Shown: in pieces, positions 1 through 64,000 of the stretch
Numbering within the stretch: the first letter of the stretch is position 1
Layout of the letters: each line of letters begins with the position of its first letter
DNA from: Verrucomicrobiota bacterium
GTDB lineage: Bacteria; Verrucomicrobiota; Verrucomicrobiia; Verrucomicrobiales; DEV007
NCBI GenBank assembly: GCA_963205275.1
Contig: CAUJIH010000006.1
Span: 1 to 64,000 of the forward strand
Direction of reading: 5' to 3'
Length of the DNA stretch: 64,000 nt
Translations under genes and position numbers: made by a program
Notes under the pieces: model-generated
Database searches by the model: none
Seen by the model: the letters and a program-made list of their open reading frames with translations, nothing else
Told to the model about the DNA's origin: nothing

Positions 1-145
1 GTTCGCAAACGGCATCAATTCCGCCAGCGTCAAACGCAGCTTGAACAACAGGGCGAAGGGCTGTGGCACGATCAGTCAAGGCTTGGCCAGTCTCGTTGAT
101 CTTTGAAATTATTCGACTAATCTTAGATACCTGAATAGTTACGGA
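1..145 (-). CDS. possible gene fragment running off the left edge
   Basis: On the minus strand a frame stays open for 48 codons from the edge to a stop at 146-148. Its translation reads like ordinary protein near the edge (…ALRPVVQAAFDAGGIDAVCE). No ATG or GTG exists in the frame; a TTG at 77-79 is the only plausible start. It could be the 5' end of a gene lying mostly outside the window, a decayed remnant, or chance. I do not recognise the family. Nothing else in the first 231 bases looks coding. Confidence 0.22.
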
Positions 146-154
146 TCATGATTC

Positions 155-179
155 CGATGAGCGATGAACGATGAACGAT
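155..179. repeat. short 7-bp tandem repeat
   Basis: The unit CGATGAA (first copy CGATGAG) is repeated about 3.5 times in the non-coding stretch downstream of the ceramidase-like gene. It is the only obvious structure in positions 146-231. Confidence 0.6.
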
Positions 180-231
180 AGAACACCGCCGACAAAATAC
201 ATGAAAGTCTGCCTAGAATCAAAGCAGACGC

Positions 232-1737
232 TTACTTCCCCTGTCCCGACTTCTCTTGGTCCGGAAAGAGTCCATTGATCAATTCGACACTGCGTTCGAC
301 CAGAATCTGCCCCGCCTCTGGACTCGCCGTATTACTTTGCACGATCGCACTGTATCCGCCTCCGGCTACGGCGCGAGCAGTAGGCAAGTAGCGCCGAGCA
401 TCCGTTGTCAGTTCGATCACGAGAGTTTGCAATGCCTTGCTCCGAGCCTTGATTTGTGTTCCATACTCTTGGAACAGCTCAAAAGGATTAGTCGCGATGG
501 CCACATCTCCGATTCGTAGAATGTGGATCTCCGCCTGGAACGTGTTCTCTCGATCCTGATTGCGGAAGCGATCCAGAGTCAGGCGATACCAATGAGCACG
601 ACTTGTTTTATCCCCTTTCGCCTCCGCCGCTGCGATTTCCTTCTCCGCCTCCGCCACTTCCTCGGACGTCACCTTGCGCACTGGTAGAGTGAGAGTTTCG
701 GTGAGATGATGAAAGACCACATCGGTATGCACTTCTTTTTCGACGAGCGAGCGCACATCCTCGACCTCGCGCACGATGCGACTGGCTAAATCCGCCGTCG
801 CGGTAATCCCGCGCAGTTCCAGCATTCGAGCCTCTGCTGCCTTGCGAAAGATCGTGCGCGGTGCCAGATCGCCCGCCGCCCCCGGTAGTCCGAGCACAAA
901 GGAATCCCCCGAAGGATTGACTCCTAAATCCTCCCGGACATCATGCCAGAAGTCAGCATTGATCATCCGACGACTCTCCACCACCTGCGACGGACAGGCG
1001 AGGTTGACACAGGTAGCGAGAGGTTTTTGGTTCGTAGGATCGTCGTTCCAGAAATATAGCAGCTCGACTCCGTGATCCTCGCCACCCTCGATTCCTCGGA
1101 ATTCGGGCACATTGGTGGCCCCGTACATTTTCGCACTCCCATCCGCATAGACCGCTCGACGATTCATCCCGACTACCGCATGACCTAGCCCCCATGCGAC
1201 AGAGCCAATACGCCTGCTTTCCCAAGCTCGCACCGCAGCCTCCACGATCCGATCTGCAGCGAATTCAGCAAACTCCGCTGGTTGCATCACTCCTTCTTTC
1301 GGAATGTCGTAAGCCATCTCGTAGTTCTCGACCGACAAGAGACCCGAGGTATGCGTATGAGTCGCGGTCAGAATCAACTTTCGCGGATCAAACTCCGGAA
1401 TCCGCTTCGCTAATTTTGCTCGAACCGTCTCCGTGAAAGGCGTGATTATCGCCACCACATCCATCGACACTAGGATCACCTCATCCATCTTCTTCCCATT
1501 CTCCAGAGCCTCGATCACGAGCACGCTCGCCGTAATTGGAGTCTCTCCCCCCTGCGAAATCCGCGTATAAAACTGACCCGCCAGCGCAATCGGCTGATCC
1601 GGAGTAATGTCCACCATCGCCGCCCCGACGCGCAACTCCGCAGCCCTCAGAGGAAGCAAAAACGCAGAAAAAATGATACAAGCGCTGAGAATCAGACGAA
1701 TCAAAACACTCTCACGAGATGATGCTAAGAATTCCAT
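232..1737 (-). CDS. secreted neutral/alkaline ceramidase-like protein
   Basis: A 501-residue protein with an N-terminal signal sequence (hydrophobic residues about 13-31, ending LRAA). The mature part opens with RVGAAMVDITPD, the hallmark start of the neutral/alkaline non-lysosomal ceramidase N-terminal domain. It carries a histidine motif TATHTHTSG around residues 125-132, comparable to the THTHSGP metal/active-site motif of that family. PVC bacteria carry many such paralogues, and most are uncharacterised, so ceramide hydrolysis is not assured; only the fold and export are well supported. The start follows a C/T-rich leader. The gene is the distal member of a minus-strand run starting with the DUF6807 gene. 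Confidence 0.8.
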   Translation of the reverse strand: MEFLASSRESVLIRLILSACIIFSAFLLPLRAAELRVGAAMVDITPDQPIALAGQFYTRISQGGETPITASVLVIEALENGKKMDEVILVSMDVVAIITPFTETVRAKLAKRIPEFDPRKLILTATHTHTSGLLSVENYEMAYDIPKEGVMQPAEFAEFAADRIVEAAVRAWESRRIGSVAWGLGHAVVGMNRRAVYADGSAKMYGATNVPEFRGIEGGEDHGVELLYFWNDDPTNQKPLATCVNLACPSQVVESRRMINADFWHDVREDLGVNPSGDSFVLGLPGAAGDLAPRTIFRKAAEARMLELRGITATADLASRIVREVEDVRSLVEKEVHTDVVFHHLTETLTLPVRKVTSEEVAEAEKEIAAAEAKGDKTSRAHWYRLTLDRFRNQDRENTFQAEIHILRIGDVAIATNPFELFQEYGTQIKARSKALQTLVIELTTDARRYLPTARAVAGGGYSAIVQSNTASPEAGQILVERSVELINGLFPDQEKSGQGK

Positions 1738-1909
1738 ACTGAAACAGGAAAGGATATTTCGGAGCAGGAATGCAAGAAAAACCGATGGAGAATTGCGGAA
1801 TCAAAGCGTCTTTCAAATCCTCTCCTCAACTCAAGCGCAAGTGATGGCAGCCGCGATGCCCCCGAGAGATCCCGCTCGCTCCACTCGAACAGATCGGCAC
1901 ACCTTCTCC

Positions 1910-2905
1910 TCAGCGAATAATTTTGTGCTTCTTCGCAAGCTCCATCACACGCTGGTGAATGATCGGGTTATTCTCCAGTGAGCGCTGCTCTGCTTCAGGC
2001 CAGCTCTCGAGCTTACGGTCACGGGCGACTTGATCGTCGGCTTGATCTAAGGCCTCCAGTACTTCTCGGAGGAAATCCGCTCCCACCAAATCGAAGTCTT
2101 TCAAAACTGCGTCTCCATTCGTGTAGCGGAGTTCCTTCAAGTCCTCCGGTAAGGCTGACCGATCAAGCTTTCCCCGCCGATCCGCACGCTTGAACAAAGG
2201 CTCCCAGTAGAGGCCGGAAGCTCGATAAGAGGCCGTATAAATCTCAGGCATCTCCTCGTCTCGCGGTGGCCAAGTATCTTTCTTCGCCTCCTTGGACTCC
2301 GCACCAAGCCCGAGTCCCGACTCAGACCAGCGAGCGGTACCCTCCGTATACCAACTATTCTTAAAAAACGTAGTGCCGTTCTGGATGATATGAAACATCT
2401 CGTGCGCCGGAGTGAGATTGAGTATGGGATCAACGCTTGTGGCCACATTGAAGCGCAGCACCTTCGTATTGGCGGGATCATCCGACCGTCCAGAGGGCAC
2501 CATCTCGTCAAAAGCGACACCGTTTGCTTTGACTATATCTTTCGAGAGCAATTTCACATCGATCCAAGAAACTCCTTTGTATCGCGAAGACTTGAGCGGA
2601 TCGCAGAAACCGAGACTGGTCCACAATCGCCAGGCAGCCCAGGCCTGAATGGCGACGTTTTCCACCTGATCTGGCACGCTGTTTTGATTCTTGTCAGCAG
2701 GATCCACGGCGTGTGGACCCTCCGACTCGTAAATCACCCGGATCTGACCTTTCACGAACTTTTTAGCGATCGATGCATTTCTTCTCGCCTTTGCGTCCTG
2801 CGCCGAAGTGCCCGGTAGCACAAGAACTCCTAGGAGCATTGCGCATACTCCGCAAAGAAGTAGCCCTGTCGTCCGAACGCTTATAAGGGAGCCAAGAGAT
2901 TTCAT
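1910..2905 (-). CDS. secreted metalloprotease-like protein (MXAN_6640-like)
   Basis: 331 residues from the ATG at 2905, chosen over an in-frame start 12 codons upstream because it directly precedes a signal peptide (hydrophobic residues about 12-35). The mature N-terminus contains the phrase GPHAVDPADKNQNSVPDQVE (about 63-82), which resembles the calcium-loop-like segment of MXAN_6640-type putative metalloproteases. A zinc-binding HEMFH lies at 168-172, and TEGTARWSE at 187-195 supplies a candidate glutamate third ligand, as in gluzincins. Inference: an exported zinc peptidase. The substrate is unknown. It lies 57 bp downstream of the DUF6807 gene on the same strand. Confidence 0.68.
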   Translation of the reverse strand: MKSLGSLISVRTTGLLLCGVCAMLLGVLVLPGTSAQDAKARRNASIAKKFVKGQIRVIYESEGPHAVDPADKNQNSVPDQVENVAIQAWAAWRLWTSLGFCDPLKSSRYKGVSWIDVKLLSKDIVKANGVAFDEMVPSGRSDDPANTKVLRFNVATSVDPILNLTPAHEMFHIIQNGTTFFKNSWYTEGTARWSESGLGLGAESKEAKKDTWPPRDEEMPEIYTASYRASGLYWEPLFKRADRRGKLDRSALPEDLKELRYTNGDAVLKDFDLVGADFLREVLEALDQADDQVARDRKLESWPEAEQRSLENNPIIHQRVMELAKKHKIIR

Positions 2906-2962
2906 GTCTGCAATCAGGCAGCGAGACTGAGGTTCGCGCAATCTCGTTCGATTACTACCTGA

Positions 2963-3961
2963 TCACTCCCCGGCGAAGGCTTTGTAGAGACCATCGACGT
3001 CGGCATCCTTCGGACTGCCCTGATGGAATGCGATACGCCACCGGAAAGTAATCGTCTGCCCGGCAGGAATCACCATCTGTCCGGCATTCTTATCTTCCAG
3101 TTTCTCGAAATGGTGCTTTCCGAAGGGATTAGCGGCGACTAGACCGTAGTCGCGAGAGTGCCAATACGTGGGGTGACGAGGATTGGAAGGATGATCAAAG
3201 AGAGCGATTCCGACAGGTTTCCCCTCGAGTTCGCCATAGGCATCGACCCAAAGGGCGCGCTTGCCCCACGTTTCCGGACCCTCGATCCCCTCGCTGTTCA
3301 GCAGATGTCCGGTGCCAGGGATCATCGCGGGCTTTTTCCCGGGATTTCGACGGACGACCTGTAGTTCCGGTCTCATGCGGAATGCCAGCCCCCCGTCTTT
3401 ATCATCACCGAAGGTAACGGTACCGTGAGACGCATGAAAGGCGATGGTAATGTCGATCTGGCGAGGACCATTTGGGTCCTTCGGCGGGAGAAAGCGCACG
3501 GTGCGCGTGTCTGTCATCACGATGGTGCCATCGGATGCGACATAATCGTTCTCAGCAACGAATCGACCCTCCGCCCCACCACTATCAATTTTCTTGAATC
3601 CCTTGTGTACAGTGCGTCCGGGGATTCGTCCGTCACGGAGGGGATTAATCGCCCAAAAGTTATGACCATTGACGAGGCTGTGAGCAAACCACAGGGACTG
3701 GTGATGCGGGTGATCCGTGTCCTCCCCTTCCACCGTCTCAAAGGGGAAGCGTCGCGTCATCGGAATCTGTCCAGGGCCGAGGATGGGATAAAACGAAGGG
3801 AAAGGGCGCTCAGCAGGATTGAAAAGATATTCTGTGAATCGCTCTCCGTTCATTTCCACTACCAGTCGGTCCGGCTGTTCGGTGATTTTCACGGAAGGCT
3901 CTGCCTGAAGTGAAGGCAGAGCGACGAGCGCAATGATGGGTATAAGATAACGGAATTGCAT
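2963..3961 (-). CDS. secreted DUF6807 (PmoA-family) protein
   Basis: 332 residues with a cleavable signal peptide (residues 1-20, ending LQA). The body shows the family phrases RFPFETVEGEDTDHPHHQSLWF (read about residues 69-90) and GHLLNSEG. Databases label this family 'PmoA' or DUF6807, but it is unrelated to particulate methane monooxygenase and is widespread in verrucomicrobia and planctomycetes beside sugar oxidoreductases. The histidine cluster DHPHHQS suggests a metal or active site, by inference. It diverges from the DapA-like gene at 4160, and the 198-bp gap probably holds both promoters. Confidence 0.78.
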   Translation of the reverse strand: MQFRYLIPIIALVALPSLQAEPSVKITEQPDRLVVEMNGERFTEYLFNPAERPFPSFYPILGPGQIPMTRRFPFETVEGEDTDHPHHQSLWFAHSLVNGHNFWAINPLRDGRIPGRTVHKGFKKIDSGGAEGRFVAENDYVASDGTIVMTDTRTVRFLPPKDPNGPRQIDITIAFHASHGTVTFGDDKDGGLAFRMRPELQVVRRNPGKKPAMIPGTGHLLNSEGIEGPETWGKRALWVDAYGELEGKPVGIALFDHPSNPRHPTYWHSRDYGLVAANPFGKHHFEKLEDKNAGQMVIPAGQTITFRWRIAFHQGSPKDADVDGLYKAFAGE

Positions 3962-4159
3962 GAATAGAGACTCTTGCAGTCATTTCCAGCGATTCACAAA
4001 CACTAATTCCTCCCTTGGTTGCGCCGTATTCGCGAATGAGAGGCACGGGCACTGTAGGTTGCGGGCTGTGAGCCGCAGTCCGGATTCTGCTTGCCGAGCC
4101 TCTGTCCCGACTCTACAGATTTCAGACCTGCTCCTTCCCATTCCACATTCTTTTTCTCC

Positions 4160-5200
4160 ATGATACACGACATCTCCACTCTGCGACAGCATCTGAACGA
4201 GGGCCAGGTGATCCCGGCGATGCCGCTAGCGCTGAACGCAGATCGAAGCTGGTCCACTCGACATCAGCGGGCGCTGGTTCGCTACTACCTGGACGCAGGT
4301 GCTGGCGGTCTAGCGGTCGGAGTCCACACGACACAGTTCGAAATCCGCGAGCCGAACCACGCTCTCTTTGAACCCGTCCTCCGTTTCTGTGCGGAAGAAG
4401 TGCAAAAATACTGCAAGCCGGAGCGGCGCTTCGCGCTCATCGCTGGCGTCTGCGGTCCGACCAAGCAGGCGGTGGCGGAGGCAGAACTAGCCCGCTCTCT
4501 GGGATACGATGCGGTGCTGCTGAGCCTCTCAGCTCTGCGCGATGAGGACGACGCGGCTCTGATCGCTCATTGCCGCCGAGTAGGAGAAATCCTCCCACTG
4601 ATCGGTTTCTACCTGCAGAGAACAATAGGCGGTCGTGACTACGGCTATCGCTTCTGGCGCGAGTTCGCGGGAATCGAATCCGTTGTCGCGATCAAAATGG
4701 CCCCCTTTGACCGATACGCCACGCTGGACGTGATTCGCGCCGTGGCAGACAGCACGCGCGAAGATTTGGCGCTGTACACGGGCAATGACGACCATATCAT
4801 CCACGATCTGACCACGCCCTTTCCTTTTGGGAATCCGCATCGCCGCATCGTCGGCGGGCTGCTGGGACAGTGGGCTGTGGGCACGCGCCAGGCGGTCGCT
4901 TTGCTCCACGACGTAAAACACGCCCAGCTCAGCGCGGCGGAGTGGGCGACGCGAGATGCGACGCTGACCGATTTCAACGCGGCCTTGTTTGATCCTTCTC
5001 ACCGCTTCGCCGGGTGCATCGCGGGAATCCAGGAACTGCTGCGACGCGAGGGGCTGGTGCCCTCCCGTGCCTGTCTGAATCCCGATGAAGACCTTTCGCC
5101 CGGCCAGAGCGAGGAGATTGATCGCACAGTCTCCCGATATCCGGAGTGGCAGGACAGCGCCTTCATCCAGGAAAATCTGGATCGCTGGCTTTCCGATTGA
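4160..5200 (+). CDS. dihydrodipicolinate synthase (DapA)-family lyase
   Basis: 346 residues from the ATG at 4160, chosen because it follows a T/C-rich leader and begins the conserved domain; the 23 in-frame codons upstream look non-coding. The protein is a class I aldolase-type TIM barrel. SVVAIKMAPFDR places the Schiff-base lysine near residue 179, as in DapA/NanA proteins. The C-terminal 40 residues are typical of PVC homologues. The neighbours are RraA-like, MlrC-type and lactonase genes, so an aldolase or dehydratase step on a keto-sugar acid is more likely than lysine biosynthesis. That role is inferred. Confidence 0.8.
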   Translation: MIHDISTLRQHLNEGQVIPAMPLALNADRSWSTRHQRALVRYYLDAGAGGLAVGVHTTQFEIREPNHALFEPVLRFCAEEVQKYCKPERRFALIAGVCGPTKQAVAEAELARSLGYDAVLLSLSALRDEDDAALIAHCRRVGEILPLIGFYLQRTIGGRDYGYRFWREFAGIESVVAIKMAPFDRYATLDVIRAVADSTREDLALYTGNDDHIIHDLTTPFPFGNPHRRIVGGLLGQWAVGTRQAVALLHDVKHAQLSAAEWATRDATLTDFNAALFDPSHRFAGCIAGIQELLRREGLVPSRACLNPDEDLSPGQSEEIDRTVSRYPEWQDSAFIQENLDRWLSD

Positions 5201-5244
5201 TTCCTGTCGGGATCGGCTGCGAAGGGCTAGCGATCAATGTGGCG

Positions 5245-5298
5245 CAGACAATCCTGTCTGTGAACTCACATGGGTCAACTGAGACAAGATTGTCTCAG
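5245..5298. repeat. pair of REP-like hairpin repeats
   Basis: Two adjacent, related inverted repeats lie between the DapA-like and RraA-like genes. The first is CAGACA-ATCC-TGTCTG at 5245-5260. The second is CTGAGACAA-GA-TTGTCTCAG at 5279-5298, a nine-base-pair stem with a two-base loop. Both are built around GACAA/TTGTC. The arrangement resembles the small intergenic REP-like palindromes scattered through verrucomicrobial and planctomycete genomes; I saw no other copy in this window. The flanking stretch 5301-5404 shows nothing else. Confidence 0.6.
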
Positions 5299-5404
5299 CT
5301 ACTTTTAAGACGCGAGCGTATGAACGAAGAGCTTGTTAATTGATTCCGGTCGGAATTGGGAGTAAAGAAGCAATTTACTCATTCTATTTTTTGATTGTTC
5401 CTTT

Positions 5405-6049
5405 ATGAGCCTGCTCGAAGACCTCTCCACTCTCTATTCCGCCGTAGTCGCCGATATTCTCGACGGTCGTGGCTATACGCAACAGACTCTCCCGATTTCC
5501 ATCCACGCTCTCACTCCAGCACAACGAGTATCAGGTCGTGTGTACACTATTAGGACGGAAGCCGTAGATGCCGTGCCCGAATCCCCCTACAAGCTGGAGA
5601 TGGAGGCCATCGACACGGCGCAAAAAGGGGACGTACTGGTCATGGACGGCGAGTATGATACGGGCTGTGCGGTCTGGGGGGAGCTCTTGAGCACGGCCTG
5701 CATGGCGCGCGGAGTGAAGGGGATCGTGATGACGGCCTGCTCGCGCGATTTGTGGGCCCTGCGATCCATGGATTTCCCTGTGTTTGGCATCGGAACCTTT
5801 CCCGCCGATAGCAAGGGGCGCCGGGATGTGGTCGCTATTCGCGAGCCACTAGAACTCGGCGGAGTCAAGGTGGAACAAGGCGATTATCTGCTCGGCGACG
5901 TCGACGGGGTCGTGATTATCCCACAGGGAATCGCGGCGGAAATCATCGCAGAAGCTAAGGAAAAGGTGTCCGGTGAAAACACAGTGCGTGACGAACTCGC
6001 CGCCGGAGTCCCGGTAGCAGAGGTGTTCCGCCGTCACGGGATTCTGTAA
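5405..6049 (+). CDS. RraA-like / 4-hydroxy-4-methyl-2-oxoglutarate aldolase-family protein
   Basis: 214 residues, full length for the family. RDLWALRSMDFPVFGIG (from about residue 117) carries the Arg-Asp pair used by HMG/CHA aldolases to bind pyruvate and the divalent metal. GDVDGVVIIP (about 160-169) is the family's C-terminal signature. The usual DG before the RD segment is replaced by AC, so the exact substrate may differ. Members of this fold are either aldolases/oxaloacetate decarboxylases or RNase E regulators. Beside a DapA-like lyase and a lactonase, an aldolase is the better guess. It starts after a T-rich leader ending CCTTT. Confidence 0.82.
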   Translation: MSLLEDLSTLYSAVVADILDGRGYTQQTLPISIHALTPAQRVSGRVYTIRTEAVDAVPESPYKLEMEAIDTAQKGDVLVMDGEYDTGCAVWGELLSTACMARGVKGIVMTACSRDLWALRSMDFPVFGIGTFPADSKGRRDVVAIREPLELGGVKVEQGDYLLGDVDGVVIIPQGIAAEIIAEAKEKVSGENTVRDELAAGVPVAEVFRRHGIL

Positions 6050-6076
6050 AAGCTAGGGGCAGATCCGCTTTTACAG
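6044..6076. terminator. bidirectional terminator candidate
   Basis: CTGTAAAAGC (6044-6053) pairs with GCTTTTACAG (6067-6076), a ten-base-pair stem with a 13-base loop. The 5' arm overlaps the stop codon of the RraA-like gene. The convergent M81 gene ends about 100 bp further on. The T/A run lies inside the stem, so it is not a canonical tailed terminator. Confidence 0.45.
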
Positions 6077-6177
6077 AGCTCGTCAAGGCAATCCCTAAAA
6101 TTGAAATTGAGGCTGCTGATCCACGCACCATTCCTATGCTATCGTGAACCTTGCTACCCGTGTTCTTCGAATGGGCA

Positions 6178-7653
6178 TCAAATCGCCTCGAAAGGAAACA
6201 TGGGACGGCGGCGCTTGGTGTAGGTCAGTTTTGTCATGTCCGCTCGGGTAGGGCCGGGGGTATCGACGTGGAGGAAACCGCCCTTCGCGACTTCTTCGTA
6301 GGCGGCCATGGGGGCGATCACGCCCTTTGCGACGATGGCATCGAACTCGAAGGGATCGATTCCGCAGGAGGCAAGCTGGGCTAGACTGAAGGGCACCATG
6401 CGGCGCGTGGTAGCCATCACGACGACTCCCTTCCCCTGCTCATCTATGCTTTCCAGAATGGCAGTCGGACCTTGATCGAATTCGGAAAAGCCGCCGTGAC
6501 GAGCTTTGCTTTCGGAGAATTTTCCTTCGTGCAGGGAACGGATGCGCCACCTCCCGTTCACCGGGGCGGCGGGATCGCCCACCGCAGCATCGAGAATCGC
6601 TCCAGCACCCAATTCAGTCGCCCGAGCGGCAGCGGTGGGATCGCAGAGGCAAAGAAAGAGCCGTCCCGGAGAACCCGCTTTCAGCCATTCATGCACGAGC
6701 ACGGTGCTATCTGCCGGAGAGCCGCCGCCCACGTTGTCGCCCATGTCGAGGAAGACAACGGGGTGCAGGGCACTCTGCGTCGCGAGTGAAACTGCGGTCG
6801 CGGCATCGAGTTGCTCCGGCTCAAAATCTCGTCGCCTTTCCCACATCTGAGCGGCGATCTGGTCGGCGGTCTTTTGGGCGAACTCTCGATCACCATCGGT
6901 GATGACGATGACGGACGAGCCCATCTCCGCGACATCCGCGTAGGGAAAGCCGAGCAGAATAGAATGGTCTAACACTCCCGCTTTCTCCGCGATGGCCTGC
7001 GCCTCGCGATAGAACCCTGCCATGGGTTCTTGGCCGGTGTTTTGTAGTCGGATATTCATCGCCATGGATGGGCAAGAGGCCGCCTGCGCCAGACTCACTT
7101 CCCCCGCCAGCGCCCGCAACAGAAGCTTCGCCGCCCGCTTTCCGGTCTCACGTTGGTCGAGGTGAGGATTGGTGCGGTAGGCCGTCAGAGCGTCGGTCGC
7201 CGCGATCATCTCAGGAGAAAGATTCGTGTGGGGATCGAGCGTCGCCACGATGGGAATCTCCCGTCCGACCTGCTCGCGAACACGGCTGAGCCAATGACCG
7301 TCGGCGTCTTCCCACTCCTCGGCGACGGTTGCTCCGTGGGGTGCGGCGAGGATTCCATCCAACGGCCCGGCCTCGGCCAGAGCCTGTAACATTTCCTCCA
7401 CAAGAGTCGCAAACACCTCGCGCTCGATCCGTCCGAAAGGAAGTGCCCGAGCCACAAAAATGGGCACGACCTCGACTCCAGACCCATCGAGGACTTCAAA
7501 AAAGCCACCGACCTCGTGCTGAACATGCGCCATTTTTTCCCGAATCGCCTCTCCTCGTAGCAGGAGATCTTCCTCGAAGTGATGACGCTGGGTTTTCTCC
7601 GCGAGAAAAGTATTCGATTCCTGGATCAATCCAACAATTCCGATGCGCATCAT
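6178..7653 (-). CDS. M81-family metallopeptidase (MlrC-like)
   Basis: 491 residues with both MlrC domains. The N-terminal domain opens IGIVGLIQESNTF and has LDPHTN near residue 139, the Asp/His metal ligands. The C-terminal domain has DNVGGGSPADST near residue 307. The family is named after MlrC, which completes microcystin degradation, but most homologues are of unknown specificity and sit in amino-acid or sugar-derivative operons. The first two codons are both ATG; either (7653 or 7650) may be used. It begins 3 bp after the stop of the lactonase gene, so the two are almost certainly co-transcribed. Confidence 0.86.
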   Translation of the reverse strand: MMRIGIVGLIQESNTFLAEKTQRHHFEEDLLLRGEAIREKMAHVQHEVGGFFEVLDGSGVEVVPIFVARALPFGRIEREVFATLVEEMLQALAEAGPLDGILAAPHGATVAEEWEDADGHWLSRVREQVGREIPIVATLDPHTNLSPEMIAATDALTAYRTNPHLDQRETGKRAAKLLLRALAGEVSLAQAASCPSMAMNIRLQNTGQEPMAGFYREAQAIAEKAGVLDHSILLGFPYADVAEMGSSVIVITDGDREFAQKTADQIAAQMWERRRDFEPEQLDAATAVSLATQSALHPVVFLDMGDNVGGGSPADSTVLVHEWLKAGSPGRLFLCLCDPTAAARATELGAGAILDAAVGDPAAPVNGRWRIRSLHEGKFSESKARHGGFSEFDQGPTAILESIDEQGKGVVVMATTRRMVPFSLAQLASCGIDPFEFDAIVAKGVIAPMAAYEEVAKGGFLHVDTPGPTRADMTKLTYTKRRRPMFPFEAI

Positions 7654-7656
7654 GAG

Positions 7657-8778
7657 TTACTTTTTCTGAGAAGCAGTAGGAACGAAGCGAACGCAAACCG
7701 GAGATCCGATTTTGATTTCCGATCCGGAGAAGGCGGGAACACCGGTCTCCGCATCAATGCGATACGCGGCCACAGTGTCCGAATTCTGCGCCCCGGCGAT
7801 CAACCAAATCCCGTTGGGTGATAAGGCAAAGCCTCTCGGCTCTTTCCCGTGCAGCGGCATGTTCCCCACGGCGCTGAGTCGTCCGTCCGCCGCGATGCGA
7901 TACGCGGCAATGCTGTCATGGCCGCGATTCGAAGCGTATAGGTAGTAGCCGGATGGATGACAGAGAATCTCAGCGGTGGTGCCCGTCGGCTCCACTCCCT
8001 TTGGCAGGGTCGAGATCGACTGGAGAGCCGTCAGTTGACCGTTTTTCTCATCGACCGAAAAGGCCGTCACCGCCAGTCCCATCTCCTGCACGGCGTAGGC
8101 GAATTTCCCATCGGGCGTGAATGTCAGATGGCGCGGACCACCTCCAGGTGTGATTTCTGTCGTACCCAAGAGTTCCAGCTTTCCTGTCTGCGCGTTTGCG
8201 GAATAGCAGTAAATTTTGTCGGTGCCAAGGTCCGCTGCATATAAAAAGCGACCGTTCCGCGAAAAATTGACCGAGTGAGCATGAGGGCCTTTTTGCCGCT
8301 TCGCGTCGGGACCGTGGCCCTGATGCTGCACGGTGAAAGGCTCGGAAATCGCACCGTCCTTCGCGATGCGATAGCAGGACACGCTGCCTGCCCCGTAGTT
8401 CGCCACGGCCAATAGCTTGCCATCGGGACTGACGGAGGCATGACAGGGAGCACCTCCACCACTCGGCTGCTCATTAATTTTATCCAGTGATCCAGATTCG
8501 GGAATTCGATAGGCGACCACCCGGGCTGTAGATTCCGAGACCGCGTAAAGACGATCACCCTGCGGCGAAAACGCCACGAATGAGGGATTTTCTAACTCGG
8601 CAGCAAGTTCAGGTTCACTCAAAGTACCTCGAACCGAATCGAACGCGGCACGATAGATGCCTTTGGAAACGCCTGATTTCGTGTAAGTGCCGAAATAAAC
8701 CGTCTGATTTTCCGCCGAAGCGAAGGGAATGGAGAGCACTACTCCGATGGACAAAGCGAGACTAAGGGTAATTTTCAT
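7657..8778 (-). CDS. secreted lactonase-family seven-bladed beta-propeller (Pgl-like)
   Basis: 373 residues with a signal peptide (residues 1-22, ending ASA). Blades repeat motifs such as HASVSPDGKLLAVANYG, GPDAKRQKGPHAHSV and GGGPRHLTFTPDGKFAY, typical of the YbhE/cycloisomerase 2 group of 6-phosphogluconolactonases. An exported copy cannot easily be the cytosolic pentose-phosphate enzyme, so it probably opens sugar lactones in the periplasm (inference). It is the first gene of a two-gene unit with the M81 gene and diverges from the Gfo/Idh/MocA gene across 185 bp. Confidence 0.85.
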   Translation of the reverse strand: MKITLSLALSIGVVLSIPFASAENQTVYFGTYTKSGVSKGIYRAAFDSVRGTLSEPELAAELENPSFVAFSPQGDRLYAVSESTARVVAYRIPESGSLDKINEQPSGGGAPCHASVSPDGKLLAVANYGAGSVSCYRIAKDGAISEPFTVQHQGHGPDAKRQKGPHAHSVNFSRNGRFLYAADLGTDKIYCYSANAQTGKLELLGTTEITPGGGPRHLTFTPDGKFAYAVQEMGLAVTAFSVDEKNGQLTALQSISTLPKGVEPTGTTAEILCHPSGYYLYASNRGHDSIAAYRIAADGRLSAVGNMPLHGKEPRGFALSPNGIWLIAGAQNSDTVAAYRIDAETGVPAFSGSEIKIGSPVCVRFVPTASQKK

Positions 8779-8963
8779 TACAACATGTTCGCGAATGAGC
8801 GGTCTATCGCAAGATGAGAGTTTTGCGTTTTTAGGCCGTCTGGATCACCCTCATCGGACCAACAAGTCTGATCTCTCTCGCTGTGGCATGTAGATATCGA
8901 CTCCACAACAGAAGCGCAAATACGGGCTTTTCTCTCTACGACTTCCCGTATAACTTCGGGCAC

Positions 8964-10259
8964 ATGGATACTCCACAGAATACCTCTCGTCGATCCTTTC
9001 TCGGAACTGCTGCCTTAGCAGCGGGAGCCTACACAGCCGCCACTGGCCCCAATCTCCTGCTCGGTCAGGCCAAAGGAGCCAACTCTCGTGTCCGCGTGGG
9101 CATTATGGGTCTCGGTCGCGGTCGCGCCCATATCAAAGCCTACCTAGATGTGCCGAATACTGAAATCGCCTATCTTTGCGACGTCGATTCCAATCGTCTG
9201 GTCACCGGAGCCAGCACCATGGCGGGGAAGCAGGAAAAGGAACCTGAAAAGGTGACAGACTTCCGTCGTATGCTCGATGATCCCAATATCGATGCGATTT
9301 CCATCGCTGCGCCGAATTTCTGGCATGCCTCGGCTGCGATTCTCGGCTGCCAAGCCGGGAAAAACGTCTACGTCGAAAAGCCCGGTAGTTACAGCGCACA
9401 CGAAGCAATCCGACTCCCCGAGATCGCCGAAAAGAGTGGCAAAGTCGTGATGATGGGCAATCAACGCCGCTCCTATCCCGGCACGCGTATGGGAATGGAG
9501 AAGCTACACGCTGGTGCCATCGGGGAATTGCGCTACGCGAATGGCTACTACACTTCCGCACGTGAATCGATCAGCAAGGGGAAAATCACCAATCCTCCAG
9601 CAGAGCTGGACTGGCTGCTGTGGCAAGGTCCCGTCCCGGATGCTCCGTACAAAGACAATCTCGTCCCTTACAACTGGCACTGGCACTGGCTCTATGGCGG
9701 AGGAGAAATGGCGAATAATGGTCCTCACGTTCTCGACATCGCTCGTTGGGCACTGAAGGTTGACACTCCGAAACGCGTAACATGCAATGGGGGACGTTAC
9801 TATTTCGACGACGACCAAGAAACTCCCGACACTTTCGACGCCACGTTTGACTTCGGTCATTGCGGCATTTCTTGGAGTAATTCTTCCTGCCATCGCCGCA
9901 GCCCGGAGACCTTCCCCATCGTCACTGTCTTCGGGACAGAGGGGAAAATGGATATCGACTACCGCGCTGGATGGAAGATCTGGGATCTCAAGGGCAAGCT
10001 CGTCGAGGAGCATGATGAAGCTCCTAGCGATGTCCCGCACTTCACCTCCTTCATCGATGCGATTCGGGAAGGAAAGCCTCTACATCAGAACATCGCTGAC
10101 GCCCAGAAGAGTTCGATGCTCTGTCACCTAGGCAATATCGCCTACCGTGCGGGGGGAGCCATCGATATCGATCAGAAAACGAGTCTCTTGGTCGATGGAC
10201 AACCGGAAGCCAAGAAATACTGGAGTCGCGAAACCTATCGCGAAGGCTGGAAAATCTAA
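8964..10259 (+). CDS. Tat-exported Gfo/Idh/MocA-family oxidoreductase
   Basis: 431 residues from the ATG at 8964; the 27 codons upstream in frame are not conserved-looking. The N-terminus has a twin-arginine signal, SRRSFLGTAALAAGAY. A Rossmann domain follows with VRVGIMGLGRGRAHI as the nucleotide-binding motif. The active-site lysine lies in the VEKPGSYS segment (EKP motif), and the C-terminal domain carries NWHWHW and NNGPHVLDIARW. The enzyme should oxidise or reduce a sugar with NAD(P) pre-loaded before export. With the lactonase, DapA-like and RraA-like genes alongside, it fits a sugar-oxidation route (inference). Confidence 0.9.
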   Translation: MDTPQNTSRRSFLGTAALAAGAYTAATGPNLLLGQAKGANSRVRVGIMGLGRGRAHIKAYLDVPNTEIAYLCDVDSNRLVTGASTMAGKQEKEPEKVTDFRRMLDDPNIDAISIAAPNFWHASAAILGCQAGKNVYVEKPGSYSAHEAIRLPEIAEKSGKVVMMGNQRRSYPGTRMGMEKLHAGAIGELRYANGYYTSARESISKGKITNPPAELDWLLWQGPVPDAPYKDNLVPYNWHWHWLYGGGEMANNGPHVLDIARWALKVDTPKRVTCNGGRYYFDDDQETPDTFDATFDFGHCGISWSNSSCHRRSPETFPIVTVFGTEGKMDIDYRAGWKIWDLKGKLVEEHDEAPSDVPHFTSFIDAIREGKPLHQNIADAQKSSMLCHLGNIAYRAGGAIDIDQKTSLLVDGQPEAKKYWSRETYREGWKI

Positions 10260-10294
10260 TTCTGGATTCGCTTCACACCGAAACGCATCCTTCA

Positions 10295-10326
10295 GAGGTG
10301 ACCTTTGCCATCGCAGAGGTCACCTC
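10295..10326. terminator. bidirectional terminator between convergent genes
   Basis: GAGGTGACCT (10295-10304) pairs with AGGTCACCTC (10317-10326), a perfect ten-base-pair stem with a 12-base loop. On the plus strand it is followed by GCGTGTTTTG. It sits between the oxidoreductase gene ending at 10259 and the convergent gene ending at 10365. Confidence 0.65.
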
Positions 10327-10364
10327 GCGTGTTTTGAAGCGAAAAGTCGTTACAGAACCCGTTC

Positions 10365-10850
10365 TCAAAATCCGCTCTTTCTCAGAATTGCTCGCAGCTC
10401 ATTCTGGAAGGCGATGCTTTCCTCCTCGCTCGGGCGGAATTTCGGATCGACTGCATCCAGTCCGAGTCGTCCCATTTGATCGATCCACCAAGAGGCGCTC
10501 TGCCCACCGGAAAAGATCGCCTTTCCACTCACCAGCGCGCCGGGACGGAGCACCTGATCGACGCTCAATTTTACCTTTACCCCCGGAGCGGTCGAATCAG
10601 GAAGATCGGCGGAATCCTCGTCAGTCTCGATATCTTCCACTTCCTCCTCCGGTTTTTCAGGCTCCGGCTTGGCGGGAATACGGATCTCGATTCTCCAATC
10701 CTCCAAAAGAAAGCGCGTCTCCAGATAAGTAACCCTTACCCCGAACTCCTCACTCAGTTTTTTCTGAATTTCAGAAATTCCAGATCCCTCATCGGCCCAC
10801 GAGCGCACCTGGGCGATCTGGTCTTCCGTTAATGTTTTCGCATTGCTCAT
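10365..10850 (-). CDS. conserved hypothetical protein with N-terminal HTH-like segment
   Basis: 161 residues from the ATG at 10850, preceded by a C/T-rich leader; an upstream in-frame ATG at 10865 is less likely. Residues about 4-50 (LTEDQIAQVRSWADEG, then SEIQKKLSEEFGVRVTYLETRFLLEDW) look like a helix-turn-helix of the 'sense the left end, choose the next helix' type. An acidic Pro/Glu linker follows (about 57-82), then a small C-terminal domain ending GLDAVDPKFRPSEEESIAFQNEL. I do not recognise a named family. It diverges from the methyltransferase gene with only 38 bp between starts, so the two may share a promoter region. Confidence 0.72.
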   Translation of the reverse strand: MSNAKTLTEDQIAQVRSWADEGSGISEIQKKLSEEFGVRVTYLETRFLLEDWRIEIRIPAKPEPEKPEEEVEDIETDEDSADLPDSTAPGVKVKLSVDQVLRPGALVSGKAIFSGGQSASWWIDQMGRLGLDAVDPKFRPSEEESIAFQNELRAILRKSGF

Positions 10851-10888
10851 TGAAACAGGATTCACCCTGTAACATACTTTTTGCCATC

Positions 10889-11515
10889 ATGCCACCATCC
10901 GAAATACCCACTGACTGGGATCTGCATTATCGAGAAGATCACACCCCATGGGATAAAGGGAGTGCAGCCCCTCCGCTTCTGGAATGGATCGAAAAAAATC
11001 CAAATCAGCTCACTGGCCGCGTTCTTGTGCCCGGTTGTGGTCGAGGTCACGACGTCCGTGCGCTCGCAGGACTCCCGGAGGTAACCGAGGCCGTGGGACT
11101 CGATCTGTCTCCGACCGCCGTTTCTCTGGCGAATTCTTTTCCGAAGGTCAGTAGAGAGCGCTATTGCGTCGGGAATCTGTTCGATTTAGAGAAGAATCAT
11201 CGGGGCACCTACGACTGGGTCTTCGAGCACACCTGTTTCTGTGCAATCCCTATCGACTGCCGTGAGTCCTACGTCACCGGAGTCTGGTCGTCACTGCACC
11301 CCAGCGGCAGTCTGCTCAGCGTTTTCTATCTGAACCCCTACGATGATGAACACCAGCCGGAAGATGGCCCACCTCATGGTAGCACTCTTGAGGAACTGGA
11401 TGCGCTCTTCGTCCGATCCGGTCGATTCTCGATCCAGGAGAGCTATGTGCCGTCACGGAGCTATCCGGGGCGCGAAGGACTAGAGAGGGTCATGCGGATG
11501 ACGCGACAGGGTTGA
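10889..11515 (+). CDS. TPMT-family SAM-dependent methyltransferase
   Basis: 208 residues from the ATG at 10889; an upstream in-frame ATG at 10832 would overlap the divergent gene. The sequence starts with WDLHYREDHTPWDKG, the typical opening of thiopurine methyltransferase-like proteins. The SAM-binding glycine loop is VLVPGCGRGHDV, followed by VGLDLSPTAV and YDWVFEHTCFCAI. Bacterial members methylate thiols, selenium or tellurium compounds, or halides; this sequence alone does not show which. No other metal-resistance genes are nearby. Confidence 0.85.
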   Translation: MPPSEIPTDWDLHYREDHTPWDKGSAAPPLLEWIEKNPNQLTGRVLVPGCGRGHDVRALAGLPEVTEAVGLDLSPTAVSLANSFPKVSRERYCVGNLFDLEKNHRGTYDWVFEHTCFCAIPIDCRESYVTGVWSSLHPSGSLLSVFYLNPYDDEHQPEDGPPHGSTLEELDALFVRSGRFSIQESYVPSRSYPGREGLERVMRMTRQG

Positions 11516-11556
11516 GTCCTGATTCACGGATACCATTCCTCTTCCTGCGCTCTTCG

Positions 11557-14112
11557 TCAGGGCTGAGGAGCGGCCTCTGGTTTCGTTGTTGTCTCCCCTT
11601 CGCTCTCGCTGTCCTTTTTCTGTCCCGCGAGAGCTAGGCTCTCAGGCGAACGGCGACTGAGCTTGGCTGTTGTCGATTTCAGATTGATGAGATCCCACCA
11701 AGCATCGCCTAAATTCCCCGCCAAAGGCTTGCTCTTATCCCCACGCACTTGATCGATTTCCCCCAGAAGCTCTTGGGCGCTCTCATGGACATTGACTACG
11801 AGTTGCGCGTCATCCACGGAGAGCTTCCCATCTCCGCCCGGGATCTTATCCAGATCTGATTTTAGTTTTTTAATCCTTGTCCGGATCTCGGATACTCGAG
11901 GATCATCCTTTTCAGCCGACGCAGCCCCCTTCCCTGCATCGCTTTCCCCCGTCTTTTCGGTGGCTGGCTTTCCGGGACTTTCGTTGTTTCCAACAGGATT
12001 CGCGCTTTGCCCTTCGCCAGCGTCTTTCGACTTCACTTCAGTCACCGGAGCGACGCTTTCCGTCTTCTCCACAGGGAGTTCGGATACTGTCACCTGGCTC
12101 TTCGGACTCACCGGCGCATTGGGAGCTTCTCGGTCTGGACGCGGAGCGGTGACGGGTTCTGCGGTTTTCGACGGGACAGACTTTGGGGTCGCACCGGCAT
12201 AGGCAGGAGTGATCGCACCTAAAGAGGAGCCAGAATGGGCAGGGACCGGAGGTGCCGGATAGGTAACTCTCGACGCAGTCGAACGCTCAGTGATCGTCAC
12301 CGGAATGGGAGTCGTGCTGTCCTCCGTGTCTTTTCCGAACGTCCGATTCGACTTTCGGGCAGAGGCTGCTGCATTAAATTCCGGAACATCTGCGACGGGT
12401 TCTGCTCGGACTGAAGCTCGCTCGCCCCTGTCTGTAACCACGGTCTTCCCTGACTGGATGGGCACGTGAATCGGAGCGGCCTTCCAAGGTTCCCGCGTGA
12501 TTGGCTTCTCGGTTAGTCCCTCCCTCCCACTATTGAGCGCCACAGGGGTAATAAGCATCATTAGATGCTGCCTCTTACGTCCAAGACTCCTATGTTTAAA
12601 AGCATACCCGATCACGGGGATACGCCCGAGGATAGGAAGACCGGTTTCATTTTCATCCGACCTGGCAGCATCCAAGCCACTGATCGCTACAGTATATCCG
12701 CTCTGTACGGTCAGGGGGGCTGTATAAACCCGCGAAGTCGCGATCGGGAAAGGATTGCCGTTGATGATTTCCGTCCCGACGATATCCGATACCGTCACTG
12801 AAACATTCAGCAGCACCTTGTTACCTGCCATCAATTTCGGCAGAACATTGATCACCGTGCCGATGGGCAGATACTCCACCGATGAGACCTGTGTGGCTCC
12901 CGCTCCCAAACTGGCGCTGGCATCAGAACTGAGCACAGGCTGATTGATCACACTGCGGAAGGAGACTTCTCGATTATCCAGCGTTACCATGCGTGGATAG
13001 GACACCATGCGCGTCTTCCGATCGCTGTAGATTGCCCGAAGTTTTAAATTCAAGTCACTGTAGCTGAGCACTGCCGTCGGAAGTGCGTAGCCGCTGACGC
13101 GATTGAGATTGAGCGGTCCCTCATTATTGGAGAGGGAAACATTGAGTCCTTCCTGCCCCAGCACGCCATTCCAGTCGATTCCCAGTTCAGAATTCGGATC
13201 TCGGCTTGTCTCCACGAACTTAACTTCGACCGCAATCATCGGCTGCGGGCGATCCGCAGAGGCCAGATAAGCCTCGATCCACTGGTGTTGCTGACGGGTG
13301 GCGACGACATAAAGGGTATTCGAATCGCTGTTCCAGATGACTTTCGACTGACCGGATGTTTGATTCCCTCCGCCCTGTCCGGAGTTTGGCTCGACAGCTT
13401 GAGCGACATTGCTCTGATTCATTGCGACAGGGACAGAAAGGTCCGGTTGCCCCTGAAAGCCGCCCATTGAAAAGCGCCCCATATTATCGACTGAAGCAGT
13501 CGGAGCGAGAGATGCCACGTTCCCCGTCGTAGGAATATTAAGAATATTCTGAATATCCTCGAGAATTCTGGAAGGCTCGACCACGAAGAAGTCAGGGGCA
13601 CCCTGTAGATTGAGTCCGGATGAAGCTGACTGACCATTCTGCGAAGAGGAGTTCCCTCCGCTCCCCATTGCACTCTGAGTATTCTTAGTCACCAACTCCT
13701 GAGCATTGTAATTAATCTCATAGATCCGTCCGATCAATTCCTGATCGTTCGCAGGACGTAGATACCAGATACCGCTGTCGTAGATTAGGGTAACTCCGTT
13801 CGCCTTCGCCAAGGTCTCCAGCGCCGAGAACGGGGCTGCGTTGATCGTAAAAGTTACCAAATTCGCAGCAGAAGTGTTCCCCTCGGGTAAACCGAAGAAT
13901 CCGATTCCTGCATCCTCCGCCATCAGGCGCATTACGTCACTGAGTACAGCCTTAGAGAAACTGTACTGTCGCGGTGGCGCATTCCGAAGAGCGTATGCGG
14001 CAGCCTCGTAAGCCGGGGAGTTGGAGAGCGCTAAATGTGAATTGCTCTGCCCCATCAGGGGAGAAGCAATACACATGAGGGCGAATAAGGAGGCGAAAAA
14101 TGAACGATTCAT
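11557..14112 (-). CDS. type IV pilus secretin (PilQ/GspD family) with long C-terminal tail
   Basis: 851 residues with a signal peptide (1-21). Small N0/N1-type periplasmic domains follow (for example DVMRLMAEDAGIGFFGLPEG). Then comes the secretin domain, with VEVKFVETSRDPNSELGIDW and the closing ARSDENETGLPILGRIPVIG, ending LMMLITPVAL near residue 523. The protein then continues for about 326 residues: a Pro/Ser/Thr/Lys/Glu-rich stretch and a helical segment from about 739 (DDPRVSEIRTRIKKLKSDL). Most secretins stop close to the secretin domain. It forms the outer-membrane pore for the pilus encoded divergently. Its position matches the Amuc_1098-type secretin of Akkermansia, by recollection of that locus. 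Confidence 0.88.
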   Translation of the reverse strand: MNRSFFASLFALMCIASPLMGQSNSHLALSNSPAYEAAAYALRNAPPRQYSFSKAVLSDVMRLMAEDAGIGFFGLPEGNTSAANLVTFTINAAPFSALETLAKANGVTLIYDSGIWYLRPANDQELIGRIYEINYNAQELVTKNTQSAMGSGGNSSSQNGQSASSGLNLQGAPDFFVVEPSRILEDIQNILNIPTTGNVASLAPTASVDNMGRFSMGGFQGQPDLSVPVAMNQSNVAQAVEPNSGQGGGNQTSGQSKVIWNSDSNTLYVVATRQQHQWIEAYLASADRPQPMIAVEVKFVETSRDPNSELGIDWNGVLGQEGLNVSLSNNEGPLNLNRVSGYALPTAVLSYSDLNLKLRAIYSDRKTRMVSYPRMVTLDNREVSFRSVINQPVLSSDASASLGAGATQVSSVEYLPIGTVINVLPKLMAGNKVLLNVSVTVSDIVGTEIINGNPFPIATSRVYTAPLTVQSGYTVAISGLDAARSDENETGLPILGRIPVIGYAFKHRSLGRKRQHLMMLITPVALNSGREGLTEKPITREPWKAAPIHVPIQSGKTVVTDRGERASVRAEPVADVPEFNAAASARKSNRTFGKDTEDSTTPIPVTITERSTASRVTYPAPPVPAHSGSSLGAITPAYAGATPKSVPSKTAEPVTAPRPDREAPNAPVSPKSQVTVSELPVEKTESVAPVTEVKSKDAGEGQSANPVGNNESPGKPATEKTGESDAGKGAASAEKDDPRVSEIRTRIKKLKSDLDKIPGGDGKLSVDDAQLVVNVHESAQELLGEIDQVRGDKSKPLAGNLGDAWWDLINLKSTTAKLSRRSPESLALAGQKKDSESEGETTTKPEAAPQP

Positions 14113-14245
14113 TTGAAATTTATAGAAAATACAATAAACTTAGTAATCCGTAAAGCTGTTATTTCGGGGAAATCATAAATCCTCATCTGTCGATTTTTGA
14201 AATTTTTTGCATTTTTGAATTTTTATTATAACTTTCATAGTTTTC
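14113..14245. promoter_or_regulatory. AT-rich divergent promoter region of the pilus locus
   Basis: This 133-bp gap separates the secretin start from the pilus operon start. It is far more AT-rich than the surrounding genes, with several T-runs on the plus strand and a TATAAC at 14227-14232 just before the prepilin start. No well-spaced -35 box accompanies it, so I claim a promoter region and not a mapped promoter. Confidence 0.45.
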
Positions 14246-15769
14246 ATGAATCTTATTTTAACTCAATTGCGGAAGCAAAGTGGCTTCACCCTTGTGGAGC
14301 TTCTCTTGATGCTTGGGATCCTCGCGATTTTATCGACGGTGAGCGCTGTAGCAGTCTCGCAGATCGGGCGTAATGCACAGCGGCAAAAGACAGAATCTGA
14401 TGTAAGAACGGTAAATCAAGCTATTGCGATCTATTTGTCGAATGGTGGGGCTCTCGATTTTCTTACAGATCCGAATGCCATTCTGACAAAGCTGAAAACC
14501 ACTCGCTCCAAGAATGAAAAGACGAGATTCGTCGGCGCAGGAACAGGACAAATGATTGATGCCAAACTCGTCGCTGTTCCCATCGATGCGGATAGTTGGA
14601 AGTCCCGGGCTAGTTATGATCCTGTTGCAAAACGCTTCACTATCTCCACCAGCAATCCTGGTGTGGAATTTGAAATTGATCCCTCCTTGGTGAATTCTCC
14701 TCCACCCACGGAATGGAGAAATTCGGGGTCGGTATCGTATTCACAATCGACTGGCTGGGTATGGGATTATTCCTACGCCTATAATACTGGTCCGAACTCA
14801 GGCCCTTCTACTTTTAGCGTGAATCCACTTGTAACGGACACCACCATACCGAGTAATGGAGTCACTCCTCCAATCGTCGTCCCTCCCGTAAACCCTGGTC
14901 CCTCTGGCCCCGTCGATCCGCCAGTGGACCCCCCCATCCCTCCGGCTCTATTACCGACACCGATCTTTAATCCTGCGGGAGGCGCAGCTCTGGAGAGTAA
15001 ATTCCCACTCGCTGTATCGATCACGAATTTGCCCGATTCATCATCCGGAACAGCGGTTTATCAATTAGATAGTGGATCTTGGACTCCCTACACTGGCCCT
15101 GTTTCTGTGTCGCAGAATTCTACCCTTCGGGCACAATTCCTCACGATCGACAGCACAAAATTCCGCGATGGTATGCAGGCAAATGCTTTCTATTATCCCG
15201 TACCTGAAAGCCTCGGCGGTACAGTCGGAGCAGAATTCCACTCCCCAACAGGTGGCTCGAACCTAGTTTACGAGATCACGGAAGAGGGTACTCGATTCTC
15301 TCACGGAGATCCGCTCTTCATCCTCGACGGAACTCCTATTCTCTCTGGAGACCCTAATGTCGTCTCGTTCACCTCTACGACTTTCAGCGACATTGTACCA
15401 GGGCAGAAATTCAAACTGGGTGACTTTTACTACCACAACGGCTCCACTTATTACGATTCTCACGCGACCGGAGTCAGTCTTCACATAATCATCGAGTTAC
15501 CAGATCGAGGTCAAACTCTGGATTTTAATATCAGAATGGATCTCGTAAATACGCCGAACGATCCAGATGACCCCGATGCGAGTGCAGACTTTGTGAGACT
15601 GACCAATCTTTCTCAAAACCTCCCTCTCATGATCAACGGAGTCCCCTACAAGATCGTCCTCGAATTCGGTGCGACGGACTCCTTCGGCTTTTCAACTGGA
15701 AATCAGTTCCATGTTTACGAAGGAGCGACAGGACAAGGAGAACTACTCGGTACTTTCCTCCCGCAATAA
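14246..15769 (+). CDS. very large type IV prepilin-like protein
   Basis: 507 residues. The N-terminus is a class III prepilin signal: KQSG|FTLVELLLMLGILAIL, cleaved after Gly13, with Glu18 at position +5. A pilin-type helix follows, with a T2SS/pseudopilin-like segment to about residue 180. Residues about 205-240 form a proline-rich hinge (PPIVVPPVNPGPSGPVDPP). The C-terminal 260 residues look like beta-sandwich adhesin modules, including a CHB_HEX-type segment (AVYQLDSGSWTPYTGP). Ordinary pilins have 140-200 residues, so this is more likely a tip or adhesive pilin than the bulk subunit, though it is the first gene of the operon. Inference only. Confidence 0.85.
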   Translation: MNLILTQLRKQSGFTLVELLLMLGILAILSTVSAVAVSQIGRNAQRQKTESDVRTVNQAIAIYLSNGGALDFLTDPNAILTKLKTTRSKNEKTRFVGAGTGQMIDAKLVAVPIDADSWKSRASYDPVAKRFTISTSNPGVEFEIDPSLVNSPPPTEWRNSGSVSYSQSTGWVWDYSYAYNTGPNSGPSTFSVNPLVTDTTIPSNGVTPPIVVPPVNPGPSGPVDPPVDPPIPPALLPTPIFNPAGGAALESKFPLAVSITNLPDSSSGTAVYQLDSGSWTPYTGPVSVSQNSTLRAQFLTIDSTKFRDGMQANAFYYPVPESLGGTVGAEFHSPTGGSNLVYEITEEGTRFSHGDPLFILDGTPILSGDPNVVSFTSTTFSDIVPGQKFKLGDFYYHNGSTYYDSHATGVSLHIIIELPDRGQTLDFNIRMDLVNTPNDPDDPDASADFVRLTNLSQNLPLMINGVPYKIVLEFGATDSFGFSTGNQFHVYEGATGQGELLGTFLPQ

Positions 15770-15806
15770 AACCATACTCTCACCCATCCCCATCTCTCTA
15801 CCCACC

Positions 15807-16880
15807 ATGCAAGGCATCGACGAAAGAAGCCCTCTCGGGAACCGAATTCTGCACCTAGCGCAGAAGTACAATATCAGTGACTTCTACATCACCCCCCGCG
15901 AACAGCTCTCATACAAGATGAACGGAGATCTTGTCATCGACTCCTTCATCTACCAGCCGGAGCACGAGATACCAGTGACCCCCGGTACTCTCGACTACGC
16001 AATGCAGATTGGCCCGCTTCGCTTTCGTGTCAATCAACTGGTGACACGCGGACGGCTTCGCTGGGTCATGCGTCTCCTGCCGAGCAATATCCCCGCCCCC
16101 CAACAAATATCGCTGCCTCCCCAGGCGATGAAAGCTTATCTGGAAGCAAAGAATGGACTCTTTCTCGTCTGTGGAGCCACTGGATCGGGTAAATCGACAA
16201 CGATCGCATCCATGATCAAAGCGAGAGCAGAGCGCCGTCGAGAACATATCATTACTTTCGAGGATCCGATCGAATACATTCTGCCGACCAATCTTCCTTC
16301 TCTGATAACTCAGCGTGAGATGGGTTCAGACGAACTCGACTTCGCTCGCTCACTGCGTGCGTCACTCCGTCAGGCTCCAGATGTTATCATGGTAGGAGAA
16401 ATTCGTGATGGAGAGACCGCTGAAATCGCTCTTCAGGCAGCCGAGACCGGGCATGTAGTGATTGCGACCATGCATACCTCTTCTGCTGCTCAGACCGTAC
16501 AGCGCTTTCTAAAAATGGTTCCCACCGAGCGCATGGAGAACGCCATGCTCTCTTTCGCAGATTCGATGAGAATGATCCTCTGCCAGCAACTCCTCTTCGA
16601 CAGCCAGCAAGAACGTCGTTTCCCGGTTCATGAGGTTCTCTTTCCCTATGATTCCGTCACTGGCATGATCCGTCGCGGTGACTTCAAGCGGCTCGATCAT
16701 GAACTTGAAACCGGCACTACGAAGGGAATGATGAACTTCGAGCACAGCCTAAAGATGCGAGAATTCGAAGGCTGGCACTCTTCTACGCCACCAAAGACAG
16801 GCTATACCGAGCACGAAGTGGCCGAATATCTGATCCGTGAAACGTCTCTCCCTGATCAACAAGCAGCCCTCTCCCGCTGA
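15807..16880 (+). CDS. PilT-like pilus retraction ATPase
   Basis: 357 residues from the ATG at 15807; a longer frame would overlap the prepilin gene by 100 bp. Walker A is GATGSGKST near residue 122 and the Asp box is ITFEDPIEY. Walker B is DVIMVGEIRD near residue 192. Next come the PilT-typical ETAEIALQAAETGHVVIATMH and SSAAQTVQRF, and a C-terminal segment ETGTTKGMMNFEHSL that aligns with the PilT C-terminal domain. PilB-type features, such as a long N-terminal domain and a tetracysteine zinc motif, are absent, so retraction is favoured over extension. No PilB is present in the window. Confidence 0.88.
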   Translation: MQGIDERSPLGNRILHLAQKYNISDFYITPREQLSYKMNGDLVIDSFIYQPEHEIPVTPGTLDYAMQIGPLRFRVNQLVTRGRLRWVMRLLPSNIPAPQQISLPPQAMKAYLEAKNGLFLVCGATGSGKSTTIASMIKARAERRREHIITFEDPIEYILPTNLPSLITQREMGSDELDFARSLRASLRQAPDVIMVGEIRDGETAEIALQAAETGHVVIATMHTSSAAQTVQRFLKMVPTERMENAMLSFADSMRMILCQQLLFDSQQERRFPVHEVLFPYDSVTGMIRRGDFKRLDHELETGTTKGMMNFEHSLKMREFEGWHSSTPPKTGYTEHEVAEYLIRETSLPDQQAALSR

Positions 16881-16886
16881 CATCTT

Positions 16887-17753
16887 ATGGAATTCAAAGA
16901 TATTAAAGAGGTTCTCACCTTTGCGGCATTCCGTCCTGAGTCCGATAATCCTCGGTTCAACTGGGGGCAGCGTTTTCCCAAACGCAAATCCGTGATCGTG
17001 AACATCAGTCGTGGACGATGCTCATGGGCATACATCAATCGAAAAGGACTCGTAGAAAACACTGCGGAATCTGACGGCGAATTCGTAGAAGTAGCCCCTC
17101 AGATGGCAGACGTCTGGAAAGCCAATACGGAAGATGGCTGGATCGGAATTTCTCTGAATCAACGCTTTATCATCAGCTTAGAACACAACCTCTCTCGAAA
17201 AAAAGGCTGGGAGGAAGAGCTGCGCCTGAGTCCCAAATCAATCCTTGGGACCAAGTATGACCGCAGCAAGCGCTACGCGATCCAGCACAATGCGGAGACC
17301 AGCGCCAGTCTGGTAATGGCCTGTGATGATTCGATGGTGAAATCGATCGAAGAAACGATGCGTGGACTCAATCTACGTCCCGCACGCATTTGCATAGGAC
17401 TCTTCGCTATGATGGGTCATCTCCTCAATCGCATCTCTGAGGATACTACCATGAAAAGCCAAGATCTTGTGATTCTCGGCTGGCTTGATGGCTCCCTATG
17501 TCTCGTGCGTCAAAAGAGTGGACAATGGCAAGATGTTCGCTGTCGAAGCGGTATTACCCCCGGGGACGATGTCACCATCACACAAATGATTCGCCCCTTT
17601 ATCGAGAGGGCGGAACCTTCAACTAGAATCCTGATTATGGAAGACAGGAAGCAAGGGACTTTCTCCACCAGCTATCTCGATCAATTCCAAAATATGCATG
17701 TAACAGATGTTACAGAGGAATTTCATCTCTGGAATATCCTGTCGAAATATTGA
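16887..17753 (+). CDS. PilM-like inner-membrane platform protein
   Basis: 288 residues, soluble, no signal peptide. It lies 6 bp after the ATPase and is followed by PilN/PilO/PilP-like genes in canonical order. Sequence similarity to PilM is weak by eye; the regions SVIVNISRGRCSWAYINRKG and RPARICIGLFAMMGHLLNRI could be strands of an actin-like fold. Amuc_1101 of Akkermansia holds the equivalent place. The call rests mainly on synteny. Its stop codon overlaps a TTG that would extend the next gene, showing tight packing. Confidence 0.62.
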   Translation: MEFKDIKEVLTFAAFRPESDNPRFNWGQRFPKRKSVIVNISRGRCSWAYINRKGLVENTAESDGEFVEVAPQMADVWKANTEDGWIGISLNQRFIISLEHNLSRKKGWEEELRLSPKSILGTKYDRSKRYAIQHNAETSASLVMACDDSMVKSIEETMRGLNLRPARICIGLFAMMGHLLNRISEDTTMKSQDLVILGWLDGSLCLVRQKSGQWQDVRCRSGITPGDDVTITQMIRPFIERAEPSTRILIMEDRKQGTFSTSYLDQFQNMHVTDVTEEFHLWNILSKY

Positions 17754-17797
17754 TTTCTGCGACGCTTCTAGCACTGCATTACCTCGCATCGTACCCA

Positions 17798-18346
17798 ATG
17801 AACTATCTCATCCACGACATCAAGTCGGAACGTCAGAATGTGTCCGGAGGACTTCCTGCGGGATACAAGCTGATCCCCGTTCTATTTTACCTTGTCTCCG
17901 CCGGCTCCATCGTCCTCAGCGCATATTTTTATCTGAGCAAGAAGGCCTACGAGACAGCGGAATCGGATTATCGGAATCGTATCTCACAAGCTCAGTCCGA
18001 AGAAGGTTCACTCCAAGCAAAGCAAAAGACCATCGTCACGGAATCAAAGAAAGCGGAAGTCGTAGCGAAATGGCTGGAGGGCTCTCGCCCTCTCCAGCCC
18101 GTCACCGTAGTCATCGGTCGCAGCATCAATAAAGATTCGACAATCGCAGAGTTGTCACTCGAACGAAACCCTGATATCCCTGCGCACACGTTCATGCAGT
18201 TCAAGGTTGACGGGGCCGGAGCCGGGCAGATCGAGAGCAGTCTCGACTCAATCTATGCCCTCGGATATGAGACATACTCCGCTCAGCAAGTCAAAGGAGA
18301 GAAGTCCACCGATTTCCAGGCCACCCTGATCCATAAGTCAAAGTAA
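17798..18346 (+). CDS. PilN-like single-pass pilus assembly protein
   Basis: 182 residues from the ATG at 17798; a TTG at 17750 would add 16 codons but overlaps the PilM-like gene. A short cytoplasmic segment (NYLIHDIKSERQNVSGG) precedes one transmembrane helix (about 23-45). A coiled-coil stretch follows (YRNRISQAQSEEGSLQAKQK), then a small periplasmic domain. The cytoplasmic N-terminal peptide would bind the PilM-like protein, as in other type IV pili. The call depends on topology, size and order. Amuc_1100 of Akkermansia has a similar position and architecture, but I cannot claim orthology from the sequence alone. Confidence 0.62.
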   Translation: MNYLIHDIKSERQNVSGGLPAGYKLIPVLFYLVSAGSIVLSAYFYLSKKAYETAESDYRNRISQAQSEEGSLQAKQKTIVTESKKAEVVAKWLEGSRPLQPVTVVIGRSINKDSTIAELSLERNPDIPAHTFMQFKVDGAGAGQIESSLDSIYALGYETYSAQQVKGEKSTDFQATLIHKSK

Positions 18347-18364
18347 CCATCCTCTTCGTCCACC

Positions 18365-18901
18365 ATGAAAAACCATCAGTCCGCATGCTTCCTGCTGCTC
18401 TTCGTCATCGGAGCGATGCTCTACGGGGTGAACTCCCTACGGAACTCAACTTCTGCTCAGCGAGATGCCATGCAGAAAGCACTAGTAGAAACAGAAGCTG
18501 CCACCCAAAAGGCTCAACTCGCCCAAATCCAGCTCAAAACCCTTGAGGCAAAGACCGCTGAGTTACGCGATATTTACAATCAGTGGAAGCCTCACTTCGA
18601 GACCCTACATTCGGCTCCTGAAGTCGAACAGCGCATCGTCGAACTGATTCGGGAAGGCAAGGTCTTTCTGGTTTCTCAGAAATTTCAGCCGATCGATGTG
18701 GAAAAAGATTCTCTGATTCCCCAAGCACTTTCAGCGGATCTTGTCGTCGAGGATGATTACACTCGGGCACTCAATTGGCTGGGTCGTCTGGAGGAATCAC
18801 TCCCAAACTGTCGAATTACTAAGTGTGTTCTGAGTCGCGGTGATCGCGGCAATGACATTCACCTCGTCCTCCAGGTTCAGGTGCCTATCCTCGGTTCCTG
18901 A
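18365..18901 (+). CDS. PilO-like single-pass pilus assembly protein
   Basis: 178 residues. One N-terminal transmembrane helix (about 8-25, CFLLLFVIGAMLYGV) is followed by a long coiled coil (about 35-75) and a small C-terminal alpha/beta domain ending HLVLQVQVPIL. This is the standard PilO/GspM-like layout. It would pair with the PilN-like protein encoded 18 bp upstream. The start codon follows CTCTTCGTCCACC and has no purine-rich ribosome-binding site. Confidence 0.62.
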   Translation: MKNHQSACFLLLFVIGAMLYGVNSLRNSTSAQRDAMQKALVETEAATQKAQLAQIQLKTLEAKTAELRDIYNQWKPHFETLHSAPEVEQRIVELIREGKVFLVSQKFQPIDVEKDSLIPQALSADLVVEDDYTRALNWLGRLEESLPNCRITKCVLSRGDRGNDIHLVLQVQVPILGS

Positions 18902-18931
18902 GTTCGTGTTTATCACCTCTCTCTTATCTCC

Positions 18932-19636
18932 ATGAATGCTTCTCTCTCACGATATATTCCTGCGATTGCATTTCTAATCGGTCTGCTTTGCCTACCATGC
19001 ACGGCACTCGCACAAGATCCCACAGTGATTCCACCCCTCGATGCAGAACCTCCGGCTTCATCCTACTCTCCGATGAGACTCATCGAAATGCGCCCGGATG
19101 AGAAACGCCCGCTTCTCCTAGCAGCGGACGAACGAAATCCTTATGCAAAAAGAAGTCCTGAAACAGAAAAGGCGAAGGATGAAGTGAACGAGGAAGAACT
19201 CCAAATCAGAAAACGTCTGGAATCCTTGTCCATTACGGGACGAAGCCAAGGCAGCAATGGCCTACGCATTCTCCTCGGTGACATTATTCTCGAGAAAAAT
19301 GTAATCCTTCCCCCCATCCTGCCGGATCAAACCGAAAGACTTCGTGTCGCCGAAATCGGAGGCGACATGGTAGTTCTCGATTGGCTCGACCCAACGAGTG
19401 GAAAGGCAACAGGAAAGACCATGCAGATCGCCTATGATCTAACTCCCAGTGTCAGCTATGCCTTGCACGGGCAGTCTGCCAGCGAAGCTAGCACCGAAAC
19501 TGAACTCACTGGCAGTAGTGGCCCTGCGATGGGAGTGATCCGCCCTGATCAGAACAAGAAACATTCGGCCATCCAAAACACTGCTGAGAAAGCATCCCCT
19601 GCAATTCCAAGAAGCGTTTATCAGGCGGGCCAGTAA
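18932..19636 (+). CDS. PilP-like periplasmic/lipoprotein-position protein
   Basis: 234 residues with a signal peptide (about 1-27, ending ALA). There is no lipobox cysteine at the usual place. A disordered region holds DERNPYAKR (about 65-73), reminiscent of the 'RNPF/RDPF' motif of PilP/GspC linkers that contact the secretin. A small beta domain follows (LESLSITGRSQGSNGLRILLGDIIL), with the pattern of a GspC/PilP homology region. It would link the inner-membrane PilN/O pair to the secretin. Assignment is by order and these weak motifs. Confidence 0.58.
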   Translation: MNASLSRYIPAIAFLIGLLCLPCTALAQDPTVIPPLDAEPPASSYSPMRLIEMRPDEKRPLLLAADERNPYAKRSPETEKAKDEVNEEELQIRKRLESLSITGRSQGSNGLRILLGDIILEKNVILPPILPDQTERLRVAEIGGDMVVLDWLDPTSGKATGKTMQIAYDLTPSVSYALHGQSASEASTETELTGSSGPAMGVIRPDQNKKHSAIQNTAEKASPAIPRSVYQAGQ

Positions 19637-19656
19637 CTCGATTGATTCTAAAGGGC

Positions 19657-20598
19657 ATGATCCGCGCATCGAAACAGAATCAGTCATACCGTGGGTGGAC
19701 TTTCGTAGAACTCTTGGTCGCAGTTGCCCTGTCTGCCGTCATGATGGGAGCGGCTGCCATCGTTCTCGCCGCGATTACTGCTAATTCCAAGCGACTCACC
19801 ACAATCGTCACTGTTGATATCGGTACCTCAGCGAAATCTGCTTTTTACGGTCAGTCTGGATCGACCGTCCAGGTTTACTCGGCCCCCAACTACGGTCGAT
19901 CCGCACAGGCGGCGAATTTCCGCGAACTTCTGAATGAAGACGCTGCCGGTGCCTCTTTCGTTCACTGCCTCCCCCGTCAATTATCCAATCAGTTTCATCC
20001 GGAATTTCTCCGCTTTACAGCCGGGGATGTAGGTTCGACCGACGATCCCCCGGCACTTGATACGCCCGAGGCATTTCGGCAGTTTCTCATGACTGTGGAG
20101 CCGGACACTGCTTTGACCTTCACTACTGCGATTCGGAACATTCCGGATCCCAGCACACCCAACACCAGCATCTTCATCGTCTCTCCCAGTACAGATCCGG
20201 GTTATCTGCGTGTCAAAGCCATCTATGAGATCGATTACGTGAAAACGACGAGTCCCGTCGGCACTTATGCTTCCACTCGTCGCTATAAGAACGGAGTACT
20301 CACTCATTACTACGATATCTTTTACCCCGACGGGGCCGGCTCTCTCCCCATCCCAAGTTTTGTTGCCTTTGAGCATACATCTCGAAAAGCCGTCTGGGAG
20401 GGGGTGGCAATTGATCGATTCAAAGTCGCTGAAAAATCTCCTTTCTATTTTCTCTGGCTTCCCGATCCCGCGATCAATCCACACGCGATACCGAATGCAG
20501 CCATTACCGCGCCGACATCATCTCCTCGTGCTGCCTATGAGGGAGTGGGGGTACGCAGTTCGGTGACTCTTGTGCTACCCATGTTTCCTCAATTGTAA
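19657..20598 (+). CDS. minor prepilin, PilW-like
   Basis: 313 residues from the ATG at 19657; a TTG 15 bp upstream is possible. The prepilin signal is SYRG|WTFVELLVAVALSAVMM, cleaved after Gly13, with Glu at +5. Phe is replaced by Trp at +1, which is unusual though tolerated in minor pilins. The size and the long variable C-terminus resemble PilW/GspJ. It would be part of the priming tip complex together with the next two products. Confidence 0.78.
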   Translation: MIRASKQNQSYRGWTFVELLVAVALSAVMMGAAAIVLAAITANSKRLTTIVTVDIGTSAKSAFYGQSGSTVQVYSAPNYGRSAQAANFRELLNEDAAGASFVHCLPRQLSNQFHPEFLRFTAGDVGSTDDPPALDTPEAFRQFLMTVEPDTALTFTTAIRNIPDPSTPNTSIFIVSPSTDPGYLRVKAIYEIDYVKTTSPVGTYASTRRYKNGVLTHYYDIFYPDGAGSLPIPSFVAFEHTSRKAVWEGVAIDRFKVAEKSPFYFLWLPDPAINPHAIPNAAITAPTSSPRAAYEGVGVRSSVTLVLPMFPQL

Positions 20599-20611
20599 TC
20601 ATTCTACATAG

Positions 20612-22297
20612 ATGAATACTCAATTAATCCGATCGCTTAATGGCGCACGCAAGCGCGGAAGCATTCTCGTCGTCTGCATGGTCATGGCAGCATTGGGAAC
20701 GATAGGCGTAGCGTCTTGGTTCTCGCTTCTGGACGCTCGCAGTCATCAGGTCGAAGCGAATTTTGACGCAATGAACCGTCGAATTGTGCTCGAAAATTCG
20801 CGTTTGATCGCCTCTCAGGTATTCTACACGTCTCTCCTCCATGCCGGATCGGGACTGAATAGCGATACGACTTATACGATACCTGATGGGAAGGGAAGTG
20901 CTAAAATCGGTGCTTACTCCGAAACTCCGATGCTGAGCACCACGGTCGGATCTGATTCACGAAATGGTGCTTCCCCTGCAAAAAGCTACTCAGTCGATAC
21001 CCAAGTGGAACTTTCTGACGGAATCGGCACACAAAAGTGGACCTATCAACTCCGAAGCATCAGTCCACTCATCAATGGAGATCTTGTTACCCTGTTTGCC
21101 CCAGCACAGCCGAACGGCGCAGCACCTCTTCTCATGGGAAAGTGGCAAGTGAAAGGTCGAATTGTGTTCTGGGACGCTCTCCTAACCGATCCTCAGAACT
21201 CGGTTGCGGCTAGTTATCAGTTTCCAAAGAAGTTCGGAATGTCGTCCTCGAAAATCACGCTCCGAGATTCTGATGGAAAGTCTGTTTTTCCACTGAATAC
21301 CGCATACTATCCGATCACTACTGGAACATATATAAAGCCGGGATCTGGCGTGATCATCCCTTCATACACCGGACATCGGGAGATCCTAGCGCTGCAAATA
21401 AATCCCGCGAATTCTTATGAAGCACGACTCTCCTCTAGTCCCATTTTTGTATTGTCTGGGGCCACTGTGGGTGCCAAGACCTCTGGGCCATCCACCGCTC
21501 CTGCGACTCCGGATGATCCAGCATTACTTACCTTCATCGCATCTTCATCTGTTTCAGATATCGTCTCAACCTTATCGACGAAGAATAATCTCTCCTCCGC
21601 CGTTCTGATGGCGGCCCTCGCTAAGCCGGGAATGAAGGATGAAGACTTCGTTACTATTCTGGACGCTCAATTATCCCCGCCAGATGATGCTCTCGCTCTC
21701 ATGTTCTCGAAGCTAAATGAGTTCAATGTTACTGCATCGCTGGATCAGAAAATTTGTGCCATGTTAAAGCGTATCAAAGCAGAGTACGTCTCGAACGGAC
21801 GAGGCTGCGTCCACCTTGTCCTCAATAATTCGAATATCAACCATACAAGACTCTTCAACACATCTTGGATACGTCTCGTGGGACAAGACACTGCTATCGA
21901 GAAGAATGATGCGAAAACCTTAGCACCTATGGTCGTAATCATGGATAATGTCGATCATCCCATTCTTTCACAAATTCATCTGATTGACGAGAACGAGCGA
22001 CCTCTCATCTTCGCTGCGGTTGGGAATCCCTACACTCCTTATCAATCCAATCTGACTTTTTTAGGCTCCTCCCCCTTTCCTGTGTGGCGAATCGTCTTTG
22101 ACATGCAGGACATGGGCCTCTATGTCATGAACTCGACCCATAGTAATCCCAGAACGATCCGTGGAGGGATTCTAGCAAATCATCAACTGAGCATAAACAA
22201 CTCCGGGGCTCCGGTAAAAATCATTCCTGATCCCGCGATACAGGAACTCTCTCCTCTCCTCACTCGAGTCGCCTGGATCGAAACCGTTCGTAACTGA
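20612..22297 (+). CDS. minor prepilin-like protein, PilX/GspK type
   Basis: 561 residues. The N-terminus KRG|SILVVCMVMAALGTIGVAS has the charged-Gly-hydrophobic layout of a class III signal but no Glu at +5 (Val21). Absence of Glu5 is characteristic of GspK-type tip subunits and some PilX-like proteins. The rest, with a segment beginning LLDARSHQVEANFDAM, is a large exported domain. The gene overlaps the next ATG by one base (TGATG arrangement), implying translational coupling. Confidence 0.7.
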   Translation: MNTQLIRSLNGARKRGSILVVCMVMAALGTIGVASWFSLLDARSHQVEANFDAMNRRIVLENSRLIASQVFYTSLLHAGSGLNSDTTYTIPDGKGSAKIGAYSETPMLSTTVGSDSRNGASPAKSYSVDTQVELSDGIGTQKWTYQLRSISPLINGDLVTLFAPAQPNGAAPLLMGKWQVKGRIVFWDALLTDPQNSVAASYQFPKKFGMSSSKITLRDSDGKSVFPLNTAYYPITTGTYIKPGSGVIIPSYTGHREILALQINPANSYEARLSSSPIFVLSGATVGAKTSGPSTAPATPDDPALLTFIASSSVSDIVSTLSTKNNLSSAVLMAALAKPGMKDEDFVTILDAQLSPPDDALALMFSKLNEFNVTASLDQKICAMLKRIKAEYVSNGRGCVHLVLNNSNINHTRLFNTSWIRLVGQDTAIEKNDAKTLAPMVVIMDNVDHPILSQIHLIDENERPLIFAAVGNPYTPYQSNLTFLGSSPFPVWRIVFDMQDMGLYVMNSTHSNPRTIRGGILANHQLSINNSGAPVKIIPDPAIQELSPLLTRVAWIETVRN

Positions 22298-22800
22298 TGA
22301 AACTCATAAATTTGCGCTCATACTCTCGGAGACGCGCCTATACTCTCATCGAGGCTTTAGTTGCCAGCTCCGTGCTTCTGATCGGAATCAGTGCGGCAGG
22401 CTCTCTATCGCTTTCTATGGTCACTCAAGAGGAAATTTCCGAGCGCTCGATCAAAGCCTTCTCCTACCTCGAAAATGCAGCCGCTCTCTACCGTATGGGA
22501 GTGGATCCGTCGATGATCTCGAACTTGCTTCCTCCCGAACCTGTCATTACATCCTTTACGCACTTCCCCGGCAGCCAAATAATTTCTGGTAGTGACAGTA
22601 ATTCCGGAGGACTGACTCCTTCAATTGGTAACGCCAGCACGATCAATTTTCAAATTCAGTGGAAACCCTCCGCAGCCAGTCAAACTTCTGGAATCTCCCG
22701 ATGGACCGGCGGGGATAAGGATAATACACGCTCCGCCAGTATCATGGTCGTGAAGAGTAGCTCCTTCCCCACTTTCCCTCGCGCCACTGCTTTCCCCTGA
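22297..22800 (+). CDS. minor prepilin, PilV/GspI-like
   Basis: 167 residues. The signal is SRRRA|YTLIEALVASSVLLIG, with Glu19 at +5. The residue before the cleavage site is Ala, not the near-universal Gly; Ala is the best-tolerated replacement but processing may be slower. Length and the EALVA pattern fit PilV/GspI. Coupled to the upstream gene by overlapping stop and start codons. Confidence 0.75.
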   Translation: MKLINLRSYSRRRAYTLIEALVASSVLLIGISAAGSLSLSMVTQEEISERSIKAFSYLENAAALYRMGVDPSMISNLLPPEPVITSFTHFPGSQIISGSDSNSGGLTPSIGNASTINFQIQWKPSAASQTSGISRWTGGDKDNTRSASIMVVKSSSFPTFPRATAFP

Positions 22801-22833
22801 TCCTCCCATATCATCCTTCCTGCACCTCTTCTC

Positions 22834-24060
22834 ATGATCAAAAAAGTCGCTCTGACGAATATTTACACTGGTCGTAAGACTGTCACCCTCGTCGATACCA
22901 GCACAGATGAAAAAGCTCTCGTCGGTTCAGGGAAAACGTCGGTCGAGACAGCAGAAATCTCCGATGTGAAGGGGCTGGACGAAACCATCCAGCGCGTCAG
23001 TGGAAAAAAGAATAGCCTCGAGGACCGAGTTTCGCTATTCAATGGTCTGGCCAAATGCTTTGACCGGAATATTCCCATCATCAAAAGCTTTCACCTTCAG
23101 GCAAATCGGGTCAGAACCCCGAGGTTTCGTGGAGTGATCGCCGACGTCGCTCACGATTTGACTCAAGGAGAGAAGATCAGTGATGCCATGGAGAAAAAGG
23201 GGGACATCTTCCCTCCCGATGTCATCGCCCTAATCCGTGCAGGTGAGGAATCGGGGCGCTTGCCAGAGATCTTTCGACGAATCGGGAATAGCCAGAAGAA
23301 AACCTCTCGCATCCTGAAAAAATTAAAGTCTGGGATGATCTACCCCGCCGTAGTGACCTGTCTCGGAATCGGCGTCGTCATCACGATGAGCTTCACCCTA
23401 GTCCCGGCCATGACTAAGCTCTACACCTCGCTGAACTCCGAGCTTCCAATGGCGACGAAGCTGATGATGAAGTTCTCCGAGATCCTCCTTAAGCAGCCGT
23501 GGATGGCGGCTCTGCCAGTGATCGGGGCGGTGATCTTCTTTAAAAATTGGGGCCGCATTTCACGCATCCCTTCCGTCCAGAATCTCTTTCTGAAGATGCC
23601 CGTCATCTCATCTCTGGTCCGAAAATCTGCAGCGGCAGTTGGATTTCGCACGCTCGCCCTGCTAATCGAGGCAAACGTCCGCCTGACTACAGCTCTTGAA
23701 ATTACATCAAAGACCTCTTGGCACCATCATTATAAGACCTTCTTTGATCGAGTGAAAAACCACATCCTTGCTGGGCTCACCCTGCCGGATGCTTTCCTCG
23801 TCGAATCCCATTGGCTCGGCGATGACGGACGCATGATCTGTGGACTCATGGAAACAGCAGCGGAAACAGGTGGTGGAACGGAGCTTCTCAATGAGATCGC
23901 TGAGGATTACGAAGACGAACTGGACACGGCAGCCAATCAGATCGATAAGCTGATCGAACCTGTCACCATCGTCATCTTGGGCACGCTCGTCGGTTTTCTC
24001 ATCTACGCGATTTATGCCCCGGTCTTCTCGCTCGGTGACGCTCTGCTCAAGAAGAAATAA
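22834..24060 (+). CDS. PilC/GspF-like inner-membrane platform protein
   Basis: 408 residues, full length. Two T2SSF repeats are visible: one centred on FNGLAKCFDRNIPIIKSFHLQ and GEESGRLPEIFRRIG (about 68-150), the other on FRTLALLIEANVRLTTALEIT and MICGLMETAAETGGGTELL. Three hydrophobic helices are seen (about 168-190, 225-240 and a C-terminal one within PVTIVILGTLVGFLIYAIYAPVF). It would be the rotor/platform that receives pilins from the ATPase. It ends the pilus operon. Confidence 0.88.
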   Translation: MIKKVALTNIYTGRKTVTLVDTSTDEKALVGSGKTSVETAEISDVKGLDETIQRVSGKKNSLEDRVSLFNGLAKCFDRNIPIIKSFHLQANRVRTPRFRGVIADVAHDLTQGEKISDAMEKKGDIFPPDVIALIRAGEESGRLPEIFRRIGNSQKKTSRILKKLKSGMIYPAVVTCLGIGVVITMSFTLVPAMTKLYTSLNSELPMATKLMMKFSEILLKQPWMAALPVIGAVIFFKNWGRISRIPSVQNLFLKMPVISSLVRKSAAAVGFRTLALLIEANVRLTTALEITSKTSWHHHYKTFFDRVKNHILAGLTLPDAFLVESHWLGDDGRMICGLMETAAETGGGTELLNEIAEDYEDELDTAANQIDKLIEPVTIVILGTLVGFLIYAIYAPVFSLGDALLKKK

Positions 24061-24120
24061 TCCTGCTCTCAAGAGCCTTCTCCACAAAGAATTCAACAGT
24101 CTTAACTTTCCCTTCAGACC

Positions 24121-24771
24121 GTGTCCGAGCAGGAATACGAGTATCTCGAATCCGCGTTGCCGGGCTTTACTCGTGCACGCGATCTGATCAAGGTCTCCGA
24201 CGATTCTATTCAGGCTTTCGGATTCATCGGAACGAAGTTCGACTTCTATCGTTTCGCAAACCGATTCCGACTCGTGGTCTGCTTCGAAGGGCTGAAGCTC
24301 ACGGACTTTACCGAGGCAACAGCCGCCGGATACGAGTCACTCACCCGCATCTTTTTTGCTTGGTCTGCATTCGAGCGCTACGCGGAAATGGCAGGAGACC
24401 GCCCGCCCTACCGCGTCCTCTTTGCCCACTATCCGCGTGTCCACTTTCACCAGCTAGCGGCTCATTGCCGATCACTCGATCCGGAAAAAAAGCTCATCGA
24501 ATTCCTTCGTGAACAGTCCATCCTGCCCACACATGAGAGGTGGCTCGGCCGCTACCGAGACGGGAATGACTACGCCGTTCTCACACTGGCCGCCGCGATG
24601 CGCCACATCTTCGCCCACGGAATCCTCACAGCTCACCCCAACGGCCTGCCTGCCGCGCATTTGACCAATATCTCCCGCAGTCTCGGCAATTTCCTGATCC
24701 ACTTCATCCGCACCGACTTCGCGCGTCGGCTCGAGCTCGCCGAGGCGATGCAATCTCACAGCGACTCGTGA
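24121..24771 (+). CDS. hypothetical protein with HEPN-like Rx4H motif
   Basis: 216 residues with a GTG start after a CTTTCCCTTCAGACC leader, the same pyrimidine-rich pattern as its neighbours. No signal or membrane segment. I do not recognise a named family. The segments FFAWSAFERYAEM (about 78-90) and NDYAVLTLAAAMRHIFAHGILT (from about 149) are predicted helices. The latter contains R161-H-x3-H166, matching the R(N/H)xxxH catalytic motif of HEPN-fold proteins, many of which are ribonucleases in toxin and defence systems. There is no obvious MNT partner. It sits 60 bp after pilC and converges with the symporter gene. Confidence 0.65.
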   Translation: MSEQEYEYLESALPGFTRARDLIKVSDDSIQAFGFIGTKFDFYRFANRFRLVVCFEGLKLTDFTEATAAGYESLTRIFFAWSAFERYAEMAGDRPPYRVLFAHYPRVHFHQLAAHCRSLDPEKKLIEFLREQSILPTHERWLGRYRDGNDYAVLTLAAAMRHIFAHGILTAHPNGLPAAHLTNISRSLGNFLIHFIRTDFARRLELAEAMQSHSDS

Positions 24772-24783
24772 ATCGGTCACAGA

Positions 24784-26307
24784 TCAATTCCCGCCCACCA
24801 TACCCCTTCGTGAGGAGCCTACCTCGTCTCCCTGTTTCCAATCATCCCATCCGGGTTGACCTTCCATGAAGGCGTCCACCTCCTGCTTCGAAGCGATCAC
24901 CTTCGGATCGTGCTTTAGATAAAACCGCGTCTCTCGAACGATCAATCCCGAGAGAAGAACGATTCCGATCAGATTCGGCAGAGCCATCAGACCATTGGCG
25001 ATGTCAGAAAAGGTCCAGACGATTTTCAATTCCGATACGCATCCCACGAACACAATCAGGCTGAAGACGATGCGAAACGGCATCACCCATTTGACACCGA
25101 ATAAGCGTTCGACATTACGCTCTCCGTAATAAGGCCAAGCCAACAGAGTGGAAAAGGCGAAGAGAACTAGGCTAAGCGTCACCAGATGGTGCCCCCACTC
25201 TCCGGGGAGTCCATGAGCAAAGCCCGCACTGGTCATCAGTCCAGGGGATACTCTGGCTCCTGTCATCGGATCCACTTCATGCCAACTTCCCGTCGTGACG
25301 ATCACCAGCCCGGTAATACTCACCACCACTAGAGTATCGATGAAGGTCTGGGTCATCGACACCAGTCCCTGACGGACAGGATGAGCCGTCGCCGCCGCTG
25401 CCGCTGCGATCGGGGCAGAGCCTAGACCCGATTCATTCGAGAATAATCCACGGGCCACACCGTATTGGATCGCCATGATCACGGCTGATCCAGCAAAACC
25501 ACCTACAGCGGAACTGCCGGTAAATGCATCGTGAAAGATGAGTCGGATCGCATCCCACAAAGTGGCGTAATTCACCGCCAAGATATAAAGGCCCCCGATT
25601 ACATAAAGAATAATCATAAAGGGGACCAGAAGAGACGTAACCTTTCCGATGGACTTAATCCCGCCCACCAGAACCATTAGGGTCAGTACCGTCAATATCA
25701 CTCCGGTGGTCGTCGGCGAAATGTGCCAGCTCCGATGAACGTTTTCAGCGATGGCGTTTCCCTGAGTCATGTTGCCGATACCAAAACAGGCGATCACAGC
25801 GAAGACGGAAAAGGAGAGTCCCAGCACTTTCCCCAGAGTTCCTTTGATTCCTCTTTCCAGATAATACTGCGGGCCACCTGATTTCTCTCCCGCTTCGTCC
25901 GTGCCGCGAAAACGAACCGCTAGGAAGGATTCGGAATACTTCGTCACCATTCCGACGAGGCCCGTCATCCACATCCAGAACAGCGCCCCTGGTCCACCGA
26001 TTGAAATCGCTGTCGCGACACCGACGATATTTCCGGTCCCTACCGTCGCCGATAGAGCGGTCGTCAGCGCCTGATACTCCGAGATATCACCCGAGGCACC
26101 TGGCTCATGACGCTTGATCAAACCGAGCCGAAAGGCAGCCCACAGTCGAATGAACTGCAGCCCGCCAAGTCGGATCGTCATATAGAATCCAATCCCTAGC
26201 AGCAGAGGGATCAGAAAATACGGCCCCCAGATGAAGCTGCTGATTGCGTCCAGCAGAGCATTGATTCGAGCGGAGATCGTGAGGGGTGTTTCGGCGAGAT
26301 AAATCAT
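24784..26307 (-). CDS. sodium:alanine symporter (AGCS family)
   Basis: 507 residues from the ATG at 26307; upstream in-frame ATGs exist at 26334, 26376 and 26415. The protein has about ten transmembrane helices and the AGCS signatures: LTTALSATVGTGNIVGVATAI near the N-terminus, GPGALFWMWMTGLVGM, and FSNESGLGSAPIAAAAA. It would import alanine or glycine with Na+. A possible promoter just upstream supports the downstream start. Convergent with the HEPN-like gene with a 12-bp gap. Confidence 0.9.
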   Translation of the reverse strand: MIYLAETPLTISARINALLDAISSFIWGPYFLIPLLLGIGFYMTIRLGGLQFIRLWAAFRLGLIKRHEPGASGDISEYQALTTALSATVGTGNIVGVATAISIGGPGALFWMWMTGLVGMVTKYSESFLAVRFRGTDEAGEKSGGPQYYLERGIKGTLGKVLGLSFSVFAVIACFGIGNMTQGNAIAENVHRSWHISPTTTGVILTVLTLMVLVGGIKSIGKVTSLLVPFMIILYVIGGLYILAVNYATLWDAIRLIFHDAFTGSSAVGGFAGSAVIMAIQYGVARGLFSNESGLGSAPIAAAAAATAHPVRQGLVSMTQTFIDTLVVVSITGLVIVTTGSWHEVDPMTGARVSPGLMTSAGFAHGLPGEWGHHLVTLSLVLFAFSTLLAWPYYGERNVERLFGVKWVMPFRIVFSLIVFVGCVSELKIVWTFSDIANGLMALPNLIGIVLLSGLIVRETRFYLKHDPKVIASKQEVDAFMEGQPGWDDWKQGDEVGSSRRGMVGGN

Positions 26308-26334
26308 CGGCGGTATTTCGTCTTTAAAGAGCAT

Positions 26335-26363
26335 ATTCGATAGGAAATCCTCTATTCTGTCAA
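26335..26363 (-). promoter_or_regulatory. candidate sigma-70 promoter of the AGCS symporter
   Basis: Reading the minus strand, TTGACA (26363-26358) is followed after exactly 17 bases by TCGAAT (26340-26335), a consensus -35 with a 4/6 -10 box. Transcription would begin near 26330, which favours the translation start at 26307. Confidence 0.35.
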
Positions 26364-26471
26364 CTTCCGATCTCATTCCCCAATGGATCGGATGAAGCGG
26401 AATCGCGTCTCTCACAGATAAGGAACAATCTAGCAGCTTGTAAATTATTTAGAATCCATTATTATTATGGA

Positions 26472-27926
26472 ATGTCAGATTTTCAGAACCGCTTGGATTC
26501 TTCAGCCAACAACTCCTCTCGAATCAGGGAGGAGCGAAGCGTCCATCACCATCCCGGACTCGGCTGGATCTCCCCCCTTTCTGAAGTGAACGAGATCATT
26601 GCGCGCCCACAGGAGGCTGTTCTCATCGCCCGTATGGATCAGTATCGACTCGGAGACATGCTGATGGCTCATGTGATGTCGAGACAACTCCTGCTCTCGA
26701 AAATCCGCTGCGCCGGACTGTTCGGAATCGACCAAACCGAATACGGAGGACACGCGCTGCGCAATTATGGCGAATGTCTTCTGGAAATGCGGAGTCGAAA
26801 CCTGAAACTGATCCATCTGGGAGGCGATCTCCTCGGCTCAGATTTAATCGAAGGATACGCCACTGCTGCTCCCGACGAGGAATCGGAGCGCTTCGATAAC
26901 CTCCTCGCGATCAGCAGTCGCGAACAACTTCTTCGCTATGTGAGGCGGCGAACTGGGCAGCTTTCGGACTTCGCTTATTTACTGGAACCTGCTGGCGACT
27001 TCTCTGGGGCTGGACTCAGCTTTCACTCCGTAGGAATCGGCGATGCAGCTTCGCTCAGCGAGTCGAGACTCTCGAATCTGCTGCGCATCCTCAGACAGGC
27101 TGACTTTCTCGGAGTCCGCGACCTCGACAGTGCCGAATTCCTAGAAAATCAGGGGCTTTCTGTGGAGCGTATGCCCTGCGCCTTGTCTGTGCTTCCTCAG
27201 GTCTGCGTAAAGCAATTGCGAGAAGTCCGCAATTCTCCCTCGCTGAACGCGCTGCGTCACCGATTCCCGGACGGATGGATCGCCGTGGACACCAGCGCTG
27301 TGAGTGATCATGATCGGCACAGACTCATCACAGCCCTCCGCGAGATCGTCGAAGAAACGAATCTAGGCTTGGTATTCATCGAGGCCGAACCGACCTCACT
27401 TGATTCACGATCCAAAAATCTTCGCCGCTGGGTCGAATCATTTCCCGAATGGCAGGCGGCGGAGTTTCCTTCTCAAAATGTATGGGAAACAGCGTCTATG
27501 TTGCTTCATGCCCGACTCTACTGCGGGAGCAGCCTGGATGCCCGGAGCATCGCGATGTCCGCAGGGGTCCCTCGCATCAATGTGCCTACGGGGACGAGAG
27601 CCGTCACCTCATACTGCGCTCTATGGGAAGCCTCCGATATCCCAGTCGAACTCCCTACCATCGGGAGCTGGAAAGAGAGCTTGCAGCAGGCCCTTTCTGT
27701 CGATTTTGCCTTACTTCAGCGTCATGGAGCCGCGCTTCAAGCTCGTTACCGAGAATCCTTTGATCACTTCTGCGAAAGTGCAGGAGTCACTCCTCGCCTG
27801 ATATCAGAAACACCTTCTCTCGCCCATGAGGGCATGATCAGGCGACTCCGTCGGGCTGAGACAGAGCGACGATCAAAACAATCGCTCAGCGACCGCCGGA
27901 AGAACGGTACCTTGCACGCAGATTGA
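26472..27926 (+). CDS. polysaccharide pyruvyl transferase-family-like protein
   Basis: 484 residues, soluble. Features of the family include MDQYRLGDMLMAHVM near the N-terminus. GIGDAASLSESRLSNLLRIL and FLGVRDLDSAEFLENQGL match the 'vRD..S...L...G' block. ASMLLHARLYCGSSLDARSI followed by AMSAGVPRI matches the 'R.H....A...gvP' block. Members add pyruvyl ketals to cell-surface glycans or act as glycosyltransferase-like enzymes. No polysaccharide cluster is nearby, so the acceptor is unknown. The 3' end overlaps the convergent trypsin gene by 41 bp. Confidence 0.62.
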   Translation: MSDFQNRLDSSANNSSRIREERSVHHHPGLGWISPLSEVNEIIARPQEAVLIARMDQYRLGDMLMAHVMSRQLLLSKIRCAGLFGIDQTEYGGHALRNYGECLLEMRSRNLKLIHLGGDLLGSDLIEGYATAAPDEESERFDNLLAISSREQLLRYVRRRTGQLSDFAYLLEPAGDFSGAGLSFHSVGIGDAASLSESRLSNLLRILRQADFLGVRDLDSAEFLENQGLSVERMPCALSVLPQVCVKQLREVRNSPSLNALRHRFPDGWIAVDTSAVSDHDRHRLITALREIVEETNLGLVFIEAEPTSLDSRSKNLRRWVESFPEWQAAEFPSQNVWETASMLLHARLYCGSSLDARSIAMSAGVPRINVPTGTRAVTSYCALWEASDIPVELPTIGSWKESLQQALSVDFALLQRHGAALQARYRESFDHFCESAGVTPRLISETPSLAHEGMIRRLRRAETERRSKQSLSDRRKNGTLHAD

Positions 27927-29091
27927 ATCCGTAACTAGGATCGTTCGGACTATTGTTGCGAATCGTTAGGCGGCTATTGGAAAGCCGAACCCGACGGTTC
28001 TTTGCTGCCTTTGGAACTCGATAGCGAATTCGGAACACAGATGATCTTCCGGGCAGCACGTAACGCATCGATCCCACAAGCGAAAAGGCCGGATTGGAAC
28101 AACTGACAGATGAGATCGAAAGCGCTGTCGCCCCCGGATTCCGAATCGAAAAGGCTCGTATTCTAGTTTGTTTCCCTGTGAGCGCCGAACCGAAGTCTGT
28201 TCCTCGAACCGCCGACAGGGCACGACTTCGATTTGGAATCAGATGTCCACGTCCCAAGACCGAAATCGATGGCTGACCAATCGTCGGAGAGTTAAGAAAT
28301 ACCTGTGTCCAAGTGCTGTAATTCCCCACATTGGTGTAGATACCCGGAACATTTCTCTGCGCACATTCGAGTCCATAACTGGTGATCCCCACCAAGAGAT
28401 CACTACTACCGTCGACGCCCAGCTTGAATAGCGGTCCGCCACTGTCTCCGTCACACGTATCCCTGCCGATCGCCATCGCTGCGAGATGACGAGCATCGAG
28501 AAGATTCGTCTGATAGACACGACGAGCGACCGTGATGGATACCAAATTCAAATCCACCATCCGTAGCTCCTTCGGATACCCAAGGGCCGACTTGGTGTTT
28601 CCCCAGCCGAGTGCTCGGAGTGAAGTCCCGAGGAGAACCGGATTCGGGCCTGTCGCCATGGGAATCGGCTGGATCGTATCAATCGGCGAGGAGAGTAGGA
28701 GAAGGGCGATGTCATTGAGTTCGTCTCCATCCCGGTCTGTGTATTGGGGGTGGATAAAAATGCCTCGCACAGATCGGATCTCCGCACTCGAAGGATCATC
28801 CAGATTCGTCAGTCCTACCGCGACCTGGAGCTGGGATGGAATTTTTCCCTCAACACAATGAGCCGCCGTGATGACCCAGTCAGGGGATACCAAAGAGGCT
28901 CCGCAAAACTGTCGGTAATACAGGCTCGAAGCACCTGAAGTTGCCAACGCTCCCATCCATGGGTATGTATCCGGGATCGTTTTGGTACCACCGATAATAC
29001 GCGCTTGAGAAAGTGCATCCTCGGGAAATAATAAACTCACTAGGAAAAGCGACAGAAGGGACAAGAGACGCAATCGTCGTATCGGAGTCAT
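27886..29091 (-). CDS. secreted trypsin-like serine protease with C-terminal choice-of-anchor-D-like domain
   Basis: 401 residues with a signal peptide (about 1-28). The S1 domain starts IIGGTKTIPDTYPWMGALA. The catalytic triad is visible: His in VITAAHC, Asp in LNDIALLLL and Ser in GDSGGPLF. Asp six residues before the catalytic Ser (RDTCDGDSGG) predicts trypsin-like Arg/Lys specificity. From about residue 285 a beta-rich domain follows (RIRAFSIRNPGATALSISSV) of the choice-of-anchor D/ASH type, ending in a very basic tail. It is probably secreted or surface-attached. Such proteases are uncommon in bacteria and are known from myxobacteria, actinobacteria and PVC. Confidence 0.88.
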   Translation of the reverse strand: MTPIRRLRLLSLLSLFLVSLLFPEDALSQARIIGGTKTIPDTYPWMGALATSGASSLYYRQFCGASLVSPDWVITAAHCVEGKIPSQLQVAVGLTNLDDPSSAEIRSVRGIFIHPQYTDRDGDELNDIALLLLSSPIDTIQPIPMATGPNPVLLGTSLRALGWGNTKSALGYPKELRMVDLNLVSITVARRVYQTNLLDARHLAAMAIGRDTCDGDSGGPLFKLGVDGSSDLLVGITSYGLECAQRNVPGIYTNVGNYSTWTQVFLNSPTIGQPSISVLGRGHLIPNRSRALSAVRGTDFGSALTGKQTRIRAFSIRNPGATALSISSVSCSNPAFSLVGSMRYVLPGRSSVFRIRYRVPKAAKNRRVRLSNSRLTIRNNSPNDPSYGFNLRARYRSSGGR

Positions 29092-29295
29092 TTTCGAAAA
29101 GGTAAGATCGTTTTCAAATAACAGGAAGCAATGAGAAGCATAGATTCATCTAGTGATTTCAAAAGATTATTTTTCAAATATCCTGAGTAATAAACAGTCC
29201 GTTCTTGCTCATCTCAGGACAGGTTTTATTCTCTGCCTGACACAACGTGTCTCTCGACGCCCAAAAACCCGTCGTGCATTAAAACAGAATCTCTT

Positions 29296-30624
29296 ATGCG
29301 ACGTGACTGGAGGATGGCCCTACTGATCGGAGGCAGTGCTGCTGCGGTAGCTCTGATTTTCCTATTTTCGGGGATTCTCCAATCGCCTTCTGACTGGCTT
29401 TGGACTCATCTATTTCAGGTGGGAGTCTCTGCCGACTCGACGAATTTCGGAAGGCCCTGGCTCGAAGTTTCCTCCACTCTCCTGATTGGAATCGGCTCCG
29501 CTTGGCTGTTGATCGAGGCCACGCGCCCGTGGCAGAAGGCGATCTTGGCAATAGGAGCCGTCGCTGTGACACTGCTCCTCCCTCCCACGATGGCGAGCTT
29601 GAGCTTGTATTTGAATGCACTCGCTCCTCTGCTTGCTGTCACTCTGTCCGTCGCGAGTGCACTCCTTTACGGCCGAACGAAAGACGGCAGAAGGAAAGCA
29701 CTCCTCGAAACCGCCCTAGGAGACAGAGTTTCCGCTGCTTCCTTCGCCCGTCTGCTGAGGCATCCGGGCGATATAAGCTTCTCACCTGCCGAGAAAGAGA
29801 TCACTGTCCTAATCTGTCGACTGCTGATACCAACGGAGTCCGCAGCATCTGGATCAAAGACTCCTCCTGAAACCATTGCGCGAATTGGTAGTGCATATAA
29901 TCAAGCAGTTCTTCCCGTTCTACTCTCCAGCGGAGCGTATTTGGAAGACGAGAGTCCCGATGCGATACGGGCTTCTTTCGGGATGTTCGATCCCATCGAA
30001 AATCACCCCGAGAACCACGCTAGTCAGGCCTGCACAGCCGCACTCGCCCTGCTTCCTCGGCTACGCAGCTTCGTCCGGGACTGCCATTCGCGCTATGGGA
30101 TCACCCCCTCGATCGCCATGGGGATTCACTCAGGAAAGGTAACGGTAGGACTGCTCGGCGAAGGTGCCAATTCACGTCTGATCAGCCTCGGGGAAGTCGC
30201 GATCTTAGCCGATCGACTCGCTCTCGCGAATGCGCGCTACCGAGCCGAAATACTCCTCAGTCCGGAAACCTACCGCCGTGTCGAAACGCAAATCGAGGTG
30301 CGCCCAATCGAACTGCTCTATGATCCAGTTCATCAGCGACTAACGGAGATTTACCAATTACTCGCCCTCGCGAAGGACTTTTCAGAAGCCGACCGCACCC
30401 TCCGAGATGCGTTCTGGCAGGGAATTATTCACTACCGAGCCGGAAGCTTTCGCGAGGCGATCAACTGCTTTCGCCGCGCTTCTGTCGTGGGAATCGATGA
30501 TCCTCCGCTGAGCTTTCTGATGGGGCAGTTGCAGGAAAAGTTGGAACTTACCTCTCCGCGGTCGCTGCATCTCATCCAGACCCTGTCTGACAAGGGTGGC
30601 ATCCGATTGGAGGAACATCTGTGA
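29296..30624 (+). CDS. membrane protein with degenerate class III adenylyl/guanylyl cyclase domain
   Basis: 442 residues. Hydrophobic helices lie at about 8-30, 60-75 and 83-125 (three or four passes, as in the membrane end of CHASE2-type cyclases). A cyclase-like domain follows at about 166-330: EKEITVLICRLL replaces the usual VTVLFxDI, so the first metal Asp is Arg175. DAIRASFG keeps the second Asp (222), and MGIHSGKVTVGLLGEG is well conserved. ISLGEVAILADRL replaces GDxVNxAxRL, losing the transition-state Asn. The C-terminus (about 355-442) looks like a TPR pair. It is likely a catalytically dead sensor or scaffold (inference). Confidence 0.75.
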   Translation: MRRDWRMALLIGGSAAAVALIFLFSGILQSPSDWLWTHLFQVGVSADSTNFGRPWLEVSSTLLIGIGSAWLLIEATRPWQKAILAIGAVAVTLLLPPTMASLSLYLNALAPLLAVTLSVASALLYGRTKDGRRKALLETALGDRVSAASFARLLRHPGDISFSPAEKEITVLICRLLIPTESAASGSKTPPETIARIGSAYNQAVLPVLLSSGAYLEDESPDAIRASFGMFDPIENHPENHASQACTAALALLPRLRSFVRDCHSRYGITPSIAMGIHSGKVTVGLLGEGANSRLISLGEVAILADRLALANARYRAEILLSPETYRRVETQIEVRPIELLYDPVHQRLTEIYQLLALAKDFSEADRTLRDAFWQGIIHYRAGSFREAINCFRRASVVGIDDPPLSFLMGQLQEKLELTSPRSLHLIQTLSDKGGIRLEEHL

Positions 30625-30650
30625 GGGTTCTGCCTCCATCTCACTTTTTC

Positions 30651-31265
30651 ATGGCATCGATCGACTATCCCATCCCCGTCCGACATCTCATCACGCTGCT
30701 CAAACAACTTCCGGGCATCGGTCCAAAGAGTGCGGAACGCATCGCCGTGTGGCTGGTTCAGCACGGTACCGATACCGGAATCGGCCTCTCCCACGCTCTC
30801 GCGGCCATCGCCGAAGACATTATCGAATGTCGGGTTTGCGGATTTTTCGCCACTCAAGCAGAGGGATGCGCCATCTGTCACTCATCCGCCCGAGAAAATG
30901 ATGTTCTCTGCATCGTCGAACAACCAACCGATATCTTGCCGCTGGAGCGCTCAGGAGCCTTTCGTGGACATTATCACTCCCTGCGCGGACGCATTTCCCC
31001 GCTCGATAATATCGGCCCCGATGATCTCCGCATAGATGAACTAACACTGCGGCTGACGAAAGGCTCATTCCAAGAAGTGATTCTAGCACTGAGTTCGGAT
31101 GTGGAGGGGGAAGCCACCGCTCATTTCTTGGTAGATCTCCTCTCCGCCTTCCCTAGGATCAAGGTATCGCGCTTGGCTCAGGGATTGCCCGCAGGTGGAG
31201 GTCTGCACAGTGCGGATGAACTGACATTGCTGCGAGCGCTCCAGGGGCGGGTGACGGCTAGTTGA
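30651..31265 (+). CDS. recR: recombination mediator protein RecR
   Basis: 204 residues from the ATG at 30651, which follows CTCCATCTCACTTTTTC; a GTG at 30621 would overlap the cyclase-like gene. The helix-hairpin-helix LKQLPGIGPKSAERIAVWL is at about 15-33, and the C4 zinc finger CRVCGFFATQAEGCAICHS at about 63-81. A TOPRIM domain follows (DVLCIVEQPTDILPLERSG) and then the C-terminal AQGLPAGGGLHSADELTL. It acts with RecF/RecO to load RecA at single-stranded gaps. The usual neighbour dnaX or ybaB is not present. Confidence 0.95.
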   Translation: MASIDYPIPVRHLITLLKQLPGIGPKSAERIAVWLVQHGTDTGIGLSHALAAIAEDIIECRVCGFFATQAEGCAICHSSARENDVLCIVEQPTDILPLERSGAFRGHYHSLRGRISPLDNIGPDDLRIDELTLRLTKGSFQEVILALSSDVEGEATAHFLVDLLSAFPRIKVSRLAQGLPAGGGLHSADELTLLRALQGRVTAS

Positions 31266-31356
31266 GAATCGTAAGCTCCTAGATCGCGTATTCATGCCTC
31301 CTTTTTGGTAATTCTGTTCTGTTCAGTTCACTCACCGGACGCTACCCTTGCATTCC

Positions 31357-32220
31357 ATGAAACGTCGCCAGCTTCTTCACATCACGACCATCGCCGCAGC
31401 ATCTGCTCTCGGTGGCCCTCCTTTCTCACCACTCGCATCCGCAGCCGAACCGAGATTCCAAGGAAAAATTCGGAAGTCTCTGAAATGGACGATGATCAAA
31501 CAGAGAGAAGAACAGCCTCTGGTTGAGACATTTCGCAAGCTGAAGGCCTGTGGATTCGACGGAGTGGAGCCGCGTGTGAAAGAAGTTTCGCCTGACACTG
31601 TCGACGAGTGGGTCGCAGCGAGTCGAGACAGCGGAATCGTCATCGATGGCACGGTTGGCAGCGACATGGAGGACTTGAAGACCGGAATCGATCTCACACA
31701 CCGCGTCGGAGGAGATTCTATGCTGGTCGTCGCTTACTATGACCAAAAAACTCCGATTCAACCTCAGTGGGACCACGCTCGTGACTTATTGAAGGCCGCG
31801 GCTCCCTATGCGGAAAAACAAGGAGTCAAACTGCTTGTCGAAAACGTCTGGGCGACTTATCTGATCAGCCCCTTCGACATGGCTCGCTTTATTGACGAAA
31901 TCGGACATCCATTCGTGCAGGTGCACTTCGACATCGGCAACATGGTGCGCTGGGGCGTTCCCGAACATTGGGCTCAGATCCTAGGGACGCGATCCAAAAA
32001 GCTAGATATCAAGGAATACGATCTTAAAAAAGCGATGTCAGAAGGGATGGCGAAGGGCTTCTCCATCCCTCTGGGAGAAGGCAGCATCCAGTGGAAGAAA
32101 GTCATGGATGAGCTGGAGAAAATTCAGTTCACCGGCTGGGCGGCCGCTGAAGTCGCCGCTGGAAACTGGGAGGAACTCACTGACCTAGCGAAGCGGATGG
32201 ATCGGGTTCTAGAGCTCTGA
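31357..32220 (+). CDS. exported sugar phosphate isomerase/epimerase-like TIM barrel
   Basis: 287 residues from the ATG at 31357; another ATG lies 9 bp upstream. A twin-arginine-like signal KRRQLLHITTIAAASALGG starts the protein. An AP-endonuclease-2-type barrel follows, with FRKLKACGFDGVEPRV, GVKLLVENVW (metal-ligand Glu) and QVHFDIGNMVRWG. The C-terminus has GWAAAEVAAGN. PVC bacteria encode many exported members of this family beside Gfo/Idh/MocA oxidoreductases for sugar conversions. It stands alone here. Confidence 0.85.
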   Translation: MKRRQLLHITTIAAASALGGPPFSPLASAAEPRFQGKIRKSLKWTMIKQREEQPLVETFRKLKACGFDGVEPRVKEVSPDTVDEWVAASRDSGIVIDGTVGSDMEDLKTGIDLTHRVGGDSMLVVAYYDQKTPIQPQWDHARDLLKAAAPYAEKQGVKLLVENVWATYLISPFDMARFIDEIGHPFVQVHFDIGNMVRWGVPEHWAQILGTRSKKLDIKEYDLKKAMSEGMAKGFSIPLGEGSIQWKKVMDELEKIQFTGWAAAEVAAGNWEELTDLAKRMDRVLEL

Positions 32221-32393
32221 CCTGAAATCACAGGGAAAAAATCTTACAGAAAGCTCTCGCGGCTGGTGGCGAAGAGATCGAGCCTGCTCTACAGTGGCAC
32301 GCCTCCCCGTCACCGCTGTCGGAAAGAAAGTTGTCAGCACCTCGTTGGTCAGCAACTCTCGCCTGAGCTGCTCTGCGGGAAGCATGTGATTCA

Positions 32394-33380
32394 ATGGAGA
32401 GAAACGGACAATCCATCGACCAATGGCTGAGAGAAAATACCTTTCATCACCGGGAGTTCGACGATCTGAAGAGACTGCTTCACCGAAAGGAAGAAGAGGG
32501 TCTTGCGATCAGTCTGTGCATTCCCACATGGAATGAGGCTCAGACAATTCACCAGGTCGTTACGGCCCTAAAGAAAGACCTGATGGATCAACTCCCCCTA
32601 CTGGACGAGATCGCGGTCATCGACTCCGGATCAGACGACGACACCCGTGAAATCGCTGCAGAGGCCGGAGCGGACACGTATCTCGCGTCGGATATTCTGC
32701 CTCAGTATGGATCGAAGTCAGGCAAGGGAGAAAATCTGTGGAAAGCCGTTCATCAACTGAAGGGCGACATCATTTGTTATGTTGACGCCGATATTCGGAA
32801 CATTCATTCCCGCTTTGCTAGCGCCACACTCGCTCCACTCTTGTTCCATCGAGAACTTTTCTACGTGAAGGCCTTCTATGATCGTCCTCTCGCCTTCGCG
32901 GAAGATCTGTCTCCCTCTGGCGGAGGACGTGTAACTGAGATTCTGGTGCGCCCTCTCTTCTCGATGTTTCTGCCCGAATTATCGGCCATGATTCAGCCTC
33001 TTTCAGGAGAATATGCCGTGCGACGCGAAGTGCTAGAGCGGCTCCCCTTCCCCGTTGGCTACGGAGTCGAGGTCGCTCATCTGGTCGATCTCCATCAGTC
33101 GAACGGACTGGGAGCTTTCGCTCAAATCGATCTCGAGACACGAGTGCATAGGAATCAATCCACGATGAATCTTGGACCGATGGCTTTCGGCATCCTTCAG
33201 ACATTCATCAAGCGCATGCAGGATCAAGGAATCGTACATGCGAACATCGAACTCGGAACCCTGTTTCGTCACTTCCCCATCGATAATCGACGCGAAGAAC
33301 CATTCGTTCATGAAATCGCAGAGGAAGAACGTCCTCCGATGATTACCTTGCCCGAATACCGCGCACGCCATGGAAGATAG
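32394..33380 (+). CDS. gpgS: glucosyl-3-phosphoglycerate synthase (GpgS-like, GT81)
   Basis: 328 residues. Diagnostic GpgS/MpgS blocks are in order: ISLCIPTWNEAQTI (about 39-52), AVIDSGSDDDT, GKGENLWKAVHQL, ICYVDADIRN (DXD-type metal site), FYVKAFYDRPL, GGGRVTEILVRPL, QPLSGEYAVRREVLERLPFP, GYGVEVAHLVD, DLETRVHRNQ. The enzyme transfers glucose from an NDP-glucose to 3-phosphoglycerate, the first step to glucosylglycerate, a compatible solute also used under nitrogen limitation. No phosphatase gene (gpgP) is adjacent. The start of the next gene overlaps its last 11 bases. Confidence 0.85.
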   Translation: MERNGQSIDQWLRENTFHHREFDDLKRLLHRKEEEGLAISLCIPTWNEAQTIHQVVTALKKDLMDQLPLLDEIAVIDSGSDDDTREIAAEAGADTYLASDILPQYGSKSGKGENLWKAVHQLKGDIICYVDADIRNIHSRFASATLAPLLFHRELFYVKAFYDRPLAFAEDLSPSGGGRVTEILVRPLFSMFLPELSAMIQPLSGEYAVRREVLERLPFPVGYGVEVAHLVDLHQSNGLGAFAQIDLETRVHRNQSTMNLGPMAFGILQTFIKRMQDQGIVHANIELGTLFRHFPIDNRREEPFVHEIAEEERPPMITLPEYRARHGR

Positions 33381-34854
33381 AAAAGTCGTTTCAAAAACAG
33401 GCAAAAGAGTGGCGATCATCCACTATCATCTTCGTCGAGGCGGCGTCACACGGGTGATCGAAGCTGCTGCCACCGCTCTGGTAAAGCGAGGACACTCCGT
33501 CGTCGTACTGTCGGGTGAAGCGGCCTATCCAGAGGCACAAATTCCCGGAGTAAAAGTCGTCGCCGCCCTTCAGTATCGCCGCAGCGGAAGTCCTGAGATG
33601 GCGGAGAATCTAGCAGATCGACTAATGCGGATCGCCACCGCTGAGCTAGGCGGAGCGCCGGACATCTGGCACTTCCACAATCCTACTCTGGCGAAAAATG
33701 TGCTCCTTCCGACCACCATTCATTCACTCGCCTCTCAGGGAGCGAGACTTCTCCTGCAAATCCACGACTTCGCGGAAGACGGGCGCCCAGGGAATTACGC
33801 TAGTCAACGAGCATATTTTGACTCGCTCAAAGCCTTTCGCGAGACCATGTATCCGATCGCTAAGCATGTCCACTACGCTACGTTAAACCGTCGAGACCGA
33901 GACATCCTTCGCGCCGTTGGTGCTCCATCCGCCAATGTCCACATCATTCCGAACGCCGTCCCCGATCTGCACACCACGACCAACCCGACAGAGCGTCCCT
34001 TCTCACAGGAGAAGCTCTTTGCCTTCTATCCTACTCGTGGAATTCGGCGCAAGAATCTCGGTGAATTGCTGCTGCTCGCACTGGCATACCGGGATCAGGT
34101 AGACTTTGCTACCAGCATGCGACCGGAGAATACTGAGTGGATGGCCATTCATGATGCTTGGGAAAACCTCGCCCGCGAGCTGGAACTGCCAGTGCATCTC
34201 GGAATCGCAGACGCGGGGGGCTACGCCTTCACCGATCTCCTCGGATGGAGCGATTTCATCGTTACCACCAGCGTCGCCGAAGGCTTCGGTCTGATCTATC
34301 TGGAACCGTGGATCGCTGAGAAGCCACTGATGGGCCGAGATCTTCCGGAGATCACTCGCGATTTCGCCGCTCGCGGGATTCATCTCGATCATCTGTATCG
34401 TCGAATCGATGTCCCGCTCGATTGGATTGGCAGCGACTCTCTTGATCGAGCGACTGAATCTATGCTCAGCCGCACCTATCTGGCCTACGACTCCCCCCTC
34501 CCTCGCTCAGCGAAAAAGGTCGCCCTGCGACACTGGATTCAAAAAGATCGCATCGATTTCGGTCTGCTCGACGAATCCTTTCAGGAGAAAATTCTTCGTC
34601 GGATCGCTGACAATCCGAAACTCTTGCACGAAATCGAACTGCCGACGCTTCCTGTTTTACAAGCGCAGGAAATCGAGAAACGCCGTGATCTCGTGCGCAA
34701 CACCTACCATCTCGATCAATACGGAGACCTCCTCGGAGACACCTACGCCCGCATCATGCACAGCGGGATCGGAAAAATTCGCTCTCTTTCCACGGAGAAG
34801 CTACTGGATCAGTTCCTCGATCCTAGGCGACTTAGTCTTCTGCGCAACGGGTGA
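33370..34854 (+). CDS. GT4-like glycosyltransferase coupled to gpgS
   Basis: 494 residues, soluble. The GT-B N-terminal domain opens RVAIIHYHLRRGGVTRVIEAA. The nucleotide-sugar region includes NVHIIPNAVPD, FAFYPTRGIRRKNLGELLLL and VTTSVAEGFGLIYLEPW, where the E-x7-E pattern is kept. A helical C-terminal extension of about 130 residues is not typical of GT4. The start lies inside gpgS (11-bp overlap), strongly suggesting translational coupling. Inference: it could add a second sugar, in the manner of mannosylglucosyl-3-phosphoglycerate synthase (MggA) described in planctomycetes and Petrotoga. The sequence alone does not prove that. Confidence 0.75.
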   Translation: MEDRKVVSKTGKRVAIIHYHLRRGGVTRVIEAAATALVKRGHSVVVLSGEAAYPEAQIPGVKVVAALQYRRSGSPEMAENLADRLMRIATAELGGAPDIWHFHNPTLAKNVLLPTTIHSLASQGARLLLQIHDFAEDGRPGNYASQRAYFDSLKAFRETMYPIAKHVHYATLNRRDRDILRAVGAPSANVHIIPNAVPDLHTTTNPTERPFSQEKLFAFYPTRGIRRKNLGELLLLALAYRDQVDFATSMRPENTEWMAIHDAWENLARELELPVHLGIADAGGYAFTDLLGWSDFIVTTSVAEGFGLIYLEPWIAEKPLMGRDLPEITRDFAARGIHLDHLYRRIDVPLDWIGSDSLDRATESMLSRTYLAYDSPLPRSAKKVALRHWIQKDRIDFGLLDESFQEKILRRIADNPKLLHEIELPTLPVLQAQEIEKRRDLVRNTYHLDQYGDLLGDTYARIMHSGIGKIRSLSTEKLLDQFLDPRRLSLLRNG

Positions 34855-34972
34855 TCAGGAACGATTGACCGCAGATGGGTCAAATCCGCTCACCGATTAA
34901 AATTTTCGGGAGTACATCGAAAACTTTACTGGAGTGCGAATCTCAAAGTCAGCCAATATTTTAAATATTTAT

Positions 34973-34999
34973 TTGATTTCACTCGAAATTTTGTAAAAT
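34973..34999 (+). promoter_or_regulatory. weak promoter candidate for the metalloprotease gene
   Basis: TTGATT (34973-34978) and TAAAAT (34994-34999) are separated by 15 bases, shorter than ideal. A 15-base palindrome AATATTTTAAATATT lies just upstream at 34955-34969 and could be an operator or simply AT-rich promoter sequence. Confidence 0.25.
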
Positions 35000-35035
35000 C
35001 TCAAACTTCCGTTACTTTGTCTCAATCGTTTCTTT

Positions 35036-37552
35036 ATGAACTGTCTCTCCCGATTCCACCTGTTCGCGCTCGCGGTTTTGCTTTCTCTATTCTCATTCGG
35101 CTCGATACAGGCTCAGACGATCGCCGTGCCAAGCGCTACAAAAAAAACCTATGGCGACTGGGTAAAAAACGCAGATCTCAAAGATGGCTTGTTTCATCTC
35201 TACACGGATCGCGAGGAAGGAACCACATATCTCGGGATCAAAAACGATCAGCTCGATAAGGAATTTATCCACTTTGGCTACGTGCTGGATGGGCTGGCTG
35301 AAGTGGGCTTCAACCGAGGACGAATTCTGGATCAACAGATTTTCGTGATTCGAAAGCACTTTGATCGCCTCGAATTCATCGTGCGGAACACAAAATTTTA
35401 TTTTGATCCAGAAAACGCACTCTCCCGGGCGGCCGATGCCAACATCAGTGATGCGATCATCGCGAGCGTAAAGATCGTTGCCACGACAGAAGATAAAACG
35501 ACGTATCTCCTGCGGGCGGACGATCTGTTTCTGAAGGAATTGTTCATTCCCATCAAAGCCGTCGCCAGCACTTCGGTAGAACAAGTCGTGCTCGGCGATC
35601 TCTCAGCCGAGAGAACTCGTTTCCATGAGATACGGAATTACCCGGAGAACTCTCTCTTCCGCGTGCGCTACGTATACGAAAACCGTGCTCCGAAAGTATG
35701 GGGAGAAGATGATGTCACCGATGCTCGCTACATTACGATCGACGTGCAGCACGCGATCATCGCCGTCCCGAAGAATGATTATACGCCCCGATATGACGAT
35801 CCCCGCATCGGATACTTCACCAATCTGGTGACCGATCTCACCTCCTCAAAGAGCGCCAACTACCGTGATCCAATCCAGCGCTGGTACCTGAAAAAGAAGA
35901 ATCCAGACGCCGCTAAATCCGACCCCGTGGAGCCCATCGTGTGGTGGATCGAGAATACGACACCCGTCGAATTGCGTGACACCATCCGTCAGGCAGTGGA
36001 GGCTTGGAACCTAGCCTTTGAATCAGCAGGCTTCACCAACGCCGTCGTCTGCAAGATCCAGCCAGACGATGCTAAGTGGGATGCAGGCGATATTCGTTAT
36101 AACGTGATCCGTTGGACATCGTCGCCCAATCCCCCCTTCGGCGGCTACGGTCCGCGATTTGCCAATCCGCGTACCGGACAGATTCTGGGAGCCGACATCA
36201 TGCTAGAGTACGTATTCCTGACCAATCGCCTCCGCCTCCGCGATCTGCTTCGCCGAACCGGAGGGGAAGCCGCTGATCAGACAGTTGCGAGACTGACGCA
36301 GGAGCACTCACTGTGTGAGGCCGGACTCTTCCTTCAGGAGAGCAGCATCTCCGCTCAGGCGAGCCTTGCCGTCGCCGGAGCCAGTAAGATGGAGATGGAC
36401 ACCCTGTTGAAAGAAACACTGACTACTCTCGTTTTACACGAAGTCGGCCACACTCTCGGACTCAATCACAACTTTCGAGCCAGCCAGATGCTCCCTCTGG
36501 AACAACTGAACGATACGAACATCACCACGAAAAAAGGTCTCACTGGCTCCGTGATGGACTACGTCCCCGCCAATCTCTCACCCGATCCCAAAAAGCAGGG
36601 GCAATATTACATCACCGTGCCTGGTCCGTATGATCACTGGGCCATCCGATACGGCTATGTGGAAACAAAGCCAGCAGACGAGGCAAAAGCTCTCCAGACG
36701 ATTCTGGAAGAATCCACTCGACCGGAACACGCCTTCGGAAATGACTCCGATGACATGCGCGCGATCGGACGCGGCATCGATCCTCGTGTCATGCTCTTTG
36801 ATATGTCATCCGACGCCATCGGATACGCGATACAGACCATCGAGCGAGTGCGTAAGACTGCCGCCGAACTCCCGCAGAAGTACCCTGTCGAAGGCGAAAG
36901 CTATCAGTCTCTGGTCACGACCTATGCGAGCCTGATGGGCGAATATGAGCGAGCCGCCTCAATTCTCAGCCGTTACATTGGAGGTGTCTTCGTAGATCGC
37001 TCTTTGCACGGACAAAAAGGTGCCACTGCACCCTACACCCCCGTCCCGGCGGCGGAACAAGAGAGAGCAATGAAAGCGTTAACGACCTACGTCTTCGCCC
37101 CAGGAGCCTTTTCTTTCCTCACTCCGGAACTCCTCTCTCATCTTCAAGTGCAGAGGCGAGGATTCGAGATTCGCAATCTGAAAACGAACGAAGATCCAAA
37201 GGTGTATGAAACCGTCTCAACCATTCAAAATGCAGTTTTGAATCAAATTCTGCATTCCGTGACGATGGGTCGTATCCTCGATACTACACTCTACGGAAAT
37301 ACCCTGCCGCTGCCGAAAGTGATGGAGCACTTGAATCAGGCAATCATGGATGGAAAGAGCGATCACTTCCGCGACTCACTCCAAGTAAATTATATCGAAC
37401 GCTTGATTCTCGTAACCGAAAGGAGCTTTCCCACAGCGGCGAAGGAGGAAGCCTTCGCAGTGTTGGAGAAGTATCTGCCTCCAGAACTGGGAGGAACCCC
37501 ACACCAGCGCTATCTGCGCCGCATTATCACCCGTGCTCTGGAGAAGAAGTGA
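35036..37552 (+). CDS. secreted zinc-dependent metalloprotease (DUF5117/DUF4953 type)
   Basis: 838 residues with a signal peptide (about 1-28, ending IQA). The N-terminal half is the DUF5117-like region (YLGIKNDQLDKEFIHFGYV, LPIKA-type strands). The catalytic domain has the extended zinc motif HEVGHTLGLNH near residue 467 (H-E-x-x-H-x-x-G-x-x-H), and GSVMDYVPANL supplies the Met-turn of a metzincin-like fold. Homologues in Bacteroidetes, Acidobacteria and PVC are large secreted peptidases of unknown substrate. The downstream gap 37553-37878 (326 bp) holds only the tRNA gene and its promoter candidate. Confidence 0.86.
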   Translation: MNCLSRFHLFALAVLLSLFSFGSIQAQTIAVPSATKKTYGDWVKNADLKDGLFHLYTDREEGTTYLGIKNDQLDKEFIHFGYVLDGLAEVGFNRGRILDQQIFVIRKHFDRLEFIVRNTKFYFDPENALSRAADANISDAIIASVKIVATTEDKTTYLLRADDLFLKELFIPIKAVASTSVEQVVLGDLSAERTRFHEIRNYPENSLFRVRYVYENRAPKVWGEDDVTDARYITIDVQHAIIAVPKNDYTPRYDDPRIGYFTNLVTDLTSSKSANYRDPIQRWYLKKKNPDAAKSDPVEPIVWWIENTTPVELRDTIRQAVEAWNLAFESAGFTNAVVCKIQPDDAKWDAGDIRYNVIRWTSSPNPPFGGYGPRFANPRTGQILGADIMLEYVFLTNRLRLRDLLRRTGGEAADQTVARLTQEHSLCEAGLFLQESSISAQASLAVAGASKMEMDTLLKETLTTLVLHEVGHTLGLNHNFRASQMLPLEQLNDTNITTKKGLTGSVMDYVPANLSPDPKKQGQYYITVPGPYDHWAIRYGYVETKPADEAKALQTILEESTRPEHAFGNDSDDMRAIGRGIDPRVMLFDMSSDAIGYAIQTIERVRKTAAELPQKYPVEGESYQSLVTTYASLMGEYERAASILSRYIGGVFVDRSLHGQKGATAPYTPVPAAEQERAMKALTTYVFAPGAFSFLTPELLSHLQVQRRGFEIRNLKTNEDPKVYETVSTIQNAVLNQILHSVTMGRILDTTLYGNTLPLPKVMEHLNQAIMDGKSDHFRDSLQVNYIERLILVTERSFPTAAKEEAFAVLEKYLPPELGGTPHQRYLRRIITRALEKK

Positions 37553-37698
37553 GAGAATGAAGAGTGATCCGCTAAACATCACCGTCTTTATCGCTACCAC
37601 CGACTCAGCTCTGATCTAAATCCGTAAGATAAAAGCGAAGAAGGCGTGGGAATCTGCCTGAATCGTTCCATGTGGTTCCATTTCCAGAGGGATTCAGA

Positions 37699-37772
<74 letters not shown>

Positions 37773-37804
37773 TATGTGAAAATATCTCTCTTCTGACTCG
37801 GTTC

Positions 37805-37833
37805 AGTTTAGACTCATTCCGCTGCTTTGCCAA
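37805..37833 (-). promoter_or_regulatory. candidate promoter of the tRNA gene
   Basis: On the minus strand TTGGCA (37833-37828) and TAAACT (37810-37805) are spaced by exactly 17 bases. The -10 box ends 34 bases before the tRNA 5' end, a reasonable leader length. Confidence 0.35.
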
Positions 37834-37878
37834 CTCGGATCGCACTCTGATTGTACATTCTGAATCGACAGCCGTCGC

Positions 37879-38649
37879 TCAGACAACGCCCTGAGCGAGC
37901 ATTGCATCCGCTACCTTCACGAATCCTGCGATGTTGGCTCCGTCCACGTAGTTGACTGAACCATCAGGCTGTGTTCCATACTCGACACAGGCGTGGTGAA
38001 TATTCTGCATGATCGCATGAAGACGATTGTCCACATCTGCCCGCGACCACGGGATGTGTAGCACATTTTGACTCATCTCCAGTCCGCTCGTAGCGCCCCC
38101 AGCCGCATTCGCGGCCTTCCCCGGGCCATAAAGGATGCCTGCATCAAGGAATACACCCACCGCCTCCAAGTTTGACGGCATATTGGCACCCTCTGCCACG
38201 CACTCACAGCCGTTCTTCACCAAAGCGCGGGCGTCATCTCCGTCGATTTCGTTCTGCGTGGCACAAGGGAGCACGGTATTACACTCAATTTGCCAGGGGC
38301 GCTTACCCTCGAAATATGGCAGCTCAAAGTGTTCGGCTAATTCAGAAATCTGACCGTGACGGTCATTCTTCAACTCCAGACACCACAGGAGCTGTTCACC
38401 CGTCAGTCCATCAGGGAAATGGACAGTTCCGCCGGAATCAGAAAGAGAGACGACCTTCGCTCCCATTTCTAGACACGTTTGTGCGGCATATTGCGCATAG
38501 CGCGAATTCTTACTCACGAAGGACCAGAGGCTGTGCATTACCTCGTCCACGGCTTAATGGAACTCGGACTGTTGAGGATCGCGCTGGTGCACGTAGGCGA
38601 GAAATGATTCCAGACTCGGAGCTGATTTCTGGCTAGAGAGGATGGTCAT
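37879..38649 (-). pseudogene. gdhA: gdhA pseudogene (NADP-type glutamate dehydrogenase), deleted and interrupted
   Basis: The minus strand from the ATG at 38649 reads LESFLAYVHQRDPQQSEFH, then a TAA stop at 38556-38554, then in the same frame AVDEVMHSLWSFVSKNSRYAQ. This is the N-terminus of hexameric GdhA, with the stop where a Gln codon (CAA) is expected. Directly after it comes YAAQTCLEMGAKVVSLSDS, which in intact enzymes lies about 185 residues further on, followed by a well-preserved C-terminus to GANIAGFVKVADAMLAQG. The missing part includes the dimerisation and glutamate-binding region (PMGGGKGG, catalytic Lys) and the start of the Rossmann fold. The frame survives the deletion. A 223-residue downstream frame could still be translated from GTG 38550. 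Confidence 0.88.
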
Positions 38650-38933
38650 AAAATCAAATATTCAATGGAGAAAGCCGACTCCGGTTTCAGCCTTCACTTC
38701 ACTGCGCGATGGTGAAATTCGAAACCACTCGGCGAGGGATTCAGGACGACGCATCGGATCATGCCGAGAACCGCACCCGCGTGCGGAAATAACAGGATTC
38801 TTTCAAGCTCAGCAATTCCAAGTTTCAGAGATTTCCAACAATATTCACTCCGAATTTCCTTCCGTTCAGGTTCCTGGTTCTGGCGCAATCGGGCGCTTGC
38901 CGAGATTCAGAAACGACGCCATCATCGGGGAAT

Positions 38934-39533
38934 ATGAAGCGTTTACTGTTTTCAGCTGCTCTACTCACCTTCGTTTGCCTGTCCACTTCACGTTCTTTCG
39001 CTGAGGAGAAATTCGAGTCGATCTTCAACGGCAAAGATCTGACCGGTTGGGTAGTGCCCGAATTGAAATCGGCTTTCGTCGTCGCAAACGGGGTCCTGCA
39101 GGTCCGTAGTAATGCTGACAAGAAAGGAGCCGATCTCTGGACGGAGAAGGAATATGAGAATTTCGTGATCGAACTGGATTTCAAATTCATCGGAGGCACC
39201 ATCGATTCCGGCGTATTTTTGCGCGGAACAGATCAGATTCAAATCGGAATCTCTGGATCGCTGAAGCGCGACATGACTTGTTCGCCGTATATTCCACAGA
39301 AGAAAGGATACCCTGTGGAAGCCGAGGGAATCCAAGAACTGCTGAAGCACGATGACTGGAATCATATGCGCATCGAAGTCCGTGGAATGGAATACATCTG
39401 CTGGCTGAACGGCAAGAAAGTATTGACCTACCATAGCGACACAGGCACGCCGAAAGGGCCGATCGGTCTCCAACTCCACGGAAAGGTGGAGATGGCGATC
39501 GACTTCAAGGATCTGAAGGTGGCTGAGCTTTAA
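38934..39533 (+). CDS. secreted DUF1080 (3-keto-disaccharide hydrolase-like) protein
   Basis: 199 residues with a signal peptide (1-23, ending SFA). The family opening FESIFNGKDLTGWVVPE, the core FVIELDFKFIGGTIDSGVFLRG and the ending GPIGLQLHGKVEMAIDFKDLKV are all present, so the concanavalin-like sandwich is complete. Family members hydrolyse 3-keto-glucosides or bind glycans, often next to Gfo/Idh/MocA oxidoreductases; no such gene is adjacent here. The 284-bp gap before it holds one short hairpin (CCGCAC/GTGCGG at 38771-38786) and nothing else I can identify. Confidence 0.85.
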   Translation: MKRLLFSAALLTFVCLSTSRSFAEEKFESIFNGKDLTGWVVPELKSAFVVANGVLQVRSNADKKGADLWTEKEYENFVIELDFKFIGGTIDSGVFLRGTDQIQIGISGSLKRDMTCSPYIPQKKGYPVEAEGIQELLKHDDWNHMRIEVRGMEYICWLNGKKVLTYHSDTGTPKGPIGLQLHGKVEMAIDFKDLKVAEL

Positions 39534-39549
39534 TCAATCGCCTCTCCGC

Positions 39550-40407
39550 TTGATTTCGTCACCTGTAGCCGAGCGACTCGACCTAGAACTTACGCCGCGT
39601 CGTATAGTGCTCCTCTGCGCTTTCGCTACGGCGACTATTTTGCTTATTCCAGCGGATCTCTGGAAGATTGGCTGTATTCCTTTTGTGCTCAGCGCCTGGC
39701 TGGCAGCTACAGATCCGGAGCCAAAGCTACGCAGTCGAATCGGCGTCCTGCTCGTCTGCGTGACGATTCTGGCCCTCTGTGATATCAATCCTTCGCTCTC
39801 GAATCGAAATTTCCTTCAGGTGGGTTTCTGCTTCAGTGCCGTGATCATTCTGCCAGCGCTCTGGTGCCATTTCTTTGATCGAGGTACGATCCGCTTCCGT
39901 CTGTGGCCGGAGAAGTGGGAAAAGCGAGAACTCATCTACATTCTTCTCGCCTTTCCCTTAGCGTGGATCATCCTGAGCCTCTACGGATGGGGAAATCGGA
40001 CACTTTTTGGCGACGAACTCTTCCGCCACTGGACTCTTCCCAACACACCGGAACCAAAAGAAATCCGCCGCCTCTTTTTTGGAATCAATTTGGTCGGAAT
40101 CTGGGACGAACTTTTTTTTATCAATACCGCCTTCGTCCTCCTTCGAAGTCTATTCCGATTCCGTATCGCGAATACCATCCAGGCAATTCTATACACAACG
40201 GTGCTCTACGACATGGCCTTCACGGGATGCGGAATCGTGATCGTTTTGCTCTTCGCTTGGACTCAAGGGAGCATGTTCGAAAAGTCGAGCGCTCTCCTCG
40301 GCGTTCTCATCGTCCACCTGATCGTGGATATTTTCCTCGTCACTTTTATTCTGCACTCCTACTATCCAGATGTTTCACTAGGAACACTCTGGCGACTCAC
40401 TCACTGA
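39550..40407 (+). CDS. multi-pass membrane protein, divergent CPBP-like
   Basis: 285 residues with a TTG start after CGCCTCTCCGC; no ATG fits better. Seven or eight hydrophobic helices. The segment GIWDELFFINTAFVLLRSL resembles the first motif of CPBP (Abi/Rce1-type) intramembrane proteases, but the EE pair is DE and the Arg is missing. HLIVDIFLVTFIL near the end resembles the last motif. It may be an inactive or divergent relative. It forms a close run with the DUF1080 gene (16-bp gap) and the propeller gene (10-bp gap). Confidence 0.6.
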   Translation: MISSPVAERLDLELTPRRIVLLCAFATATILLIPADLWKIGCIPFVLSAWLAATDPEPKLRSRIGVLLVCVTILALCDINPSLSNRNFLQVGFCFSAVIILPALWCHFFDRGTIRFRLWPEKWEKRELIYILLAFPLAWIILSLYGWGNRTLFGDELFRHWTLPNTPEPKEIRRLFFGINLVGIWDELFFINTAFVLLRSLFRFRIANTIQAILYTTVLYDMAFTGCGIVIVLLFAWTQGSMFEKSSALLGVLIVHLIVDIFLVTFILHSYYPDVSLGTLWRLTH

Positions 40408-40417
40408 ACTTTCTTCA

Positions 40418-41671
40418 ATGAAAAATCACCCATTTTGTTTTACTGCAATGCTCGTCTTGATCGCACTAACTCTGACGGCGGAACAGATCCGAGCCGACTG
40501 GCCGGAATTTCGAGGTCCTACGGGAGATGGTCATGCGGAAAGTGCGAAGCCGCCGCTACGCTGGTCAGCGACCGAAGGGATTCGCTGGAAAGTTCCCGTG
40601 CCCGGAAAAGCCTGGTCTACTCCCGTGGTCGCGGGAGATCGGGTTTTCGTCAGCACAGCCATCGGAGAAGATGGGAGTCCCCTATCCCTTTGCGCTCTGG
40701 CCTTTGACCTAGCCAGTGGGAAGGAACTCTGGCGAACTGAGATTTTTCATCCGGAGTCCGTCTTCGCACATCAAAAGAACAGCCAAGCATCTCCCACGCC
40801 AGTGTATGCAGAGGGCCGACTCTATGTTCACTTCGGCCATTACGGCACAGCTGCACTGGACGCATCTGATGGCAAAGTGCTCTGGACGCAGACGACTCTC
40901 TCCTACGCGCCGACTCACGGAAACGGAGGCTCTCCCGTGCTCTACGGTGGGAAGCTCATCTACGCCTGCGACGGAGAGAGTGATCCATTCGTCGTCGCGC
41001 TTGACGCCAAAGATGGTTCTATCGCTTGGAAATCGGCTCGAAATGTTGTCGTGAGCAAGACCTTTTCCTTTTCCACGCCTCTCCTCGTCTCGATCCAGGG
41101 AAAAACACAAGCGATCATCCCTGGATCGGGAGCTGTGATCTCCTACGATCCCGATACAGGCCGAGAAATCTGGCGATTTCGCTATGGTGAGGGCTTCTCA
41201 GTCGTGCCTCGTCCAGTATTTCAGGATGGGATCGTGTATGTGTGCTCCGGCTTCGCACGCGCCGTCCTCTACGCAATCCGTACCGACGGACAGGGTGACG
41301 TGACCGATACTCACCTCGCATGGAAGGAAGAAAAACGGGTCCCCCGGGAGAGTTCGCCCATACTGGTGAGCAAACTGATCTTCTTCAATGATGACAAAGG
41401 AATCCTGAGCTGCCTCGACGCAGAAACAGGAGCAGTCCATTACCAAGAGCGCCTCGACGGGCGCGGGGGCTACTCTTCCTCCCCCGTGTACGCTAATAGC
41501 CACCTGTATTTCCACAACGGAGACGGGGTTACTACCGTGATACGTCCTGACAAGACCTTTCAAAAGATCGCAGAAAATGAACTTGGGGAATACGGGCTGT
41601 CCTCGTTCGCCGTGATCGCTGATGGATTCATCTTCCGCACAGAGAACCATCTCCTGCGGATCGGAAAGTAA
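40418..41671 (+). CDS. secreted PQQ-like beta-propeller protein
   Basis: 417 residues with a signal peptide (about 1-27). The mature protein opens DWPEFRGPTGDGHA, the standard start of PVC outer-membrane-biogenesis-like (BamB/PQQ-propeller) proteins. Repeated blade motifs include LDASDGKVLWTQ, LDAKDGSIAWKSA and LDAETGAVHYQ. No catalytic residues of quinoprotein dehydrogenases are evident, so it is a propeller of unknown binding partner. Convergent with the sigma-factor gene. Confidence 0.84.
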   Translation: MKNHPFCFTAMLVLIALTLTAEQIRADWPEFRGPTGDGHAESAKPPLRWSATEGIRWKVPVPGKAWSTPVVAGDRVFVSTAIGEDGSPLSLCALAFDLASGKELWRTEIFHPESVFAHQKNSQASPTPVYAEGRLYVHFGHYGTAALDASDGKVLWTQTTLSYAPTHGNGGSPVLYGGKLIYACDGESDPFVVALDAKDGSIAWKSARNVVVSKTFSFSTPLLVSIQGKTQAIIPGSGAVISYDPDTGREIWRFRYGEGFSVVPRPVFQDGIVYVCSGFARAVLYAIRTDGQGDVTDTHLAWKEEKRVPRESSPILVSKLIFFNDDKGILSCLDAETGAVHYQERLDGRGGYSSSPVYANSHLYFHNGDGVTTVIRPDKTFQKIAENELGEYGLSSFAVIADGFIFRTENHLLRIGK

Positions 41672-41677
41672 TCTCTC

Positions 41678-41705
41678 CCGCAGCTCGAGCAAGCTCGCTC
41701 TGCGG
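41678..41705. terminator. nested hairpin terminator between convergent genes
   Basis: CCGCAG/CTGCGG encloses CGAGC-AA-GCTCG, with symmetrical CT/CT internal bulges, over 28 bases. It lies 7 bp after the propeller gene and 15 bp before the end of the convergent sigma-factor gene, as expected for a two-way terminator. There is no long T-run. Confidence 0.6.
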
Positions 41706-41719
41706 CAAGCAAGCGAGAT

Positions 41720-42352
41720 TTACTCTCCTTGATCGAGATACTGGCTCAGAGCCTGTTTCAGCTGTGTCCGAGCGCGGAAAAGCAGGCTCTTCACGGCGGG
41801 CACAGACATCCCCAGCACATTACCAATTTCTTCGTAGGGCATTTCTTCGAATCGACGCAGAATCACAGCCAGTCGCTGCTTTTCAGGTAGCTCTTCGATC
41901 GCGCGATCCACCACCATCTCCAATTCTGAATGCAGCATTTCCTCCTCAGGAGAGAGCCTCTTGACATCAACGATCTCGTGAAATGTGCTTTCCTCGTGCT
42001 CCTGCATCGAGACCGCTGGTTTTCTCTGACGACGACGAAGTTCATTGAACACTAGGTTGCGAGTGATCGTAAACAACCAAGTGGTGAAACGCGCCCGTGG
42101 CTCATATCGACCAGCGGACTTCCAAACTCGTAAAAATGCCTGCTGTGCGATATCCTCGGCGTCGGCTCGATTCCCCAGCATCTTCGTCACGATTCCTATC
42201 ACAGACCGTTGATGAATCCCCACCAGTTCTTCGAATGCCACCAAGTCACCAGTTTGGATACGCATCATTAAGGCGACATCCACCTCATTCGCTTCTTCCC
42301 GCTGATCTTCACCATTTCCGGCGGGGAATGGCATCGGATCATTTTGCGTCAT
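41720..42352 (-). CDS. ECF-type RNA polymerase sigma factor
   Basis: 210 residues. Region 2 includes AFEELVGIHQRSVIGIVTKMLGNRADAEDIAQQAFLRVW (read about 36-74) and ARFTTWLFTITRNLVFNELRRR. Region 4 has LPEKQRLAVILRRFEEMPYEEIGNVLGMSVPAVKSLLFRART. No region 1.1 or 3, so it is a group IV factor. No anti-sigma gene follows, since the gene ends the run and faces the propeller gene. Its target promoters are unknown. Confidence 0.92.
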   Translation of the reverse strand: MTQNDPMPFPAGNGEDQREEANEVDVALMMRIQTGDLVAFEELVGIHQRSVIGIVTKMLGNRADAEDIAQQAFLRVWKSAGRYEPRARFTTWLFTITRNLVFNELRRRQRKPAVSMQEHEESTFHEIVDVKRLSPEEEMLHSELEMVVDRAIEELPEKQRLAVILRRFEEMPYEEIGNVLGMSVPAVKSLLFRARTQLKQALSQYLDQGE

Positions 42353-42502
42353 AGAACATTTGTGAAAAAAGATGGAAGAAGTAGCCTCAAATAGCAGTTA
42401 AACTTAGATTCGACAAGTCACGAATGTCATGCGGAAAGATCGTGACGCTCGCGTTTCTTCTCGGGATGCCTCCGATCCTAAGACGCATTGCTTCGATCTC
42501 TT

Positions 42503-43162
42503 ATGCCAAGTTTCAGCAGAACCACGCAGCGACGCCCCGGAGCGATCCGACGGCGGATCTCGCTTTTGCTCATGCACTGGGGGATTTCTGACGGAATCGT
42601 GTCCGTGACGGGCATGATTCTCGGGATCCTCGCCGGATGTGCCTTCATGGCGACTAACGAGACTCTGGGCTTCGCCAATGCGTGGATCATCGGGGCGATT
42701 CTTTGCTTACTCCGCATCTTCGCGATCCGCGTGACCGAGTGGATGCAACCAGTCTCATCCCGCCAATTCCGCGAAGACGAATTTTACAATGAACTCCCAG
42801 AACGGGTTTCAGACGCGATCACGCTCATCGGATTCGGATTCGCGGTGGATTCAAATCCCTGGCTGGGACTGGCAGCCGCTCTGACCGCCATCTTTTCAGC
42901 CTACATTCGCTCGCTGGTCTCGAATCAAAGCGGTTGGGTAAGGTACACCGGCTTTGTTCCAATGAGGCGAGTTCAGCGGCTCTCCCTCCTCGGTGCTATT
43001 TCTATCGTGACGAGCGTAGATTCACAGATCCGATTCCATTCCCTAACCCTGCCGCAAATTACGCTCGGGCTGATCGTCTCGGGGTGCCTGCTCGCTGCAT
43101 TTCACCAGTGGCTACGACTGAAGGGCTTCATGCGAAGCTCTCCGAGATACGAAGAAAATTAA
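42503..43162 (+). CDS. CDP-alcohol phosphatidyltransferase-like membrane protein lacking catalytic aspartates
   Basis: 219 residues from the ATG at 42503, preceded by CTTCGATCTCTT; an upstream TTG is possible. Helices and spacing follow CDP-alcohol phosphatidyltransferases: MHWGISDGIVSVTGMILGILAG corresponds to helix 1. By hand alignment the signature DxxDGxxAR becomes RIFAIRVTE (71-79), and GxxxDxxxD becomes E92..N96..E100 before RVSDAI. All four metal/catalytic Asp residues are thus replaced. The fold is probably kept but CMP-transfer activity looks unlikely. Confidence 0.6.
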   Translation: MPSFSRTTQRRPGAIRRRISLLLMHWGISDGIVSVTGMILGILAGCAFMATNETLGFANAWIIGAILCLLRIFAIRVTEWMQPVSSRQFREDEFYNELPERVSDAITLIGFGFAVDSNPWLGLAAALTAIFSAYIRSLVSNQSGWVRYTGFVPMRRVQRLSLLGAISIVTSVDSQIRFHSLTLPQITLGLIVSGCLLAAFHQWLRLKGFMRSSPRYEEN

Positions 43163-43243
43163 ACAGTCTCTTTTCGAGCATTGGTGGGTGCCGACTACAT
43201 CGTCCACTCACTCGGAAAAGAGCGGCGCGAGGTTCACGGAAAA

Positions 43244-45235
43244 TCAACTCTCGTAATACGTATATCCCGCCATCCCTTCACGATAGGCGGTGAGAGCATC
43301 ACGTCTCTGGGCAGCTGTGATTCGATTTTCCTGAATGGCTGTCTCCGCCAGCTCGCGGAACTGCTCGACAAGCTTCTTCGGCTCGTATTCCACATAAGCG
43401 AGCACATCAGCGACGGAATCACCTTCCACTTCACGAGAAAATTTCACGCGCCCCTCCTCGACATCCACGCTTACGACATGGGTATCGCCGAAGAGATTGT
43501 GAAGATCGCTCAAGGTCTCCTGGTAGGCCCCAACAAGGAAAATCCCGACGAAATAGGCCTCCTGTTCTTTCAGCTCGTGTAGAGGCAGTGCTTCCTGCAC
43601 ATCTGTGTCGGAGACGTAGCGCTTAATCACACCATCACAGTCACAAGTAACATCGTGAATCACGCCCTCACGAGTTGGCTGTTCCGTCAATCTGTGCAAA
43701 GGCATTACCGGGAAAACGCTATCAATCGCCCACGAGTCAGCCAGCGACTGGAAAATACTGAAGTTTCCATAACACTGGTCGGCGAGGAGGCTCGATAGAT
43801 CCCGCAATTCCTCCGGTACGTAACGCAGTTCACGAGTCCGAAGCGCAATATTCGTCATCGCCTTCCAGAAATACTGCTCGCAGGCTGCTCGCTCGCGAAG
43901 GCTGATGTCACCGACTAAGAAATCCTCGTGCAATTCCTCTCGATGACGCGCCGCTTTGCCATAGGCTTCGAGCAGATTATCGTCATGAATGTTCTCGGAG
44001 ACCTCGGCCAGAGCGATCAGCAGCTCATCCTCACTGCCCGTCAGAGGCATGGTCTCACGATTCTCAAAGCGATTCACATCCAGAATCTCCAGCGCCAGCA
44101 TGGAATAGTGAGCTACGACGGCCCGTCCCGATTCAGTTACGAGGGTCGGGTGAGCAACGCCACACTCATCGAACACTCGCTTCACTGCATCGACGAGGCT
44201 GTGACAGTACTCATCGATCGAGTAGTTCGCGCTGGTGGGGCGCGTCGAACGAGATCCGTCATAATCCACCGCCAGACCACCTCCCAGATTCAGTAGGCGC
44301 ATTTCAGCCCCCTCTTTGACCAAGCCAGCATAAATACGTGCCATTTCCTCAATCGCACGGCGGATAATTGTGAGATCAGGAATTTGCGATCCCTGATGAC
44401 AATGAAGCATTTTTAGCCAAGATAGATTTCCCTTCGTTCTCAGCCGTTCCACAATCTGGATGAGTTGAGCCAAGTTCATTCCAAAGGGACTCCTCTCGCC
44501 CCCAGATTTCGCCCACTGCCCTGCCCCCTCTGCGGAGAGCTTCACTCGCACCCCGATCACTGGTTCCACACCCAAGAGCTTGGATCGCTCTTCGATCACC
44601 TCCAGCTCATGTGGCATCTCTAGGACCAGCACTACCCGCAATCCCATGAGCTGACCGTAGAGCGCCAGATCGATGAATTCGGCATCTTTATAGCCATTGC
44701 AAACCAGAAGCGCCTCCGGATTCTTCATATACGCGAGTGCTGCGATCAGCTCAGGCTTGCTCCCGACTTCGAAGCCGTAATTGAAGCGGTGACCATAAGC
44801 TGCAATCTCTTCCGCTACCTGCTGCTGCTGATTCACTTTGATCGGAAAGACGCCACGATAGCTACCTTCGTACTCCAGATCGTCAATCGCCTTCATGAAT
44901 CCGTGATTGAGTTCCTCGATCCGGCGCTCCAGAATGCGTGGAAATCTTAGCAGCAAAGGCGTCTGAACACCCCGAGCTTGTAAATCCTCCAATAACTTGG
45001 GAATACTCACCGCATGAGGTGCGCCATTCTTTCGATCAGTGATTTCCGCCACTACCTCTCCGCGACGTGAAACAGAAAAATAGCCACCTCCCCAGTGCTT
45101 GATTCCGTAGGTCTCTGCCGCCTTATCTACAGTCCAGATCGATTCGTCTTCTTCGACAGGCTTTTCTGCTGCTGAAGACTTACGAGAAGGTTTGGAAGTG
45201 GAGCGAGAGCCTGATGAGCTGCGTGCTTGCGTCAT
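43244..45235 (-). CDS. speA: biosynthetic arginine decarboxylase
   Basis: 663 residues from the ATG at 45235, which follows CTTTTTCTTCCATCGA; the longer frame up to 45325 has no support. After a Ser/Lys-rich leader of about 35 residues comes WTVDKAAETYGIKHWGGGYFSV. The PLP lysine is in GVFPIKVNQQQQVAEEI. Other family blocks are LLNLGGGLAVDYDGSRS, DECGVAHPTLVTESGRA and the C-terminal CDCDGVIKRYV. It converts arginine to agmatine for polyamine synthesis. No agmatinase or other spe gene is adjacent. Confidence 0.95.
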   Translation of the reverse strand: MTQARSSSGSRSTSKPSRKSSAAEKPVEEDESIWTVDKAAETYGIKHWGGGYFSVSRRGEVVAEITDRKNGAPHAVSIPKLLEDLQARGVQTPLLLRFPRILERRIEELNHGFMKAIDDLEYEGSYRGVFPIKVNQQQQVAEEIAAYGHRFNYGFEVGSKPELIAALAYMKNPEALLVCNGYKDAEFIDLALYGQLMGLRVVLVLEMPHELEVIEERSKLLGVEPVIGVRVKLSAEGAGQWAKSGGERSPFGMNLAQLIQIVERLRTKGNLSWLKMLHCHQGSQIPDLTIIRRAIEEMARIYAGLVKEGAEMRLLNLGGGLAVDYDGSRSTRPTSANYSIDEYCHSLVDAVKRVFDECGVAHPTLVTESGRAVVAHYSMLALEILDVNRFENRETMPLTGSEDELLIALAEVSENIHDDNLLEAYGKAARHREELHEDFLVGDISLRERAACEQYFWKAMTNIALRTRELRYVPEELRDLSSLLADQCYGNFSIFQSLADSWAIDSVFPVMPLHRLTEQPTREGVIHDVTCDCDGVIKRYVSDTDVQEALPLHELKEQEAYFVGIFLVGAYQETLSDLHNLFGDTHVVSVDVEEGRVKFSREVEGDSVADVLAYVEYEPKKLVEQFRELAETAIQENRITAAQRRDALTAYREGMAGYTYYES

Positions 45236-45461
45236 TCGATGGAAGAAAAAGTGAAATTCTGAACGGCTGGGAGAGGGATTAGCCTTGCAATCCTCACCGC
45301 GCCACAGTCTCAAAAGACTACCCAACTCGCAAGTGTTGGATGCAAAAATTTTGTCTCGAGTTCGCTCTCTGAGATAGCCTGTTCTGCCGACTGCGATTGT
45401 GAGGGACGGTTCTTTCTCGATTCCATCGCCACAAGAAGAGAGAATTTAGCTCTTTTATATT

Positions 45462-45475
45462 ACAATATTTATTGT
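45462..45475. promoter_or_regulatory. AT-rich palindrome upstream of acyltransferase gene
   Basis: ACAATA-TT-TATTGT is a perfect inverted repeat ending 12 bp before the acyltransferase start, embedded in an AT-rich stretch (TATATT before, TATATATA after). It could be an operator overlapping the promoter. No regulator gene is adjacent to support a specific protein. Confidence 0.3.
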
Positions 45476-45487
45476 ATATATATCTAC

Positions 45488-46597
45488 ATGAAGCCTCGAA
45501 TCCTTGGACTGGATGTGGCTAGAGCGACGGCGATTTTGCTTGTCGTTGTCAACCATTCGCATCAGCAACTCCAAGCCATCGGAATCTATGGAGTCGAATT
45601 GTTTTTCGCACTGAGCGGTTTCCTGATCGGTGGGATCCTGTATCGCAGCGTTCCTGAGCAGGGACACTGGAGCTTGCTCGGAGTCGCCAACTTCTGGCAG
45701 CGGCGGTGGTGGCGTACCCTACCGAACTATTACCTCTTTCTGATAGTGGCCATCTTCTTCTACCACGCACGAGGCGAATGGCCCAAAGGCGGCTGGGACG
45801 GAATTCTACCCTATTTCCTATTTCTCCCGAATCTAATGCAACCAAATGAGGCTTTTTTCGACGTCTCGTGGTCGCTGTGTGTCGAGGAGGGATTTTACTT
45901 TCTCTTCCCCCTCGTGATTCTACTCTTGAATCGATTGATCCCTTCGCGTAATCGGGTGTTTGTTCTCACCATTCTATTATTTATCATCGTGGCTCCGCTT
46001 CTCCGTGAACTGGTGATGTTGGCATGGCCTGCTCCACAGGTGCGCGTCTCCACATTGCCTCGCCTAGATGCGATCTGCTACGGAGTGGCCGTCGTAGCAT
46101 GGATGCAGGCGAAGGGAATCTCGCGAAGCGCTCGTTTCGCTCTTTTCATGATCGGAGCGATGATGGTATCGGGTGTTGCTTCAGCGCACTGGCTTCTGCG
46201 TCCTGCGGATGAGGCAAAATGGTTCTTCCGTATCGCGCTCGTTGCCATGCCTCTCGGCTTTAGTCTCTGTATGCCGCTTCTGTCCACTTGGGCGAAAGCG
46301 CCCGTCTGGGCCAACTGGATTGCGAAGCCGATTACTGCGATCAGCCTATGGTCCTACTCCCTCTATCTCTGTCACCACATGATCATCTTGGGAGTGCTGC
46401 CTTGGTTCGGTGAGGATCGGGAGAGTCTAAAAGTAAAATTACTCAGTAAAATCGTAGGAGTATCCCTGTCGATTCTCGTCTCTTGGCTGGTCTTTCGTTT
46501 CTTTGAGACTCCGCTGACCCGAAAGCGCCCCCCGGAATTCAAGGGCGAAAGTGGAAAGCCAATCGAAGAGACCGAGCGCTGCGCCATTCGAGCCTGA
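45488..46597 (+). CDS. acyltransferase 3 family (OafA/YrhL-like) membrane protein
   Basis: 369 residues with about ten transmembrane helices. It opens RILGLDVARATAILLVVVNHSHQ, in which the family's catalytic His (usually in an R..H pair) is present. FFALSGFLIGGILYRS, WSLCVEEGFYFLFPLVIL and the closing SWLVFRFFETPLTRKR are family blocks. These proteins O-acetylate or otherwise acylate surface glycans or lipids. It stands between arginine decarboxylase and the methyltransferase without a partner gene. Confidence 0.9.
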   Translation: MKPRILGLDVARATAILLVVVNHSHQQLQAIGIYGVELFFALSGFLIGGILYRSVPEQGHWSLLGVANFWQRRWWRTLPNYYLFLIVAIFFYHARGEWPKGGWDGILPYFLFLPNLMQPNEAFFDVSWSLCVEEGFYFLFPLVILLLNRLIPSRNRVFVLTILLFIIVAPLLRELVMLAWPAPQVRVSTLPRLDAICYGVAVVAWMQAKGISRSARFALFMIGAMMVSGVASAHWLLRPADEAKWFFRIALVAMPLGFSLCMPLLSTWAKAPVWANWIAKPITAISLWSYSLYLCHHMIILGVLPWFGEDRESLKVKLLSKIVGVSLSILVSWLVFRFFETPLTRKRPPEFKGESGKPIEETERCAIRA

Positions 46598-46629
46598 TTC
46601 CAAATCCCTCGACATCAGGTGATTCCACG

Positions 46630-47793
46630 TCACGGAGATTCCCTGATTCCCCGTGTGAACTCCATCACATGAAAGCACTGCCCCATCAAGGACGGATGCG
46701 TTAATGTCTGGAACTGACGCAGACGTTTCTGGGTCCGCTGATCCGGCAGACGACCTTCCATTCTGAGGAGCCAAGGTCGAGCCGCCTCGATGAGAAAATG
46801 ATGCTGATCGATCAAGTTACGTCGATTCAATCCGCAGAGTCGCGCCACCTCTTCTACCCGAGTGAAATCGACATGCGCCGTGATGTCTTGTTCTCCGGGA
46901 AAAGCGAAGGGATCCTCCCCCGCCTGATGCGCCTGATAACATCGTAGAGTTCCCTTGTTCCTCCGGGGAGAATAATACTCAGATCGCTCGTATCCGTAAT
47001 CGATGATCATCCAAAGCCCCGTTTCAAACAGCTGAGCACTCTCCTGCATCCAAGATTCGATCTCTGGACAAATCTCGCTGATATAGCCTTCGGGAAAAGA
47101 GTCACCCAGCTCCTGTGCGAACTCTCGCCATTCATTCCGCAAAGGCCGCGAGACCCACTCCGGACGCTGCATCTCGGAGTTCCAGCCTACGTGTAGCTCC
47201 TTCCACGCTCCTTCCTGAAAGAGAATGCGATCCACCGGGAAGGCGTCTAACAGCTCATTGCATAGAAAAACACCCGCAGGAGCGCGAGCCTCGGATAGGC
47301 TCGATACAATACGGATTTGAGGCTCCGGATCTCGCGCCAACTCAGCTTCAAGCCTGTCACGCCCCCAGGCTCTCGGTTCCACGATGCGGTATTCGAACTC
47401 ATCAAGTCGCGAAACACTTATTTCGCGTAGTCCTGCCAGAATATCTCGCGCCAAGCGTCCATCATGCGCTCCCTGTTCTACGATGATGAAGGGACGAGCG
47501 GAATCAAAAAGATGCTCCCAATCCCGCAGTATTCGACTCGCCAATAACAATCCGAAAGTTTCTCCCACGGAGACGCTGGTAAAAAAGTCTCCCGCTCGAC
47601 CCACCGTACGAAAGCCTTCTTCCCCCGTCACACCAGACCGAGAGTAATAACCCCACTGTGGATGATAGAGCGCCATCTCCATCCAAACGGAAAATGGAAC
47701 AGAAGATGAGTCGCTTTCTGAAATTCTTTGAAAGACGAGATCAAAAAGCGACGTATCTTGTCCATATGCCGGATCGGCAGCTTCTGCGTACAT
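46630..47793 (-). CDS. MidA/NDUFAF7-family SAM-dependent methyltransferase
   Basis: 387 residues from the ATG at 47793. The frame is open upstream for another 149 codons, but that part overlaps the divergent PBP gene and does not resemble the family. PFSVWMEMALYHPQWGYYS (about 33-51) is the typical opening. GRAGDFFTSVSVGETFG and IIVEQGAHDGRLARDIL (SAM loop; family usually E.GaG.G.La.D) follow. In mitochondria the orthologue methylates a complex I arginine; bacterial function is uncertain. Unusually here, a GGAG lies 15 bases upstream of the start. Confidence 0.85.
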   Translation of the reverse strand: MYAEAADPAYGQDTSLFDLVFQRISESDSSSVPFSVWMEMALYHPQWGYYSRSGVTGEEGFRTVGRAGDFFTSVSVGETFGLLLASRILRDWEHLFDSARPFIIVEQGAHDGRLARDILAGLREISVSRLDEFEYRIVEPRAWGRDRLEAELARDPEPQIRIVSSLSEARAPAGVFLCNELLDAFPVDRILFQEGAWKELHVGWNSEMQRPEWVSRPLRNEWREFAQELGDSFPEGYISEICPEIESWMQESAQLFETGLWMIIDYGYERSEYYSPRRNKGTLRCYQAHQAGEDPFAFPGEQDITAHVDFTRVEEVARLCGLNRRNLIDQHHFLIEAARPWLLRMEGRLPDQRTQKRLRQFQTLTHPSLMGQCFHVMEFTRGIRESP

Positions 47794-47838
47794 GGCTGTC
47801 ACGGTACTCCTTACCCACTTCGATTCCAGAACCTTTCT

Positions 47839-50460
47839 GTGGCTAACGATTTTGAGCAGATTCAATTTGGTGCCTCCGGCAATGACGGAGCCTCCCCGCG
47901 TCGTGCGTCGAAGCGGAAGAAGAAGGCTTCGAAGGGGCGTCGTCGGCTGATGTTTCTCGTGAAACTTCTGGGATTCTTTACCGTCCTCGGATTCGTCTGC
48001 CTGATTGTCGCCGCTGTAGGAGCCTTTTTTTACGTGAAGCCTCGCTATGACTTGGCTCAGACTTTTGACCTCTCTCAGTTGGAAGAAATCGAAGTAGCCA
48101 GCCGGATTTTTGATCGTAGCGGAAAAGAATTGGGACGAATCTTCGTGCAAAACCGACGTCCGGTTTCTCTGGATCACGTCTCCCCCAATTTCGTTCACGC
48201 ACTGCTTTCGGCTGAGGATAGTCGATTCTACCAACACCACGGGGTTGATTATTTCGGGATAGCTCGTGCCGTATATTACGGCCTGCGGTCAAGTGGAGTC
48301 AATCAGGGGGCTTCCACAATCACTCAGCAGCTCGCTCGTCAGACTTTTGAACTAAAAGACCGAACTCTCAGTCGGAAGATCACTGAAATCTTCCTAGCTC
48401 AGCGAATTGAAAAACGAATCGGGAGCAAGCAGCGGATTCTCGAACTCTACATCAATCGTATATACTTCGGCAGCGGATATTACGGAATCGCAGCTGCATC
48501 CGAGGGCTACTTTGGGAAAGAACCCGAGTACCTGACCGCACTAGAGGCGGCAACACTCGCTGCGACCATTCCCAATCCGTATCACCGCTCGCCTCGAAGC
48601 TTTCCAGAAGTCTCTAAAAAATGGCGCAACCACGTTCTCGCACGGATGGCTGAGCAAAAATACATCGATGCAGGCACAAGTGAGCGACTGCAAAAGGCGA
48701 ATGTTGAAGTCGCCGAAAAAGCGAATCTCACTGGACGATCCGCCTTCGTCTATGAAAAGGTCCGACAAGAAGTGATCGACCTCTTGGGATACGAGGCTGT
48801 CTCCAAGGGTGGATTCATGATCCACACTACGATCGATGGGGCACTGCAGGAGATGGCAGAGGCCACGTTGAAAGAACAACTCGCCAAGATCGAGCAGCAT
48901 CCGGACTTTAAGCACGAGACCCTAGAAGGTTATAAAAAAGCGAAGGCTGAGTTCCTGAAGTCCGCACATCCCGACCAGACATTTCCGACACCGAAATATC
49001 TTCAAGGAGCCTTGTTGATGCTCGACAACAAGACAGGTGAGGTGCTCGCCCGAGTCAGCGGACGCGATTTTAACGACTCTATGTTTGATCGCGTGTCTCA
49101 AGGTCGACGTCCCACGGGCACAGCCTTTACCCCGTTCGTGTACGCCGCTGCTTTCGAGGCGGGGTACTTCCCTGGCACGCTCGTAGACGACACCCCTATG
49201 GACACGCGCCAAGTCATGGTGGGAGGCACGACGGGGATTCTGGGAGAATGGGGAGTCGAAACACTCAATAACGTGTACGAGAATGTCATTACCTCTCGGC
49301 GAGCCCTCGCTCAGGGGAAAAATGCAGCCACCGTTCGACTAGGGCAGAAAGTGGGAACGGATGCAGTCGTCGCCCTAGCTAAGAAAGCAGGCATGTCCTT
49401 CGGCGGTGACTTGCAGAAATTCAATGCCACTTTCCTTGGTCGCAATCCCTGCTCCCTAGAGGAACTCTGTCTCGCCTACACGATTTTCCCGAACGGTGGA
49501 CGCCGCGCTGAAAAGGCGAATATCATCGTAAACATCCGCGATAGCCTCGGCAACGTCGTCTATTCCCCGAATGCGGCGATGCACCAGCAGCAGGTGATCG
49601 ATCAGTACACTGCCTATCAGATCACCAACATGCTCTCGGACAGTTTTGTCGACGGCACCGCTGCTAAGGCTCGGGAGAAATTCGGATTGGGCAGCTACCC
49701 CGTCGCCGGGAAGACAGGAACGGAATACGACTTTACCGATAACTGGTTCGCTGGTTACACCTCAGAGGTAACCTGTGTGGTATGGACTGGCTTTGACCAG
49801 AGCAGCACCATCTATCCCGGAGCATTCAGTTCTGACACCGTGCTCCCTGTCTGGACAGAGGTGATGAACGCCGCAGAAAAGAAATACGGTGCGAAGGTAT
49901 TTCCTCCGCCGAACGATGCCGAGAAGGCAGAGATCTGTCTCAAATCCGGAGAACTGGCCTCTGACGACTGCTACGAAATGGTCCAGAAAAAAGAAGGAAT
50001 CACCTCTCAGGTTCGCTGCACCTATACCGAATACCTTCGCCCCGGCACCAATCTCGATCTGATCTGTCATATACACGGCAAGGGCCGCAGCCGACTGCAG
50101 AACGTCGTGAAGCAGGGTCGTAACGGAATGATCGTCCCCGATTTTGTCATTCAAGAGAACGCCGAACCCGTCTTTCCTATCGCTCAGACCGTGATCGGCA
50201 CCTACGATCCCTATAATTCCGTACCTGTCGTGATCCAGGCGAAAGCGACTCCGGTAGCGAAGAAACCTATCGTTGCACAGCCAGTAGAATCTGACGACTC
50301 GTCCGATTCTCCACAGGATGAACCAGCGCAAAAGCGTCCTAGCGATCCCATCGCTATACCTGTCGCCAAACCGATCCTCACCGATACAGGTACAACGGAT
50401 GATCCTCCCGCCGAGCAGCGCGTGCAGCTCCCCCGCCCGCGTGCGATCGAGATCGAATAA
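47839..50460 (+). CDS. class A penicillin-binding protein with degenerate transpeptidase site
   Basis: 873 residues from GTG 47839, which follows CAGAACCTTTCT and leaves 45 bp to the divergent start; an ATG at 47728 would overlap that gene. After a basic segment and one transmembrane helix (about 37-65) the GT51 domain is intact: AEDSRFYQHHGVD (catalytic Glu near 126), GASTITQQLARQ, KITEIFLAQRIEKR, ILELYINRIYFG. The transpeptidase domain keeps KTGTE (from K625), but the SxxK motif is T428-A-F-T431 and the SxN motif is G493-K-N495. Both nucleophile and general base are therefore missing. It likely polymerises glycan strands only (inference). The C-terminal 120 residues are a Pro-rich tail. Confidence 0.9.
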   Translation: MANDFEQIQFGASGNDGASPRRASKRKKKASKGRRRLMFLVKLLGFFTVLGFVCLIVAAVGAFFYVKPRYDLAQTFDLSQLEEIEVASRIFDRSGKELGRIFVQNRRPVSLDHVSPNFVHALLSAEDSRFYQHHGVDYFGIARAVYYGLRSSGVNQGASTITQQLARQTFELKDRTLSRKITEIFLAQRIEKRIGSKQRILELYINRIYFGSGYYGIAAASEGYFGKEPEYLTALEAATLAATIPNPYHRSPRSFPEVSKKWRNHVLARMAEQKYIDAGTSERLQKANVEVAEKANLTGRSAFVYEKVRQEVIDLLGYEAVSKGGFMIHTTIDGALQEMAEATLKEQLAKIEQHPDFKHETLEGYKKAKAEFLKSAHPDQTFPTPKYLQGALLMLDNKTGEVLARVSGRDFNDSMFDRVSQGRRPTGTAFTPFVYAAAFEAGYFPGTLVDDTPMDTRQVMVGGTTGILGEWGVETLNNVYENVITSRRALAQGKNAATVRLGQKVGTDAVVALAKKAGMSFGGDLQKFNATFLGRNPCSLEELCLAYTIFPNGGRRAEKANIIVNIRDSLGNVVYSPNAAMHQQQVIDQYTAYQITNMLSDSFVDGTAAKAREKFGLGSYPVAGKTGTEYDFTDNWFAGYTSEVTCVVWTGFDQSSTIYPGAFSSDTVLPVWTEVMNAAEKKYGAKVFPPPNDAEKAEICLKSGELASDDCYEMVQKKEGITSQVRCTYTEYLRPGTNLDLICHIHGKGRSRLQNVVKQGRNGMIVPDFVIQENAEPVFPIAQTVIGTYDPYNSVPVVIQAKATPVAKKPIVAQPVESDDSSDSPQDEPAQKRPSDPIAIPVAKPILTDTGTTDDPPAEQRVQLPRPRAIEIE

Positions 50461-50583
50461 GAATTCTCCGGACAGATTTTCTTACCTAGACTGTCTTTTC
50501 ATCCCGTTGGACCGGATCGATTTCTTCCCGATTGTCATCTCTCCGATTCACGTCGATACTGAGGGCTAGCTTTTAAAATTCCG

Positions 50584-51585
50584 ATGTCTCCTCGTCGTAC
50601 CGAACTCGCCGTCGGCGTCTTTGTATTGATCGGCCTCGCCGTGATCGGGAGCCTCGTCGTTCGCTTTTCTCAACACCAAGCCGGCCCAGCGGGAGGATAT
50701 GCCCTCACGGTCGAAGTGAAAGACGCCACCGGAATCCGAGCCGGAGTTCCCGTGCGATTGGGCGGAGTCGATATTGGACGCGTCGTCCATAGTCCAGAAC
50801 TCAGCGAGGACTCAACCCAGCTCATCATTCCGCTCGAAATCTTTCCCACTGTGAAGATCCCCGAACACTCGACTGGCCGGGTGGGGACGAGCGGACTGCT
50901 CGGTGGCGGATACGTACGCATTCTACCTCCAGAACAGCCATCAGGTAAATTTCTCTCTGAAGGAGCCAAAATCCTTTCAGAACCGGCGGAGCATTTTTCC
51001 GATCTAGCGAGCGGGGCGGACCGTGCGATGGCAACTCTTTCGTCAGCCTCCAGCGAATTGATCCGTGTCTCGGGGCAAACCGGACAACTGATCGAGCGAA
51101 TTGAAGCAGGTCTGCTCACGGATGACAACCTCTCTCGCTTGGAATCCATTCTCAAAGACATGGCGGAAGCTTCGGGTAACCTGCGCACCGCATCAGAGCA
51201 GATCATCCCTACGCTCACTGAGACACGCCAAGCATTAGCAAGCGTTGGTGAAGCCGCCAACGGAGCAAAAGGCAGCTTTGCTCAGATCGAAACCGGAGTC
51301 GCCGACCTCAATAAAACCCTCGCCATAACTCGTCCTGTTGTGGAAAACTTTGACACGACTATCGCGGCTCTGAAGAAAACGCTCGTAACCACCAATTCTC
51401 TGCTCGAACAGATCGAGAAGGGTGATGGTCTCGCCAGCTCCTTTCTCCGCGATCCAGAGCTGAAAGGGAACTTCGAGAGCTTCCTGAAAAAACTTGATCG
51501 AAACGGAATTCTTTTCTATCCGCGTGAGGGGGGGAAAAGCACAGAAGACAAATCTCTCTTCCCTGGGACGCGACGCCAACCGTGA
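50584..51585 (+). CDS. MlaD/MCE-domain lipid transport protein
   Basis: 333 residues. One N-terminal membrane helix (about 8-24, VGVFVLIGLAVIGSLVV) and an MCE domain (about 38-120) with VEVKDATGIRAGVPVRLGGVDIGRV and GLLGGGYVRILPP. A long helical/coiled region follows (about 140-310), as in MCE proteins that form periplasmic barrels or needles between the membranes. The MlaE permease and MlaF ATPase genes are not here. It begins an operon with the anchored protein 6 bp downstream, then coaX. Confidence 0.85.
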   Translation: MSPRRTELAVGVFVLIGLAVIGSLVVRFSQHQAGPAGGYALTVEVKDATGIRAGVPVRLGGVDIGRVVHSPELSEDSTQLIIPLEIFPTVKIPEHSTGRVGTSGLLGGGYVRILPPEQPSGKFLSEGAKILSEPAEHFSDLASGADRAMATLSSASSELIRVSGQTGQLIERIEAGLLTDDNLSRLESILKDMAEASGNLRTASEQIIPTLTETRQALASVGEAANGAKGSFAQIETGVADLNKTLAITRPVVENFDTTIAALKKTLVTTNSLLEQIEKGDGLASSFLRDPELKGNFESFLKKLDRNGILFYPREGGKSTEDKSLFPGTRRQP

Positions 51586-51591
51586 TTCGTC

Positions 51592-52080
51592 ATGCCTTTC
51601 CTCGCTGTCTTCAAACGCTACGAAGTGTGGCTGCTGTTTTTGCTGATCGCAGGCCTTTTCTGGCTGGCCTTTACACCCTCTCCAGTCACAGAGCTGACCC
51701 TCTCTGGTGGGAAAGTAGTGAAAGAAGATCCAAAATCAGCTTCCACGGACAATCCTGCAACGAACGATCCTAGTGAACCGAAACCGAACATTGTGCTCAA
51801 AGACGTTCACGTCGAGAAGTCACCTGGAGGGCAGATCGTCGAGACTCGGCTCGAGGGCATCTCGCCCACCGGGAGCGATTTGAATCTGGACAGCAGTGTC
51901 GTGCAGGCGATCAGCGACGACGGCAACAGAATCCCACTCTTCTTTGAACCGTTTCAGAAGGACGCCATTCTCACCGCCCACGAAAATCGCACCGTGACTT
52001 TACGCTGGTGGATGGTGAAGCCGAAGAAAAACTTCACCCTGATGCTTGCCGGAGTAGAAATTCCGGTCGATCTGCCCTGA
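51592..52080 (+). CDS. membrane-anchored hypothetical protein
   Basis: 162 residues. A single N-terminal helix (about 11-27, WLLFLLIAGLFWLAF) is followed by a Lys/Asp/Pro-rich linker and a small beta-rich domain (about 65-162) that starts NIVLKDVHVEK and ends TLMLAGVEIPVDLP. I do not recognise a family. It starts 6 bp after the MlaD-like gene and ends 13 bp before coaX, so it is co-transcribed and might work with the MCE protein. Confidence 0.75.
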   Translation: MPFLAVFKRYEVWLLFLLIAGLFWLAFTPSPVTELTLSGGKVVKEDPKSASTDNPATNDPSEPKPNIVLKDVHVEKSPGGQIVETRLEGISPTGSDLNLDSSVVQAISDDGNRIPLFFEPFQKDAILTAHENRTVTLRWWMVKPKKNFTLMLAGVEIPVDLP

Positions 52081-52093
52081 TCTCTCCGTCCCG

Positions 52094-52855
52094 ATGCCCA
52101 CGACTCACGCCGACTTTCTCCTGATCAACAGCAACAACACGCGCACCAAGTTTGCCATCGCTTCCCGTAGCGCACTTCTAGAACACCGCGCCATGCTGTC
52201 ACAAGAGATGTCGCGCGATTCTGTGATGACCCTCTTGGATGATTGGGACTACGACAGCGTCGTGATCGCATCGGTAGTCCCTGCGAAACTTCCTCTCCTG
52301 CGCGATTCTGTCGCCACCCATCCCGTCGTGGAAGTGAATCATCGCGCCCACCTCGGCATCATGCTAGATTTCCCTGATCCATCCATGATCGGGGCTGACA
52401 GGATCGCCAATGCGGCAGCAGTGGCCGCTCGCTGCCCCACCGGACCCGTCGTGGTCGTCGATTTCGGTACAGCGGTGACTTTTGACATTGTTTCTATTAT
52501 CTCTGGGAATCCCGCCTACATCGGGGGTGTGATCGCTCCCGGACTAGATGCGATGCGCTATTATCTGAACGAGCGCACCGCCCTGCTACCACAGATTGAG
52601 ATCGCCCGGCCGCCCTCGGTCATCGGCAAATCAACCGTCCACGCCATGCAAGCGGGCGCATTCCACGGCTACCGAGGTCTGATTCTGGAAATCCTTCACC
52701 GCATCGGAGAAGAATTGGGAGAGGTGCCGAAATCGATTGCCACCGGAGGATATGCAGCTTTGATAGCAAGCGATCTTCCCGGCATCGACTCAATCGAGCC
52801 ACTACTGACCATGGAAGGCCTCCTCCACATCGCCAAACTCAATTTTTCCTTATGA
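52094..52855 (+). CDS. coaX: type III pantothenate kinase (CoaX)
   Basis: 253 residues, usual length. Family motifs: GADRIANAAAVA (about 98-109), VVVVDFGTAVTFDIV (about 116-130), YIGGVIAPGLDAMRY, GKSTVHAMQAGAFHGYRG and IATGGYAALIA. The first phosphate motif, normally DxGNT, is N12-S-N14-N-T16, which lacks the conserved Asp that helps bind Mg-ATP. Activity may be preserved by other residues; this needs testing. It phosphorylates pantothenate for CoA synthesis. It overlaps the ROK kinase gene by 4 bp (ATGA). Confidence 0.85.
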   Translation: MPTTHADFLLINSNNTRTKFAIASRSALLEHRAMLSQEMSRDSVMTLLDDWDYDSVVIASVVPAKLPLLRDSVATHPVVEVNHRAHLGIMLDFPDPSMIGADRIANAAAVAARCPTGPVVVVDFGTAVTFDIVSIISGNPAYIGGVIAPGLDAMRYYLNERTALLPQIEIARPPSVIGKSTVHAMQAGAFHGYRGLILEILHRIGEELGEVPKSIATGGYAALIASDLPGIDSIEPLLTMEGLLHIAKLNFSL

Positions 52856-53790
52856 CAAATTCCCCTGTGATCGGCATCGACTTCGGCGGCACATCAATCA
52901 AAATGGCCGTCGTCGATGGCGAGTCCCTGATCTCCGATATCGAACGAATCCCCACTCAGGATTTCGACGAGCCTAACTCACTCATGAATGAAATCGCGGC
53001 TCGAGTGAGCACACTGCGCCAGCAGCACTCCAAGATCGCCGCCATCGGGATCGGCGTGCCGGGAGCCGTGAATTCATCCACGGGGATTACCTACAATCTC
53101 ACGAACGTGAAAGGCTGGACCGAAGTCCCACTCCGCGACTTAATGACGCAAAAAACCGGACTTCCCACTCTCATCGAGAACGATGCCAACTGCATGGCCT
53201 ACGCCGAGTGGAAATACGGAGCGGCGAAAGGCTTTCGTCATGCCGTCTGCGTGACGCTGGGGACTGGAGTCGGCGGCGGTCTAATCCTCGACGGCAAACT
53301 CTTCCATGGAGCAGTCTATGCCGCCGGTGAAATCGGCCAAATGAGCATCGACTATCACGGAGTTCCCGGCCCCTATGGGAATACGGGATGTGTCGAACGC
53401 TATGTCGGGATTCGTCAAATTGTCGAAATGGCACACTCGCTCTACGCCGAACGCGGCATCACCGCCCCGGAGAATCTCAGCCCAAAACTTCTTTCGGAGG
53501 CGGCGCATGCAGGGGACGAGATTGCGCTCGAACTCTGGCATCGGGTTGCGGAATGCCTCGGATTCTGCCTGATGAGCGTCACCTTCCTCCTGAATCCCGA
53601 AGTAATCGTGATCGGTGGCGGCGTCGCTGACGTAGGCGATCCTCTCTTCATTCCTCTGCGCGAGACGCTACGCCAGACTCTCTCGGACGAGTGTTTCCGC
53701 TCTCTCCGCCTCGAACGCGCCCACTTCGGAAACACTGCCGGTATTCTGGGCAGCTCCGCCCTCGCCGGGGCAATGCTTGGACCAGGGTGA
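52852..53790 (+). CDS. ROK-family sugar kinase (glucokinase-like)
   Basis: 312 residues. The ATP-binding start is IGIDFGGTSIKMAVVDG, and IGIGVPGAVNSSTGI and ENDANCMAYAEW follow (substrate Asn-Asp pair). GTGVGGGLILDGKLFHG and AGEIGQMSIDYHG are also present. The zinc motif CxCGxxGCxE of most ROK kinases is reduced to YGNTGCVE, so the structural zinc is probably absent. Likely glucose or a related hexose is the substrate, which would fit glycogen synthesis next door. Translationally coupled to coaX. Confidence 0.87.
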   Translation: MTNSPVIGIDFGGTSIKMAVVDGESLISDIERIPTQDFDEPNSLMNEIAARVSTLRQQHSKIAAIGIGVPGAVNSSTGITYNLTNVKGWTEVPLRDLMTQKTGLPTLIENDANCMAYAEWKYGAAKGFRHAVCVTLGTGVGGGLILDGKLFHGAVYAAGEIGQMSIDYHGVPGPYGNTGCVERYVGIRQIVEMAHSLYAERGITAPENLSPKLLSEAAHAGDEIALELWHRVAECLGFCLMSVTFLLNPEVIVIGGGVADVGDPLFIPLRETLRQTLSDECFRSLRLERAHFGNTAGILGSSALAGAMLGPG

Positions 53791-53881
53791 TCCAAAATCA
53801 CTCGCAGAAGCCGTCTCCCGAATCCGAATCCATAATCCATCCTCACAATCGCTCGCGAGTCTACACCTCACGACCACAGTA

Positions 53882-55096
53882 CTAGACCTCCTGCGTTACC
53901 AAGGATTCGTAAAGCCGCAGGGTCTTATGGGCAATCTCCGTCCAACTAAAGCACTCTAGGACGCGCTCTCGGCCCGCGACACCCATTGCCTGACAGCGCT
54001 CTGGATCACGCATCAGTGAATTGATCGCCGTGGCCAGATCCCGTGCGAAGATCTCGGGGTGGATAGCCTCAAAGGGAGATTGCGACTGCTGAGCCAGCGG
54101 AACGAGCAGCCCCGTCTCACCCGGGAGAATGATTTCCTTCATGCCACCAATCGCAGAACCGACAACCGGCGTCTCACAGGCCATCGCCTCGAGATTGATG
54201 ATGCCGAAAGGCTCATAGATCGACGGCGTACAGAAAACGCGGGCATGGCTATAGATTACGATTTTATCGGGAGTCGGCAGCATTTCCTGAATCCACACGA
54301 TCCGCCCGCCAAAACTTGCTTTCGCCTTCTCGACGGCTGTTTTCATCTCAACTTCGATCTCCTCGGTGTCGGGCGCTCCTGCACACAACACAACTTGCAC
54401 GTCTGGATCGAGATGTCGGATCGCATTCACCAGATGGACGATCCCTTTCTGACGAGTAACTCGTCCGACGAAAAGCACGAAGGGCATCTCGGGAGCTATC
54501 CCGTACTTTCTGAGGAGATCGGGATCGAACGTGGGGTGGAATTCCTCTGGATCAATACCGTTGTGAATCACATGGACTTTCGCTTCATCCACATCGAAAA
54601 GACTCAGGATATCCATCCGTGTCTCATGAGAGACAGCGATCACGGCATCTGCCATCTCAATGGCAGTCTTTTCCAGCCACACGGTACAATCATAGCCATT
54701 CCCCAACTGCTCTCGCTTCCAAGGACGGAGAGGCTCCAGAGAATGAACCGTCAATACCATGGGGATCCCGTAATTTTTCTTCGCCAGAATTCCTCCGAAA
54801 TGAGAGTACCAAGTATGCAGATGCACGAGATCTGCGTCGATTCTTTCAGTGTTGAAGTCGAGGCATTTTTGCAGAGCCCCAAAGACGGAATGCAACTGCT
54901 TCGGTGCAGTGTAATCACTGCTGTCTGATGAAAAGCCGCTAACAGAAGGATTCGAATCCGTATCCGATTGTTCTCCGAAGCAGCGGACTTCGACCTGACA
55001 GAGATGCGCCAGTTCACGTGACAGATATTTCACATGAATCCCAGCACCTCCGTAAATATGGGGCGGATATTCGTTGGTTAAGATCAGAGACTTCAT
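53882..55096 (-). CDS. glgA: GT4 glycogen synthase, actinobacterial (GlgA/GlgM) type
   Basis: 404 residues. It opens SLILTNEYPPHIYGGAGIHV, the signature of the 'Corynebacterium-type' glycogen synthase subfamily and shorter than classical GT5 GlgA. LVHLHTWYSHFGGILA, VIAVSHETRMDIL, VHVIHNGIDPEEFHP, PFVLFVGRVTRQKG and PSIYEPFGIINLEAMAC (E-x7-E) follow. In actinobacteria this enzyme makes maltose-1-phosphate from ADP-glucose (GlgM) for the GlgE pathway, so either product is possible here. It converges with the ROK gene across 91 bp that show no structure. Confidence 0.88.
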   Translation of the reverse strand: MKSLILTNEYPPHIYGGAGIHVKYLSRELAHLCQVEVRCFGEQSDTDSNPSVSGFSSDSSDYTAPKQLHSVFGALQKCLDFNTERIDADLVHLHTWYSHFGGILAKKNYGIPMVLTVHSLEPLRPWKREQLGNGYDCTVWLEKTAIEMADAVIAVSHETRMDILSLFDVDEAKVHVIHNGIDPEEFHPTFDPDLLRKYGIAPEMPFVLFVGRVTRQKGIVHLVNAIRHLDPDVQVVLCAGAPDTEEIEVEMKTAVEKAKASFGGRIVWIQEMLPTPDKIVIYSHARVFCTPSIYEPFGIINLEAMACETPVVGSAIGGMKEIILPGETGLLVPLAQQSQSPFEAIHPEIFARDLATAINSLMRDPERCQAMGVAGRERVLECFSWTEIAHKTLRLYESLVTQEV

Positions 55097-55216
55097 CGTG
55101 TAACAGTAGAGAAGAGAGCGGGGAATTGCCTTTTTTCAACACGGGAAGTCGCAGAACGCTGCATGGCTTAGAAATCGCGCTACGGTAGAACTGATACGAA
55201 CTCAATCCCAATTCAC

Positions 55217-56068
55217 ATGAAAACAACCGATCTGTCCCGCCTAGCGCAGAAGGCGAAAACCCTGCGCCAGCTTCATCACACTGGAAGTATTCTGCTCCTG
55301 CCGAACGCGTGGGACGTAATGACCGCTCGACTTTTTGCGTCACGAGGCTTTCCCGCCGTCGCCACGACCAGCGGAGGAGTAGCCTGGGCACGCGGCTACG
55401 CCGATGGAGAGGCGATGCCACTCGATCTGGTATATACTACGACGTATCGAATGGCTGAAGGAATCTCGTGTCCCCTCACTGTGGACTTTGAAGGCGGCTA
55501 TGCGGAAGACCTCGGAGAGCTGCGGGAGAATGTCCAAAACATCATCCGGGCAGGAGCGGCAGGGATCAATCTGGAAGATAGTGTAGGCCCCAGCCACCAG
55601 CTCCGAGAGATCAGTGCCGCAGAAGGGCGGATTCGAACAGCCCGCAGTGCCGGGGAATCGCTGGGAATCCCTCTGGTCATCAATGCCCGGATTGATGTCT
55701 GGCTCGCCGGATTCGGAAATGATGATAATGCCCGTTTTGAAGAAACGATCACCCGTGCGCGGGCCTATCTGGACGCCGGAGCCGATTGCGTCTATCCCAT
55801 CCTTCTGAGTGATAGCGGAATTCTTACTCGCCTCGTGCAGTCGCTCCAATGCCCGATCAATGTGAACGCCTCTCCTCATCTGCCGAGTCTGGACGAACTC
55901 AACCGTATCGGGATCGCACGCGTTTCCACGGCGACTAGTCTCACGGTTCACGCATGGGATGCGACCCTCCAAGCTCTGGAACAAATTCGCACGACAGGCA
56001 GTTTTGATGCTCTCTCGACTAATCTCACTCGACAGGAACTCCAAGAACTGGGAGATCAGAAATCATAA
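55217..56068 (+). CDS. isocitrate lyase/PEP mutase-family lyase
   Basis: 283 residues. Family blocks: LLLPNAWDVMTARLFASRGF (about 25-44), ATTSGGVAWARGYADGE, LTVDFEGGYAED (metal-binding Asp/Glu) and AAGINLEDSVG. It is a PEP-mutase-type barrel of the group annotated as oxaloacetate decarboxylase, methylisocitrate lyase or carboxyphosphonoenolpyruvate mutase. The lyase motif KKCGH is absent, which argues against isocitrate lyase activity. No prp or phosphonate genes are nearby, so the substrate stays open. It diverges from glgA across 120 bp. Confidence 0.84.
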   Translation: MKTTDLSRLAQKAKTLRQLHHTGSILLLPNAWDVMTARLFASRGFPAVATTSGGVAWARGYADGEAMPLDLVYTTTYRMAEGISCPLTVDFEGGYAEDLGELRENVQNIIRAGAAGINLEDSVGPSHQLREISAAEGRIRTARSAGESLGIPLVINARIDVWLAGFGNDDNARFEETITRARAYLDAGADCVYPILLSDSGILTRLVQSLQCPINVNASPHLPSLDELNRIGIARVSTATSLTVHAWDATLQALEQIRTTGSFDALSTNLTRQELQELGDQKS

Positions 56069-56206
56069 TAGATTTACTTTCAACACTTCTTAAAAGAGCA
56101 AAAATCGTCTCAAATGTAAAACAATCCCCTTTTTCGTCCTGCAAAAGATTGACTTCGCGACAAAAGACGTGATTGAATGACATTATGCCGTCCTCCCCGG
56201 CAGAGA

Positions 56207-57379
56207 ATGATTTTCGAATCCCCATCTTTTCTGCGAATCACTCCGTGGCTCCTTGCTCCAGCTCTCACAGCTTGTTGCCTGTTCGCCTCTGAGCAAGGGC
56301 CTGCGGATTCCCTGCGAATTGCCTTCCAGAGTGATCGTGCCGTCGTGTCGGGAGTCGTTCCCACAGAAGAGGACATCGCGGCAATCACGACGATGATTCA
56401 GGAAGCACGCCCAGGTCTGAAAGTCGATCATGCCGATTTGCAGGCTGCGCCGGGGGCACCGATTCTGAATGCTGCAGATCTAGATCGTCTGCTGACGGAA
56501 ATCGCACTCTCAACTAATGAAGGGCATATGACCCTTTCTCCGACTCATCTCGATATCGGTGGAATGACTGATAGCGTTCTCGCCCGAAGCGTTCTTCGAC
56601 TACGGGCCAAGCCATTTCTCAAGGGGCGCAGCCTGATCGATCACATCTGCATCGTCACTTCTGACGAACTCCCTTCGATCAACGTTGCCCTAGCCACCGG
56701 AAAATCAGTTCCGGCGATCGTAGCACCATCGACGGACCCGACAGTGCCTCCCCCCACTCCAGAAGTTCCCTTTGAAACGCCCGGAATCCGACTGGAGTCA
56801 TTACTCTCGACGCTGAGCTTATTCGGACAGATCGATCACCTAGCCGGGCGCACCCCCGCCACTGCCGTATCGTTACGAGCGGTCCCTCTAAAAGCCGCAG
56901 AGTCACCGCCGCCCACCGATGAAGTGAGCCTGCCATCGGAGCCGCAAGCCCCAGTTCCTACGGGACCAACAGTAGAAGCGGTCTCATCCGTATATTTCGC
57001 TAGGAACTCCTTCTTTCTCCAGGTCAATCAGGAAGGAGTCTTCAATGATCTGGCGAAGCGAGTTCTCGCGCAAGGGTCGTCCGGAGTGACGATAGCGGTT
57101 CAGACGCTCACCCCGCCGACTGGCTCTGCTGTATTGAACGAATATCTCACAGAACGCCGAAACGAAGAGGTCTTAAAATTTCTCGGAGAGCTCGGGATTT
57201 CATCGGAGAGAATCCTCACGAGGACATTGCCTTCTTCCTCAAACTTCGACACAGGTGAAGTCCGCATCTCCCTGATTATCCCTCCCAGCGCCCCTGTCAC
57301 GAATCCGAAGGTCAACGAGCAGACAACGGAAATTTCAGCCCAGTCCGTGCCCTTGTCATCCGGCGAAGTCGCACGATAG
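56207..57379 (+). CDS. OmpA-domain lipoprotein-like protein
   Basis: 390 residues from the ATG at 56207; an ATG 30 bp upstream is possible. The signal PWLLAPALTAC carries a lipobox (LTA|C), suggesting an anchored lipoprotein. Residues about 35-180 contain BON-like segments (AVVSGVVPTEEDIAAI), and a Pro-rich linker follows (about 190-215). The C-terminal part (VYFARNSFFLQVNQEGVFNDLAKRVL to RNEEVLKFLGELGI, about 260-355) is OmpA-like. It could bind peptidoglycan, although the conserved Asp/Arg pair is not clear. It converges on the triple-LysM gene. Confidence 0.65.
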   Translation: MIFESPSFLRITPWLLAPALTACCLFASEQGPADSLRIAFQSDRAVVSGVVPTEEDIAAITTMIQEARPGLKVDHADLQAAPGAPILNAADLDRLLTEIALSTNEGHMTLSPTHLDIGGMTDSVLARSVLRLRAKPFLKGRSLIDHICIVTSDELPSINVALATGKSVPAIVAPSTDPTVPPPTPEVPFETPGIRLESLLSTLSLFGQIDHLAGRTPATAVSLRAVPLKAAESPPPTDEVSLPSEPQAPVPTGPTVEAVSSVYFARNSFFLQVNQEGVFNDLAKRVLAQGSSGVTIAVQTLTPPTGSAVLNEYLTERRNEEVLKFLGELGISSERILTRTLPSSSNFDTGEVRISLIIPPSAPVTNPKVNEQTTEISAQSVPLSSGEVAR

Positions 57380-57409
57380 GGTTCCCGTTCCATTTCTTCG
57401 AAAATGGCA

Positions 57410-57437
57410 GAACCCGGCCTCTTTCGAAGCCGGGTTC
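57410..57437. terminator. bidirectional terminator between convergent genes
   Basis: GAACCCGGC (57410-57418) pairs with GCCGGGTTC (57429-57437), a GC-rich nine-base-pair stem with a ten-base loop, located 31 bp after the OmpA-like gene and 84 bp before the end of the LysM gene. The plus-strand tail is only CTT. Confidence 0.7.
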
Positions 57438-57520
57438 CTTGACCACTCAACTTTGTCTCTCAACAACCTCGGGAATCGTGGCAGAGACAAATCTTTTGAT
57501 TACCTCTCGTTCGACACACC

Positions 57521-58567
57521 TCAGCGTGCCGCGACGCCACTCTTCTGATGATGTGCGTTGTATTTCGAGGTCGGGACGATAATTTCATCCCCAGGGCGGA
57601 TCACAGTGCTCGAACCCAGATTGTTGATTCTCTGGAGTTCCGCCATCGTTGTCAGAAAGTCGCGTGCGATTGCATACAGATTATCCCCTTTGATGACCGT
57701 ATATTGGCCATAGGTTTCGTTACGCTTCAGCAGAGGATTCTCATACTGGAAGCTCACATTTTGCTCTGCTTTTGCAGGAGCTTTCTTCTGAGAAGTGGTG
57801 GCTGCCGCATTTGCTGCGGGAATTTTCAAGGTTTGATCCAAGCTGATCGTATCTCCCTTCAGACCATTCGCTGCCTTGATGCTCTCCACAGATGTTGCGT
57901 ACTTTCTGGACAGAGACATGAGCGTATCACCTTTGACTACTTTATGAGTCGAAGTCGTTGCCGGAGCGGACTTCTTCGTCTCTCCCACGACGACTGACTC
58001 CTGCTTTGCGGATTTTGTCTTTTCGGGATTGACGACAGTCGTCGCCGAGGATGTGGGAACCGTCGGAGTCGTCGTGGCAGAAAGGGGGGCCGTCGGAGTC
58101 GTCGTCGTCGTCGTTGTAGTTGTCGAGACAGACATCGGCACCGTCGAGTCCTTCGCTGCAGTTCCCGCCACCAAGGCTTTGGGCGCCGAAGGAATGGCCA
58201 GGGTCTCTCCGATGTAAATCGGCTGACCTTCGCTGAGACGGTTTGCTTTCAGTAGCTCCGTCCTCTCGATTCCAAATTTCGTCGCGATCTTCCCGAGGGT
58301 ATCTCCATCTTGGATCACGTAAGTCGTCGTGCTCTCAACTTCCGGCTTCGAGCGATTTGTCGATTCCTCCACTGCGCCGGAGACATAGCTATGGGAGCCA
58401 GTATTATTTTTTTCACTGATCGTGTTCTCCAAGCTATTCAAGCGATTTTCCAAGGTGGATAGACGAGTCGCGAGAGACTCGACAGTTGTATCCGCTGCAT
58501 GAATGGAAGCACTGAAGAGGAGAGGAGAGGTCACGAAGATCGAAAGAATGGTCGCAAATTTTTTCAT
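57521..58567 (-). CDS. secreted protein with three LysM domains
   Basis: 348 residues from the ATG at 58567; a TTG 9 bp upstream is less likely. Signal peptide (about 1-25, ending IHA). A heptad-patterned coiled coil follows (VESLATRLSTLENRLNSLEN). Three LysM modules start YVIQDGDTLGKIATKFGI, HKVVKGDTLMSLSRKYA and YTVIKGDNLYAIARDFL. Between modules one and two is a Thr-rich linker with eight consecutive threonines, encoded by trinucleotide repeats near 58090-58125. No catalytic domain is attached, so it probably binds peptidoglycan as a structural or adaptor protein. Confidence 0.88.
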   Translation of the reverse strand: MKKFATILSIFVTSPLLFSASIHAADTTVESLATRLSTLENRLNSLENTISEKNNTGSHSYVSGAVEESTNRSKPEVESTTTYVIQDGDTLGKIATKFGIERTELLKANRLSEGQPIYIGETLAIPSAPKALVAGTAAKDSTVPMSVSTTTTTTTTTPTAPLSATTTPTVPTSSATTVVNPEKTKSAKQESVVVGETKKSAPATTSTHKVVKGDTLMSLSRKYATSVESIKAANGLKGDTISLDQTLKIPAANAAATTSQKKAPAKAEQNVSFQYENPLLKRNETYGQYTVIKGDNLYAIARDFLTTMAELQRINNLGSSTVIRPGDEIIVPTSKYNAHHQKSGVAAR

Positions 58568-58741
58568 CGTTTCCAAGTTTATAATAAATTTTCAGAACAA
58601 TCAACGGAAAATTTCAAATTTCCAAACTATTTTTAGATATTAAATTTAAAAATCTGTAATAATTCTATGATTTACACTGTTTGAACCCTAAAGTTTATTT
58701 CCAATCCTTGATTCCACCGTTCCAAGTTTCTATTTTCCTCT

Positions 58742-60136
58742 ATGAAGATTACCTTTTGCGGGGCCGCTCGTACGACGACAGGCTCTCAACATCTCATCGA
58801 AGTCAACGGCTCGCGCATTTTACTCGACTGCGGACTCTATCAGGGACGACGAGCAGAGGCGAACGAGCGGAATCGAACTTTCCCTTTCGATCCGTCTCAG
58901 ATCGATGTGGTGGTTCTCTCTCACGCCCATATTGATCACAGCGGCAATTTGCCCACTCTGACCAGTAGAGGATTCACAGGTAATATTTACTCAACCTTCG
59001 CCACTCGTGATCTATGCCAGATCATGCTCGCAGATTCGGCTCACATCCAAGAGCAGGATGCCAAATGGCTGAATAAACGGCGTGTGAAAGAGGGGCTTCC
59101 TGAACTAGAGCCGCTTTACACACAGATGGAGGCCGAGCAGTGCGTGCGCCAGTTCGTAACCGTCGGTTATGGACGACCGATCCCGATCTGTGACGGAGTT
59201 ACTCTGACCTTTCTCGATGCCGGTCATATTCTCGGAGCGGCACAGGTGATTCTGGACATCACGGAAAATGGTCACCGCCGTCGCCTCCTCTTTTCGGGCG
59301 ATATCGGACGTGGAAACAACGAGATCCTACGGAATCCGGAAGCCTCAGACGACGTCGATATCCTACTGATGGAGAGCACCTACGGAAATAGGATACATGA
59401 ACTCCCCACTCAGGCGAATCACCTCCTGCGCGACATTTTAGTCCGCGCTCTGGAGAGAAGGGGTAAAGTCATCATTCCCGCTTTTGCTGTCGAGCGGACC
59501 CAGCAGTTGATTTACGTGCTGCATCGCTTGGTAGAAGCGAACGAAATTCCCGATATTCCCATCTACGTGGACAGTCCTCTAGCAGTGGGAGCGACCGAGA
59601 TTTTTCGCCTGCATCCGGAGTGCTTCAACAACGAGATATACCACTTTCTCTTTGAAAAGCGTGATCCCTTTGGGTTCGAGAATCTTAGTCTGATTCGGAA
59701 CGTCAATGAATCAAAGAAACTCAACGATCTCGACGCGCCAGCGATCATTATTTCCGCCTCAGGCATGTGTGAAGCAGGACGTGTGCTTCATCACCTGCGG
59801 AACAACATCGAGAACCCAAGGAACACGATTCTCTTCGTCGGATATTGCGCTGAACAAACACTGGGGGACAAAATTCGAAGAGGAGACCGCACCGTGCCTA
59901 TTCTCGGAGATACATTTACTGTCCGAGCGGACGTTCAGATCCTCGATTCATTCAGCGGTCACGCGGACCGCAATGAACTCCTCCGTTACTTTGATTCGGT
60001 CAACGGGCGTAAGGACCGTGTATTTCTCGTTCACGGTGAGGAGGAGCAATCGCTGGCCTTCGCTGACATACTGAGACAGCACAGCCCCTCCCTCCAGGTG
60101 GAAGTTCCCGAGTGGAAAGACCGCATCACCCTGTGA
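58742..60136 (+). CDS. metallo-beta-lactamase/beta-CASP RNA-processing nuclease-like protein
   Basis: 464 residues. The MBL motif LSHAHIDHSGNLP (about 59-71) carries the zinc ligands. FLDAGHILGAAQV, LLFSGDIGRGNNEILR, then the beta-CASP motif ASGMCEAGRVLHHL and the final SFSGHADRNELLRYF follow in order. This matches the CPSF/YsH1-like bacterial proteins that cut RNA, distinct from RNase J. It is probably cytoplasmic. The 174-bp gap before it, shared with the LysM gene, is very AT-rich and likely holds both promoters. Confidence 0.9.
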   Translation: MKITFCGAARTTTGSQHLIEVNGSRILLDCGLYQGRRAEANERNRTFPFDPSQIDVVVLSHAHIDHSGNLPTLTSRGFTGNIYSTFATRDLCQIMLADSAHIQEQDAKWLNKRRVKEGLPELEPLYTQMEAEQCVRQFVTVGYGRPIPICDGVTLTFLDAGHILGAAQVILDITENGHRRRLLFSGDIGRGNNEILRNPEASDDVDILLMESTYGNRIHELPTQANHLLRDILVRALERRGKVIIPAFAVERTQQLIYVLHRLVEANEIPDIPIYVDSPLAVGATEIFRLHPECFNNEIYHFLFEKRDPFGFENLSLIRNVNESKKLNDLDAPAIIISASGMCEAGRVLHHLRNNIENPRNTILFVGYCAEQTLGDKIRRGDRTVPILGDTFTVRADVQILDSFSGHADRNELLRYFDSVNGRKDRVFLVHGEEEQSLAFADILRQHSPSLQVEVPEWKDRITL

Positions 60137-60279
60137 AGTGAATCTGCTGGCCTTGCCAAACTGAGGGAGCTCAGCTCGGCTTCCAGAAACCAGTCCCCTG
60201 ATTCCGTCTGGAGTTTTCCCGCGATTACGGGAGAAAAAGAGTCTCGTTTCCTCGCGAGCGATACAATACCATCAGATCG

Positions 60280-61668
60280 ATGAACCCTGACTCTGCCTCA
60301 ACCTCAACCACGTCAACGACTCGGAGATATGCTCATCGCACGGGTGCTAGCCTAGGAGCGGCGACGCTGACCTCCCTCAGTGCCACGGTCCGAGCTGCTA
60401 CCAACAAAAACAGCAAACTGCAAATCCTCCAAATCGGAGTGAACGGCATCGGTAATATGCAGCGAAAGCAATTATCGAATCATCCGAAAGTTCAATTCGT
60501 CGGCTTCTGCGACGTCGACGCCACGGCCTTCGAAAAAGTAAAGAATGGTCCTTGGAAAGAGGCTTGGAAAATTGCTGACTATCGCGAAGCTTTCGCAACT
60601 AAGGCAGATCAGTTTGATGCAGTGATCGTAGATACGCCGGATTTCAATCACTGCCCGATGATGGTGAGCGCACTGAAACACGGAAAGCATGTCTATGGAC
60701 AAAAGCCTCTCGTTCAACAACTCGACGAACTGCGGATCATCCGTGCAGCGCTCAAAGACCGACCGAATCTCTGCACGCAGATGGGCATCCAGCGTGCAGC
60801 ACTACCCGGGCGAATGCAGGCGGTCGAGCTTCTTCGCTCTGGTCGCTTCGGTAAAGCCGTGGAGGCCCATATCTGGACACAGGGAGTCAGTCAGGGGACA
60901 TATTTCACCGGTCCCTGGGATCCTCGTGCCTCCGAGTTACCTGTTCCTGAGACATTGCGCTGGGATCTATGGCAGGGTCCATTGACCGAAGCCCTACCCT
61001 ACAGTCGAGAGCTTCACCCGGCCCGCTGGCGCGATGTGTGGGAAACCGGTGGCGGAATCCTCGCCGACTGGGGGTGCCACCTGATCGATCTACTCTACTT
61101 CGCCTACGATCTCCCGTCGCCGAAGTCAGTGCAGACAGACACGATTCAAGCGTCGAACGCTCGTCATTCCGGCTACAATCACGCGATTCTCACCTATCCC
61201 GGCGGAGGTGATCGATTCGCCCGAGAGGAATTCGTCGTTCACTACGCCGACAGCGCGATTCGTCCCTCCTTCGCCGCCCTAGGACTCCCCATATCAAAGA
61301 TTACGGGGCATGGAACCATGGTCGTGTGCGAGGATGGAACGCTGATCCTAGAGCCGAATGGAAAGTTCGAAATCTATCGCGAAGGAAAACTGGTCGAGAA
61401 CGAGCCATTTCCCGAAGTGGAGCCTCGAGATCACTGGAAGGACTGGGCTGATTGCTGCCTGGGAGAGAATAAGCCTCTCTGGGGTCCCTTCGACATCGGA
61501 AGCCGAATCACAGAACCAGCGCTCCTCGCGACAAAAGCAACGCGTTTTCCCAATCAGGAGTTACATTGGGATGGCGCGAACTACCGCTTCACCAATCACG
61601 AAGAGGCGAACAAAGCGATCCTATCTCGGAACTATCGCGAAGGCTTCGCACCGCCTGAGCTGGACTGA
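60280..61668 (+). CDS. exported Gfo/Idh/MocA-family oxidoreductase
   Basis: 462 residues. A Tat-like signal TTRRYAHRTGASLGAATL lacks the usual F-L after RR. The Rossmann motif is LQIGVNGIGNMQ, followed by VQFVGFCDVDATAF. The substrate-domain start is GKHVYGQKPLVQ (QKP in place of EKP), and GGGILADWGCHLIDLLYFA is typical of PVC members. Residues around TQMGIQRAALPGRM correspond to the loop with substrate contacts. It lies 18 bp upstream of the SixA-like gene. Together with the copy at 8964 it supports sugar oxidation in the periplasm. Confidence 0.88.
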   Translation: MNPDSASTSTTSTTRRYAHRTGASLGAATLTSLSATVRAATNKNSKLQILQIGVNGIGNMQRKQLSNHPKVQFVGFCDVDATAFEKVKNGPWKEAWKIADYREAFATKADQFDAVIVDTPDFNHCPMMVSALKHGKHVYGQKPLVQQLDELRIIRAALKDRPNLCTQMGIQRAALPGRMQAVELLRSGRFGKAVEAHIWTQGVSQGTYFTGPWDPRASELPVPETLRWDLWQGPLTEALPYSRELHPARWRDVWETGGGILADWGCHLIDLLYFAYDLPSPKSVQTDTIQASNARHSGYNHAILTYPGGGDRFAREEFVVHYADSAIRPSFAALGLPISKITGHGTMVVCEDGTLILEPNGKFEIYREGKLVENEPFPEVEPRDHWKDWADCCLGENKPLWGPFDIGSRITEPALLATKATRFPNQELHWDGANYRFTNHEEANKAILSRNYREGFAPPELD

Positions 61669-61686
61669 CCCCTTCCTGCTTCGTCC

Positions 61687-62175
61687 ATGAAAGAGCTTTT
61701 TCTCGTTCGCCACGCGGACGCATCAGGCCTGTCTCCCAGCAATCAAGATGTGGACCGCCCGTTAAGCGAACGAGGGGAGCAAGATCTGGCACGAGTAGCG
61801 CAAAAGCTAAATCGCCTCAATCTCAGACCCGATTTCATCGTATCGAGTACTGCCACGCGAGCGCTTTCCACAGCCAAGGGAATCGCCAGAGGATTCGGAC
61901 TACCCGAAGAAAGTATCCACTTCCTGTCGAAATTGTATCTGGCGTCTGCCAAGACGATTCTGAAAGTGATTCGGGATCTTGATGAGGACATCGACAGTGC
62001 CGTGATCGTCGGACACAATCCAGGATTGCACCACGCAGTCATGGATTTTTCTAAGAAAGCCAGAGCACCCGAGCCAGATGATTTTCCGACCTTAGGCGTC
62101 GTTCGTCTGACGCTACAAGTGGAATTTTGGGCCTTGACTGAATGGAACTCAGCCATCTCTCTCGATTGGCTGTGA
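61687..62175 (+). CDS. SixA-like histidine phosphatase
   Basis: 162 residues. The catalytic motif is LFLVRHADASG (Arg8-His9), as in SixA, where RHA replaces RHG. FIVSSTATRALSTAKGIA and VIVGHNPGLHHAV (second His) are the other active-site blocks. SixA dephosphorylates histidine phosphotransfer domains, in E. coli NPr or ArcB. No sensor kinase is nearby. It starts 18 bp after the oxidoreductase gene, so it is probably co-transcribed. Confidence 0.88.
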   Translation: MKELFLVRHADASGLSPSNQDVDRPLSERGEQDLARVAQKLNRLNLRPDFIVSSTATRALSTAKGIARGFGLPEESIHFLSKLYLASAKTILKVIRDLDEDIDSAVIVGHNPGLHHAVMDFSKKARAPEPDDFPTLGVVRLTLQVEFWALTEWNSAISLDWL

Positions 62176-62277
62176 GCTGATTATTAACAGCATGTTCAAG
62201 GCATAAGGGAATACCAAGCCCAAATCCATTGGCTGAATCCATACAGTCGCCCTATACTCCTCTAATCCTCTCTCAGC

Positions 62278-62988
62278 ATGAACAACTCCCCACCACCGAT
62301 TGATCCTCAGCAGTCTCCTGCTTCACAAACCGGGACACAAGCGAAGAAATCCAAGAGCTGCCTATTCGGAGGAATGGGATGTGGTCTCGGATGCCTCCTC
62401 GTTCTCGCGATCTTCATCGGCCTGAGCGCTTTCGTCGTCGTTAAAGTGAACCACTTCATCGCGCAAGCCACATCAGCTCCCCCTATAGAAGCTCCTGTAG
62501 CGTCCAGTGATGAAATTCAGGCTTCCGTTAACAAATTTCACCGCCTCCTGAGCGCCGACAACACGGAGCCCTTTTCATTCACCGACAGAGAGCTGAACAT
62601 CGTCTTAGCGAACGATCCTATATTTCAGAAGATCGCTGACAAGGTACAGGTCGAAATCAATCGTGACGTATTCACAGGAAAATTCAGCGTGGCCACAGAC
62701 GATCTCCCGATTCCTGATGAGGAGTTCCCGCCCTTTCTGAAAGGCCGAAACCTCAACGGAAAAGTTTCCCTTACAGCCTACACCGATAATAATCAACTCA
62801 CGGCTCGATTAAATGGCATCGAAGTCAACGGATTTTCCGTACCGACAATTTTTCTTTCACGCTATCAGACGATCAACTTATTCGATCTAATGAAAGAAAA
62901 ACCGGAAGGAAAGAAGGCTCTGGAGAAATTCGAATCCATACGAGTCGAGGATGGTAAGATCTGGATCGTTCCAAAACCGAAATCCTGA
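62278..62988 (+). CDS. membrane-anchored hypothetical protein
   Basis: 236 residues. The first 24 residues are Pro/Gln/Ser-rich, followed by SKSCLFGGMGCGLGCLLVLAI and a single transmembrane helix (about 33-55). The exported part contains a small alpha/beta domain (about 85-230) with PFSFTDRELNIVLANDPIF, GKFSVATDDLPIP and FSVPTIFLSRYQTINLF. It resembles proteins annotated only as hypothetical in verrucomicrobia. The cysteine-glycine-rich stretch just before the helix is unusual. No function can be assigned. Confidence 0.75.
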   Translation: MNNSPPPIDPQQSPASQTGTQAKKSKSCLFGGMGCGLGCLLVLAIFIGLSAFVVVKVNHFIAQATSAPPIEAPVASSDEIQASVNKFHRLLSADNTEPFSFTDRELNIVLANDPIFQKIADKVQVEINRDVFTGKFSVATDDLPIPDEEFPPFLKGRNLNGKVSLTAYTDNNQLTARLNGIEVNGFSVPTIFLSRYQTINLFDLMKEKPEGKKALEKFESIRVEDGKIWIVPKPKS

Positions 62989-63013
62989 AGAAGCCGAAAC
63001 GCTTTACCGATCT

Positions 63014-63268
63014 CTACAGTTTCTCGTATGTTCCTTGATCTCGACGCTCCAGCACTGTGAAGCCTGCCTTTTTCGCATCACTGACAGAGAGCGGCTTGTT
63101 GATCGCCGGAGAACTGACGCGTTGAGAAATCAGCTTTTTTACAGGATTCTGACACAAGGGGCATTTCTCCAGAGGCGGACGACTAATCGGGCGGCGCAAC
63201 TCGAAGCCTTTGCGACAGATACGACAGCCCTTTTCTGGATCGGCGCTGATGTACTCATAGATAGGCAT
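63014..63268 (-). CDS. FmdB-type zinc-ribbon protein
   Basis: 84 residues from the ATG at 63268; the longer open frame crosses the rpsN terminator and is not coding-like. PIYEYISADPEKGCRICRKGFELRRPI then CPLCQNPVKKLISQ show two CxxC knuckles, as in the FmdB/CxxC-CxxC-SSSS regulatory-protein family. The C-terminal 30 residues are variable. The function of the family is poorly known; a regulatory role was proposed for FmdB only. It is transcribed in the same direction as rpsN after a terminator. Confidence 0.82.
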   Translation of the reverse strand: MPIYEYISADPEKGCRICRKGFELRRPISRPPLEKCPLCQNPVKKLISQRVSSPAINKPLSVSDAKKAGFTVLERRDQGTYEKL

Positions 63269-63367
63269 GAGAAAAGATCGCGCTTTGAAGGAAACGCGCA
63301 ACTGTCTTGTGAGAAGAACGAGGAAGCTTCCGCCTGATCGTCGAATCCGTGTGAAGCGAATCACAAC

Positions 63368-63396
63368 AAAAAAGCAGAGTCGAATTCGACTCTGCT
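63368..63396 (-). terminator. intrinsic terminator of rpsN
   Basis: A perfect 24-base palindrome, arms AGCAGAGTCGAA and TTCGACTCTGCT (63373-63396), is followed on the minus strand by TTTTTT, a canonical Rho-independent terminator about 30 bp after the rpsN stop codon. Confidence 0.88.
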
Positions 63397-63425
63397 CTTC
63401 ATTATAGAAAAGATGAAACGGCTGA

Positions 63426-63695
63426 TTACCAACTCGACTTGGTAACCCCTGGAAGCATCCCCTGAGAAGCCATTTCACGGAAAGTGATCCGAGACATCTT
63501 AAAGCGACGCAGATAACCACGGCGGCGGCCCGTCACCTCGCAACGATTGACGAGACGCGTCGGACTAGCGTCACGCGGAAGCATGGAGAGACCTTCATAG
63601 TCCTTCTCCGCCTTCAACTTCTCACGAAGCTTCGCGTATTTTGCTACGGTGCGTGCCTTGCGCTTGTTGCGTGTAATCCAGCTCTGTTTTGCCAT
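63426..63695 (-). CDS. rpsN: 30S ribosomal protein S14
   Basis: 89 residues. It opens [20 protein letters not shown], and [33 protein letters not shown] is the typical S14 C-terminus. The zinc-binding CxxC pairs of the C+ form are absent, so this is the zinc-free type. It stands outside the main ribosomal operon, with its own hairpin leader and terminator, as is common for the second or stand-alone S14 gene. It is adjacent to the FmdB-type gene. Confidence 0.95.
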
Positions 63696-63708
63696 AATCG
63701 GGGCGGGA

Positions 63709-63737
63709 ACTTGAACCTTTTCAGCTAGGATTCAAGT
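63709..63737 (-). promoter_or_regulatory. hairpin in the rpsN leader
   Basis: ACTTGAA (63731-63737) pairs with TTCAAGT (63709-63715), extended by a three-base-pair CCT/AGG step after a single-base bulge, with an eight-base loop. It lies 13 nt before the start codon in the rpsN transcript and next to the C-rich leader. It may be an autoregulatory site bound by S14 (inference). Confidence 0.4.
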
Positions 63738-63802
63738 AAAAAATGGTAAAAGATGCCTCAGAAGTGTAATGATTCTGTGATATTCGCCTCTGATCTTCTT
63801 TC

Positions 63803-64000
63803 ATGCACCTCCTTTTTCCCCGTCGAATCTTGTCTTTTTGTCTAGTCCTCGTCCTCACCGCAGCTCTGTCTGTACACGGCGAGGATCAACGGGACTGGCT
63901 GGAATCATACTACGAGCACCCGACTCCAGAGCTCTTCGTATCACAATTGCGGGAATGGTCAGCGGACGGGACTCTGGATAACGATGGGGCCAAGCCCGCT
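63803..64000 (+). CDS. secreted protein, 5' end only
   Basis: 66 codons up to the window edge from the ATG at 63803, which follows TGATCTTCTTTC. A signal peptide is visible (hydrophobic core FCLVLVLTAALSVHG, about 12-26). The mature part begins EDQRDWLESYYEHPTPELFVSQLREW and is not a recognised family. The rest lies outside the window. Confidence 0.65.
   Translation, partial: MHLLFPRRILSFCLVLVLTAALSVHGEDQRDWLESYYEHPTPELFVSQLREWSADGTLDNDGAKPA

Follow-up and report, generated by a model that had tools for sequence, protein, structure and literature searches.

A verrucomicrobial class A penicillin-binding protein with an intact glycosyltransferase domain and a degenerate, probably non-catalytic transpeptidase domain

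The class A penicillin-binding protein (PBP) encoded at positions 47839..50460 of the window (the whole stretch of 64,000 nucleotides from a Verrucomicrobiota bacterium analysed here) is probably a glycosyltransferase (GT) whose transpeptidase (TP) domain is non-catalytic and likely blind to β-lactams, crosslinking being left to partner transpeptidases. Class A PBPs are regarded as obligate bifunctional enzymes and as targets of β-lactams, penicillin attacking their crosslinking (transpeptidase) half. A preliminary description of the sequence had proposed a dead TP domain beside an intact GT; judged by the motifs, there are good grounds for this in the window protein, but not in all orthologues, because some retain Thr, Lys, SxN, and KTGT, and three carry a full SxxK.

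The gene lies on the forward strand (as do all features of the protein given below), starts with GTG, and encodes 873 amino acids, for which both Pfam and a structural model indicate a class A PBP: an N-terminal membrane anchor precedes a GT51 domain with its motifs and a C-terminal PF00905 fold. The anchor (residues 25-75; 47911..48063) is a helix in the model and a hydrophobic stretch in the sequence. The GT51 domain (residues 96-270; 48124..48648) matched Pfam Transgly (PF00912) with 1.8e-56, and its catalytic motifs were all present, as previously described: EDSRFYQHHG at 126, GASTITQQ at 157, RKITEIFLA at 179, KQRILELYINRIYFG at 197-211, and RNHVLARM at 263. The TP-fold domain (residues 388-680; 49000..49878) matched Pfam Transpeptidase (PF00905) over residues 390-642 (2.3e-19; 70.1 bits against a cut-off of 22.1). 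It is followed by a C-terminal β subdomain with conserved C700, C711, C743, and H746 (49888..50076). Scores of the window protein fell below the cut-offs of both NCBIfam PBP_1a_fam (TIGR02074; 470.9 bits, cut-off 508.75) and the monofunctional GT family MtgA (TIGR02070; 136.4, cut-off 182.65), and, beyond the latter family, a TP-fold domain is present.

The SxxK acylation tetrad is absent from its expected site. In its place stands T428-A-F-T431 (49120..49131; T428 = ACA, T431 = ACC), so that both the nucleophile serine and the general-base lysine are replaced by threonine. The SxN motif is degraded to G493-K-N495 (49315..49323), and the third motif, K625-T-G-T628, is kept as KTGTE (49711..49722); the preliminary description was correct in each of these particulars. 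The residues flanking the first motif, RP-G-[T/S]-A-F-x-PFVYA, matched those of the genome's own canonical paralogues (GSVFK, GSTFK, and GSTLK) residue for residue and without gaps, which makes the alignment at positions 428-431 unambiguous. No S..K tetrad was found elsewhere in the TP region, the sole SxxK string of the protein being SKRK at residue 24, near the N-terminus.

To delimit the family, 237 genomes of the class Verrucomicrobiae were searched with a profile built from 27 orthologues. Full-length orthologues were found in 83 of them, each scoring at least 816 bits over the whole profile; the next matches were paralogues at 704 bits or less, which leaves a clean gap. Within the window's own order, 44 of 45 genomes carried a full-length member. 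No member outside the class was found among 193 genomes of the phylum, where the best non-class match (∼198 bits) covered part of the GT domain. On a tree of 137 rows, the family formed a single clade of 103 rows, separate from the canonical SxxK clade, and its sister was a small clade that also lacks the SxxK lysine; a mixture-model tree of 63 rows had the same layout. One genome with an orthologue (G047; motifs GTAILP, SKI, and VKTGT) could be assigned to Akkermansia because its M60 protease matches AM0627 of A. muciniphila (7SCI/7YX8; PMC9325726) almost residue for residue; two other M60 proteases of Akkermansia-type genomes gave no match at the strict threshold. As far as sequences can tell, the family is an old branch of the class A PBPs that has been passed down vertically and is restricted to Verrucomicrobiae, the gut microbe Akkermansia included. 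A horizontal origin was considered and rejected, as the tree largely tracks the families of the class and a divergent methyltransferase neighbour is shared. Separately, two loci of the same order (L186, from an Akkermansia-type genome, and L188) encode further class A PBP-like proteins of ∼570-610 amino acids with intact GT51 motifs and almost erased TP motifs (GDLFT and GAAFE, without SxN or KTG).

The methyltransferase neighbour is a Methyltransf_28 gene (PF02636; 46630..47793, reverse strand), which appears MidA/NDUFAF7-like and whose ATG lies 45 bp from the start of the PBP gene. It stands divergently beside the orthologue in the window's own genus and in families f1, f2 (some members), f4, and f6 of the order, and beside it elsewhere in the class (f14, f28, and part of f44), also next to a serine-bearing orthologue (L078); no such neighbour was seen for the orthologues of the Akkermansia-type genus or of several further families. 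Its retention by a large part of the family speaks for orthology and for descent by vertical inheritance, without any functional link being claimed. Downstream of the PBP gene follow genes for MlaD/MCE, an unknown protein, type III pantothenate kinase, and a ROK-like kinase; the reading frame between the first and third of these (51592-52080; 162 amino acids) had no Pfam match. A scan for promoters and terminators yielded nothing above chance.

Conservation was counted over 102 readable, non-redundant family rows, with positions ranked by entropy over 270 TP columns. Residue 428 was threonine in 99 rows, which exceeds what chance would give, and serine in three (rank 21), and residue 431 was lysine in 33, threonine in 31, leucine in 22, and something else in 16 (rank 196), the non-lysine residues across lineages including M, L, F, I, V, and more. 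One orthologous gene thus comprises three classes of first motif: SxxK (3 members), TxxK (30), and Txx followed by another residue (T, L, M, F, and more; 69). Positions 625, 627, and 628 of the KTGT motif ranked between 16 and 25 (K in 100/102, G in 99/102, and T628 in 99/102). In the 14 canonical paralogues, positions 428, 431, 493, 495, and 625-628 were all invariant. Between the first and second motifs, the family has a loop of its own, G462-x-x-x-G-I-L-G-E-W-G-x-E474 (49222..49260), in which G466, G469, E470, and E474 were invariant in all 102 rows; these residues are absent from the canonical clade, which has P473 and N475 at this site. Nearly all catalytic positions of the GT51 domain were invariant as well (E126, D127, S159, Q164, R179, K180, E183, K197, and N206). 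Read across the alignment, constraint has been lifted from the general base but kept on the nucleophile-site hydroxyl, on the KTGT strand, and on the family-specific loop.

If close relatives had SxxK at this position, the substitutions of the window protein could be put down to sequencing error. This is not the case: among 33 congeneric genomes searched, 32 were readable at codon 428 (one was masked), and all 32 encoded threonine, none serine. Codon 431 encoded lysine in most congeners (TxxK), including the nearest sister of the window species, methionine in at least four species of the window's subclade, and threonine in the window species; S493G was common to this subclade and a few other congeners. 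The preliminary description had suggested checking whether the three substitutions are shared by a clade. The exchange of serine for threonine is family-wide, S493G characterizes only a subset, and loss of lysine is recurrent and, in the window species, recent. The three changes are accordingly of different apparent age, Ser to Thr being old and general, S493G intermediate, and loss of lysine recent here, yet recurrent elsewhere. On the tree, the presence of lysine changed at least 10 times and serine/threonine four times. Two serine-bearing members (L155 and L161; genus g124, family f44) are nested inside the threonine clade, and a tree uniting all threonine-bearing members in one clade was rejected (AU p 2.4e-6); placing L078 outside all other members was not rejected by the AU test (p 0.07). 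Either threonine arose early and serine returned later in one lineage, or serine was replaced repeatedly; the first course would take fewer steps. L155 and L161, with full SxxK within a TxxK clade, present an apparent return from threonine to serine at the catalytic nucleophile.

Thr428 shows much stronger conservation than would be expected of a nucleophile that had merely been given up, so its hydroxyl may still do chemistry. Threonine could be an alternative nucleophile with which at least the TxxK members transpeptidate slowly, or on a special substrate, insensitive to β-lactams, only the lysine-less lineages (the window species included) being silent. The near-invariance of the residue, with serine as the sole alternative (99/102), fits this proposal, and so does the retention of SxN in 29 of the 33 lysine-bearing members compared with 15 of the 69 lysine-less ones. 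Serine, moreover, reappears only in backgrounds that bear lysine and SxN: L078, L155, and L161 have lysine, SxN, and KTGT. These same numbers (33/102 with lysine, 29 of them with SxN, and three with full SxxK) count against a dead TP domain throughout the family, and the nesting of L155 and L161 in the threonine clade suggests that transpeptidase function may have been regained or kept in these members. However, lysine changed at least 10 times while threonine stayed unchanged, so nothing downstream depends on lysine; the association of lysine with SxN was without power once kinship was controlled, there being too few informative pairs for a phylogenetically corrected test; the established PBP mechanism needs both serine and lysine; and no native threonine-type PBP was found in the literature searched. 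A threonine nucleophile is thus unlikely. Equally improbable, in our estimate, is its extension, according to which the TxxK members would be a threonine-nucleophile, β-lactam-insensitive offshoot of the SxxK superfamily, and the window lineage would have lost even that activity, its TP domain becoming a stem-peptide receptor that controls its own GT.

It might also be argued that the TP domain is a remnant in decay and that only the GT domain matters, given that positions 431, 493, and 495 are variable and that some members have lost more (SxI in Akkermansia; W-G in place of K-T in L099 of the sister clade). Yet the frames are open and full-length across the class, the loop residues G466, G469, E470, and E474 are invariant, KTGT is kept, and the fold is predicted with high confidence. 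In recent pairs (NG86, dS 0.05-0.6) of the Akkermansia-type TxxL lineage, dN/dS of the TP domain was 0.01-0.10, far below 1 and near the values of the GT domain; in some divergent pairs, which are saturated and have an unreliable dS, the ratio rose to 0.3-0.5. The TP domain is under purifying selection even after loss of lysine, and, with its catalytic residues gone, it is a putative pseudoenzyme domain maintained across species. Neutral decay is therefore quite improbable, and the earlier view of a well-conserved domain rather than a random pseudogene holds.

An AlphaFold2 model of the window protein, computed from 27 sequences, predicts the normal TP fold of PBP1a/1b, with pLDDT mostly 90-98 in the TP domain and VIA Z 40-44 against PBP1a and PBP1b structures; the tail from residue 751 is disordered in the model. 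Among PDB entries, 7u4h is titled PBP1A from Chlamydia trachomatis, and its source may be mislabelled; chlamydial genera are listed among bacteria without class A PBPs (PMC8406291). The loop at 451-480 is modelled less confidently (block pLDDT about 68-85). Its glutamates E470 and E474 never vary within the family and do not occur in canonical paralogues, which might recommend the idea that another residue of the cleft, for example in the GILGEWGxE loop, serves as a new base for a reaction not of the penicillin type; no structural or biochemical sign of such chemistry was seen, the loop belongs to the less confident part of the model, and we consider the idea very improbable. An artefact of sequencing, binning, or assembly in a single metagenome-assembled genome, for which the draft state of the window genome (109 contigs) might speak, is refuted for Thr428, which all readable congeners share and which also occurs in finished genomes of a single contig, and has next to no probability overall, as the loss of lysine (T431 in the window species) is paralleled by methionine in four sister species and by other residues elsewhere.

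Under the preferred reading, a GT with a non-catalytic TP domain, the membrane-anchored GT51 polymerase would make glycan strands from lipid II. The TP domain would retain its fold and most of its substrate cleft, including KTGT and a hydroxyl at the nucleophile position, but should be unable to form an acyl-enzyme because the nucleophile serine is threonine and the general-base lysine is lost. It would work non-catalytically, most likely by receiving or positioning stem peptides of the nascent strand, or else by docking partner proteins. Crosslinks would be made by separate transpeptidases, whether of class B or of class A with intact SxxK, and the window protein is expected to be a poor β-lactam target. 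There are precedents: PBP1A and PBP1B still polymerise lipid II when the catalytic serine is mutated, glycan made by a class A PBP with a mutationally inactivated TPase is crosslinked by pneumococcal class B PBPs (PMC4632607), and division continues in C. difficile when the TPase of PBP1 is dead (PMC12539705).

Candidate partners are encoded in the window genome. Of its nine TP-fold proteins, four are class B PBPs in which SxxK and KTGT are intact, three are class A PBPs that have SxxK, and one is the window protein. The ninth is a second degenerate class A PBP, with the motif GSSFL (C6, about 69.7-71.6 kb), whose gene overlaps the stop codon of an intact class B PBP gene; the pair (L217:3529-7604, equal to C6 about 67.5-71.6 kb) lies just outside the window. 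This second protein belongs to the lysine-less sister clade, which has members in the window genome, L004, L100, L105, L106, and L099, all with an intact GT. Their first motifs read GSSFL, GSAFF, GSAIF, and GSAFI, or GTAFL in L099, the only one in which serine is not kept. In five of five genomes checked (the window genome and four others), the sister-clade gene immediately follows a class B PBP gene, and the adjoining class B PBPs of the four further genomes have STFK, SCN, and KTGT where readable. By its gene order, the locus looks like a split GT-plus-TP pair in operon form. Thus, in the neighbouring clade, a GT-competent, TP-degenerate class A PBP is repeatedly paired with a separate transpeptidase.

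Automated annotation relying on Pfam family matches would still label the family bifunctional, and models of the wall and lists of β-lactam targets for these bacteria are therefore probably wrong. The family amounts to a natural experiment on the roles of a TP domain besides crosslinking and on the division of labour between GT and TP activities in different proteins; the graded series of SxxK, TxxK, and Txx-other within one orthologous gene makes the question directly testable.

Compared with the bifunctional PBP1a and PBP1b (A. baumannii PBP1a, 3udf; E. coli PBP1b, 3vma), the window protein is alike in domain order, GT51 motifs, TP fold, and KTG, but has TxxT for SxxK, GKN for SxN, and the extra GILGEWGxE loop. 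Class A PBPs of Verrucomicrobium spinosum have been annotated as multimodular transpeptidase-transglycosylases; the available portion of the source lists three of them on the strength of annotation alone and says nothing of absent TP motifs (PMC4803751). Like the monofunctional MtgA/SgtB (TIGR02070), the window protein would be a GT51 polymerase without crosslinking of its own; unlike them, it retains a full TP-fold domain. The sister clade likewise consists of class A PBPs without the SxxK lysine and with intact GT; in contrast to the window family, it keeps serine (except in L099) and adjoins an upstream class B PBP gene. The functional state proposed here, GT intact and TP inactivated, is that of engineered TPase-dead proteins, namely, S510 mutants of E. 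coli PBP1B, S. pneumoniae PBP2a, and C. difficile PBP1 S487A; in such TPase-dead class A PBPs, glycan synthesis goes on and partner PBPs can crosslink (PMC4632607, PMC12539705). In the open-licence literature, no natural class A PBP with a dead TP domain was found, the cases described being laboratory mutants only; a natural, class-wide example therefore appears to be new, although an earlier report may have gone unnoticed. Whereas the engineered proteins are products of the laboratory, the window family arose in nature, long enough ago to extend through the class.
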